Below are positions 1-51,874 of a stretch of DNA of 51,874 bases, piece after piece. Where the stretch lies: positions 1-51,874 of the forward strand of contig JAKQEP010000121.1 of NCBI GenBank assembly GCA_029556475.1, written 5' to 3'. Source of the DNA: Candidatus Atribacteria bacterium. GTDB lineage: Bacteria; Atribacterota; Phoenicimicrobiia; Phoenicimicrobiales; Stramentimicrobiaceae. Under the pieces are notes generated by a model. It was given only the letters and a program-made list of their open reading frames with translations. It ran no database searches and was not told where the DNA came from. The position numbers and the translations under genes are program-made. The stretch's first letter is position 1. Each line of letters opens with the position of its first letter.

Positions 1-73
1 GTCTACACAAAATATCAAAAGGAATCTTCACAATGAGAGGACTTGTTAGTTGTCTTGACTATTATTTGAATTG

Positions 74-139
74 AACCGCCGTATGCCGAACGGCACGTAC
101 GGTGGTGTGAGAGGGGGAAGAGATTTCCCCCTACTCGAT
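74..139 (+). mobile_element. Group II intron 3' end (domains V and VI), rest of intron lies left of the window
   Basis: aaCCGCCGTATGCCGAACGGCACGTACGGTGG folds as canonical domain V (ACCGCCGTA/TACGGTGGT, GAAC loop, 2-nt AC bulge). It is followed by a domain VI-like hairpin AGGGGGAA..TTTCCCCCT with a bulged A near 133 and an end near ...CTACTCGAT. Confidence 0.82.
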
Positions 140-170
140 CATATCTTAATGGCAAAGGGAAAGAGTTGGT

Positions 171-770
171 CTATTCACCGTTCTCATTGATAAATTCAGA
201 AATTTTTTCTTTCCACAGCTTGAATTTTTCTTTATATTTCTTTTCCATCTGGTTTATTTTTTGTTTTAATCCTTTATCCTGTTCCAGAACTTCTTCAAGG
301 GATAATTCCTTTATAATTATCTGATTACCCTGTTGAAAAGTCTGTAATCTTCTTTCCGGATTCTTTTCCAGATCCTTTGTTACCAGTTTAATCAGTTCTT
401 CTTTATCTTTTTGCAATTCCTCCTGCAATTTTCCAATCTGCTCAAAATAGTATTCTATATCTGAGAAACGATTGGGTTTTTTCAGGTTTTCCAGAGCTAA
501 AATACCTGCTCTTCTTTTCTCAACATCATAAACATTGCTCTGGAAGGTTAAGGACCTTAAAAAGCTATTTTGTGCCTGCCTTAAATAACGGACTGGCAAT
601 TCTTTAAAATAATGCCACAATTGTTCTTGCTCAATCTGGCCTTTATAATACTTTGCCAAGATAGAATCTGTCTTTTCCTGTTGCTTAATTTCAGCTATTT
701 CCTTATCGGTCAGTTTTTCACCGGTTGTTTTTTCTAAGGCAATCTCCAGAGCAGACTTTATATAACCCAT
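171..770 (-). CDS. Conserved-looking hypothetical protein (coiled-coil/charged C-terminus)
   Basis: 199-aa ORF with strong SD (GAAGGAGGT) just upstream of ATG; begins 5 nt after the upstream minus-strand ORF. Confidence 0.7.
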   Translation of the reverse strand: MGYIKSALEIALEKTTGEKLTDKEIAEIKQQEKTDSILAKYYKGQIEQEQLWHYFKELPVRYLRQAQNSFLRSLTFQSNVYDVEKRRAGILALENLKKPNRFSDIEYYFEQIGKLQEELQKDKEELIKLVTKDLEKNPERRLQTFQQGNQIIIKELSLEEVLEQDKGLKQKINQMEKKYKEKFKLWKEKISEFINENGE

Positions 771-775
771 TATTG

Positions 776-1510
776 TTACCTCCTTCTAAACAATTCAAAA
801 AAACGGTCTTGATAGTATTCAAATAGCCCCCATCGGTCTAATTCAGCTTTTAAGTCTTTCGGTTCCATATCCCCGTGTTTTACCATATCAAACATTGTTT
901 CAATCTCTTTTTTGGCGATAAGAGGGACCCCCTGTGCATCCCGTGATACAACCTGATAACCTAAATTGTTGTAGGTAACCAACCCTCTTTTCCTCAGTTC
1001 AGGAAATTGGGATTGACGGGCACTTCTGTTCATCATATCTAAAATAAATTTAGATAGAGAAATATCCCAAAGATCACCCACACCTTTGATAATTGTTGAG
1101 AGATTATCACCTCTTTTATCAATTTCACGGGCAATCTTGTCGGCAACTGATTTAATACTGCCTGAGACAAAATTCATAGAATCAACTTCTCTTTTAAAGT
1201 GAAAGTGATATAGAATACTTGCCAGATCAGGCATTTCACCAGCTATGGATAGAAGTGCTTTTTTGGCTTCGTCGCTGAATCCCTCAATACGCAAGATATA
1301 TTCAGGAGTTAATAACTGCGGTCTGTACCAGCTTACCTTGCCCTCTCTTACTACAGTTTCTGCCTCTCCCCTGGTAAATTCCTGGTAAACAGGTTCAGTA
1401 AGAACATGATAATGAACCTCTGACGAACCAAAGGAAGAGAGCAGCTGCTTTGGCCATTTTAATATCTCCGAATGCTCAAAAGCATATCTAATTCTTTTGT
1501 CCATATCCAT
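776..1510 (-). CDS. Hypothetical protein
   Basis: ORF track 776..1561; the ATG at 1510 (MDMDKRIRYAF..) is preceded by AAAGAGGTAG and is the likelier start. Confidence 0.65.
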   Translation of the reverse strand: MDMDKRIRYAFEHSEILKWPKQLLSSFGSSEVHYHVLTEPVYQEFTRGEAETVVREGKVSWYRPQLLTPEYILRIEGFSDEAKKALLSIAGEMPDLASILYHFHFKREVDSMNFVSGSIKSVADKIAREIDKRGDNLSTIIKGVGDLWDISLSKFILDMMNRSARQSQFPELRKRGLVTYNNLGYQVVSRDAQGVPLIAKKEIETMFDMVKHGDMEPKDLKAELDRWGLFEYYQDRFFELFRRR

Positions 1511-1713
1511 AACTTCTACCTCTTTCAGTAAAACATTTAAGGTAAATTTATTATAACCCAATAGTCTATTATATTTAATTTGACCTGAGTTTCCATCACT
1601 AATATTTTAACTAATTATTTTAAAATGTCAAATATGGAGAGCCATTATCTGACTGTTAATTTATTAAGAAAAATTTATTAAAAATCTATACTGTTACTGA
1701 TTCCTTTCTTAAC

Positions 1714-1744
1714 TTGAGAAAATAGAATATTTAAGGTATATAAT
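1714..1744 (+). promoter_or_regulatory. Possible sigma70-type promoter for the SLOG/RNase H operon
   Basis: TTGAGA at 1714-1719 and TATATAAT at 1737-1744. Confidence 0.4.
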
Positions 1745-1795
1745 AGACTAAGGTAGAAACAATACTGCCAAAAATATTAAGAGGAGGGGATTCCT

Positions 1796-2314
1796 ATTAA
1801 AAAGTTTATAATTGGTGTAATGGGTGGATCGCAGTTTGTAAATCCTGATGATGAACAATATGCCTATCAGATTGGGGTAATGATAGCCCGGGAGGGATGG
1901 ATACTATTAAACGGTGGCAGGGCATCAGGTATTATGGAAGCATCTGCTAAGGGTGCTAAAGATAATGGTGGAATAACTATAGGAATATTGCCGGTTGATG
2001 ATGCAGACTGGGCTTCTCAATACATAGATATTCCTATTGTTACCGGTATAGGTATGGCCAGAAACATTATTAATGTATTAAGCAGTGATATGATTGTTGC
2101 CTTGCCGGGGAGTGCAGGAACAATTTCCGAAATAGCCATAGCTTTAAAATATGGTAAAGTGGTAATCTTATTTAGATTTGATGCCGGTGACTGGCTTAAA
2201 CCATTTCAGAGAGAAGGGAAAGTGTATTTTACAAATGAAATAACAGAATTAAGAGCTCTTATAAAAAAGAAATTGGAAGAAATTAGTCACAACAAAAAGA
2301 GGTGTTTATGGTAA
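1796..2314 (+). CDS. SLOG/LOG-like Rossmannoid protein (TIGR00725-type)
   Basis: GVMGGSQFVNPDDE...LNGGRASGIMEASAKGAKDNGGITIGILP...MARNIINVLSSDMIVALPGSAGTISEIAIALKYGK is typical of the family. The ORF track starts at 1820, but in-frame ATT at 1796 after GGAGGGG restores the N-terminal strand (M/I)KKFIIGVMGGS. Confidence 0.7.
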   Translation: MKKFIIGVMGGSQFVNPDDEQYAYQIGVMIAREGWILLNGGRASGIMEASAKGAKDNGGITIGILPVDDADWASQYIDIPIVTGIGMARNIINVLSSDMIVALPGSAGTISEIAIALKYGKVVILFRFDAGDWLKPFQREGKVYFTNEITELRALIKKKLEEISHNKKRCLW

Positions 2315-3963
2315 AACTTTTAATACGGGTGGATGGCTCCTGTATACCTAATCCGGGGAATATGGCAATAGGGGTTGTTATTTACCGTGATGGACAGTTA
2401 TGGAAAAAAATCAATGAAATAATTGGTCAGGGCACCAATAATATTGCAGAATATAGTGCTGTGATAAGAGGTTTGGAAGAAATAAAAGATATTCCTTCAC
2501 ATTCAGTTCAGTTTTATTGTGATAGTCAATTAATCGTAAAACAATTAAATGGCCAGTTTAAGGTAAAGAATAAAAAAATGATTCCACTCTATGAGAGGAT
2601 ACAAGAATTAGTCAAAGAAATTAAAGCCCCTGTCTTTTTTATTTGGAACAGAAGAGAAGATAATCAGATGGCTGATCAGCTAGCCAGAAAATTGCTGCTT
2701 AAAGAGGAGCAGAATAAAAGAGCTCTTGCCTCCCAGGATTTGACAGTAGAAGATAAAGGAGACCATTTTTTAATACAAAATAAACAAAATAAGAAAATAT
2801 ATAGAGTAAACCTTTCCCTTCCGGAATGCGATTGCTATGATTTTGAAAATAATTGCCGGAAATGGAATTTAGAATGCAAACATATTGTAGCTACCCGGAA
2901 ATTTGTGGAGGAGAGAGAAAAACAGAAATCTAACGATAAAGATATTGTTAAAAAAATGAAAGTATTGATATTTAGTAAGATGGTAAAAGCTGAGAAATGG
3001 TCAGAATTATTGGAGAAATACAATCGGTGTGATAACTTGCCCCTGGAGCTTATTTTTCCCCATCCTGACAGTAAAGAATTGAGCAGACAGTTAGCATCTG
3101 TAGAGGTAATAGTGGGAGGAGAACTGGGCGAGTTTGAGCTAAATCAGGCCAAAAAATTGAAATTGTTTCAGATACCTTTTACCGGAGTGGATAAACAGAA
3201 TCTGGAAGTATTTAAGAATTATACTGATGTGACGGTTTGTAATACTCACGGCAATAGCGATGCAGTTTCGGAACAGGCTTTCTCTCTTTTATTAGCCCTG
3301 GCAAAAAACCTGCTAAACAATGACCGGGACCTGCGGCGGGGCATATGGCATGGATTTGTTACCGGTGAACCGGCTATTCAGGTTAAGGGAAAAAATCTGG
3401 CTGTTATTGGTTTGGGTACGATTGGATTGGAAATTACCAAAAGAGCGCTGGCTTTTGGTATGAAAATATATGCCATTAAACAAACCATAAAAAAAGAAGA
3501 AGAATTAGAGCAGAAATACGGTCTAACCTTTTTAGGTACGCCTGAGCAATTAGAATATGTTATTGCTCAATCCGATTTTATAATCATATCCTTACCTTTG
3601 ACCAAAAAGACTGAAAATATAATTGATGACCGAAAATTAGCACTAATGAAAGGAAAGTACCTTATTAATATTGGGCGGGGTAAGGTTATTGATGAAAAAG
3701 CCCTCTATTTACATCTCAAAAATGGTACTTTGGCAGGTGCGGCTATCGATACCTGGTATCAGTATCCTACAAGAGAAATACCGGAGAGATTGCCAAGTCA
3801 ATATCCTTTTCAGGAATTGAATAATATAATAATGTCTCCGCATAATGCCGGTTATACTGATAAATCTATTGAAGGGAACATATTGCAGGTATATGAAAAT
3901 ATTAAAAGAGTGTTTTATGGGGAAGAACCAAAAAACAGGATTGACCTAGAGGAAGGTTATTGA
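2308..3963 (+). CDS. Fusion: RNase HI domain + SWIM zinc finger + D-2-hydroxyacid dehydrogenase
   Basis: RNase H DEDD residues (VDGSCIPNPG, NNIAEYSAVIRGLEE, YCDSQLIVKQ, NQMADQLA); SWIM CxCx(n)CxH (CDCYDFENNCRKWNLECKH); NAD-binding VIGLGTIGLEI, INIGRGKVIDE and SPHNAGYT of D-2-hydroxyacid dehydrogenases. SD AAAGAGG before ATG 2308. Confidence 0.85.
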   Translation: MVKLLIRVDGSCIPNPGNMAIGVVIYRDGQLWKKINEIIGQGTNNIAEYSAVIRGLEEIKDIPSHSVQFYCDSQLIVKQLNGQFKVKNKKMIPLYERIQELVKEIKAPVFFIWNRREDNQMADQLARKLLLKEEQNKRALASQDLTVEDKGDHFLIQNKQNKKIYRVNLSLPECDCYDFENNCRKWNLECKHIVATRKFVEEREKQKSNDKDIVKKMKVLIFSKMVKAEKWSELLEKYNRCDNLPLELIFPHPDSKELSRQLASVEVIVGGELGEFELNQAKKLKLFQIPFTGVDKQNLEVFKNYTDVTVCNTHGNSDAVSEQAFSLLLALAKNLLNNDRDLRRGIWHGFVTGEPAIQVKGKNLAVIGLGTIGLEITKRALAFGMKIYAIKQTIKKEEELEQKYGLTFLGTPEQLEYVIAQSDFIIISLPLTKKTENIIDDRKLALMKGKYLINIGRGKVIDEKALYLHLKNGTLAGAAIDTWYQYPTREIPERLPSQYPFQELNNIIMSPHNAGYTDKSIEGNILQVYENIKRVFYGEEPKNRIDLEEGY

Positions 3964-4209
3964 TAGTGATGGAGTAAAACATTCTGTCCCATAGGAGGTT
4001 ATAACCTGAACCTTTCTACCTAGCCAAAAGGAGAGGCCGCATTTAACAAAATATTAATTGCAATAAGTTTTTAACCTATATATAATTAAAAAGTATAAAA
4101 CATTTTTTTAATTCCAGAGTTTTTGTAAAAATATTTTCAATGATACAATGTTAATTTTTCTCAATAACCATAATAGATGGAATTAAAATAAGAAGGGAGA
4201 GATGACCTT

Positions 4210-5076
4210 ATGCCCCTGGTTACAAGTAAAGAAATATTAATAGATGCCCAAAAAAATCGTTATGCAATTGGTGCCTTTAATGCTAACAATATGGAGATTG
4301 TTCAGGCAATTATAGAGACTGCTGAAGAAGAAAGGGCACCGGTTATTGTTCAGGCTTCACAGGGAGCGATTGCTTATGCTGGCTTAGATATGATTGTTGC
4401 TATGGTGAAGGTATTAGCTGAAAATACCTTTATTCCAGTTGTTTTACATTTAGACCACGGCACAGATTATTATCAGAACATCAAGTGTTTAAGGGCTGGA
4501 TTTACCTCTTTGATGTTTGATGGCTCCCAATTGCCTTTTGCAGAAAATGTTGCCCTAACTAAAAAAGTTGTTGAAATGGCACATGCTGTTAATATTCCGG
4601 TAGAGGCTGAAATTGGGCAAATTGGGAAGATGGACTCCAGTGATGAACCGGGTGTAGCACGGGAAAAAATAAAGCAATTTATGGCCGATCCGGAAGAGGC
4701 AGGAAAATTTGTGGAATTAACTGCTATTGATTCCCTGGCTGCTGCGGTAGGAACAATACATGGTTGCCAGGAAGCCATTGCCAGGCTGGATATACCTCGC
4801 ATTGAAAAGATAAGAGATTTAACCGGTGTCCCTTTGGTTTTACATGGAGCTTCCGGAGCGAATGATGAGGAAGTGAAAAAAGGAATTGCTGCAGGAATAT
4901 GCAAAGTAAATATCGATACCAGAATAAGAATGGCTTTTACCAGAGCCATTCAGGATTATTTTAAGCAAAACCCCGATGAAATAGATCCCCGTAAATCACT
5001 GGGAGCAGCTAAAAAAGCAGCAAAAGAAGTTATCAGAGACCGGATTAGAGTATTGGGCAGTAATAATAGAATATAA
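4210..5076 (+). CDS. fba: Class II fructose-bisphosphate aldolase
   Basis: AIGAFNANNMEIVQAIIE, LHLDHGTD, VEAEIGQIG, LVLHGASG, KVNIDTRIRMAF. Confidence 0.92.
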   Translation: MPLVTSKEILIDAQKNRYAIGAFNANNMEIVQAIIETAEEERAPVIVQASQGAIAYAGLDMIVAMVKVLAENTFIPVVLHLDHGTDYYQNIKCLRAGFTSLMFDGSQLPFAENVALTKKVVEMAHAVNIPVEAEIGQIGKMDSSDEPGVAREKIKQFMADPEEAGKFVELTAIDSLAAAVGTIHGCQEAIARLDIPRIEKIRDLTGVPLVLHGASGANDEEVKKGIAAGICKVNIDTRIRMAFTRAIQDYFKQNPDEIDPRKSLGAAKKAAKEVIRDRIRVLGSNNRI

Positions 5077-5131
5077 TATATAATATTTAATCAATATTAA
5101 AACTAAATTATATATAATTGGAGAATGAAAG

Positions 5132-6163
5132 ATGTCTAAAAGAATTGGTATTTTAACAGGGGGAGGAGACTGCTGTGGACTTAATCCTGCTATTCGGGGT
5201 GCAGTCTATCGGGCTTATGATTTTGATTATGAAGTTTTTGGCATCAGAGATGGATGGAGAGGCTTGATTGACGGAAACATATTTAAAATACATTTACAGG
5301 ATGCCGAAGAACTGATAGATAAAGCCGGTACCATTTTAGGTACCTCCCGGACTAACCCCTTTAAGGTGGAGGAAGGGGTAGAAAGAGTATTAAATACCAT
5401 AAAGAATTATGGTTTGGATGCCATACTGGCTATGGGAGGGGAAGATACGCTGGGGGTTGCCCACAGGCTATTCAAAGAATATAAGGTAAATGTGGTCGGG
5501 GCGCCTAAAACTATGGATAATGATCTATCTTCCACTGATTTTACTTTTGGTTTTGATAGTTCTGTCACCAGAGCGGTGGAAGCAATGAAGAGTTTGGAAG
5601 ATACCGGAAAGTCCCACCACAGGGTTATGATATTGGAGGTTATGGGAAGGCATGCCGGCTGGGTTGCCCTTTATACCGGGTTAGCCTGTGGTGCTGATTG
5701 GATACTGTTACCGGAAGAAAAACCGGACATTGATGAGATGTGTAAGCAGCTCCAGCGGGTCTATTCCAGGAAAAAATATGCTCTGGTAGTAGTATCAGAA
5801 GGGGTTGAATTGCCTGGCACGAACACCGGACAGGAGGAATTAGACCATTTTGGACATATGATTCTGAGGAAAAGAGAGATTGGTCAGACTTTAGGTGATT
5901 TAATTTGTGAGAAAACCGGTCTGGAAACCAGACATGCAGTGGTTGGACATATGCAAAGAGGAGGTAATCCAACGGTATTCGATAGAATCCTGGGCTTACG
6001 TACCGGGGTAAAGGCTGTGGAATTAATTGAAAAGGAAGATTTTGGAAAAATGGCAGCACTTAAGGGAAATAAGATTGTTCCAGTGTCTTTAGAGGAAGCA
6101 ATCAGCAAAATTAAGATAGTAAATAAAGAATGGATTAATTTTGCTAAAATTTTCTTTAAATAA
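5132..6163 (+). CDS. pfkA: 6-phosphofructokinase, predicted PPi-dependent
   Basis: GILTGGGDCCGLNPAIRG, AMGGEDTLG, APKTMDNDL, GRHAGWVAL; Asp/Lys at the 104/124-equivalent sites. Confidence 0.88.
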   Translation: MSKRIGILTGGGDCCGLNPAIRGAVYRAYDFDYEVFGIRDGWRGLIDGNIFKIHLQDAEELIDKAGTILGTSRTNPFKVEEGVERVLNTIKNYGLDAILAMGGEDTLGVAHRLFKEYKVNVVGAPKTMDNDLSSTDFTFGFDSSVTRAVEAMKSLEDTGKSHHRVMILEVMGRHAGWVALYTGLACGADWILLPEEKPDIDEMCKQLQRVYSRKKYALVVVSEGVELPGTNTGQEELDHFGHMILRKREIGQTLGDLICEKTGLETRHAVVGHMQRGGNPTVFDRILGLRTGVKAVELIEKEDFGKMAALKGNKIVPVSLEEAISKIKIVNKEWINFAKIFFK

Positions 6164-6420
6164 TTACAAAAAATCTGCCTATTTAACCTATTTAAGTTGT
6201 CATATATTATTGTAATATTTTTGGAAAAAATTAACTCGAACCCCCTTTTTTCATAATAACAGATTCTCTTTTAATATGAAAACCACCTCAATTAGTATAT
6301 AATAATCTAAGAATACTAAAAAAAGGCTATTTCCGAAAATTTCTTTTAGATTTTAAATGTGACACAAGGTAAGGTCAAGTTGCTGAAATGAAATGATTTT
6401 TGCTGAAGAGGGAAGATACT

Positions 6421-9400
6421 ATGTCTGAAAAACAAAGATTTGTTCATCTGCATGTTCACTCTGAATTTAGCCTCTTGGATGGAGCATGCCGTATCAAAGA
6501 GTTAATAAGAAAAGCCAAAGAAAACAATATGTCTGCTATTGCCTTAACTGACCATGGAGTTATGTATGGTGCTATCCAGTTCTATAAAGAAGCGGTTGCC
6601 AATAATATCAAACCCATTATAGGGTGCGAGGTTTATCTTGCTCCAAATAGCAGGAAGGATAAATCTTATGGCAAGAAGGAATCTCCCAGTCATCTGATAC
6701 TTTTAGCAAAAAACAAGAGAGGGTATCAGAATCTTATCCAGTTAGTCACCAGATCATTTTTAGAAGGTTTTTATTATAAACCGAGAGTAGATAAAGAGAT
6801 ATTGAGAGAATACAACGAAGGACTTGTTGCTTTGTCGGCATGTTTAAAAGGGGAAATACCCCGTTTAATCCTTCAAAATAACTTTAGTGAAGCAGAGGAG
6901 TTGGCTCTCTCCTATCAGGAAATATATGGCAAGGGAAATTTTTACCTGGAAATACAAAACAACACTATGCCGGAACAGATTAAGGTTAACCAGGAGCTGA
7001 TCAAATTGAGCCGTTCCCTTGAAATTCCGCTGGTTGCTACCAATGATGTTCACTACCTCAACAAAGAAGATTTTGAGGCACATGATATCTTATTATGTAT
7101 TCAAACTGCCACCAATCTCGATGACCCGGACCGTTTAAAATTTAGTACCGATGAATTTTATTTTAATACCCAGGAAGAAATGCTGCAACATTTTGCTGAT
7201 ATTCCTGAGGCACTGGAAAATACCTGTAAAATTGCTGAGGAGTGCAATCTGGAGATAGATTTTCGTAATGCCCATCTGCCTGATTTCAGTCTGCCCGATA
7301 AACTTACTGACAATGATTATTTAAAACAGTTATGTTATGAAGGGGCAAAAGTAAAATTTAAAACCCTGCAGGGGGAAGTTAAGGAACGTCTGGACTATGA
7401 GTTGTCTATCATACAAAAAATGGGTTTTGCCACCTATTTTTTAATAGTATGGGATTTTGTAGATTATGCCAAAAAACACCATATTATGGTTGGGCCGGGG
7501 AGAGGCTCAGCAGCTGGCAGTCTGGTGGCATATTGTCTTAATATTACCAATATAAACCCTTTAGATTACCATCTGCTCTTCGAAAGATTTCTCAATCCGG
7601 AAAGAATCAGTATGCCTGATTTCGATATTGATTTTAGCATCGAGGGAAGAGGTGAGGTAATTGAGTATGTCAGTCAAAAATATGGTAGTGATAAAGTCGC
7701 CCAAATTATTACTTTTGGCACTATGGCTGCCCGGGCAGTAATCCGGGATGTAGGAAGGGCATTGGGTATTCCCTATGGACAGGTGGATAAAATTGCCAAA
7801 CTCATTCCTTTCGAACCTAAAATGACCATAGAGAAAGCATTGCAGATTGAACCTGAATTGAAGGATAGAATGGAAAATGATGCTATTATAAAGAAGATGA
7901 TTGAAATATCTTCTAAATTGGAAGGTTTGTCCCGTCATGCCTCAACTCATGCCGCAGGAGTAGTCTTATCTCGTGAATCATTGACTGATTTTGTTCCACT
8001 TCAGTTAACCTCCGAAGGAGAAATTTCTACTCAATATGTTGCAGAAGATTTAGAATCTCTGGGATTGTTGAAGATGGATTTTTTAGGTTTAAGAACTCTT
8101 TCCGTAATCAATAATACCATAAAAATTATTAAAAAAACCAGGGATGTGACAATAGATATTGACCGGATACCCTTAGATGACGAGCAGGTTTACCAGCTGT
8201 TAGCCAGAGGAGAGTGCTGTGGCCTATTCCAACTGGAAAGTTCCGGGATGACTGATCTGGTGAAACGAATGGAACCCAAAAACATTGAAGATATTACTGC
8301 CCTTTTGGCCTTATTCAGACCAGGACCTTTAGGTAGTGGTATGATTGATGATTTTATAAACCGTAAAAAGGGGAAAGTGGAAATTCAGTACTTACATCCC
8401 AAACTGGAACCAATCCTGAAGGATACCTATGGGGTAATTGTTTACCAGGAACAGGTTATGCAGATTGCCAGTCAACTGGCCGGTTATTCCCTGGGGCAGG
8501 CAGATATTTTAAGAAAAGCAATGGGCAAAAAGATTAAAGAAGTAATGGATAAGCAGCAAAAACAGTTTATTGAAGGAGCCCTGAAAAATGGTATTGATAA
8601 AAAGACTGCTGATGATATATATGACCTCATTGCTTATTTTGCCGGCTATGGTTTTAATAAATCACACAGTGTATCCTATGCTTTCTTGTCCTACCAGACC
8701 GCCTATCTTAAAGCACATTATCCGGTAGAATATATGGCTGCACTTCTCACCAGTATTATGCAATTTACGGATAAAGTAGTTAAGTATATAAAAGAATGCC
8801 AGAATATGGGATTAAAAATTCTGCCTCCGGATATCAATGAGAGTCTGATTGATTTTACTGTAGTTGATAGAAAAACCATACGTTTTGGTCTGGCAGCAGT
8901 TAAAAATGTGGGCAGGGCGGCAGTGGAAAACATTATTATGGAAAGAAAGAAAAATGGACCATTCTCCTCTCTCATCGATTTCTGTCAGAGGGCAGATTTA
9001 AAAACTATGAACAGGAGAGTGATGGAGAGTTTAATAAAGTGCGGCGCCTTCGATTCCCTGAAAGCTTCAAGGGCTCAATTGCTATCCGTTTTAGAAAAGT
9101 CAATACAGATAGCCCAGGACAGGCAACGAGAAAAAAGAAATGGACAGGTAAGTCTGTTTAACATTAAAAGTGATTCATTTGTAAATAATATTGAAGATAC
9201 TTTTGACTGGGCGGGAGTAAAAGAATTTACCGACCAGGAACTTCTTTTAATGGAAAAAGAAACCCTGGGTTTTTATCTTTCCCATCACCCTTTGCAGGAT
9301 TATCAAGACAAATTATTAAAAATTACCAATGCCGATTCCACTAACTTAGAAAAATTATCTGATAAGAGTCAGGTTATTCTAGGTGGCGTTATTACCAATA

Positions 9401-9912
9401 TGAGAAAAAAAGCTACCAAAAATGGCAATATAATGGCCTATTTTTCTTTAGAGGACCTCTATGGCGCTACGGAAATCATCGTTTTCCCAAAAATAATGGA
9501 GGAGTCCAAAGAGGCATTACAGGAGGAGAATATAGTTATTGTGGAGGGACGCCTTGATGCTATGGAACTCAATATGAAATTGCTGGCAGAATCAATTGCT
9601 CCCATTAATAATTATAAGAAAAAAAGTTTACCTTTAAGTAAGAAAAAAAATAAAAATAGTTCCCTCCTGCATATTGAAATAGATATCACTGAACTTGAAC
9701 TTAAAAAGCTAAAGGATTTAAAAGAAATATTACTGAAGCACCCTGGAAGGGAACAGGTGGTAATGCATTTTAAATCAGAGCACAGAATATACCATCAATA
9801 TGTTGATGAGCAGATAAAGGTTGAATATAGCCGGAAATTAGAGAAAGAAATAAAAGAATATCTGCCTCAGGCCAGGGTGTGGTCTGAAAAGGAAGATTAT
9901 GCAGAGATTTAA
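6421..9912 (+). CDS. dnaE: DNA polymerase III alpha subunit
   Basis: PHP domain FVHLHVHSEFSLLDGACRI, GPGRGSAAGSLVAYCLNIT, PDFDIDFSIEGR, HAAGVVLS, GYGFNKSHSVSYA. ORF track starts at 6400; ATG 6421 follows AGAGGGAAG. Confidence 0.95.
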   Translation: MSEKQRFVHLHVHSEFSLLDGACRIKELIRKAKENNMSAIALTDHGVMYGAIQFYKEAVANNIKPIIGCEVYLAPNSRKDKSYGKKESPSHLILLAKNKRGYQNLIQLVTRSFLEGFYYKPRVDKEILREYNEGLVALSACLKGEIPRLILQNNFSEAEELALSYQEIYGKGNFYLEIQNNTMPEQIKVNQELIKLSRSLEIPLVATNDVHYLNKEDFEAHDILLCIQTATNLDDPDRLKFSTDEFYFNTQEEMLQHFADIPEALENTCKIAEECNLEIDFRNAHLPDFSLPDKLTDNDYLKQLCYEGAKVKFKTLQGEVKERLDYELSIIQKMGFATYFLIVWDFVDYAKKHHIMVGPGRGSAAGSLVAYCLNITNINPLDYHLLFERFLNPERISMPDFDIDFSIEGRGEVIEYVSQKYGSDKVAQIITFGTMAARAVIRDVGRALGIPYGQVDKIAKLIPFEPKMTIEKALQIEPELKDRMENDAIIKKMIEISSKLEGLSRHASTHAAGVVLSRESLTDFVPLQLTSEGEISTQYVAEDLESLGLLKMDFLGLRTLSVINNTIKIIKKTRDVTIDIDRIPLDDEQVYQLLARGECCGLFQLESSGMTDLVKRMEPKNIEDITALLALFRPGPLGSGMIDDFINRKKGKVEIQYLHPKLEPILKDTYGVIVYQEQVMQIASQLAGYSLGQADILRKAMGKKIKEVMDKQQKQFIEGALKNGIDKKTADDIYDLIAYFAGYGFNKSHSVSYAFLSYQTAYLKAHYPVEYMAALLTSIMQFTDKVVKYIKECQNMGLKILPPDINESLIDFTVVDRKTIRFGLAAVKNVGRAAVENIIMERKKNGPFSSLIDFCQRADLKTMNRRVMESLIKCGAFDSLKASRAQLLSVLEKSIQIAQDRQREKRNGQVSLFNIKSDSFVNNIEDTFDWAGVKEFTDQELLLMEKETLGFYLSHHPLQDYQDKLLKITNADSTNLEKLSDKSQVILGGVITNMRKKATKNGNIMAYFSLEDLYGATEIIVFPKIMEESKEALQEENIVIVEGRLDAMELNMKLLAESIAPINNYKKKSLPLSKKKNKNSSLLHIEIDITELELKKLKDLKEILLKHPGREQVVMHFKSEHRIYHQYVDEQIKVEYSRKLEKEIKEYLPQARVWSEKEDYAEI

Positions 9913-9915
9913 AAA

Positions 9916-10004
9916 TGGTGCCGAAGGTCGGAGTCGAACCGACATGAGCGGTGAGGCTCGCTGGATTTTGAGTCCAGTGCGTCTACCTATTTCGCCACTT
10001 CGGC
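9916..10004 (-). tRNA. tRNA-Leu (anticodon CAA), 3' CCA encoded
   Basis: Reverse complement GCCGAAGTGGCGAAATAGGTAGACGCACTGGACTCAAAATCCAGCGAGCC...GTCGGTTCGACTCCGACCTTCGGCACCA: cloverleaf with long variable arm; anticodon loop CTCAAAA. Confidence 0.95.
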
Positions 10005-10134
10005 TTTAAGAAAGTTTCAGAAAAATTATAGACCAGACTACTACCAATGTCAAGCAAATAGCTATCTAATATGCCTTTCATTTTTTTTCTTTTTTACGGG
10101 ATATTGATTATTCTAAATATTAAAAACCTTAAAG

Positions 10135-12810
10135 ATGATGAAAAAAACTAAAAAATTATTTTTAATTGATGGACAGGGTTTAATATATCGTGCTTTCTTT
10201 GCCTTACCCAGGTTAACAACCTCCCATGGGCAGCTTATTAATGCCGCCTATGGCTTTACCCTGGTATTGCTGAGATTATTGGAAGAACAAAAGCCGGATG
10301 GTATCGTGATTGCTTTTGACACACCCAAACCTACTTTTCGCCACAAGCAGTATGAACAGTATAAAGCCCAGAGAGAAAAAATGCCTCAGGAGTTGATTGA
10401 ACAATTACCTATTATTAAAGAGATTGTTCAGAAGTTCAATATCCCCTCAATTGAGGTGGAAGAATACGAAGCTGATGATCTTATAGGTACCCTGGTTCAT
10501 AGAATTAAGGAAAGCGAGTATAAGCCGGTTATTGTTACCGGGGACCGCGATCTATTGCAACTGGCTGATGAAGATACCGAAATATTGCTGATGCAAAAGG
10601 GAGTAACCCAGGTTGAGCAATATGGTCTGCACTCTATAGAAAAATTGCTGGGTTTTTCCCCTCATCTTATTCCGGACTACATAGGACTCAAAGGCGATCC
10701 ATCTGATAATATACCGGGAGTACCCGGTATAGGAGAGAAAACCGCTCAAAGGCTAATCCAGCAATATGGGAGTCTGGAAGAAATAATTGCCAATTCTCAC
10801 CATATTGAGAGTAAGCCCATCAGAGAAAAAATATTACAATATGTAGAACAGGCCAGATTGAGTAAGAGATTAGCTATAATTAATAGAGATGTTGATTTTA
10901 AGATGGAATTATCCCAAATGGCATATTCCGGACCTGATTATGAAAAATTGAGAGCTCTGTTTGGAAAATATGAGTTTAAGAAATTGTTAGAGAAGATTCC
11001 TGAGCAGGATAGAAACATTAAAAAAACAAAAGAGGGAATAATTGAATTCCAGGAAATTACAGATGAAGAAGGGCTATCAAGATTGTGCCAGAAAATCAAA
11101 ACAAGGGGAGTTTTTTCCTTTTTAGAGGAGAGTTACACCTCTGCTTCCTCAAAAATAGTAGAATTTGCTGCTATAGCCATTCCGGAAGAAGTATTTTTAA
11201 TCATAATAAACAACCAGGATTCTATAATAGATATAAATAGACACCTTTCTATAGAACAGGTCTCAGGAAAATTAAATGAAATTTTTCAGGATGAGGAGAT
11301 AGAAAAGATAGGCTTTGACCTGAAGAATTTCTGGACCTGTTTTTCTAATGATACTCATTTTTTCACATCTCCTTATTTTGATATCAAGATTGCCTCCTAC
11401 TTATTAAATCCTTCTCAGGAGAATTACCAGTTAAACAAAATAATAGAGGATAATCTTATTGGGAAGTATGGTACAGATATCAAGTTTAATGAGCAGGGAG
11501 AGTTTGCTGACCGGAAAAAAGAAATATGCTGGCAGACAAAATTATTATTATCATTAAAAGAAAAATTATGGGAACAAATTTATGCCCAAAATATGGATAA
11601 GCTGTATCTCAATGTGGAACTTCCTCTCATAAAGGTAATCTACCTTATGGAAAAAAAGGGCATTAAGCTGGATACTGCTTTTTTGAAGAAGATGTCCCAG
11701 CAGTTTTCTCACAAGATTACTGAGCTCAGAAATACCATCTTTGATTTAGCCGGAGAAGAATTTAATCTTAATTCACCAAAGCAGTTAAGTTATATTCTGT
11801 TTAATAAATTAAAACTACCCACTATGAAAAAAATTAAGACAGGTTATTCTACTAATGCGCAGGTACTGCTGGAATTATCTGAAAAACATGAAATAGTAGC
11901 ACAAATTCTGGACTATCGGGAGCTGGAAAAATTAAAAAATACTTATATTGATAAACTTCCTCGATTAATTAATCCTCAGTCCGGTAGGATTCACAGCACT
12001 TTTAATCAAACCGGTACTTCAACGGGAAGGCTGAGCAGTAATAATCCTAATTTGCAGAATATTCCTGTTCGGACAGAGTTGGGTAAAGATATAAGGAATG
12101 CTTTTATAGCAGATGAAGGCAATATATTTTTATCTGCCGATTATTCTCAGATTGAACTTAGAATTCTGGCTCATTTATCCCACGATGAAGATTTGAAAAA
12201 AGCTTTTTTAGAAGGAAAAGATATTCATTCCTATACCGCAGCGCAATTGTTTAATGTTGATTTGAATCTGGTAAGTGAAGAGATGAGGAGAATTGCCAAG
12301 ACCATTAATTTTGGTATTATTTATGGAATGAGCAGCTTTGGTCTGGCGGCTAATCTGAGAATAAGTCGAGAAGAAGCAGCACAATATATTGAAGCCTATT
12401 TTCAGAGATATCATCGTGTTAAAGAATATATAGATGAACAGATTATCATTGCCAGAAAGAATAAATATGTCAGAACTATGTTAAACAGGATACGATATCT
12501 GGAAGGAATCGATAGTTCCAATAAATCAATAAGAGAATTTTATGAACGTACTGCTATTAATACCCCCATTCAGGGTACTGCAGCAGATTTAATTAAAATA
12601 GCGATGGTCGGGATAAATAAAAGGATGGAAAGAATGAATCTATCCAGTGGTCTAATCTTGCAGATCCATGATGAGTTAATCTTCGAAATACCAGAGGCAG
12701 AGCTACAGAAAAGACAGGCTATAATCAAAGATATAATGGAAAACTGCCTGCCCCTGAATATACCGTTAAAAGTAAATTTTAAAAGTGGTTATCGCTGGGG
12801 AGAGCTGTAA
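10135..12810 (+). CDS. polA: DNA polymerase I
   Basis: 5'-3' exonuclease domain (LFLIDGQGLIYRAFFALP, GIVIAFDTPKPTFRH, VTGDRDLLQLAD) and family A polymerase motifs (SADYSQIELRILAHLS, RRIAKTINFGIIYGMSSFGL, LQIHDELIFE). Confidence 0.96.
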   Translation: MMKKTKKLFLIDGQGLIYRAFFALPRLTTSHGQLINAAYGFTLVLLRLLEEQKPDGIVIAFDTPKPTFRHKQYEQYKAQREKMPQELIEQLPIIKEIVQKFNIPSIEVEEYEADDLIGTLVHRIKESEYKPVIVTGDRDLLQLADEDTEILLMQKGVTQVEQYGLHSIEKLLGFSPHLIPDYIGLKGDPSDNIPGVPGIGEKTAQRLIQQYGSLEEIIANSHHIESKPIREKILQYVEQARLSKRLAIINRDVDFKMELSQMAYSGPDYEKLRALFGKYEFKKLLEKIPEQDRNIKKTKEGIIEFQEITDEEGLSRLCQKIKTRGVFSFLEESYTSASSKIVEFAAIAIPEEVFLIIINNQDSIIDINRHLSIEQVSGKLNEIFQDEEIEKIGFDLKNFWTCFSNDTHFFTSPYFDIKIASYLLNPSQENYQLNKIIEDNLIGKYGTDIKFNEQGEFADRKKEICWQTKLLLSLKEKLWEQIYAQNMDKLYLNVELPLIKVIYLMEKKGIKLDTAFLKKMSQQFSHKITELRNTIFDLAGEEFNLNSPKQLSYILFNKLKLPTMKKIKTGYSTNAQVLLELSEKHEIVAQILDYRELEKLKNTYIDKLPRLINPQSGRIHSTFNQTGTSTGRLSSNNPNLQNIPVRTELGKDIRNAFIADEGNIFLSADYSQIELRILAHLSHDEDLKKAFLEGKDIHSYTAAQLFNVDLNLVSEEMRRIAKTINFGIIYGMSSFGLAANLRISREEAAQYIEAYFQRYHRVKEYIDEQIIIARKNKYVRTMLNRIRYLEGIDSSNKSIREFYERTAINTPIQGTAADLIKIAMVGINKRMERMNLSSGLILQIHDELIFEIPEAELQKRQAIIKDIMENCLPLNIPLKVNFKSGYRWGEL

Positions 12811-12854
12811 TAGTGAGAAGGATAGATTATCTTTAAAAGGAGAGGCATAGTCTC

Positions 12855-13484
12855 TTGAAAATACTAATTGTGGGATTGACAGGGGGTATTGTTTCCGGGA
12901 AATCTACTGTTGCCAAAATGTTTAAACAGTTGGGGGCACAAATAATAGATGCTGATAAGATTGCCCGCAGTATTGTTCAACCGGGAGAGAAAGCCTGGCA
13001 AAGTATTGTGGAGAATTTTGGGAGAGGGATATTAAGTGATAATCAGGAGCTTAATCGCAAAGAATTAGCCAGAATTGTCTTTGCCGACAAAGAGAAATTG
13101 GAAACGTTAAACAGAATAACCCATCCTGAAATTACGGCAATCATTAAAGATAAAATAGAACGGATGAGAAGAAAAAATATTACTAAAGAATCAATATGCA
13201 TTGTTGAGGCGCCCTTATTATTTGAGGCACATCTGGAAGAAATGATGGATAAAATAATAGTGGTATATCTCAACCGTGAAGAACAGATTAGAAGGCTCCT
13301 TCTTAGGAATAATCTTACTCAGCAAGAAGCGATAGACAGAATTGAATCACAAATGCCCCTAGAAGAGAAAGTGCAACGGGCAGATTATATCATTGACAAC
13401 TGTACCTCTATTAACCAGACCAAAAAACAGGTAAAGCAAGTATGGTCTGAATTGAAACAATTGCTGGTTAGCATTAATAAATAA
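12855..13484 (+). CDS. coaE: Dephospho-CoA kinase
   Basis: VGLTGGIVSGKSTVAKMFKQLGAQIIDADKIAR, VEAPLLFEA. Confidence 0.93.
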   Translation: MKILIVGLTGGIVSGKSTVAKMFKQLGAQIIDADKIARSIVQPGEKAWQSIVENFGRGILSDNQELNRKELARIVFADKEKLETLNRITHPEITAIIKDKIERMRRKNITKESICIVEAPLLFEAHLEEMMDKIIVVYLNREEQIRRLLLRNNLTQQEAIDRIESQMPLEEKVQRADYIIDNCTSINQTKKQVKQVWSELKQLLVSINK

Positions 13485-13650
13485 AAAACCGGTTTTTCAG
13501 TTAAAAAATGCCTGCTTAAAAATATCTGCATCCCTTCATCTCTCCTTTGAATAGACTGCCCTGTTTGCAGGGTATGGTATAATAATAAGTTGAATTATTT
13601 TAGCAGAATATATCTCTTACAGAGATAAGGCTATTCAGTGAAGAAAAAGG

Positions 13651-15663
13651 ATGTCCTGTGCTATGAATGGAAAATTTCAGCTTATTTCTGATTATTCTCC
13701 TCAGGGAGATCAACCGGAGGCAATAAAAAAGATATGTCAGGGATATGAGGAGGAGAAGCATATCCAGACTCTGCTGGGAGTTACCGGCTCAGGGAAGACC
13801 TATACTATGGCTAATGTCATCCAGTATTTGCAAATGCCTACTCTGGTTATCTCACACAATAAAACACTGGCAGCCCAGCTTTGCAATGAATTCAGGAGGT
13901 TTTTTCCTAACAATGCAGTCGGTTATTTTGTCAGTTATTATGATTATTATCAGCCTGAGGCCTATATTCCCCGAACGGACACCTATATTGAAAAAGATGC
14001 GTCCATAAATGATGAAATAGATCGCCTGCGTTTGTCAGCCACAGCTGCTCTGTTGGAAAGAAATGATGTAATTATTGTCTCCAGTGTTTCCTGTATCTAT
14101 GGACTTGGTTCTCCTGACGATTTTTCGCAGCTGGTTTTAAGTGTTGCTGTGAATCAGGTGATAAAAAGGGAAGAAATAGCCAAAAGGTTAATAGAAATTC
14201 AGTATGAACGGAATGATATTGAATTTCAAAGAGGTTGTTTCCGAATAAGAGGAGATATTCTGGATATATTTCCAGCCTATCTGGAAAATGCCTTCCGCGT
14301 TGAATTTTTCGGGGACCAGATAGAGGCAATTCACGAAATTAATCCTTTAACTGGACATAAAATTGAAAAGAAAGAAAAAATTACCATATATCCGGCGAAA
14401 CATTTTGTTACCCCTCAAAAAAGATTAGAAAGGGCCATTACTACCATTAAAGAGGAATTAGGAGATAGACTGGATTACTTCCATCAGAACAATAAATTAT
14501 TAGAAGCCCAAAGATTAGAACAAAGAACCAAATATGATCTGGAGATGCTCTCCCAATTTGGCTACTGTACCGGCATTGAAAACTATTCCAGACATTTAAG
14601 TGGAAGAAAAGCGGGGGAACCGCCGGCAACATTGCTCAATTATTTCCCCGGACAATTTTTCATACTAATTGATGAATCACATGTAACTATACCTCAGCTT
14701 AGAGGAATGTATGCCGGAGATAAATCCCGAAAGGATAGCCTGGTGCAATATGGATTTCGGCTGCCCTCTGCCTATGACAACCGTCCTCTGGTGTTTAATG
14801 AATTTGAAAAATATCTGAAAAAGGCATTATTCATATCTGCTACACCGGGAAGATATGAGATAGAAAGAAGTTATCAGGTAGTAGAACAAATAATAAGGCC
14901 TACCGGATTGGTAGACCCGGAAGTGATTATCAAACCGGCTAAATATCAGATAGATGATCTGATTACCGAAATCAAAAAAAGGGTTGAAGAAAAGGAGAGG
15001 GTACTGGTTACAACTCTCACTAAACGAATGGCTGAAAATACTGCTGAATATCTGAAAGAGATTAATATTAAAGTCAGATATCTCCATTCTGAGATAGGTA
15101 CCATTGAAAGGATTAAAATTTTAAAAGAATTAAGAGAAGGGAAAATTGATGTCTTGGTAGGTGTTAATCTTTTGAGAGAAGGTCTGGATTTGCCGGAAGT
15201 TTCCTTAGTGGCAATTCTGGATGCAGATAAAGAAGGGTTCCTGCGTTCGGAAACATCCCTCATTCAGACTATGGGCAGGGCAGCCAGAAATGTAAATGGA
15301 ACCGTTATTCTGTATTGCGATGAGGTTACAGGCTCTATTAGAAGGGCATTGAAGGAAACCAGCCGCAGAAGAGAAATACAATTAGCATTTAACCGTGAAC
15401 ATAATATTACTCCTCAGACTATTCAAAAACCTATTGACGATATGCTTTATTTTGAAGATATTGAGGGAGATGAAGAGTCAGAAAGGGAATATAAGTTCAG
15501 TGAGGATAAGGCCAAATATTTACCCAAAAGCAGCCTCAACGCCTTAATAGTATCTTTGAAAAAAGAGATGAATCAGGCTGCCAAAGAACTTGATTTTGAA
15601 AGAGCCGCCCTGTTAAGAGATGAAGTTAAAAGACTTAAACGGGAAAGGATAATTTTTAAATAG
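13651..15663 (+). CDS. uvrB: Excinuclease ABC subunit B
   Basis: [64 protein letters not shown]-terminal UVR motif. Confidence 0.97.
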
Positions 15664-15672
15664 TAAAATAAA

Positions 15673-15712
15673 GTTTATTGTTTTTGGTTTATAGTTTTTA
15701 GTTAAATACTAA
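15673..15712. repeat. AT-rich interspersed repeat copy (TTTTTGGTTTATAGTTTTTAGTT family)
   Basis: Intergenic; same wording recurs at ~33022, ~39076, ~39223, ~46036, ~49348, ~51497 and ~51668. Confidence 0.7.
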
Positions 15713-15728
15713 TAACCGATGGCTAATA

Positions 15729-15769
15729 TTGTATTACACGTTATCCATTCGAATTTTAATGTAATACAA
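15729..15769. promoter_or_regulatory. Perfect 10-bp inverted repeat upstream of uvrA
   Basis: TTGTATTACA (15729-15738) ... TGTAATACAA (15760-15769). Confidence 0.5.
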
Positions 15770-15823
15770 ATAACGCTAGGCACAATAATCAAAATGAGAA
15801 ACAAAGATGGAGTTAACTAAAAG

Positions 15824-18691
15824 ATGGCAAAAAATAAGATTATTATTAAAGGTGCCAGAGAGCACAATTTAAAGAATATATCCCTGAATATACCACGCAA
15901 TAAGCTGGTTGTTATTACCGGATTAAGTGGTTCGGGGAAATCGTCACTGGCTTTTGATACCATCTATGCTGAAAGTCAGAGACGTTATCTGGAATCCCTC
16001 TCTTCTTATGCCCGACAGTTTTTAGAGAGGATAGATAAACCAGATGTAGACTATATTGAGGGATTGTCTCCTTCTATCTCTATTGATCAGAGAAAGGCAA
16101 GCAAGAACCCCCGTTCTACAGTGGGTACCGTTACTGAGATCTATGATTATCTGCGCTTACTCTATACCAGAATAGGTATTCCTCATTGTCCCGATTGTGG
16201 GAGAGTAATTACCAGACAGAGCATTGACCAGATAATAGACCAGGTAATGAATTTACCTCCCGATACCAGAGTAAATATTTTGTCACCGATAATAAGAGCA
16301 AAAAAGGGTGAGCATAAGCAGGTTATTGAAGATATCAGAAAGAAAGGATTTATACGACTGCGTGTTGACGGAAAAATGATTGATATGGATGATGATATTG
16401 CTCTTGCCCGCTATCAGATGCACACCATTGAGGTTGTTGTAGATCGGTTGATTCTAACACCAGAAATTAAAAGCAGATTGAGTGATTCTATTGAAACGGC
16501 ATTAAAATTGAGTGATGGACTGGTAATCATCTTGGATGAAGAGGGAAAAGAATATATTTTTAGTGAAAAATTCTCCTGCCCCTATTGTGGGATAAGCTTG
16601 CCGGAGATTACCCCAAGAATTTTCTCTTTTAACAGTCCTTATGGTGCCTGCCCCAATTGTGGCGGGCTTGGCTTTAAAATGGAATTTGACCCTGACCTGA
16701 TAGTGCCCGATAAAAGCAAATCTGTATTGGATGGTGCCTTGTTACCCTGGGGTCAAATTAAGGGAAGATATTTGCATCATATTCTTCAGGGAGTAGCGAA
16801 ACACTATGGTTTTGACCTGAATACACCTTTTAATAAACTGAGTGAAGAACAGCAGAGTGTTTTGCTTTATGGTTCTAATTCCACCAAAATCTCCTTCGAA
16901 TACCATAATCTGGATGAAGGTGATTCCTGGATTCACCATAATGAATTTGAGGGGGTGGTAAATAATTTAAAGAGAAGATACCGGGAGACCAAATCTGAAT
17001 ATATTCGAACTGAGATTCAAAAATTTATGACTGTGAATAATTGTCTGGTCTGTAAGGGCAAGAGACTCAGGCCGGAGAGTTTAATGGTCAAAATTAGAGA
17101 TTATTCTATTGCCGACCTTGCCGATATGACTGTTAAGGAAATGGTAAAATTCTTTGAAAACCTTAATCTGGAACAGAGAGAAGCGGAAATATCTAAACAG
17201 ATCAGGAAAGAGGTCTTGAATAGATTAAAGTTCTTAACCAATGTCGGGCTCGATTATATAACACTTTCCCGTTCTTCTTCTACGCTTGCCGGCGGTGAGA
17301 ATCAGAGAATAAGGTTGGCTACTCAGATTGGTTCCAGCCTGACCGGGGTACTGTATATTCTGGACGAACCGTCTATAGGTTTGCACCAGCGGGATAACAG
17401 TAAACTGTTAAAGACGCTCTTTCAGTTGAGGGATCTGGGTAATACAGTTATTGTCATCGAGCATGATGAGGAGACCATCCGCTCTGCAGATTATATTGTT
17501 GATTTAGGGCCTGGTGCCGGCATTTACGGTGGCTATGTTGTTGCCTTAGGGGATGAGGGGCAAATTATGGCTAATCCATCCTCCATAACCGGTCAATATT
17601 TAAGTGCCAAACGTAAGATAGCAATTCCTCCTGAAAGAAGAAGCGGCAACGGGAAAAACATAACTATTATTGGCGCCAGACAGCACAATTTAAAGAACAT
17701 CAATGTCACTATTCCTCTCGGAAAATTCAACTGTATCACGGGGGTTTCCGGTTCCGGAAAAAGCACATTAGTTGAAGAGATACTGTATAAATCATTGTTG
17801 AAGGAATTGTATCACAGCAGGGTAAAACCAGGTGAACACGACCGGATTGAGGGTACTGAAAATATTGATAAAGTAATTATCATAGATCAGTCTCCCATCG
17901 GCAAAACGTCTCGTTCCAATCCTGCCACCTATACCGGTATTTTTACTCCCATACGGGAATTGTTTGCTATGACCAATGCTGCCAGAATGAGGGGATACAA
18001 ACCGGGAAGGTTTAGTTTTAACGTTAAGGGTGGAAGGTGTGAATCCTGTGAAGGTGCCGGAATAGTGAAGATTGAGATGTTCTTTCTTCCCGATATATAT
18101 ATTCCCTGTGAAGTCTGCAAAGGACAAAGATTTAACAGGGAAACTCTGGAAATTAAATATAAAGATAAGAATATTGCCCAGATATTAGATATGACTGCAC
18201 AAGAATGCTACCATTTTTTTGAGAATATCCCCCAAATTAAAAAGGCTTTGCAAACTATCATCGATGTCGGGTTAGGTTACATCAGATTGGGGCAACCCGC
18301 CACAACCCTTTCAGGAGGAGAGGCGCAAAGGGTAAAATTAGCCAAAGAGTTAAGCAAGAAAAGTACCGGCAGAACCTTATATCTGTTGGATGAACCGACC
18401 ACCGGATTGCATTTTGATGATGTCAGAAAATTGTTGGATGTATTGAACAGATTGGTTGACCAGGGAAATACGGTAGTGGTTATAGAGCATAATATGGAAG
18501 TAATCAAATCTGCGGACCATATTATTGATTTAGGTCCCGGTGGTGGTCAGGAAGGTGGTCTGGTGGTATTCAGCGGCACTCCGGAAGAGATTGTCCATAA
18601 TCCTATTTCTTTTACCGGGCAGTTTCTGGAAAGAGTATTAGCTGAAAATTACCATAAGAAGAAAATCTGTTTATCCGGAGAGAGGATATGA
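15824..18691 (+). CDS. uvrA: Excinuclease ABC subunit A
   Basis: [37 protein letters not shown], zinc motifs [40 protein letters not shown]. Confidence 0.97.
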
Positions 18692-20184
18692 ACATAACAG
18701 ACACTTTAAAACATTTGCCTGAACAGAGTGGGGTTTACCTGTTTAAAGATAAAATTGGGGTGATTATTTATATTGGTAAGGCTAATGTTTTAAAGAACCG
18801 GGTCAGCTCTTATTTTAATCGTGGCAGCTCCCATTCAGTTAAAGTAAAGCAGATGGTAGAACGGATTAAAAGTATTGAATATATTGTTACTACCTCAGAA
18901 ATGGAGGCCTTACTCTTAGAGAGCAGACTGGTCAAAAAGTATAAACCATATTTCAATAGTCAGCTAAAAGATGATAAAAGTTATCCCTTTATCCAGATAA
19001 CTAAAGGAGTTGATTTTCCGGCTATTCATCTGATCAGAAAAAGCAGTAAAACTGCTGAGAAGAAAGCACGCTATTATGGCCCCTTTACCGATGTGGAAAC
19101 CAGCAGGAAAGCAGTGCAGAAATTAAGAAATATTTTTAAAATCAGAAATTGCAGTCAACGAAAATTCAATTCAGGAAAACCCTGCCTTGATTACCAGATT
19201 GGTTTGTGCTCAGCCCCCTGTGCCAGTAAGATAGAAAAGGGTGAATACCAAAAAAAAATTAGAGAATGTGGTTTGTTGCTGACTGGCAGACACAGATCCC
19301 TCTTAAAAAGTTTAAGGCAGGAAATGAAAATAACGGCTCAGTTGATGTTATATGAGAAAGCGGCAAAAATTAGGGATACCATAAAGATGATTGAAAAAGT
19401 CATCAGTCAGGAAAAGATTAGTAAATCATATCAGAGCAGATTAAATATCTATCTCCGGGATAGTGTTAATGAGGAATCTTTAAGGGTAGCCCTTAGAGAT
19501 TTGCAGCAATACCTGGACCTGCCTGTATTGCCCCTCTCTATAGAAGCCTATGATATTTCCAATATTCAAGGAAAAAATGCAGTTGGTTCTTTAGTCTATT
19601 TTCACAATGGAATCCCGGACAAGAAAAAATATAAACATTTTAAAATAAAATATGTACCAGGAATTAATGATTATGCCATGATGAGAGAGGTTTTAGAACG
19701 ACGATTTGGCAATTGTCAATCAACAGAAGAAGGATTGCCCGATTTAATACTTGTTGATGGAGGGAAAGGCCAGTTGAACATAGTATCACAGCTATTGAAT
19801 GAATTAAATTTACCACTCAATCTGGTTTCTCTTGCGGAAAGAGAGGAGCAGCTATTTCAACTAGGGAGAAAAGAACCTGTATTGCTTCCCGGAAATTCGG
19901 CAGCCTTCTTTCTCATTCAGAGGATAAGGGATGAAGCGCATCGCTTTGCACTGAGTTACCATAAAAAGCTGAGGAGTAAAACTATTAAGGATTCATTGCT
20001 TGATTTTATTCCGGGCATTGGTGAAAAAAAGAAAAAGCTGCTTTTATCAAAATTTAAAGGTATTGACTCTATCAGAAATGCCTCCAAAGAAGAACTTAAA
20101 GAAATACCTGGAATTGGAGAAAAGACAGCTCAAAAAATAAAGGATATATTGGAGGCAAGATATGATTGTAAAATTCAAGAATAA
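18688..20184 (+). CDS. uvrC: Excinuclease ABC subunit C, apparently short form
   Basis: GIY-YIG domain ([34 protein letters not shown]), UVR, RNase H-like ([22 protein letters not shown]), HhH C-terminus; ATGA overlap with uvrA. Confidence 0.93.
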
Positions 20185-20671
20185 AACACCACAAATAGAT
20201 CAAACTGCTTTAGTTGTTGAAAATGCCACTTTAATCGGTGAGGTATATGTGGGAAAATACAGTTCTATCTGGTTTTCTGCGGTATTGCGTGCTGATATTA
20301 GTTTAATCTCTATTGGAGATAGTACCAGTATACAGGATGGTACAGTATTACATGTGGCAGAAAACTTACCCACTAAAATAGGAAACTATGTTACAATTGG
20401 ACATGGGGCAATTTTAGAAGGGTGCATAGTGGAGGATACTGTTTTAATTGGTTCTGGAGCAAATATTTTAAATGGAGTAACAATAGGAAAAAATTCAATC
20501 ATTGCTGCCGGGACGGTAGTTACTCCAAGAACTATAATCCCGGCCAACTCTATGGTTATGGGTGTACCGGGAAAAGTGGTAAGAAAAATTACTGAGGATG
20601 AGGCATCTTATTTAAAGGAGCATGCCGAAGGTTACGTACAATTGATGAAAGAATATAAAGAGATGTTATAA
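20162..20671 (+). CDS. Gamma-carbonic anhydrase-like left-handed beta-helix protein
   Basis: Hexapeptide repeats; SIWFSAVLRADISLISIGDSTSIQDGTVLHV, IGHGAILEGCIVEDTVLIGSGANILNGVTIG. Confidence 0.88.
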   Translation: MIVKFKNKTPQIDQTALVVENATLIGEVYVGKYSSIWFSAVLRADISLISIGDSTSIQDGTVLHVAENLPTKIGNYVTIGHGAILEGCIVEDTVLIGSGANILNGVTIGKNSIIAAGTVVTPRTIIPANSMVMGVPGKVVRKITEDEASYLKEHAEGYVQLMKEYKEML

Positions 20672-20810
20672 AAACAAAAATAAATGAGATTCTTAACAAA
20701 ATTCTTTTTTTACATAAGTCAAAGATTAACTAAAGTCAGCAAAATAAAGTATCATAAATAGAATTGATATTTAAAAGATAGATGGTTGTATTCCCGGTGG
20801 GAGGTGAAAA

Positions 20811-22328
20811 ATGGCCAGGAAATCAATCGCTGATTTAATCTATAGTATTCTTGAAGAAAATCATCGCCCCATGCATTACCGCAAAATTACTGAAGAAATA
20901 AAGAAAATTAAGGAGATAAAAGCAGAAAACCCACACCATGCGATTAATGCTGTGATGGGTGCCGATAATAGATTTGTCAGGTATCAACGCGGAATCTGGG
21001 GTTTGATAAAATGGAAGTATCGGGAAGCTAACCTTCCCTATACTTTAACTACTTACTGCCTTCTCAATGGCACCATCTTTTTGACCAGTTATTTAAAACC
21101 TTATTTTTCCTGGCACCTTGAAGACCGTATAATAGAGGTGCTCTTTATTGACAGTGAGGGAGAAGAAATAAAGGCAATACTGAACTACCGTCAGAAATTA
21201 ATAACCGGTTTTAAAGAATGGTTTCAAAAAAGAAAATTAAAAGTAAATGATACTGTATTGATAGGTTTAATTGACCAGACCAGAAAAAGATATTTTATTA
21301 TAGCAGAGAATGAGATCAGATATGATAAAGAAAAAAAAGATATGGGGGAAACAATTTATCAAATCCTGCATAATGAAGGGGAACCCCTCAGTTTCACCCA
21401 AATTTATTCAGAAATTACCAAACAGGAGCCTGAATACAGCAGTTTGTTTCAGGAATACATAGAGGATATCTTAAAAAATGATGCTCGTTTTATCTTGCTG
21501 CACAGGGAAAAGTGGGCCCTGTTGGAATGGTTGAAAGAAGAGGAGCAGTTATACCACAGTCTATATTTTGCAGATAGTCCAGAAAGTTTTCAAAACTCTC
21601 TGCAAAAGTGTTTTGAATTTTTAGGGTATGAAGTAGAATATGATAAAGAAACAGTTCAGCAATTACTTATTGCTCATGCCCATCTTGCCTCTAAATCGTA
21701 TTCTTTAATTATTGCCGGGTTACCGGGAAATTATGATTTGAATACTGTACGTTCTCTCGATTGGTTCGCTATGAAAAGGGAAAAAGAAAGGCTAAAGTCT
21801 GATTCCATAATTCTGTTTTCCAAACAATTTGTCTTCCCTGAACTGATTGAAAGAGCCAGCGAGGAAGGAATTCAGCTATATGAACTTTCTATCTTAGATT
21901 ATATTATTAAAGAACACCTCAAGGTCCCCTTTTCCTTACTTGAACTGAGAATTGCCTTCAATCCTTTGCATCATACCAGGAATAATCTGTTCAAATTGAA
22001 AAGGGTAAGAGAAAACCAGTGGAAATACTGGTTGTTAATGAAAATGGTAATTGTTATTTTGGGAACTGCCAGGACTCAGGATGCCTACATGGATATAAAT
22101 CTACTTAGAAAAGAATTGGAACAGATCGGTAATCCCTTCAGTAATGGCAATATTGACCCGGTTTTAGTAAAAAGAATAATTAATATATTGAGCCAGGAAC
22201 CTTTTAAATTAATTGAATTATCACCATCAGGAAATATTATACTGGCTTATCCTGACCATCTTGCCCTGCAGAAGATTGGTAATATCTGGCAGTATATTAT
22301 GAATAAAGAGGAATTTAACAAAACTTAA
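20811..22328 (+). CDS. Protein with two HARE-HTH domains and a degenerate Mrr/REase-like domain
   Basis: SIADLIYSILEENHRPMHYRKITEEI...NRFVRYQRGIWGLIKW and DMGETIYQILHNEGEPLSFTQIYSEI...ARFILLHREKWALLEW match the HARE-HTH pattern. SFQNSLQKCFEFLGYEVEY...SIILFSKQFVFPELIERASEEGIQLYELSILDYIIKEHL resembles the Mrr core without an obvious D..ExK. Confidence 0.6.
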   Translation: MARKSIADLIYSILEENHRPMHYRKITEEIKKIKEIKAENPHHAINAVMGADNRFVRYQRGIWGLIKWKYREANLPYTLTTYCLLNGTIFLTSYLKPYFSWHLEDRIIEVLFIDSEGEEIKAILNYRQKLITGFKEWFQKRKLKVNDTVLIGLIDQTRKRYFIIAENEIRYDKEKKDMGETIYQILHNEGEPLSFTQIYSEITKQEPEYSSLFQEYIEDILKNDARFILLHREKWALLEWLKEEEQLYHSLYFADSPESFQNSLQKCFEFLGYEVEYDKETVQQLLIAHAHLASKSYSLIIAGLPGNYDLNTVRSLDWFAMKREKERLKSDSIILFSKQFVFPELIERASEEGIQLYELSILDYIIKEHLKVPFSLLELRIAFNPLHHTRNNLFKLKRVRENQWKYWLLMKMVIVILGTARTQDAYMDINLLRKELEQIGNPFSNGNIDPVLVKRIINILSQEPFKLIELSPSGNIILAYPDHLALQKIGNIWQYIMNKEEFNKT

Positions 22329-22361
22329 CCAGAAAAATTTTTCTTAGAGGTAAAGAAATTA

Positions 22362-22997
22362 ATGAAAATAAAATGGCTGGGACATTCCTGTTTTCTTATT
22401 ACCAACAATAGAGGTATCAATATTCTTACTGATCCCTATGATGAGACACTGGGGTACAGAATAACCAAGGAAAAGATTAATATTATTACCATCAGCCATG
22501 AGCATTATGATCATAATAATACTATGGGAATTAAAGGGAAGCCGGTTGTTTTAAAAGGGGCTGTCAACCGTGATACACATAAAATAATTTTTAAGGGCAT
22601 CACTTCCTATCATGATAGTGTCTTTGGAAAATACCGGGGAAATAATACCATTTTTCTAATAAAATCCGACCAGTTGACCTTATGCCACCTGGGCGATTTA
22701 GGTCATTTGCTGGAGGTTGCTCAGCTGGAAGAAATAAATAAGGTAGATATATTATTTGTTCCGGTAGGTGGCTATTATACCCTAAACCATACTCAGGCAG
22801 ACCAGGTAATAGAGCAGATAAAGCCCAGTATAGTACTTCCAATGCATTATAAGACAGATGCTATCAAATGGTCTATTGATCCACTCTCATTTTTTTTAGA
22901 TAAAAAGCAAAACATCAAAATAATTGGAGCTAATAGCTTTGATATTGAAGTAGAATCACTTCCAGAGCAAACTACCATTTATGTATTACAATATTAA
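22362..22997 (+). CDS. MBL-fold metal-dependent hydrolase
   Basis: WLGHSCFLITNNRGINILTDPYD, ISHEHYDHNN, LCHLGDLGH, VLPMHYKTDA. Confidence 0.85.
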   Translation: MKIKWLGHSCFLITNNRGINILTDPYDETLGYRITKEKINIITISHEHYDHNNTMGIKGKPVVLKGAVNRDTHKIIFKGITSYHDSVFGKYRGNNTIFLIKSDQLTLCHLGDLGHLLEVAQLEEINKVDILFVPVGGYYTLNHTQADQVIEQIKPSIVLPMHYKTDAIKWSIDPLSFFLDKKQNIKIIGANSFDIEVESLPEQTTIYVLQY

Positions 22998-23199
22998 AAT
23001 AATTTAAATCCTGAATAACATAAAAAATATTTTATTTTACTCTTAAAATATTTTCCATTTACCATTATAATATTCCTGTTACAATAGAGCTGAAAATTTT
23101 TCTTTAGTAAATTTGCCTGCAAAAACAGAATTATTTCTCAAAGAGTAATACTATCTTAAAGCTGGATAAATTTTTAAATAAATTAATGATGAGGGTTTT

Positions 23200-24816
23200 A
23201 TGACAAAATATATCTTTATAACAGGGGGAGTGGTTTCTTCAATAGGCAAGGGCATTACTGCTGCCTCTATCGGTAGAATACTGAAGAGCAGGGGATTGAG
23301 GGTAACTATCCAAAAACATGACCCATACCTCAATGTAGATGCCGGCACTATGAGTCCTTTTCAGCACGGAGAAGCCTTTATTACCAATGATGGTGCCCAA
23401 ACTGATTTAGACCTGGGACATTATGAAAGATTCATAGATATCAATTTAAGTAAAGATAACAGTATTACTACCGGTAAAATATATAATACAGTTATTTCCC
23501 GGGAGAGAAAAGGAGATTTTTCCGGTAAAACAGTTCAAATTATTCCCCATATCACTGATGAAATAAAATCCAGCATCAAACGTTTAAATAAGGCAGGGCA
23601 AACCCCTTTGGATGTTATTATTGTGGAGATAGGGGGCACTATTGGAGATATTGAAGGATTACCCTTCCTGGAAGCAATCAGACAGTTCAGGAACGATATT
23701 GGTAAAGAAAATGTTCTCTACATACACCTTTCTTTTTTCCCCTATTTGAAGGCAGCCAAGGAGATAAAATCAAAACCGACTCAACACAGTATAAAGGAAT
23801 TACGCAGTATTGGAATACAGCCTGATTTGTTAATCTGTCGAGCACAGGCAAAATTGACTGAATCTGTGAAAGATAAAATATCTTTATTCTGTGACATACC
23901 CAAAGATGGCATTATTGAAATGCGAGATGTAGAATCAATTTACGAAGTACCTCTTGTACTGGAGGAGCAGGGTTTGGGTAATTTGATAGTACGAATGCTA
24001 CAATTATCAACAGAAAAACCGGATCTAAAAGAATGGCGGGAAATGGTGAATAGACTATACCATCCGGAGAGGAAAGCATCCATTGCTGTTATCGGTAAAT
24101 ATGTTCGTTTTAAAGACGCCTACCTTAGTATTAACGAAGCCCTGACTCATGCCGGCATTGATATGAAATGTAAAATTGAAACAAAGCTGCTCGATGCTGA
24201 TTTGCTTTTGAAAAATGATTTGAAAAATCTATTAAAAGGAATTCAGGGAATATTGATTCATGGTGGTATTGGGAGAAAAGGAATAGAGGGGATTGTCAAA
24301 ATAATAAAATTTGCCCGGGAGGAAAAGATACCCTTCCTGGGTATCTGTCTCGGTATGGAATGTGCCCTGATAGAGTTTGCCAGAAATGAATTAAAGCTGG
24401 TTAAGGCAAATAGTGTGGAATTTGACCCCGATACGCCATATCCAATTTTTGACTTACTGGAAAGATTGGAAGAGGTGAATATTAAGGATGAATCACTGCG
24501 TATTGGCAGCTATTCCTGTAATTTGACAAAAGGGTCAATTGCCTATAAAATTTATCAGAGAGACAGGATTGAAGAAAGACATAGACATAGCTATGGATTT
24601 AATAACCGCTATTTGTCAAAATTTGAGCAATCTGATATAATGTTCAGTGGAGTTAATTTAGAAAATAATCTTGTTGAAATTTTTGAATTAAAAAATCATC
24701 CTTGGTTTATTGGAACTCAGTTTCATCCTGAATTTAAGTCTAGACCAAATCGGCCACACCCATTATTTAAAAGTTTTCTCGAAGCTGCCATAAAAATGAA
24801 TTCTTCTGAGGTATAA
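23200..24816 (+). CDS. pyrG: CTP synthase
   Basis: [61 protein letters not shown]. Confidence 0.97.
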
Positions 24817-24854
24817 TGAAAACAGACCTCAATTAAAGGTGGAGTAAGGTCAAA

Positions 24855-25625
24855 ATGAATGCGTTAATCCTGGCTGGAAAAAAGGATACCGGGAAATTAG
24901 AAAACTGTACCAAACTTAGTAATAAAGCACTATTAATGTTCAACGAAATCCCCATGGTCGAATATGTGGTCAATGCCCTCTTAGAATCAAAATTGATAAA
25001 TGACATTGTGGTAGTTGGACCAGAGTATGATTTGACCCCCTTTCTGGAGAAAAAAGTGACAAAAATTCTGGAATCCACGGACTCCATTATAGATAATGTC
25101 CAGATTGGGCTTGATTATTTAAATGATGATGGTAAAATATTATTACTGACCTCAGATATCCCATTGATTACCGGAGAGATTATAGACCGTTTTATAATAA
25201 AATGTGAACAGCACGATGCCTTTTTTTATTATCCCATTACTACCAGGGAAACCATCCTGAAAAAATATCCTGAAACTGTTCGTTCTTATTTTGTATTGAA
25301 AGAGGGAATATTCTGTGGTGGTAATATGGTAATATTTAACAGCCCTGTCTTTGATAGGAACAGAGAGTTAGCAGATGAACTTTATCAGAATCGAAAAGAT
25401 GTTAAGAAATATATTAGAGTACTGGGAATGAAATTTTTAGCAAAGTATTTGCTGAAAGCGTTAACTATAAAGGAAATAGAAGAGAAGGCAGCCCAGATAA
25501 TTGGCTACCCGGTGAAAAGTATCACTATTGATGACCCGGAAGTTATGATTGATCTTGATAAGCTGAGTGATTATGAATTGATATTACAAGCCATTAATCA
25601 AAAAACCCCTAATTCCTCATCATAG
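24855..25625 (+). CDS. Nucleotidyltransferase (MobA-like NTP transferase) family protein
   Basis: MNALILAGKKDTGKLENCTKLSNKALLMFNEIPMVEYVVNALLES, LLLTSDIPLIT. Confidence 0.75.
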   Translation: MNALILAGKKDTGKLENCTKLSNKALLMFNEIPMVEYVVNALLESKLINDIVVVGPEYDLTPFLEKKVTKILESTDSIIDNVQIGLDYLNDDGKILLLTSDIPLITGEIIDRFIIKCEQHDAFFYYPITTRETILKKYPETVRSYFVLKEGIFCGGNMVIFNSPVFDRNRELADELYQNRKDVKKYIRVLGMKFLAKYLLKALTIKEIEEKAAQIIGYPVKSITIDDPEVMIDLDKLSDYELILQAINQKTPNSSS

Positions 25626-25951
25626 CATAACTTATAACAGAATTTTTTGTTATTCATAATGAAATGAAGATTTAAGATTGAGATGATTTTATTGAGAAAG
25701 ATATTCTTTAGATTTTTACAAAATATATTGTTTTTGAAAAAAGAAGTGATATAATTTTAAAAAAGTGCGACTACCAGGTTATTCTCCAGGAATTTTTCCC
25801 ACTGTTTGCCTATTAGTTCAATGAAATTAGTATTTTCTTTGCTAATTGCAGCTTTTTTAAATAAAACAGTCCTGTAAACCACCTGCCAGGTGAGTGCCTT
25901 ATTTATTATTTAAATATTAAAAGATAGAAAAACCTTAGGGGGTATTATACT

Positions 25952-27205
25952 TTGGAATTAAATGAATTAAAAGAAATGAAAATAAGCGAACTGTGCAAAA
26001 TCGCCAATGAGTATGAAATCAATAATTGTGCTCGTATGAAAAAGACAGATTTGATTTTTAATATCTTAAAAGCTCAGACCGAAAAACAGGGTTATATGTT
26101 TTCTGAGGGTATTTTGGATATTATGAAAGAAGGTTTTGGATTTTTAAGAACCGGTGGTTACTTATCAGGTCCCAATGATGTCTACATTTCACCTTCACAA
26201 ATAAAGAGATTTAATCTGAGCAATGGGGACCTTGTTTCCGGTCAGGTTCGTTATCCTAAAGAAGGTGAGAGATACTTTGCTTTGCTCAAGGTAGAAGCGG
26301 TTAATCACGAAGATCCGGAATTATCTAAAGAACGTATTGATTTTGAGAATCTTACACCGCTTTTCCCCATGGAAAGATTTAAATTAGAAACCAAGCCCTA
26401 TGAATTGTCTACCAGGGTAATTGATCTCTTTTCACCCATTGGAAAGGGACAGAGGGGATTAATAGTATCTCCTCCCAAGGCCGGTAAGACAATGCTCCTG
26501 GAGAAGATTGCCAATGGTATCATTACCAATCATCCTGAAACGATACTTATGATCCTGTTGATTGATGAGAGGCCGGAAGAGGTTACCAATATGAGGCGTT
26601 CTGTGTTAAAGGCTGAGGTTATTAGTTCTACTTTTGACCAGCCTATTAACAATCATATTAAAGTTGCTGAAATTGTTCTGGAAAGGGCAAAAAGATTAGT
26701 AGAACTTAAACATGATGTGGTTATTCTACTGGACAGTATAACCAGGCTGGCCAGGGCTTATAACCTGAACATTCCTACCAGTGGTAAAACCCTGTCGGGA
26801 GGATTAGATTCAACTGCGCTATATTTCCCCAAAAGATTTTTTGGAGCAGCCAGAAATATTGAAGAGGGGGGAAGTTTGACTATCCTGGCCACAGCCCTTG
26901 TTGAAACTGGTAGTCGAATGGATGATGTAATATTTGAAGAATTTAAAGGTACCGGTAATATGGAATTACGCTTAGATCGGGAAATATCTGATAACCGAAT
27001 TTTCCCGGCTATTGATATAAAGCGTTCCGGCACTAGAAAGGAAGAGTTATTATTAGATGCAGATGAGCTGGGTAAAGTCTGGTTAATGAGGAGAGCATTA
27101 TCCAATCAGAGCACCATTGATTCCATAAGCCTGCTCCTGAACAAATTAAAAAAGACTAAAAACAATCATGATTTTCTCAATTCCATTAAAGATGAAAACC
27201 ATTAA
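25952..27205 (+). CDS. rho: Transcription termination factor Rho (TTG start)
   Basis: [72 protein letters not shown]. Confidence 0.97.
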
Positions 27206-27282
27206 AACTGCTACCATCTTTAAGCCATTTACCAGGAAGATTTAGCTGAATAAAACGAAAAATATAAAAATATTTATTGTCT

Positions 27283-27311
27283 TTGACGCTATAAAATACT
27301 TGTGCTATAAT
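27283..27311 (+). promoter_or_regulatory. Strong sigma70-like promoter upstream of rpmE
   Basis: TTGACG (27283-27288), 17-nt spacer, TATAAT (27306-27311). Confidence 0.75.
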
Positions 27312-27555
27312 TTCATCGTTATTTTAGCATCATAATTGTTATAAGCTAAAACCCTGGTAAATTTAATTTTCCAAAAATAGGGCATAGCAAAACAAGTTTA
27401 TATTTTATTAAAACAGACCACTGTTTTTATAATTACAATACCTCCAAAAAAGGTTAAAATGATATTGATACTTTAAATCAAAAACTATAAATATAAGTTT
27501 CAGGAAGAAATACTTCCATGCGATTTGAGCATATTTTATTAAGAATGAAGGTGAG

Positions 27556-27807
27556 ATGTTAATGAAAAAGGGAATTCATCCAAAATATGGAAAAGCTAAA
27601 GTAGTCTGTGCCTGTGGAAATACTTTTGAAACTCAATCTACAAAGGAGTTGATAAGGGTAGAGGTCTGTTCTGCCTGCCATCCTTTTTTTACCGGAGAAC
27701 AGAAAATATTTGATTCTGCCGGTAGAGTAGAGAAGTTTCACAGAAGATATAAAATGGATCAGGAACAAGAAGAAAACAAGCAAAGCCAGAGTGAAAAAGA
27801 AGACTAA
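27556..27807 (+). CDS. rpmE: 50S ribosomal protein L31 (zinc-binding type)
   Basis: [26 protein letters not shown]...[31 protein letters not shown]; four Cys present. Confidence 0.96.
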
Positions 27808-27840
27808 ATATTATTTTCACTTTATTAAAGAATAAAGAAT

Positions 27841-27872
27841 AAAAAACAGGGCAAAGGCTCTGTTTTTTATTA
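27841..27872 (+). terminator. Intrinsic terminator after rpmE
   Basis: aaaaACAGGGCaaaGGCTCTGTTTTTTATT hairpin followed by T-run. Confidence 0.8.
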
Positions 27873-27910
27873 TAATCTATTTTGAAAAATTAATTGGGGA
27901 GGAAAGCAGG

Positions 27911-28504
27911 ATGCAAGAAACCTGTTCCGGGGGCAGCATAGAGGTGATTTGCGGGAGTATGTTCAGCGGAAAAAGTGAAGAATTGATCAGGAGAGTTCGC
28001 CGTGTACAGATTGCCCGAAAAAAAGTACAGATATTCAAACCCCTCATAGATATGCGTTATCAGCCAAAATATGTCTATTCCCACGATGGCAGTAAGATTG
28101 AAGCTGTCTGTATTGAAAAGTCAGCAGAAATACTGAGTGAAGTCAAGTCAGATACCGATGTGGTAGCAATTGATGAGGCGCAATTTTTTGACCGGCAAAT
28201 TGTAGAGATATGCCAGTTTCTGGCAGACCAGGGCAAGCGGGTAATTGTAGCCGGGCTTGACCAGGATTTTCGGGGTGAACCTTTTGGTTCTATGCCTGAA
28301 CTGCTATCTCTGGCTGAATATGTGGATAAACTTCATGCTATCTGTATGGTATGCGGGAAACCGGCTACCAGAACCCAGAGATTGATTCATGGCAAACCTG
28401 CAGACTACAATGACCCCATCATTTTAATCGGGGCCAGGGAAAGATATGAGGCGAGATGTAGATTGCACCATGAAGTCACCAATAAACCGTCAAAGACGGG
28501 TTAA
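27911..28504 (+). CDS. tdk: Thymidine kinase
   Basis: [43 protein letters not shown]. Confidence 0.96.
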
Positions 28505-28527
28505 ATAAATATGGGAATTTAATTAAT

Positions 28528-29211
28528 ATGAAGGTTCAATTATTAAACTATACCAGAAACCCGGAAGAGACTGTTGCTCAGGCAGCCCGGCTATGTTATT
28601 CCAATAAAAATATCAACGAGTTAAAAGAAGCAACAGAGGGAGAAGATTGCCATAGAATTATAAAGAAAATTATGGATTTGGGACATTATTCTGTTCTGGA
28701 ACATGCCTCCTTTACCTTTGGAATTGAGGGTATATCGAGGGTTACTTCACATCAGCTGGTCAGACATCGCATAGCCTCCTTTTCTCAGCAGAGCCAAAGA
28801 TATGTGAAGGTTGGAGGAAAGCAGGAATATATTATTCCTGAAAGCGTTCAAAAGAACAAAAAAGAGTTATTTTTGAGATTCAAAGAGCTCTCCCAGGCCT
28901 GTTTTTCTTTTTATCAGGAGATGTTAAGAGAAGGAATCCTTGCCGAAGACGCACGGTATATTTTGCCTCAGGCTATTACCACCAGTATTGTCTTTACCGC
29001 GAATTCCCGTGAATTGATTCATCTCTTCAGACTGAGATGCTGTAACAGGGCACAATGGGAAATAAGGGAGCTGGCAATTTCAATGTTGAAACTGGTAAAA
29101 GAGGTTGCTCCCGGTATTTTTAAGAATGCCGGACCCCCTTGCCTGACTGGCTCCTGCCCGGAGAGGGAAATGACCTGTGGTAAACCCTGGAAAAAAGAAA
29201 AGGATTATTAA
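28528..29211 (+). CDS. thyX: FAD-dependent thymidylate synthase
   Basis: ThyX motif RHRIASFSQQSQRYV; VLEHASFTF. Confidence 0.95.
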   Translation: MKVQLLNYTRNPEETVAQAARLCYSNKNINELKEATEGEDCHRIIKKIMDLGHYSVLEHASFTFGIEGISRVTSHQLVRHRIASFSQQSQRYVKVGGKQEYIIPESVQKNKKELFLRFKELSQACFSFYQEMLREGILAEDARYILPQAITTSIVFTANSRELIHLFRLRCCNRAQWEIRELAISMLKLVKEVAPGIFKNAGPPCLTGSCPEREMTCGKPWKKEKDY

Positions 29212-29228
29212 GAGGATATTAAAAGGCA

Positions 29229-30278
29229 GTGATTAATATGTTCGAGATATTAGAGGATATTGAAAAAGAATACCAGACTTTAAATGATGAGTTGTCTCAG
29301 CCTAAAGTTATTGCTAACCATGAACTATTTCAAAAATTAGCCAAAAGGCATAGTGAAATTTCCAGAATGGCTCAACTTTACCTGGAATATAAAAAAATTG
29401 AACAGGAAATCGCTGAAAATGAACAACTTAAAAAAAATGAAAAAGACCCTGAATTAAATGAGATGATAATTGAAGAATTAGAATTACTCCATGAAAAAAG
29501 AGATAAGTTAAAAAATTCTTTACAGGAATTGTTAAATCCTGAAGACCCCAGAAATAAGAAAAATATTATTGTAGAAATTAGAGCAGGTGCCGGTGGAGAA
29601 GAGGCAGCACTTTTTGTCAGTGATCTGTTTAGAATGTATTCCCGTTTTGCTGAAAGAAATCATTGGAAAGTAGAAGTAATGGATTCCAACCCCACTGGTA
29701 TCGGCGGCTTTAAGGAAATTATCTTTGGTATTTCCGGTAAAAATGTCTTTGGTTCATTAAAACAGGAGAGTGGAGTACATAGAGTTCAGAGAATTCCGGT
29801 AACGGAAGCCGGAGGTAGAATCCATACCTCTACCGTTACCGTTGCTATCTTGCCGGAAGCTGAAGAGATTGAAATGGAAATTAACCCCAATGATTTAAAG
29901 ATTGACCGATATCGTTCAACCGGTCCCGGAGGTCAGAGTGTTAATACTACCGACTCTGCAGTTAGAATTACCCACCTTCCTACCGGAATGGTAGTTACCT
30001 GTCAGGATGAAAAATCTCAGCATAAAAATAAAGCCAAAGCTTTGAAAATACTTAGAGCACGGCTCTTAGATCGCCTGCATCAGGAACAGGAAGAAAAGAT
30101 AGGGCAACAGAGAAGAAAACAGGTGGGAACCGGAGATAGGAGCGAGCGTATCAGGACTTATAATTTTCCGCAAAACCGTGTTACTGACCATCGTATTAAT
30201 GAAAATTTTCATAATTTAGATGATATATTGGATGGCAACTTATTTGAAATAATTCAAAGTTTTAAGGACAAAACTTAA
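29229..30278 (+). CDS. prfA: Peptide chain release factor 1
   Basis: [69 protein letters not shown]. Confidence 0.97.
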
Positions 30279-31223
30279 ATGTCTGTACCTTTATTAAAAA
30301 AATCCACAAATCCAGAAAATGAACAATGCATTGGAGACCTTCTCAGTAAAGGTAAACTATTATTAAAAAGGAATGGAATCGAAAATGCAGAGCAGGAATC
30401 CCTCCTATTGTTAAGCTATCTCTTAAAAATGAAGAAGATTGATTTACTTCTAAAAAGACATTTCCCGGTTTCTTCCATAAAAGCAAAACGGTATTGGCAA
30501 TGGCTCAGGCAAAGAAGAGAAGGGTATCCTATACAATATATTACCGGCTTTCAAAATTTTATGGGGCTGGAGTTTGCTGTTTCAAAAAATGTTTTTATTC
30601 CGCGGGCTGAAACTGAGATTCTGGTAGAGGAAGTTATAAAGTTAATTGAGATGATACCTGAGGAGGAACCGGTATCCTTAATGGATATTGGTGCTGGATG
30701 CGGAGTAATACCGGTTGCCATTTCCAGCTACTTTAAAGAAAAGGGGAGACATATCGATTTTCATGCAGTTGACCTATCTTCGGATGCTCTTAAACTCTCC
30801 TTTAAAAATGCACGACGTTTTCATTGTCAGAACAATATCCATTTTCACCAGGGAGACCTCTTAAAACCTTTTATTAAAAAGGAATATTTTAATGCCTTTC
30901 ATGGCATTATATCCAACCCGCCTTATATAAGTAAAACTGAATGGGATAGCCTCTCTGATGAAGTGCGCCTCTTTGAACCAGCTATGGCATTGCTGGGGGG
31001 AGAAAAAGGTGTTGATTTTTATAAAACAATAATAGAAGAATCCCCTGCATTTTTAAAACCTGGTGGCTTCCTGGCATTAGAAATTGGACATCAACAAAAA
31101 GATATTGTTTCTGAGATGATAAGAGGTAATGGAATTTTTGAAAAAAAAATTGTTACTTTTTACGATTATTACCATAATGACAGAGGTATTATTGCCTTTA
31201 AAAAGAATTTAGAACTAAAATAA
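30279..31223 (+). CDS. prmC: Release factor glutamine methyltransferase
   Basis: VFIPRAETEILVEEV, LMDIGAGCGVIPVA, GIISNPPYIS. Confidence 0.93.
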   Translation: MSVPLLKKSTNPENEQCIGDLLSKGKLLLKRNGIENAEQESLLLLSYLLKMKKIDLLLKRHFPVSSIKAKRYWQWLRQRREGYPIQYITGFQNFMGLEFAVSKNVFIPRAETEILVEEVIKLIEMIPEEEPVSLMDIGAGCGVIPVAISSYFKEKGRHIDFHAVDLSSDALKLSFKNARRFHCQNNIHFHQGDLLKPFIKKEYFNAFHGIISNPPYISKTEWDSLSDEVRLFEPAMALLGGEKGVDFYKTIIEESPAFLKPGGFLALEIGHQQKDIVSEMIRGNGIFEKKIVTFYDYYHNDRGIIAFKKNLELK

Positions 31224-31723
31224 TGGGGAAGAGAGTGGAAGGTAAACGTATTTTATTTGTCTGTGCTGGTAATACCTGTCGTAGTGTAATTGCTCAGGCT
31301 TTATTTCAAAAAATTAAAGAAGATAAGTATCCCGAATTAAATTACTATGCCGATTCAGCAGGAATTGCTGCATATCAGGGTAATTCCCCGAGCAAAGAAG
31401 CCATATTTTGTTTAGCCAAACAGGGAATAGATATTACCACCCATCAGGCTAAAATGGTTGACAGTCAACTCCTCAAAAAATCTTCCCTTATTCTTGCTAT
31501 GACCAATGAACAGATAGACTACCTGAAAGACAAGTTTCCCTGGGCAAAGAATAAGATATTTCTTTTCAGGACTTTTTCTCACCAAAAAAAGTTTATGAAG
31601 AATGATGAAATAGTTGACCCTTTTGGCAGAGGAATATTTTTCTATGAAGACATTTGTAAATATTTGAAGCAGGATATCAAAAAATTAATTTCTCATTTAA
31701 GAGAGGATTTGGAATATGAGTAA
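31223..31723 (+). CDS. Low-molecular-weight phosphatase, predicted protein-arginine-phosphatase (YwlE) type
   Basis: ILFVCAGNTCRSVIAQALF P-loop; EIVDPFG; located between prmC and rpiB. Confidence 0.82.
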   Translation: MGKRVEGKRILFVCAGNTCRSVIAQALFQKIKEDKYPELNYYADSAGIAAYQGNSPSKEAIFCLAKQGIDITTHQAKMVDSQLLKKSSLILAMTNEQIDYLKDKFPWAKNKIFLFRTFSHQKKFMKNDEIVDPFGRGIFFYEDICKYLKQDIKKLISHLREDLEYE

Positions 31724-32183
31724 TATGAGTAAAATTGCCATTGCCAGTGACCATGGCGGATTTGAACTGAAGAACGAAATTATCAATTATCTGAAGGAAA
31801 AGCTGTACATTTATAAAGACTTTGGATGTTTTGATTCTCAGCCGGTAGATTATCCCGATTATGCCTTAAAGGTGGGAAAAGCTATTGTAAGCAATGAGTA
31901 TCAATTGGGCATCCTCATTTGTGGTACCGGTATTGGAATGTCAATTGCTGCAAATAAAATTAAAGGCATCAGGGCTGCTTTATGCCATGATACCTTTTCT
32001 GCCCGTATGGCCAAAGAACACAATAAATCCAACATTTTAACTATGGGGGGAAGAGTAATAGGCAAAGGATTGGCTCAAGAAATAGTCAGTGTATGGCTAA
32101 TGGCTGAATTTAGCAGGGAAAGTCGTCATATTGTTAGATTACAGAAAGTGGAAGATATATATATGAACCCTGTTAGTAACTAA
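31716..32183 (+). CDS. rpiB: Ribose-5-phosphate isomerase B
   Basis: IAIASDHGGFELKNEI, GILICGTGIGMSIAANKIKGIRAALCHDTFSARMAKEHN. Confidence 0.96.
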   Translation: MSNMSKIAIASDHGGFELKNEIINYLKEKLYIYKDFGCFDSQPVDYPDYALKVGKAIVSNEYQLGILICGTGIGMSIAANKIKGIRAALCHDTFSARMAKEHNKSNILTMGGRVIGKGLAQEIVSVWLMAEFSRESRHIVRLQKVEDIYMNPVSN

Positions 32184-32265
32184 AAGTCGATTATTATAAA
32201 GTGGTAATTAAGAAAATATAAATGGGAATGTCCCTGACAGGTGATTGTAATTAGGAGGATGTATA

Positions 32266-32895
32266 ATGAAAGATGTGATGGTACTGAACCACCCTCTTAT
32301 TCAGCACAAGCTGACTTTACTTAGAAATAAAGAGACAGAAGTGAAAGATTTCCGGGAAATTGTAGAGGAATTATCTATTCTGATGGCTTATGAGGCAACC
32401 AGAGATATTCCCCTGAAAGACATCCTGATTGAAACTCCCATTGCCAGAACTACCGGTAAAATAATTGCCGGTCCAAAAATTGCTATTGTGGCAATATTGC
32501 GGGCTGGGCTGGGAATGGTTGATGGAATACTGCGCCTGCTGCCATCTGCAGAGGTTGGGCATATCGGTATATACCGGGATCCGGAAACTTTTAAACCGTT
32601 CAGCTATTATGCCAAACTGCCGCAGGATATTGCTAAAAGGGATGTAATTATTGCTGACCCTATGCTGGCAACAGGGGGGACTGCTGTGGCAACAATTGAT
32701 TATGTGAGAAGGTTTTCCAGAACCAATATCAAATTTATATGTCTGGTAGCTGCACCTGAGGGTATAAAAATGATCAGGAAGCATTGTAAAGATATTACCA
32801 TTTATACTGCAACTATTGATGAAGGATTAAATGAGCATGCTTATATAGTGCCTGGTTTGGGAGATGCCGGAGACCGCCTTTTCGGTACAAAATAA
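32266..32895 (+). CDS. upp: Uracil phosphoribosyltransferase
   Basis: NHPLIQHKLTLLRNKET, ILRAGLGMVDGILRLLPSA, ADPMLATGGTAVATI, PGLGDAGDRLFGT. Confidence 0.97.
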   Translation: MKDVMVLNHPLIQHKLTLLRNKETEVKDFREIVEELSILMAYEATRDIPLKDILIETPIARTTGKIIAGPKIAIVAILRAGLGMVDGILRLLPSAEVGHIGIYRDPETFKPFSYYAKLPQDIAKRDVIIADPMLATGGTAVATIDYVRRFSRTNIKFICLVAAPEGIKMIRKHCKDITIYTATIDEGLNEHAYIVPGLGDAGDRLFGTK

Positions 32896-32939
32896 TGTAG
32901 TACAGTTAACAGTGATAAGCAAACCATTTAACTTACAGT

Positions 32940-33053
32940 CCATAGTTAATAGTTATAAGTTTATAGAAAGAAAATAAATATATCAGAGCATTTGCAGATG
33001 GAAAGAATTTTCTTGTATTTTACTAAAAACCAAAAACTATAAACCAAAAACTT
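32940..33053. repeat. Interspersed AT-rich repeat with inverted arms
   Basis: left CATAGTTAATAGTTATAAGTTTATAG, right TACTAAAAACCAAAAACTATAAACCAAAAACTT. Confidence 0.6.
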
Positions 33054-33066
33054 TTATGGAGGCACT

Positions 33067-33531
33067 ATGTCCAGACCATCATGGGATGAATATTTCCTGC
33101 AGATTGCCACTCTGGTATCCAGCAGGTCCACCTGTTTAAGAAGAAAGGTTGGAGCTGTAATTGTCAAGGATAAACAAATATTAACCACCGGTTATAATGG
33201 TGTCCCGCGTGGCCTGGCACATTGTGGAGAAGTTGGTTGTTTGCGCGAAAAAATGGGAATTCCTTCCGGAAAAAATCAGGAACTGTGCAGAGGATTGCAT
33301 GCCGAGCAAAATGCAATTATTCAAGGTGCATTGCATGGTATCAGCATTCAGAATGGTTTTATGTATTGTACTGAACAACCTTGTGTTACCTGTGCTAAAA
33401 TGATTATTAATGCCGGTATTGTTAAAATTATTTATTTAAATAGTTATCCTGATGAGTTAGCCAGAGAATTATTGAAAGAAGCAAAAATAGAAGAGATTCA
33501 TTATGCCCAAAAAAACAGAAAAGAAAATTAA
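33067..33531 (+). CDS. dCMP deaminase / ComEB-like cytidine deaminase family
   Basis: [50 protein letters not shown]. Confidence 0.92.
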
Positions 33532-34687
33532 AGTTGCCTTTGTTTTTGGTACAAGGCCGGAATCAATTAAAATATATCCGGTGATTAAAGAGGCAAAAGA
33601 ATATCCTCATTGGATAGAGCCTGTTATTATTTTGACTGCCCAGCATAGAGAAATGCTGGACCAGATGATACGTCTTTTTCAAATTCAGCCGGATATAGAT
33701 CTGGGTATAATGGAACACGGGCAATCATTATCTCAGATAAATTCTTCAACCTTGTTGAAATTAGAGAAAGTCTTTAAAGATATTCAGCCTGATATGGTAT
33801 TGGTTCAGGGTGATACCACCACTGCCTTTTCCGGAGCCTTAGCAGCTTTTTATCAGAAGATTAAGATTGGCCACATTGAAGCAGGTTTGAGGACTTTTAA
33901 AAAATATTATCCCTTTCCGGAAGAAATTAACCGGCGTTTAATTACAGTTCTGGCGGATTATCATTTTACCCCAACTCCTTTAGCTGTAAAATGGTTAGTG
34001 GAGGAGGGTGTTGACCGGGAAAATATATTTATTACCGGAAATACTGTTATAGATGCCTTAATTCTTATGCAGGAAGATAATTTCCAATTTAAAGATTCCA
34101 GAATTAATAGATTCACCGGCCCTGAGAAAAAGATATTGTTAGTCACCATACATAGACGGGAGAATTGGGGAGAACCACTGGAAAAGGTATGTCAGACATT
34201 AATCGAAATAGAACAAAAACATAAAAATGTTGTTGTTTTTTTCCCCGTTCATAAAAATCCTATTATCAGAGAGGTTGTCTATAAATACCTCAAAGATAAA
34301 GAAAATATAATCTTACTGGAGCCTTTAGATTATAGGGAAATGGCTAATTTAATGGCTTTATCGACTATTATTTTAACCGATTCAGGTGGAATTCAGGAAG
34401 AAGCTCCCGCCTTGGGTAAACCGGTATTGATATTAAGAACCGAAACAGAGAGGCCGGAGGTAGTGAATATCGGCGCTGCCAGATTGGTGGGGACTGACCC
34501 ATCAACCATCTGTAGGGAAGTAGAGCTGTTATTGAAGAGCCCCGATTATTACAATAAAATGGCTTTACAAAAATCACCTTATGGAGATGGTTTAGCAGCG
34601 AAAAGAATTATTCACTATATTCTTTACCAATATAATTACCTTGCAGAACTCCCTGCTGAATTTGTTTCCCCCCTGGATATCTGTTGA
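33503..34687 (+). CDS. wecB: UDP-N-acetylglucosamine 2-epimerase (non-hydrolysing)
   Basis: [82 protein letters not shown]. Confidence 0.94.
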
Positions 34688-34760
34688 AGACCAGAGGGAG
34701 GCTGTTTGAATTTTTTAATAGTTTCGATGCCTAACATTTTATGATGAAAGAGATAAATAG

Positions 34761-35444
34761 ATGATACCACTATGGGATGAAATACCGACAAAAAGATTGC
34801 CATTAATTACCATAATTATTATATTTATAAATTGTCTGGTATACTTTTATCAGTTTTTTATGGTTGCTGATCCAAATACTTTCATTAACACCTATGGACT
34901 TATTCCCTTAGAACTCACTAAAGGTATAGCCTTAAGCCCATCTGCACCTTCTCCAATTTATCTGACCATACTTTTTTCAATGTTTATGCATGGTGGTTTA
35001 GTTCACCTCCTGGGAAATATGCTCTATCTTTGGATTTTTGGAAATAATGTAGAAGATTATCTGGGAAAAATTCGTTTTATTATCTTTTATATTCTATCTG
35101 GCATTTTTGCTGCCCTTGGGCAAATCTTGATGGCTCCCGGCTCCAGGGTTCCTATGATTGGTGCCAGTGGTGCTATAGCAGGTGTTTTAGGGGCTTATTT
35201 AATACTTTTCCCCAGGGCAAGAATTACTACTCTGGTCTTTTTTGGATTTTTTATTCGTCTGATAAAACTGCCAGCCATATTTGTATTAGGTCTCTGGATA
35301 ATCTTTCAGCTGTTTTATGGTTTATCTGAATTATCAATATCAGGAGGAGGAGCGGGCGTTGCCTGGTTTGCTCATATCGGAGGATTTCTGGGTGGGATAA
35401 TTTTAATAAAACTATTCAGCCCCAGAAGACACAATTATTACTAA
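34761..35444 (+). CDS. Rhomboid family intramembrane serine protease
   Basis: MHGGLVHLLGNMLYLWIFG, GASGAIAGVLGAY, WFAHIGGFLGG. Confidence 0.93.
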   Translation: MIPLWDEIPTKRLPLITIIIIFINCLVYFYQFFMVADPNTFINTYGLIPLELTKGIALSPSAPSPIYLTILFSMFMHGGLVHLLGNMLYLWIFGNNVEDYLGKIRFIIFYILSGIFAALGQILMAPGSRVPMIGASGAIAGVLGAYLILFPRARITTLVFFGFFIRLIKLPAIFVLGLWIIFQLFYGLSELSISGGGAGVAWFAHIGGFLGGIILIKLFSPRRHNYY

Positions 35445-35721
35445 AAAGATGGAATAATATAGAATTAAAAAAGAAATTAGAGAGATATTTCCTGTAACCT
35501 GCTTCCTTTTGCTTATTTTAGGCAATTAAGATATAATTTTTATGTGTTGTTTACTCAGGATTGTTTTTAAAAATCAGGCCTGAAATATTTTTGGATAAAT
35601 TAGAAATAATTTCTAAGGCAAATCTTAATCTCTTGAATATTCTACCAGCAGTGGTGACCGGCGAGATTTCTCTATGCAGTGTTTGCGAAAAAAGAGGGAT
35701 AAATCAGTCAGGAGCAAAAAT

Positions 35722-36414
35722 ATGGAAGAAAGTTTTTTTATTACCTTAGAAGGTTTTGAGGGTTCCGGTAAAACTACTCTGGCAGAAATATTGTATAAAA
35801 TATTGTTGAAAAACGGATTAAAGACAGTATTAGCCAAGGAGCCCGGAGGTACCATAATTGGTGATAAAATTCGTAAAATAGTACTGGAGCGGGGAAACGA
35901 AGAATTGGGTTATAAGGCAGAATTATTGTTGTTTGCTGCCTCGAGGGCTGAAAATGTCAGAATCAACATCAAACCCTCCCTGGAGAAAGGATTTATTGTC
36001 ATTTGTGACCGCTATTTTGATTCTACCACTGCCTATCAGGGTTTTGGCAGAGGTATTGATATGAGCATAATTGAATGTATAAATAGTTTTGTGGTTGAGG
36101 ATATTATCCCGGATTTGACCCTCTTTTTAGATGTTGACAGCCAGGTCGGATTACAGCGGGCTACTATATATAATAAGAATTTAGAACTGCGTTTTGAAGA
36201 TGAATTTCTTCAAAAAAAAGAGGTAGATGGAAAATTATTCCTGGAAAGAGTGAGGGATGGATACTACCAGATTGCCAGGCAGAATCCTGACCGAATTAAG
36301 ATAATTGATGCCAACCGTGATATCTCTCTGTTAATAAAAGACATTATAGAAGTGTTGAATTTCAGGCTCTCGCAGAAATATAAAAAAGAAATTATCTTAA
36401 AGCTTCCTAATTGA
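35722..36414 (+). CDS. tmk: Thymidylate kinase
   Basis: FITLEGFEGSGKTTLAEIL, AKEPGGTIIGDKIRKI, DRYFDSTTAYQG. ORF track starts at 35674; ATG 35722 follows CAGGAGC. Confidence 0.94.
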   Translation: MEESFFITLEGFEGSGKTTLAEILYKILLKNGLKTVLAKEPGGTIIGDKIRKIVLERGNEELGYKAELLLFAASRAENVRINIKPSLEKGFIVICDRYFDSTTAYQGFGRGIDMSIIECINSFVVEDIIPDLTLFLDVDSQVGLQRATIYNKNLELRFEDEFLQKKEVDGKLFLERVRDGYYQIARQNPDRIKIIDANRDISLLIKDIIEVLNFRLSQKYKKEIILKLPN

Positions 36415-36424
36415 AATAAGGTAT

Positions 36425-37438
36425 TTGGTTATTATTTTGAATATAATTGATTTCGAAAAGATTGTTGGACAGGAAAGGGCTCTTCAGCTCTTAAAAAATA
36501 TAATAAAGTCTGATCAGATAGGTCATGCCTATCTTTTTAGCGGTAAAGAAGGGATTGGAAAAAGAATTACCGCTATAGCCTTTGCCAGGGCTATAAACTG
36601 TACTAATCTATCTGATGATTGTAACCCCTGCAACAGCTGTTCCTCCTGCCTGAAAATTGAAAAGGGCATACATCCCGATTTTCAAATTATTTCTCCCATT
36701 AATTCTGTTATTACCATAGGTCAAATTAAAAATATAAAGGAAATAATCTATTGGAAACCCTTGACAGGCAGAAAAAAAATATTTTTAGTCGATGATGCAC
36801 ATAAAATGACCATAGAAGCTTCAAATTCCTTATTGAAGATATTGGAAGAACCGCCTGAATTCGTAGTTTTTATCTTAATTACTCATTCACCCGGGTTTAT
36901 TCTACCCACTATTGTCTCCAGGTGTCACCAGATATCTTTTCAACCGATAAGCGCGACAAAACAAAAAGAAGTATTAGATGGTATGAATATGAGTCTTGAT
37001 GATAGCCAATGGCAGGAAATTGTTTTACTCTCCTCCGGCAGTCTGAGAAAAGCAATAGAATTAGCCACTGACCCGCGCAAGATGCAAGAAAAAAACCGAT
37101 ATATAGAATGGTTATTAAAAACAAAACCCGAGCAAAGAATAGTTCAATTCTTTTCTTCTTCTGAAAATGAAGTGAAGGAAATTTTAAATTCTTTTTTGGA
37201 TTTTGTGGAGATTATGATTTTATGGTTTCGTGATATACTGCTTTTTCAATTGGGATTGAGGAAGGAAATGTTCTCTTTTCCCGGACATACAGATAACATA
37301 AAAAAATATGCTCAATACTATACTCAGGAAAAGACAATTCTTATTTTAAATTACTTGACTGAAATACCTCAGAGAACTGAAAAACATATTAAACCAGAAA
37401 TTTTATTAGAGAACTTTATTATGCAATTAGGGGATTAA
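36425..37438 (+). CDS. holB: DNA polymerase III delta prime subunit
   Basis: IVGQERALQLLKNIIKSDQIGHAYLFSGKEGIGKRITA, Cys-rich zinc module CNPCNSCSSC, VDDAHKMTIEASNSLLKILEEPP. Confidence 0.92.
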   Translation: MVIILNIIDFEKIVGQERALQLLKNIIKSDQIGHAYLFSGKEGIGKRITAIAFARAINCTNLSDDCNPCNSCSSCLKIEKGIHPDFQIISPINSVITIGQIKNIKEIIYWKPLTGRKKIFLVDDAHKMTIEASNSLLKILEEPPEFVVFILITHSPGFILPTIVSRCHQISFQPISATKQKEVLDGMNMSLDDSQWQEIVLLSSGSLRKAIELATDPRKMQEKNRYIEWLLKTKPEQRIVQFFSSSENEVKEILNSFLDFVEIMILWFRDILLFQLGLRKEMFSFPGHTDNIKKYAQYYTQEKTILILNYLTEIPQRTEKHIKPEILLENFIMQLGD

Positions 37439-37440
37439 TT

Positions 37441-38370
37441 ATGCTTAAAGTTATTGGAATACAATTTCGTAATTCAAACTTTATCTATTATTTTAAATAT
37501 GGAAATTATTTACCGCAGTTAGATGATCTTTGTGTGGTAAAAACTTCACTGGGATTGGATATCGGTAAGGTTGTGACTCCCATTTTAAGTGTTGAACCGG
37601 AAGATTTAGAAGAGCCGCTGAAAAAGATTGTTCGCATAGCAACCAAAAATGATTTTGAAAAATGGGAAAAAATCCAGTTAGAAGAACAAGATGCCTTTCG
37701 TATAGGTCAGGAAAAGATAAATAAATTCCAGTTAGACATTCATCTTATTAACTGTAAATACCTCTTTGACAAAAGCCGTTTGATTTTTTATTTTTATGCC
37801 GACAATAGGGTGGATTTCCGTGAGCTGGTCAAGGAGCTGGCTTCACAATTTAAAACCAAGATAGAACTTAAACAGGTAGGAGTAAGGGATAAGGCAAAAA
37901 TGGTTGGTGGTCTTGGTATCTGTGGTAGACCATTATGCTGTTCAATTTTTTTAACAGAATTTAAACCGGTGCCCATAAATGTGGCAAAGATGCAGAGTGT
38001 AGCTCTCAATCTTTCCAAAATTTCCGGTACCTGTGGCAGATTGAAATGCTGTCTTAACTTTGAAGCCGAATTTTATCAGGAGGAATTAAAAAATTATCCC
38101 AAATTGGGCAGTCAGGTTAAGACCAGAGAAGGTAAAGAAGGAAAGGTTACCGAGGTTAATATATTAAGCAGGTATGTGGTCATTGAAACCGTAGAAAAAG
38201 ATGATAATGAAAGTATTAAAAATAGAATTAAGTTACCTATAGAGGAATGGCAAAGAAATTATAATAAGATGAATAGAGATGTGCCTAATGCCGAAAATAA
38301 ATCTGCTTCCGGGAGAGATAATCGAACCACTGGGAAAATATCAATTGAAAGTTCTCCAGAACAGGAATAG
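37441..38370 (+). CDS. ricT: PSP1 domain protein (RicT/YaaT-like)
   Basis: IGIQFRNSNFIYYF, GLGICGRPLCCSIFLTEFKPV, KISGTCGRLKCCLNFE. Confidence 0.9.
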   Translation: MLKVIGIQFRNSNFIYYFKYGNYLPQLDDLCVVKTSLGLDIGKVVTPILSVEPEDLEEPLKKIVRIATKNDFEKWEKIQLEEQDAFRIGQEKINKFQLDIHLINCKYLFDKSRLIFYFYADNRVDFRELVKELASQFKTKIELKQVGVRDKAKMVGGLGICGRPLCCSIFLTEFKPVPINVAKMQSVALNLSKISGTCGRLKCCLNFEAEFYQEELKNYPKLGSQVKTREGKEGKVTEVNILSRYVVIETVEKDDNESIKNRIKLPIEEWQRNYNKMNRDVPNAENKSASGRDNRTTGKISIESSPEQE

Positions 38371-38980
38371 CTACTGCTTTTCAGTGGATTCTATCCTGCT
38401 GGCAGAATTTACAAAAATTAAAAACAGGGAAAAGATTGTTGATCTGGGTACCGGTTGTGGAATTATCCCTCTCCTGCTCTACCACCCTGAAAAAAATAAT
38501 CTTATTTATGGGGTAGAGATACAGGAGAAACTGGTCTCTCTTGCCAGAAGAAGTGTAACTATAAATAATCTGGATGAACATATCTTTATTTTGCAGGAAG
38601 ATATAAATAATTTAAAAGAAAATTTTCCGGGTGAATATTTTGATGTCATTACTGTCAATCCGCCCTATATTCCCGGTGGCAGAGGGAAAAGCAGTTCTGA
38701 CCATGAACAATTAATAGCCCGCCATGAAATAAATATAAACCTGGATAATATGTTGAAAATGAGTAATTACCTTCTGAAAAAAAGGGGCAGACTATACCTT
38801 ATACACAGGGCGGATATTTTTGTACCTGTTATAATGGCGTTAAAGAAATATTCTTTAGAACCAAAGATATTGCAATTTGTTTATACCAAAAAAGATAAAG
38901 AAGCTAAAAGATTTCTCTGCGAAGCAAGGAAAGAGGGAGGGACCGAGCTGAAGGTCTTAACCCCCATTTTCTTAGAATAA
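38279..38980 (+). CDS. TrmN6-like tRNA (adenine-N6)-methyltransferase family (YabB-like)
   Basis: NSYCFSVDSILLAEFTKI, IVDLGTGCGIIPLLL, ITVNPPYIPGG (NPPY motif). Confidence 0.85.
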   Translation: MCLMPKINLLPGEIIEPLGKYQLKVLQNRNSYCFSVDSILLAEFTKIKNREKIVDLGTGCGIIPLLLYHPEKNNLIYGVEIQEKLVSLARRSVTINNLDEHIFILQEDINNLKENFPGEYFDVITVNPPYIPGGRGKSSSDHEQLIARHEININLDNMLKMSNYLLKKRGRLYLIHRADIFVPVIMALKKYSLEPKILQFVYTKKDKEAKRFLCEARKEGGTELKVLTPIFLE

Positions 38981-39075
38981 ATATTAAAATAGATGTTATA
39001 TATTATTATAGAGAATAGATGTAGACAGGTCCGGAGATAATCGGTAAACAATCATAATGAAAGTTGTTATTAATG

Positions 39076-39253
39076 GTTTTTAGTTCATAGTTTTTTGTTT
39101 TTGGTAAAAATAATATTGGAATAAGATTTTTTTAAATAAAAATAACATTTTAAAAAATAATCAATAATGATTCAAGAAAATTCAAGAAAATAATTTAAAT
39201 AAACCTTCTCAAACAGGGTTATACTAAAAACTATAAACAATAAACTATAAACT
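39076..39253. repeat. ~178-bp AT-rich intergenic element with inverted arms (MITE-like)
   Basis: left GGTTTTTAGTTCATAGTTTTTTGTTTTTGGTAAAA; right ACTAAAAACTATAAACAATAAACTATAAACTTTTT; a tandem TTCAAGAAAA x2 lies inside. Confidence 0.65.
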
Positions 39254-39258
39254 TTTTA

Positions 39259-40179
39259 ATGGTTTTTATGAAAAAACAAAAATCCGGTAAATTGTATATC
39301 TGCGGTACCCCGATTGGCAATCTGGAGGATATCACCCTGCGCTGTCTGGCAATTTTAAAAAAAGTGGATTTGATTGCAGCTGAAGATACCAGACATAGCA
39401 AAATTTTGTTAAATAAATATCAGATTAAAAAACCGGTTATAAGTTATCATAAATATAGCAATGAAAAGAAAGTGGAATATATTTTACAACTTTTACAAGA
39501 GGGGAAAAGTATTGCTTTATTATCAGATGCCGGAATGCCCGGTATTTGTGACCCGGGGTTTGAAATAATCAATAAAGCGATTGAAAATGACATATCTATT
39601 GTCCCCATACCCGGTGTTTCAGCTGTAACCACGGCATTGGTAGTATCGGGATTTACTATGCAGAAGTTTGTTTTTGAGGGGTTTGTTCCCAGGAAAAAAG
39701 GAGAAAAAAAGAGGTTCTTTTTTAATTTAAAAGATGAGGAGAGGACTATTGTATTTTATGAAGTCCCTCACAGAATTAAAGATACCTTAATAATTATGGA
39801 AGGGATAATGGGGGAGAGAAGGGTGGTCATAACTCGGGAGTTGACTAAGAAGTTTGAGGAGATAATCAGAGGAAACCTTTCCCAGGTAGTGCAGGTTTTG
39901 GATGAACAGGAAATTAAAGGAGAGATTACTCTGGTTCTGGAAGGAAATAGAGTTATTAAGAAAGAGGAAGTTCCCTTTTGTGAACAAGATTCTGTCAGAA
40001 AAGATGAATTGGAAAAAGATATAAAAAATTATTTGCTTCAAGGATATCATAGTAAAGATATTGTATCTTTAATTACTAAAGGGTATCATATATCTAAAAA
40101 ATGGGTTTATGAAAAGGTTTTAGAATTCAAAAAGGATAATCCCGGTTCTTCTCCGGGAGATGAGGACATCTCTGTTTAG
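39259..40179 (+). CDS. rsmI: 16S rRNA (cytidine1402-2'-O)-methyltransferase
   Basis: LYICGTPIGNLEDITLRCLAILKKVDLIAAEDTRHS, LLSDAGMPGICDPG, VVITRELTKKFEEI. Confidence 0.95.
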   Translation: MVFMKKQKSGKLYICGTPIGNLEDITLRCLAILKKVDLIAAEDTRHSKILLNKYQIKKPVISYHKYSNEKKVEYILQLLQEGKSIALLSDAGMPGICDPGFEIINKAIENDISIVPIPGVSAVTTALVVSGFTMQKFVFEGFVPRKKGEKKRFFFNLKDEERTIVFYEVPHRIKDTLIIMEGIMGERRVVITRELTKKFEEIIRGNLSQVVQVLDEQEIKGEITLVLEGNRVIKKEEVPFCEQDSVRKDELEKDIKNYLLQGYHSKDIVSLITKGYHISKKWVYEKVLEFKKDNPGSSPGDEDISV

Positions 40180-40284
40180 CTAAAAAACTTTAAGAGATTA
40201 TTTGTCGATATAAAACCCAACTGTTCAATAGATACTGTTGACGGGAAATACAGATTAACAAGGGAAAGGATTTAAAGTAGAAAA

Positions 40285-42243
40285 ATGGAAAAAAAGAAAG
40301 CATTTTATATAACCACTCCTATTTATTATGTCAATGATGTCCCTCATATCGGGCATGCCTATACTACCATTGCAGCAGATACTATGGCCAGGTTTATGAG
40401 ACTGAGAGGCTTTGATGTCCTTTTTGCTACAGGTACTGATGAACACGGTCAGAAAATTGCCAAATCAGCAGAACAGATGGGAATAAAACCCCTGGAACTA
40501 GCTGACCGGGTGGTAATACAATTTCAGAATCTCTGGTCTGTTTTAAATATTAAACCGGACGACTTTATTCGTACCACAGAAAAGCGGCATGAACTGGTGG
40601 TGCAAAAGATATTTAACCGTTTATATGAAAAAGGTGAGATTTATAAGGGGGAATATGAAGGATGGTATTGTGTGCCCTGTGAAACTTTCTGGCCGGAAAG
40701 CCATATAGAAAACAATGTATGCCCTGATTGCGGTAGACCGGTTGAGAAATTCAAAGAAGAAAGTTACTTTTTCAGAATGAGCAATTATCAGGAAAGATTA
40801 TTGCAACATATCGATGAACATCCCGATTGCATTAAACCCGAATCGAGAAAGAATGAAATTATCAGTTTTGTAAAAAGAGGGCTAAAAGACCAGAGTGTAA
40901 CCAGGATTAAATCCAGTCTGAACTGGGGTATAGATGTTCCTTTTGATAAAAACCATGTAATTTATGTCTGGTTTGACGCCTTGATAAATTATCTCACTGT
41001 TGCTGGATATGGTATTGATGATAAAAAGTTCAACCTGTACTGGCCTGAGGCAGTACACTTAATCGGTAAAGATATACTTAGATTTCATACCATTATCTGG
41101 TTTACTATGCTGATGGCTGCTGATATAGCGCCGCCTAAAATGGTTTTTTCCCATGGCTGGTGGACCAGTGAAGGCGAAAAAATGTCCAAATCAAGGGGAA
41201 ATGTAATTGACCCCTTTCAGGTAGCGGGTGAATTTGGGACTGACGCCTTTCGTTATTTTTTACTTAGAGAACTCTCCTTTGGACTGGATGGAAATTTTTC
41301 CCGCCAGTTGCTTATCCAGCGCATTAATTACGATTTAGCCAATGATCTGGGCAACCTGCTCAGCCGTACTGTGGCCATGACTGTAAAATTTTATGATGGA
41401 ACAATTCCTGTCCCCTCTCATAGTGACGAACTTTATGATAAAGAATTGCAAAACCTGGCCGAAGAAGTAGTAGCACAGGTAATAGTTCATATGGAACAAT
41501 TCTCCTTTAACCTTGCTTTAGAGAATATCTGGTCCCTGATTAAAAGAACCAATAAATATATAGACCAGACTGAACCCTGGCTTTTGGGCAGGGATAAAAA
41601 TAAGAAAAAAAGACTGGAACAGGTCTTATACCACCTCAATGAGTCTTTGCGAATAACAGCTATGCTGTTATATCCCTTTATGCCCGCAACATCAGATAAG
41701 ATTTGGCAGCAGCTGGGCATAAAAAATAAGATTGAAGATATGACCATTCCTGAAGATGTTAGCTGGGGGAAGCTGGAGCCGGGAAGCAAAGTAAATCCCG
41801 GGGACAATCTGTTTCCCAGAATTGAAGAGGAGAAGAAAAATATTGCCAATGCAGTTGAAGTGAATAGCAAGAATATAGATAAGAAAAATGAGGGGTTTGA
41901 GATGGAAAGTCAGCAGTTACCCACAGTATCTTTAGCAGATTTTCAGAAAATTGATCTCAGGGTGGGCAAAATAATTTCGGTTGAAGATGTCCCCGGTGCC
42001 AGCAAATTGTTAAAAATAAAAGTTGATTTTAAATCTGAAATTAGAACTATAGTTGCCGGTATAAAAGAATTTTACTTACCGGAAAAATTAATTGGTAAAA
42101 GTATTGTAGTCGTATTTAATTTAGCTCCGGCCACCATCAGAGGTATACAATCACAGGGTATGCTTCTGGCAGCATCAGAGGGGCAGCAGGTAGTTCTTCT
42201 TACCACTGATCAGGAAATCGAACCGGGTAGCAGAATAAGGTAA
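40285..42243 (+). CDS. metG: Methionyl-tRNA synthetase with C-terminal tRNA-binding domain
   Basis: FYITTPIYYVNDVPHIGHAYTTIAADTMARFMRLRG, KMSKSRGNVIDP, C-terminal FQKIDLRVGKIISVEDVPGASKLLKIKVD. Confidence 0.97.
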   Translation: MEKKKAFYITTPIYYVNDVPHIGHAYTTIAADTMARFMRLRGFDVLFATGTDEHGQKIAKSAEQMGIKPLELADRVVIQFQNLWSVLNIKPDDFIRTTEKRHELVVQKIFNRLYEKGEIYKGEYEGWYCVPCETFWPESHIENNVCPDCGRPVEKFKEESYFFRMSNYQERLLQHIDEHPDCIKPESRKNEIISFVKRGLKDQSVTRIKSSLNWGIDVPFDKNHVIYVWFDALINYLTVAGYGIDDKKFNLYWPEAVHLIGKDILRFHTIIWFTMLMAADIAPPKMVFSHGWWTSEGEKMSKSRGNVIDPFQVAGEFGTDAFRYFLLRELSFGLDGNFSRQLLIQRINYDLANDLGNLLSRTVAMTVKFYDGTIPVPSHSDELYDKELQNLAEEVVAQVIVHMEQFSFNLALENIWSLIKRTNKYIDQTEPWLLGRDKNKKKRLEQVLYHLNESLRITAMLLYPFMPATSDKIWQQLGIKNKIEDMTIPEDVSWGKLEPGSKVNPGDNLFPRIEEEKKNIANAVEVNSKNIDKKNEGFEMESQQLPTVSLADFQKIDLRVGKIISVEDVPGASKLLKIKVDFKSEIRTIVAGIKEFYLPEKLIGKSIVVVFNLAPATIRGIQSQGMLLAASEGQQVVLLTTDQEIEPGSRIR

Positions 42244-42302
42244 AATTAGAAGGACTTCTGCTCATAAATTTAGAGTAGAAAATATTAAGGATAAATAATA
42301 CT

Positions 42303-43256
42303 ATGAATAATAGTAAAGAGGATAATAAAAATATCCCAAAGGTGATGAATAAAAATAATAAAGAGGAAATGAAGTCTGAAAAGGGAAAAAGTAAAAAGAA
42401 TTATTTTGTCAATAGAAATTTAAATACGGTAGTGCTCCTGTTTCTGGTGGCGATGACCCTATTATCATTGTATAGTCTGACAAAAAATGAACAGCTCTAT
42501 CAATCTCTTTCTGCTTTAAACCAGTCCTATAATGAAATAAAGGAAGAGAACCAGATATTTAAAGAAAAGATTGAGGAGCAAAGCCAGAAGCTGGACAGTA
42601 TCAATACCCAGATGGCTAAATACCTGAAAGAGAGGATTACTAAAGAACAGTTTACTGAGATTTATATGCAGATGCAGGAACTGATTGGGATGGTAACTGT
42701 GGAGCAGAAAAGGGAGTATTATCTGAGCCGTATTGTAAACATTATTTCTAACAACAACAAACAGCTGGAAAGTGAAACAATCTATGATATTGCCAAAAAT
42801 ATTTATGAGATTGCGCTAAAATACAAATTTAATCCATTTTTAATCTGTGCTCTGATTAAAGTGGAGAGTGATTTTAAAACTGATTCCATCTCCGATTCCT
42901 ATGCCTATGGGCTATGCCAGGTTCGCCGGTTTATAGCCAAAGAATTGGCAGAAAATCTTGGTATTGATTGGGATGGGGCTGAAAAAACCCTCTTGAATCC
43001 TGAAAAAAATATTCGGATTGGAATACATTATTTATCTATGCTTTACGATGATTTTGGTGATATAAAACTGGCTTTAACTGCCTATAATTATGGACCATTC
43101 AAAGTTCAGGAATTTATAAATGAGGATAATAATATTCCCAATGGTTATACTGAGAAGATACTTAAATATTATGCCAGGTATAGAGGTTTTGATATAGAAG
43201 AAGTTGATGAAATTCTTAACGGAGATAATAATGAGTCTAATATTTTGCAGGGCTAA
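42303..43256 (+). CDS. Membrane-anchored lytic transglycosylase (SLT domain)
   Basis: N-terminal TM (NTVVLLFLVAMTLLSLYSL), coiled-coil, ICALIKVESDFKTDSISDSYAYGLCQVR, ALTAYNYGP. Confidence 0.88.
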   Translation: MNNSKEDNKNIPKVMNKNNKEEMKSEKGKSKKNYFVNRNLNTVVLLFLVAMTLLSLYSLTKNEQLYQSLSALNQSYNEIKEENQIFKEKIEEQSQKLDSINTQMAKYLKERITKEQFTEIYMQMQELIGMVTVEQKREYYLSRIVNIISNNNKQLESETIYDIAKNIYEIALKYKFNPFLICALIKVESDFKTDSISDSYAYGLCQVRRFIAKELAENLGIDWDGAEKTLLNPEKNIRIGIHYLSMLYDDFGDIKLALTAYNYGPFKVQEFINEDNNIPNGYTEKILKYYARYRGFDIEEVDEILNGDNNESNILQG

Positions 43257-43287
43257 TATAATAAACATATTTTAGGAGGCTGGTAAA

Positions 43288-44481
43288 TTGGAAAAAAATT
43301 ATTTTTTTACTTCTGAGTCTGTTACCGAGGGGCACCCCGATAAGATTGCCGATCAGATATCAGATGCCATATTAGATGACCTCATCGGTCAGGATAGTGA
43401 AGCAAGAGTCGCCGTTGAAACGCTGGTTGCTACTGGTTTAGTATTAGTTGCCGGCCAGATAACAACGACCGGTTACGTCAATATACCCAAAATAGTACGT
43501 GAAACGGTAAGAGAGATTGGTTATACCAGAGCAAAGTACGGATTTGATTGTGATACCTGTGCAGTTCTTACTACAATTGAAGAACAATCAAAAGATATTT
43601 CCATTGGAGTAAATAATGCCTGGGAAGTACGGGAAGAAAAAACAATGCCGGAAAAGAATATAATTGCCTCAACTGGAGCAGGGGACCAGGGTATGATGTT
43701 TGGCTTTGCCTGTCGGGAAACACCTGAGTTAATGCCCTTACCCATATCGCTGGCACATAAACTGACCCATCGTCTGGCTGAGGTAAGAAAAAATAAAATA
43801 TTACCTTATTTAAGACCTGATGGGAAATCACAGGTGACGGTACAATACCAAAATGGTAATCCCTATAGGGTTGAAGCGATAGTCATTGCAGCACAGCATC
43901 ATCCCAAAGTAGGGAAAGATACTATTAATGAAGGCATTATGGAAGATGTTATAAGAGCTGTTATTCCACCTGAATATCTTGACCAGAATACGAAATATTA
44001 TATAAATTCTACTGGAAGATTCGTTATCGGAGGTCCACAGGCAGATACCGGTCTTACCGGTAGAAAAATCATAGCAGATACCTATGGCGGTGTAGGAAGT
44101 CATGGGGGCGGTTGTTTTTCTGGCAAAGACCCCACCAAAGTTGACCGTTCCGGCAGTTATGCTGCCAGGTATATTGCCAAGAATATCGTCGCCTCTGGGA
44201 TTGCCGACAGATGTGAAATACAGATTGCCTATGCTATTGGAGTAGCTAATCCTATTTCCATTATGGTAGATACCTTTGAAACCGAGAAGATTCCTCATTC
44301 CCGTATCATCCCGTTAATTAAAAAATATTTTGATTTGAGGCCTGCAGCTATAATAGAATATTTGAAACTGAAAAGACCTATTTATAAAAAGACCGCTGCA
44401 TATGGTCATTTTGGCAGAGAATTAGAAGAATTTACCTGGGAAAAAACAGATAAGGCAGACCTGTTAAAAAAAGAAATATAG
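43288..44481 (+). CDS. metK: S-adenosylmethionine synthetase
   Basis: [79 protein letters not shown] start with AGGAGG. Confidence 0.97.
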
Positions 44482-44552
44482 TGGAAAACTAAATTTAAAA
44501 TATTGGTGGTTTTCTAATTTCCCAATTCTTATTTAAAAATAAACTATGAGGT

Positions 44553-45605
44553 ATGATAATGAATATAACAGAATTACTGCATCTTACCAGTGATATGGAG
44601 GCGTCTGACTTACACCTGACCGTTGGTGTCCCGCCTACCTTGCGAATCCATGGTTTACTTACCAAATTGGATTATCCTGAATTAAATGAGAGTGATGTTT
44701 ACGAGATGCTCTATAGCATATTGAGTGAAGAGCACCGTAAAAAATTTGAAACACTAAAAGAAATTGACTTTTCTTTAGAGATTGTCAATGGAGCTCGTTT
44801 CAGGGTGAATGTTTTTATGCACAGGCGTGGTATAGCCGGTGCCTTTCGGTTAATTCCCGAACAACTTAAAACATTGGAAGAATTAGGACTACCTCAGAAT
44901 TTATCCGAATTCACCAAAAAACCAAAAGGACTGGTTTTAATGACCGGACCTACCGGAAGCGGGAAATCAACGACTATCTCTACCCTTATTGATATTATTA
45001 ATGAAAAACAAAGGCTTCATATTATAACCATTGAGGACCCCATTGAATTCATTCATCACCACAAAAACTGTATTATTGATCAGCGTGAAGTTGGGCTTCA
45101 TACTAATTCCTTTTCCTATGCCTTAAGAAGCGCCTTAAGAGAAGACCCCGATGTTATAATGGTGGGGGAAATGAGAGATTTAGAAACTATATCTATGGCT
45201 GTTACTGCAGCCGAAACAGGTCATCTGGTATTTTCTACCTTGCATACCAATAGTGCTGCCGAAACAGTGGAAAGAATCATTGATGTTTTCCCGGCACATC
45301 AACAGAGGCAAATCCGGATACAGCTGGCTGAGTCACTGCAGGGAGTTGTAACCCAGACTTTACTACCCAATGTAGACCAGACAAAACGATTGCCTGCTGT
45401 GGAGATAATGATAGCAACGCCGGCAATTAAAAACATTATCAGGGAAGAACGGATTCATATGATTCCGGCTATAATACAGGCATCACAGCAATATGGGATG
45501 CAGACAATGGATCAATCCATACGTCAATTGTTTCTATCACATCAAATAGACAGGGAAACAGCTCTATCCAAAGCCAATGACCCAAAATTTGTAGTATCTT
45601 ATTAA
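44553..45605 (+). CDS. pilT: PilT-like twitching motility ATPase
   Basis: GLVLMTGPTGSGKSTTISTLIDIIN, ITIEDPIEFIHHH, LREDPDVIMVGEMRDLETI, AAETGHLVFSTLHTNSA. Confidence 0.94.
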   Translation: MIMNITELLHLTSDMEASDLHLTVGVPPTLRIHGLLTKLDYPELNESDVYEMLYSILSEEHRKKFETLKEIDFSLEIVNGARFRVNVFMHRRGIAGAFRLIPEQLKTLEELGLPQNLSEFTKKPKGLVLMTGPTGSGKSTTISTLIDIINEKQRLHIITIEDPIEFIHHHKNCIIDQREVGLHTNSFSYALRSALREDPDVIMVGEMRDLETISMAVTAAETGHLVFSTLHTNSAAETVERIIDVFPAHQQRQIRIQLAESLQGVVTQTLLPNVDQTKRLPAVEIMIATPAIKNIIREERIHMIPAIIQASQQYGMQTMDQSIRQLFLSHQIDRETALSKANDPKFVVSY

Positions 45606-45783
45606 AAGATGTCTCTTAAAATAAATGTGGTTGTTTAACAAAAAATCAAAAAAAAGTATATGTCAAAAAATGTTTTAATCTAAAATGAACTACACAATAT
45701 TTTTGACTTTAAAGTCACTATTGAGTAAAATATTTCCAGAATTTGTACTTTTTGAAAATTAATATTAATAAATATTGGAAATA

Positions 45784-45999
45784 GATGGAAAGGGGAGAGT
45801 AGATTGCTTCTTTTCGAATCGAAAGACATCCCCGGGCATCATTTTTAAATAATAGCTTACAACATCTGTCTATTCGTTACAGTGCGTTAAAAGAATGAGC
45901 GGAATGGCTTTTCTAACCATTCAAAAAGGGTGGCACCGCGAAAATAAATTTTCGTCCCTGATAGTATTATTTGTAATTTATAATATTATCAGGGTTTTT
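45784..45999 (+). promoter_or_regulatory. T-box riboswitch (tRNA-sensing leader), short Stem I, predicted GAC (Asp) specifier
   Basis: T-box consensus AGGGTGGCACCGCG at 45927-45940; Stem I GATG/CATC + GGGGA/TCCCC with AGTA opposite GAA-A-GAC-A; CCCT can pair with antiterminator AGGG or terminator AGGG. Confidence 0.92.
45956..45999 (+). terminator. T-box regulated intrinsic terminator
   Basis: CCCTGATAGTATTA...TAATATTATCAGGG followed by TTTTTC. Confidence 0.9.
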
Positions 46000-46035
46000 C
46001 TTTAATTATTATTGTGGGTATAATTGAGAGTTATA

Positions 46036-46570
46036 AAGTTTTTAGTTTATAGTTAATAGTTTTTAGTAAAAGACAAAGAAAATGCAAAGATATGATAAAG
46101 GGTGTGGGTATAAGTGTATGCAAAAATGTCGTTGGCCGTTGGTGTTTAGTCGTTGGTTAAAATGCAAAGAAAAAGATGCGGGGAAAAGTGAGGGAGTAAA
46201 AAGATAAAGAGGACTTTCCTCTCCTGTCATTGAGAGCGAACATAGAGAGCGAAGCAATCTCATCCACTCCTGCCCGCAATGAATGTAGTAATGAGTGATA
46301 GATAAAAAATAATAAGCAAAATACTAATAGTCTGCAACCAGAAAGAAAAATTATTATGTGGAAATAATTGGATGTGATTGCCACGACATACTTTCAGTAT
46401 GTCTCGCAATGACAAAAAATAGGGATCATTGCGAAGCGGTGCAACCACTGCTGAATTCTCGTACTCTGATGTCAAATATTTTTTACATTTATATTGGTCT
46501 TTATATCTAACTAAATACTAAATACCAACGACCATCAACTATCGACTGACGACTATCGACCATCGACCAA
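46036..46570. repeat. Composite interspersed repeat block A (between T-box and hisS)
   Basis: TTTATAGTTAATAGTTTTTAGTAAAAGACAAAGAAAATGCAAAGAT, GTCGTTGG...TTTAGT, GGGGAAAAGTGAGGGAG, CATTGAGAGCGAACATAGAGAGCGAAGCAATCTCAT, GATTGCCACG..CTCGCAATGACAAAAA, then ACTAAATACCAACGACCATCAACTATCGAC. Confidence 0.75.
46374..46418. repeat. Palindromic repeat copy 1 (GATTGCCAC..GCAATGACAAAAA)
   Basis: Outer stem ATTGC/GCAAT, inner stem ACATACT-TTC-AGTATGT. Confidence 0.75.
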
Positions 46571-46622
46571 AATGTCATTACAAATGACGCATTATGAAGT
46601 TATGAAGATAAAGGAGAGAATT

Positions 46623-47885
46623 GTGTTAGCAAAAGTACCCAAGGGAACCAATGATATACTGCCTGAGCAGATAGATTGCTGGTATTATTTGGAAAATAAG
46701 ACCAGAGAAGTATTACAGAATTATGGCTATCGGGAGATAAGGACTCCTGCCTTTGAGCATACTGAATTATTTGTAAGAGGGATTGGGGAGACAACCGATA
46801 TTGTACAGAAAGAGATGTTTACCTTTCAAGACCGAAAAGGCAGAAGCCTTACCCTCCGACCTGAGGGAACTGCGCCCGTGGTAAGAGCGTATTTGGAGCA
46901 CAATCTTGGCAGAGAAAACCCCCTCAGCAAACTGTTCTATATCGGGAGTATGTTTCGTTGTGAAAAGCCGCAGGCAGGCAGATACCGTCAATTTAATCAA
47001 TTTGGTGCAGAGGCTATTGGCTCTCCTTTACCCGTAATTGATGCGGAGATAATAGCTGCTGCCCTCTCTATTTATAAACAATTAGGATTGACTGATTTAA
47101 AACTGATGCTCAATAGTGTAGGATGTCGAAAATGCAGGCCTCAATATTTAAAAGCATTAAAAGATTATTTCGGGGAAAAGAGGGAAATGTTATGTGTTGA
47201 CTGCCGGCAGCGTTATGAACAAAATCCTCTTAGAATACTTGATTGCAAAAAAGAAAAATGCCAGTTAGTAATTAAAAAATGTCCTTCAATTTTTGAATAT
47301 TTATGTGAAGATTGTGCCAATCACTTCAACACATTAAGAAATTGTCTTGATAATATAGGTATTACCTACCAGATTAATCCTCTTCTGGTTAGAGGTTTGG
47401 ATTATTATACTAAAACTGCTTTTGAAATTGTGGCAGAAGAATTGGGAGCCCAGAATGCGGTTGGTGGTGGTGGAAGATATGATTATCTGGTAGAGGAATT
47501 GGGTGGTAAATCAACCCCCGCTGTGGGCTTTGCCGCAGGTATGGAGAGAATTTTGGAAACTATGTTAAAACAGGGTATCAGGATTCCTGTATGGGATGGA
47601 ATCAGGGTTTTTATAGCTGTTACCAGCCAGGAACAGGTTGTCACCGCTTTATCAATAGCCAATCAGATAAGGGAAAAAGGAATATCTGCAGAAATGGATT
47701 TTCTGGGAAAAAGTTTGAAATCTCAGATGAGAACGGCTAACAAATTACAGGTGCCATACGTATTAATCTTAGGTTCCGAAGAACTAAAGGAAAACAAAGT
47801 AACCATAAAAGATATGGTAAATGGTGTGCAGGAAGAAATATCTTTAAATGATATTTTAGCCTACCTGAAAAAGGCATATTTTTAA
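46623..47885 (+). CDS. hisS: Histidyl-tRNA synthetase
   Basis: VPKGTNDILPEQ, TLRPEGTAPVVRAYLEH, NQFGAEAIG, VRGLDYYTKTAFEI, GGGGRYDYLVEELGG; GTG 46623 after AAGGAG, upstream ATGs lie next to repeats. Confidence 0.95.
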   Translation: MLAKVPKGTNDILPEQIDCWYYLENKTREVLQNYGYREIRTPAFEHTELFVRGIGETTDIVQKEMFTFQDRKGRSLTLRPEGTAPVVRAYLEHNLGRENPLSKLFYIGSMFRCEKPQAGRYRQFNQFGAEAIGSPLPVIDAEIIAAALSIYKQLGLTDLKLMLNSVGCRKCRPQYLKALKDYFGEKREMLCVDCRQRYEQNPLRILDCKKEKCQLVIKKCPSIFEYLCEDCANHFNTLRNCLDNIGITYQINPLLVRGLDYYTKTAFEIVAEELGAQNAVGGGGRYDYLVEELGGKSTPAVGFAAGMERILETMLKQGIRIPVWDGIRVFIAVTSQEQVVTALSIANQIREKGISAEMDFLGKSLKSQMRTANKLQVPYVLILGSEELKENKVTIKDMVNGVQEEISLNDILAYLKKAYF

Positions 47886-47953
47886 AGAAACTTAAAATAA
47901 TGAATCATTATTTTATTAAATTGTCTGTTTATAAATAAGGAGGAAGAATCCGG

Positions 47954-49249
47954 ATGAAAGAGATTACTATATCAGAGGTTGGGAATTATGATACAGAATT
48001 GGTAACCATCAAGGGATGGCTTTATAACCAGCGCTCCAGTGGCAAGGTAAAATTTATGATTATCAGAGATGGTACTGGTTTCCTGCAGGGAATACTGGTT
48101 AAAAGCGAAATTGAAGAGAAATATTTTAATCTACTTGATGGATTAAACCATGAATCTTCCATTATAGTGGGGGGGATTATAAAAAAAGAACAAAGAGCGC
48201 CAAGCGGATATGAAATGCTTGTTAAAACCATTGAAGTAGTTCAAAATGCCGAGCCTGATTACCCCATCTCTTTAAAAAAGCACGGGGTGGCTTTTCTAAT
48301 GAATTACCGGCATCTCTGGATAAGAACAGAAAGACAGAATGCAATTTTAAGAATTAGAACGGAAGTTGTGAAAACCATCCATCAGTTTTTACAGAAAAAA
48401 GGTTTTTTCCTTATTGAATCACCCATACTGACACCTGCTGCCTGTGAAGGTACCACCACCCTCTTTGAAACAGACTATTTTGGCGATAAAGCATATTTAA
48501 CCCAGAGTGGACAACTTTATAATGAGGCGGCTGCTATGGCTTTTGGCAAAGTCTATTGTTTTGGTCCCACTTTTAGAGCTGAAAAGTCTAAAACGAGAAG
48601 GCATCTGATGGAGTTCTGGATGGCTGAACCGGAGGCGGCCTATTTTGATTTTCAGGACAATAATCATTTACAGGAAGAAATGATTGTGGAGATATTTTCC
48701 CATGTATTGCACCATTGCTCACTGGAGTTAAAAATACTGGAAAGGGATATCTCTGCTTTAGAAAAGATAAAGTCTCCTTTCCCCTATTTATCTTATGATG
48801 ATGCTGTTAAATTAATTCAAAAAGAGGGGAGTACAACTCAGTGGGGAGACGATCTGACCGGTGAGGATGAGACTATTATTTCTAAATATTATGATAAACC
48901 GGTCTTTGTTCACCATTTTCCTACTAAATGCAAGGCTTTTTATATGAAACCAGACCCGGTGAATCCAGAAACAGTTTTGGGGGCTGACTTGATTGCCCCA
49001 GAAGGATTTGGCGAGATAATCGGAGGGGGAGAGCGTATTGACGATTATCAGCTTATTAAAGAGAGGATAAGGGAACATAAATTACCCGAGAAAGATTACC
49101 AATGGTATATTGATTTGAGAAAATTTGGTTCTGTACCACATTCTGGTTTTGGGCTGGGAGTGGAAAGAACCGTTGCCTGGATATGTAATCTTTCCCATAT
49201 CAGAGAAACAATACCTTTTCCCAGAATGTTAAATAAAATCTATCCTTAA
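47954..49249 (+). CDS. asnS: Asparaginyl-tRNA synthetase
   Basis: IKGWLYNQRSSGKVKFMIIRDGTGFLQG, FGPTFRAEKSKTRRHLMEFWMAEPE, SVPHSGFGLGVERTVAWICNLSHIRETIPFPR. Confidence 0.93.
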   Translation: MKEITISEVGNYDTELVTIKGWLYNQRSSGKVKFMIIRDGTGFLQGILVKSEIEEKYFNLLDGLNHESSIIVGGIIKKEQRAPSGYEMLVKTIEVVQNAEPDYPISLKKHGVAFLMNYRHLWIRTERQNAILRIRTEVVKTIHQFLQKKGFFLIESPILTPAACEGTTTLFETDYFGDKAYLTQSGQLYNEAAAMAFGKVYCFGPTFRAEKSKTRRHLMEFWMAEPEAAYFDFQDNNHLQEEMIVEIFSHVLHHCSLELKILERDISALEKIKSPFPYLSYDDAVKLIQKEGSTTQWGDDLTGEDETIISKYYDKPVFVHHFPTKCKAFYMKPDPVNPETVLGADLIAPEGFGEIIGGGERIDDYQLIKERIREHKLPEKDYQWYIDLRKFGSVPHSGFGLGVERTVAWICNLSHIRETIPFPRMLNKIYP

Positions 49250-49269
49250 ATTCATTAAGTTTAATAAAA

Positions 49270-49600
49270 CAGTCGTTTGTTGGTCGTTGGTATTTAGTAT
49301 TTAGTTAAAATGCAAATGTCAAGCAGCGGGGATAAGCGAAAGAATAGAGTTTATAGTTAATAGTTTTTGGTTTTTAGTAAAAGACAAAGAAAATGCAAAT
49401 ACAAAGATGTGGGGATAAGTGAGGGAGATTTCCCCTATCCATTGCAAGAGCTTTTTCTCCCTAACAATGAGAAGGTGTTTCTCTTGTCATTGTCAGGAGC
49501 CTTTTTACTTTGTCATTGTGAAGGCACCCCTCCTTCAGTCATTGCGATCGAACGTAGAGAGCGAAGCAATCTCATACTCTCCAACCCGAATCAGAAGAGT
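49270..49600. repeat. Composite interspersed repeat block B (between asnS and aspS)
   Basis: GTTGGTCGTTGGTATTTAGTATTTAGTTAAAATGCAAA, AGTTTATAGTTAATAGTTTTTGGTTTTTAGTAAAAGACAAAGAAAATGCAAA, GATGTGGGGATAAGTGAGGGAG, GTCATTGCGATCGAACGTAGAGAGCGAAGCAATCTCAT. Confidence 0.75.
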
Positions 49601-49674
49601 AGTAAATGAGAGAACGAAAAATGGCTTTATTCATTTTATATTAAAAATTATATTTATAAGGAGTGAACCAAAAA

Positions 49675-51474
49675 ATGATTTTACCTGAACAAAGCAAAAT
49701 TGACCCAAAAGCCTGGAAAAGGACTCATAGCTGTGGTGAATTAAACAAAAATAATATTGGTCAAACAGTAACACTGATGGGCTGGGTAAATACTTATCGG
49801 GATCATGGTGGTCTCATCTTTGTTGATTTACGGGATAGAGAAGGAAAAACGCAGGTAGTATTTGACCCGGAAATTTCTGAAGAGGCACACCTGATGGCAC
49901 ACAAAATACGAAACGAATTTGTTTTAGCCGTCAAAGGAGAAGTAATATCTCGGGGAGAAGGTGCTTTTAATCCCAATTTAAAAACTGGTGAAATTGAAGT
50001 AAGGGTGAATCAGATGAAAATTCTAAACCAATCTGAACCACCCCCCTTTAATATAGATGACCATGGTGAAATTGGAGATGATGTACGCTTGAAATATCGC
50101 TACCTGGACTTAAGAAGAACAGAAATGAAAAAAAATATTATTTTACGTCATAAAGTTTGCCTATTAATCAGAAACTTCTTGAGCGAAAGAGGCTTTTTAG
50201 AGGTAGAGACACCATTTTTAACTAAAAGCACGCCTGAAGGAGCCCGTGATTACATTGTCCCCAGCAGAGTAAACCCTGGAAAATTCTATGCTCTTCCCCA
50301 GTCTCCACAATTATTTAAGCAGTTACTTATGATTAGCGGTTTTGATAAGTATTTCCAGATAGTGAGGTGTTTTCGGGATGAAGACCTGAGAGCAGACAGA
50401 GCTCCGGAATTTACCCAGTTAGATATGGAGATGTCCTTTATTGAGCGTGAAGATTTATTCACTCTTATAGAGGATTTAATGGTCCATTTATGGAAAGAGG
50501 TCTTAGGTATTGAGATAAGCAAACCTTTTCCCAGATATGATTATAATGAAGTTGTCTCAAAATATGGTGTGGATAAACCGGATTTGAGATATGGTATGGA
50601 AATCCATAATTTAAATGAAATTTTCAGGAATACTGAATTTAAAGCCTTCTCAGAAGTGCTGTCAAAAGATGGAAAGATTGGTGCCATAAAGGTAGAGCAA
50701 CCTCAAAAATTTTCCCGTAAGAATATTGACGATCTGGAAATTTATGTAAAATCATTGGGGCTAAACGGCTTGATTTCTATTCGCTTCAAAGAAGAGAATC
50801 AGATTCAGTCATCTTTGGGAAAATATATTACTGAGGAAGAAGTGACGTTGCTGAAAAAAGAAATGCAGACAATACCTGGAGACCTTATTCTTATTGTGGC
50901 TGGAAATAGCGAAAAGGTAAATGAAGCACTCGGTCAGTTGCGTATAAAATTAGCACGCACACTGAATATTATTCCGGAGGAAGAATATAATTTTTTATGG
51001 GTTACCAATTTTCCCTTATTTGAATATTCTCAGACTGAAAAACGTTATAGCTCTATGCACCATCCCTTTACTTCTCCGGTAGATGAAGATATTCCGATGC
51101 TGGATAACAATCCCTATCAGGCTCGTTCTAAAGCTTATGATCTGGTCTTGAACGGCAATGAGATCGGGGGAGGAAGTATTCGTATCCATCGCACCGAAAT
51201 ACAGCAGAAGATATTTGACTTACTGGGGATTAAGCATGATGAAACTGTTCAAAAATTTGGCTTTCTTCTGGAAGCTTTGCAATTTGGCGCTCCACCACAC
51301 GGAGGTATTGCCTTTGGACTGGATAGAATCGTTATGTTACTGGCAGGCGCTTCTTCTATACGTGAGGTAATTGCTTTTCCTAAAACGCAAAAAGCTACCT
51401 GTCTTATGACCGGTGCGCCTTCAGAGGTTAGCCCGGAGCAGTTAAAAGAGTTGCATTTAAAAATAGACTTATAA
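49675..51474 (+). CDS. aspS: Aspartyl-tRNA synthetase (bacterial type)
   Basis: TVTLMGWVNTYRDHGGLIFVDLRDREGKTQVVFDPE, FLTKSTPEGARDYIVPSRV, LPQSPQLFKQLLMISGFDKYFQIVRCFRDEDLRADRAPEFTQLDMEMSF; ATG 49675 after TAAGGAG. Confidence 0.96.
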   Translation: MILPEQSKIDPKAWKRTHSCGELNKNNIGQTVTLMGWVNTYRDHGGLIFVDLRDREGKTQVVFDPEISEEAHLMAHKIRNEFVLAVKGEVISRGEGAFNPNLKTGEIEVRVNQMKILNQSEPPPFNIDDHGEIGDDVRLKYRYLDLRRTEMKKNIILRHKVCLLIRNFLSERGFLEVETPFLTKSTPEGARDYIVPSRVNPGKFYALPQSPQLFKQLLMISGFDKYFQIVRCFRDEDLRADRAPEFTQLDMEMSFIEREDLFTLIEDLMVHLWKEVLGIEISKPFPRYDYNEVVSKYGVDKPDLRYGMEIHNLNEIFRNTEFKAFSEVLSKDGKIGAIKVEQPQKFSRKNIDDLEIYVKSLGLNGLISIRFKEENQIQSSLGKYITEEEVTLLKKEMQTIPGDLILIVAGNSEKVNEALGQLRIKLARTLNIIPEEEYNFLWVTNFPLFEYSQTEKRYSSMHHPFTSPVDEDIPMLDNNPYQARSKAYDLVLNGNEIGGGSIRIHRTEIQQKIFDLLGIKHDETVQKFGFLLEALQFGAPPHGGIAFGLDRIVMLLAGASSIREVIAFPKTQKATCLMTGAPSEVSPEQLKELHLKIDL

Positions 51475-51496
51475 TTACCAACCATTGCATGGTTGC

Positions 51497-51701
51497 AGTT
51501 CATAGTTTATAGTTTTTGGTTTTTGGAATAATGCAAAGATTTGGGTGTAAATGTAGGCGGTCGTTGGTATTTAGTAGTTAGTGAAAGAAAAAGATGTGGG
51601 AATAAGTGGATGAGATTGCCACACACTGCTCTCGCAGTGTTCGCAATGACAAAAAAAGGATAATGTAGAACTAAAAACAAAAAACTATAAACCAAAAACT
51701 C
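51497..51701. repeat. Composite interspersed repeat block C (after aspS), bounded by inverted arms
   Basis: AGTTCATAGTTTATAGTTTTTGGTTTTTGG ... AACTAAAAACAAAAAACTATAAACCAAAAACT; contains GTCGTTGGTATTTAGTAGTTAGT, GATGTGGGAATAAGTG and palindromic copy 2. Confidence 0.75.
51612..51656. repeat. Palindromic repeat copy 2 (GATTGCCAC..GCAATGACAAAAA)
   Basis: Outer stem ATTGC/GCAAT, inner stem ACACTGC-TCTC-GCAGTGT. Confidence 0.75.
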
Positions 51702-51874
51702 TATTGCTTGCCGATATTCGATATTCAGGGGAGAGTCTTCTCCAATGCAAGATGAGCCTGAAATCTGTTCTTAAATATTAACATATTTGACCGAACAGAA
51801 ACAAGAGTCATAATAGCTATATGATAATGGTAGTTATGATGAATGACTCTAATTTAAGCAGTATATCCCAATTA

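Follow-up and report, generated by a model that had tools for sequence, protein, structure and literature searches.

A real, conserved and old gene fusion joins an RNase HI domain, a SWIM-type zinc-finger motif and a D-2-hydroxyacid dehydrogenase in a single polypeptide in one order of Atribacterota, and we consider it likely that this protein is a clade-specific bifunctional fusion in which two working enzymes are arranged as beads on a string. The gene lies in the window, that is, the whole stretch of 51,874 nucleotides analyzed here, which comes from the genome of an uncultured member of the Atribacterota assembled in 173 contigs. The features of the locus, in window coordinates, are as follows.

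1820-2314, + strand: SLOG cluster-4 (LOG-like) gene that overlaps the fusion gene (PF18306, 2.5e-46), adjacent in most relatives
2298-2304, + strand: Shine-Dalgarno-like AGAGGTG of the fusion gene; a purine-rich stretch precedes the ATG in most homologues
2308-3963, + strand: fusion gene, RNase HI-SWIM-D-2-hydroxyacid dehydrogenase, 551 aa
2308-2697, + strand: RNase HI domain, residues 1-130 (Pfam PF13456/PF00075, alignment)
2788-2907, + strand: SWIM-type zinc-finger motif CxCx13CxH, residues 161-200 (invariant; Pfam SWIM weak)
2908-2955, + strand: junction, residues 201-216, whose length and sequence both vary
2956-2958, + strand: internal ATG, unconserved
2956-3963, + strand: D-2-hydroxyacid dehydrogenase domain, residues 217-551 (PF02826/PF00389, alignment to 2dbq and 2d0i)

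The frame at 2308-3963 starts with ATG and contains no internal stop, in agreement with the single uninterrupted 551-codon frame given in the preliminary description, and it shares 7 nt with the upstream gene. Full-length, stop-free homologues with 51-83% identity are present in 19 of the 24 genomes of the order, namely 8/10 in the window's own family (its own genome included) and 11/14 in the order's second family. Two further genomes (G002 and G008) carry a split version, and the gene is absent from the other three, each of which is 63-76% complete. Because the same in-frame fusion recurs in 19 genomes, it is no assembly accident. In a genome of another family, one contig (G045:C201; loci L022 and L063) carries the order's LOG gene together with the beginning of the fusion gene (73-83% identity), and this contig is probably a binning contaminant.

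Atribacterota families outside the order either have an RNase H that lacks SWIM, or no RNase H was detected in them. A scan of 85,462 species genomes with two peptide patterns, both taken from the RNase H half, gave 169 loci, and the best 80 of these include no fusion outside Atribacterota. Spread by plasmids or phages was rejected: plasmids show no fusion, the one place covering more than 80% of P0001 matches at 23% and carries dehydrogenase and VOC annotations, and no phage match extends to the SWIM part.

At residues 6-128, Pfam detects RVT_3 (PF13456, 1.4e-17, 64.2 bits against a cut-off of 21.6) and RNase_H (PF00075, 4.8e-11, 43.4 bits against a cut-off of 25.8). The catalytic residues D9, E48, D72, and D123 are invariant in all 19 full-length homologues, as are the SWIM ligands C174, C176, C190, and H192, which form the motif CDC-x13-CKH between the RNase H and the dehydrogenase. 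Both the four RNase H acidic motifs and the CxC..CxH motif of the preliminary description are thereby borne out. The Pfam SWIM family (PF04434) has no match in the window protein and matches 9/19 homologues at E<=1 (best 0.017), and the stretch at the same position in two archaeal RNase H relatives scores above the Pfam SWIM cut-off. No genome of the order has more than one RNase HI by PF13456, with the same result by PF00075, and it is always the fusion protein; because the genomes are incomplete, its standing as sole RNase HI rests on the agreement of about 20 genomes. RNase HII is encoded by its own separate gene in most genomes of the order.

The C-terminal part matches 2-Hacid_dh_C (1.2e-43) and 2-Hacid_dh at residues 219-545, with PF02826 and PF00389 both above cut-off, and Foldseek aligns it to 2HADH structures with E of about 1e-26 and places it with glyoxylate/hydroxypyruvate reductases. 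The best fold match is 9a5q, a TkrA-RecF cross-linking model, which is a possible tie of the dehydrogenase fold to DNA repair; our literature search found no paper on 9a5q, and we therefore do not rely on this tie. The GxGxxG motif (residues 368-373; G368, G370, and G373), R457, and H512 are invariant in 19/19 homologues. The full dehydrogenase with GxGxxG, Arg, and His that had been described earlier is thus present in those respects, but the third catalytic residue, a Glu that the description omitted, is replaced by Tyr486 (window 3763-3765). This Tyr is invariant in 19/19 homologues within the motif DTWYxYP, and in the alignment the reference Glu of the Pyrococcus horikoshii glyoxylate reductase is the final E of its DVFEEEP stretch. 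The Arg-Glu-His triad is therefore not intact in the fusion dehydrogenase. In the available part of the 2HADH classification (PMC6303947), Gln takes this position in formate dehydrogenases, other triad replacements occur, SERA type IIIK retains activity after loss of the Glu, and Tyr in place of Glu is absent. Since recognized members in that part have other Glu replacements, an intact triad is not strictly defining for the 2HADH superfamily, and we class the fusion dehydrogenase as a member of it without assigning it to any characterized subfamily.

In a tree of 52 dehydrogenases, a branch with 98/90 support separates all sequences read as Tyr-bearing from all those read as Glu-bearing. The Tyr group spans Thermoproteota, two alphaproteobacterial plasmid enzymes, and an unfused protein from another Atribacterota family (G024, L023), and its motif D[TV]W[WY]xYP was seen in L161, L162, L163-L172, L263-L266, L270-L271, and L023. 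The two alphaproteobacterial plasmid Tyr-dehydrogenases adjoin L-idonate 5-dehydrogenase genes, and the motif is near-identical in L161 and L162. Because the Tyr is present in stand-alone members of this group, it predates the fusion, and it probably marks an active dehydrogenase subfamily. The residues at the end of beta-2 are mostly K-R, which suggests NADP(H) rather than NAD(H) as coenzyme. We found no description of a Tyr-for-Glu 2HADH subfamily in the literature library searched, which covers only a minority of subscription-journal papers.

We calculated dN/dS between related genomes by the Nei-Gojobori method, in which some pairs are dS-saturated and short stretches are noisy. The RNase H gave 0.02-0.10, the SWIM stretch 0.00-0.15, and the dehydrogenase 0.10-0.15, and residues 201-216 gave about 0.2-1.1. 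As judged from these sequence comparisons, the RNase H, the SWIM motif, and the dehydrogenase are under purifying selection and the junction drifts. The AlphaFold model has a mean pLDDT of 80.7 and a pTM of 0.59; confidence is good over the RNase H, the SWIM region, and a large part of the dehydrogenase, with pLDDT falling below 50 at residues 209-214, 336-356, and 483-494. The dN/dS pattern and the confidence of the model together indicate that each part is kept while the junction is free.

A separate dehydrogenase made from the internal start was rejected. The preliminary description had placed an internal ATG without a good Shine-Dalgarno sequence at about 2958; the lack of a Shine-Dalgarno sequence holds, but the codon occupies 2956-2958. 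Its use as a separate start is not conserved, since it reads ATT or ATA in four homologues (L006, L007, L008, and L018). A linker frame change splits the halves into overlapping genes with a purine-rich site nearby in both G002 and G008: the stop codon in G002 overlaps a TTG start (TTGA) downstream of a purine-rich stretch, and an ATG in G008 lies 11 nt after AGGAG. Because the linker frame changes leave overlapping genes, the joint is dispensable in these two genomes. Both split copies nest among fused relatives in the dehydrogenase tree, so they read as secondary fissions or else as local sequence errors. Separate encoding of the halves in related genomes had been named beforehand as grounds for rejecting the fusion; it does occur in 2/24 genomes, but these copies nest inside fused lineages and so do not count against the reality of the fusion.

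The LOG-like gene is probably co-transcribed with the fusion gene. It was not found in four genomes that carry the fusion (G006, G007, G011, and G013), and LOG is therefore not obligatory. Genes for fructose-bisphosphate aldolase, phosphofructokinase, and DnaE (named by eye) are conserved further downstream. On the minus strand of the window, two genes at 171-770 and 776-1561 have no significant Pfam family, and the product of the latter is kept upstream of the LOG/fusion gene in most relatives with long enough contigs.

In the RNase H tree, the domains from the fusion proteins group together as the sister clade of Thermoproteota RNases H (SH-aLRT 89), with support that is moderate because this is a quick tree of 146 columns. 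Stand-alone archaeal RNase HI-SWIM proteins of 210-211 aa, with PF13456 and PF04434, are encoded in L121 (7983-8618) and L100 (570-1202); we found no description of them in the same literature library, with its limited coverage of subscription journals. By eye, the gene in L121 is flanked by UvrD/Rep-type helicase-like and Cas10-like genes. One archaeal sublineage includes four genomes (G251, G268, G298, and G342) in which an RNase HI gene is followed directly by a Tyr-dehydrogenase gene on the same strand, and in G268 and G298 LOG precedes the RNase HI, the same gene order as in Atribacterota. The RNase HI is adjacent in 4/18 genomes of this archaeal order with a close homologue of the Tyr-dehydrogenase, as counted with flanks of at most 1.5 kb and some contigs cut. 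Within the archaeal RNase HI-dehydrogenase cluster, a gene for a small coiled-coil-looking protein immediately precedes the RNase HI in L194 (7705-8055), L146 (1920-2267), and L150 (1926-2294). Among about 60 RNase H loci outside Thermoproteota, with flanks up to 8 kb, no LOG was found, and a dehydrogenase was present only in L064, where it has the canonical Glu and lies on the other strand about 2 kb away. The gene arrangement in the archaeal sublineage hints at a link of a functional or historical kind. The trees give no support to a recent acquisition of the entire cluster from this sublineage, since Atribacterota fall outside it in both. Because neither tree nests Atribacterota there and adjacency is limited to 4/18 genomes, the two arrangements may also be of independent origin.

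We propose that the N-terminal RNase HI, the sole type I enzyme detected, would cleave the RNA strand of RNA:DNA hybrids, and that the SWIM motif would most likely aid binding of nucleic acid or substrate, like the hybrid-binding domains of other RNases H. The C-terminal part is a predicted NAD(P)H-dependent 2-ketoacid/2-hydroxyacid oxidoreductase, which probably has a small-molecule substrate of its own and probably dimerizes through its coenzyme domain. A frame change in the junction would have merged two neighboring genes, and the fusion may since have been retained through co-expression, mutual stabilization, or drift, with the two halves presumably working independently. Of the two ideas in the preliminary description, the bifunctional fusion of neighboring genes holds up, in view of the conserved frame, the free junction, the fission in two relatives, and the adjacent separate genes in four archaea. 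The joint itself could matter, as the fusion persists over two families and fission occurs in two genomes only. That RNase HI and Tyr-dehydrogenase genes lie side by side in four archaea, two of them with LOG as well, likewise hints that more than chance, namely a functional link, connects them.

The other idea, an RNase H gated by redox state or NAD(H), finds no support in our analysis; the domains of the nearest precedent, RNase HI-CobC, are dissociable (PMC7466739), and the beta-2 residues suggest NADP(H). In its broader form, coenzyme binding or reduction would alter the dimerization or shape of the dehydrogenase and switch the nuclease in a CtBP-like manner, which we regard as improbable. 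The parts do stay together across two families, RNase HI and Tyr-dehydrogenase are neighbors in four archaea, and the available part of the 2HADH classification notes that assembly of CtBP, a dehydrogenase-like co-repressor, is controlled by NAD(H), so that the fold can act as a module of assembly that senses a coenzyme (PMC6303947). However, the junction is variable, unconstrained, and disordered in the model, split genes are tolerated in two lineages, and most Tyr-dehydrogenases do not lie near an RNase H; the RNase HI-CobC-like pattern and the natural fission argue against obligatory cross-talk. A specific version, in which the dehydrogenase responds to the NADP(H)/2-ketoacid state and, through dimerization, regulates the one RNase HI of the order, is a distinctly long shot. 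If it were true, R-loop and primer removal would respond to redox state, and the LOG-RNase HI-Tyr-dehydrogenase neighborhood would mark the same functional unit in archaea.

With Tyr in place of Glu, the dehydrogenase could be weakly active or inactive, and it might then be a catalytically dead scaffold that serves mainly as a dimerization or stabilizing platform for the RNase H-SWIM part. The invariance of the Tyr fits this, and dehydrogenases of the D-2-hydroxyacid family are usually dimers. We nevertheless consider a dead scaffold unlikely: Arg, His, and GxGxxG never vary among the homologues, purifying selection acts on the domain, the Tyr is common to stand-alone relatives, two of them beside a sugar-acid dehydrogenase gene, and activity without the Glu is on record for SERA type IIIK in the part of the classification cited above. 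There is a very slim chance that the LOG-like protein, the RNase HI, and the dehydrogenase share a nucleotide- or coenzyme-related process and that the fusion marks this link. Their genes keep the same order in most Atribacterota relatives and, as separate genes, in the archaea G268 and G298, but four fusion-bearing genomes have no LOG detected, only 4/18 Tyr-dehydrogenase genomes of the archaeal order show the arrangement, the Atribacterota proteins are not nested in the archaeal sublineage, and a substrate common to the proteins is not known. That two genes were joined by misassembly or a frameshift has virtually no chance of being right. Separate frames in two relatives and an A-rich run at the junction point that way, but the fusion is in frame in 19 genomes, down to 51% identity, and the internal start codon is lost in four homologues; for the clade, the artefact reading is refuted.

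The order thus offers a case in which the only RNase HI found is coupled to a redox enzyme, and, together with the natural split alleles, this makes it testable whether such fusions are adaptive or neutral. The finding also points to the Tyr-for-Glu 2HADH subfamily and the archaeal RNase HI-SWIM proteins. Fusions of RNase HI with metabolic enzymes that are unrelated to one another recur: the partner is the CobC phosphatase in actinobacteria, an MBL-type hydrolase in one Chloroflexi genome (by eye), and the dehydrogenase here. A catalogued or characterized RNase HI-SWIM-dehydrogenase protein was not found in the libraries and literature searched, which cover only a minority of subscription-journal papers, and nothing relevant emerged there on RNase HI combined with SWIM, on dehydrogenase fusions, or on Atribacteria; within that scope, the earlier statement that no described enzyme joins the three parts is upheld.

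The closest known counterpart in design is RNase HI-CobC (Rv2228c/MSMEG_4305/SCO2299; PRK07238), which likewise has an N-terminal RNase HI and a C-terminal metabolic enzyme, is confined to one bacterial branch, and has a variable linker with both domains under purifying selection. In that family, selection is stronger on the RNase H and the linker is highly variable, removing CobC from MSMEG_4305 costs hardly any function, so that the domains are functionally dissociable in vivo, and the authors consider the fusion most probably fixed by drift (PMC7466739). The protein described here differs in having a dehydrogenase instead of a phosphatase at the C terminus and a SWIM motif between the domains. 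It is not a member of the RNase HI-CobC family: PRK07238 scores 97 bits (cut-off 326) over the RNase H part only, and the C-terminal CobC/acid phosphatase domain is absent. Unlike M. smegmatis, which has two RNase HI, these genomes revealed no second one. Two other long frames were seen among the loci: a 469-aa frame from 5029 onward in L118 (Chloroflexi) combines, by eye, RNase HI with a PhnP-like metallo-beta-lactamase-fold hydrolase, and a 388-aa RNase HI frame from 7998 onward in L112 (Actinomycetota) has the size expected of RNase HI-CobC.

The archaeal proteins of L100 and L121 match the fusion in the position of their SWIM zinc finger, after RNase HI, but they stop after the SWIM part, without a dehydrogenase, and their RNase H falls within the Thermoproteota group. 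The dehydrogenase resembles enzymes of the glyoxylate/hydroxypyruvate reductase type (PDB 2dbq, 2d0i, and 6bii), its top matches by sequence and by fold, in both domains, GxGxxG, and the catalytic Arg and His, and differs from them in Tyr486 at the Glu position, a longer loop before the catalytic His, and its fusion to RNase H. It shares the Tyr with the D[TV]W[WY]xYP subfamily of Thermoproteota, alphaproteobacterial plasmids, and G024, whose members elsewhere, unlike the fusion protein, are unfused.
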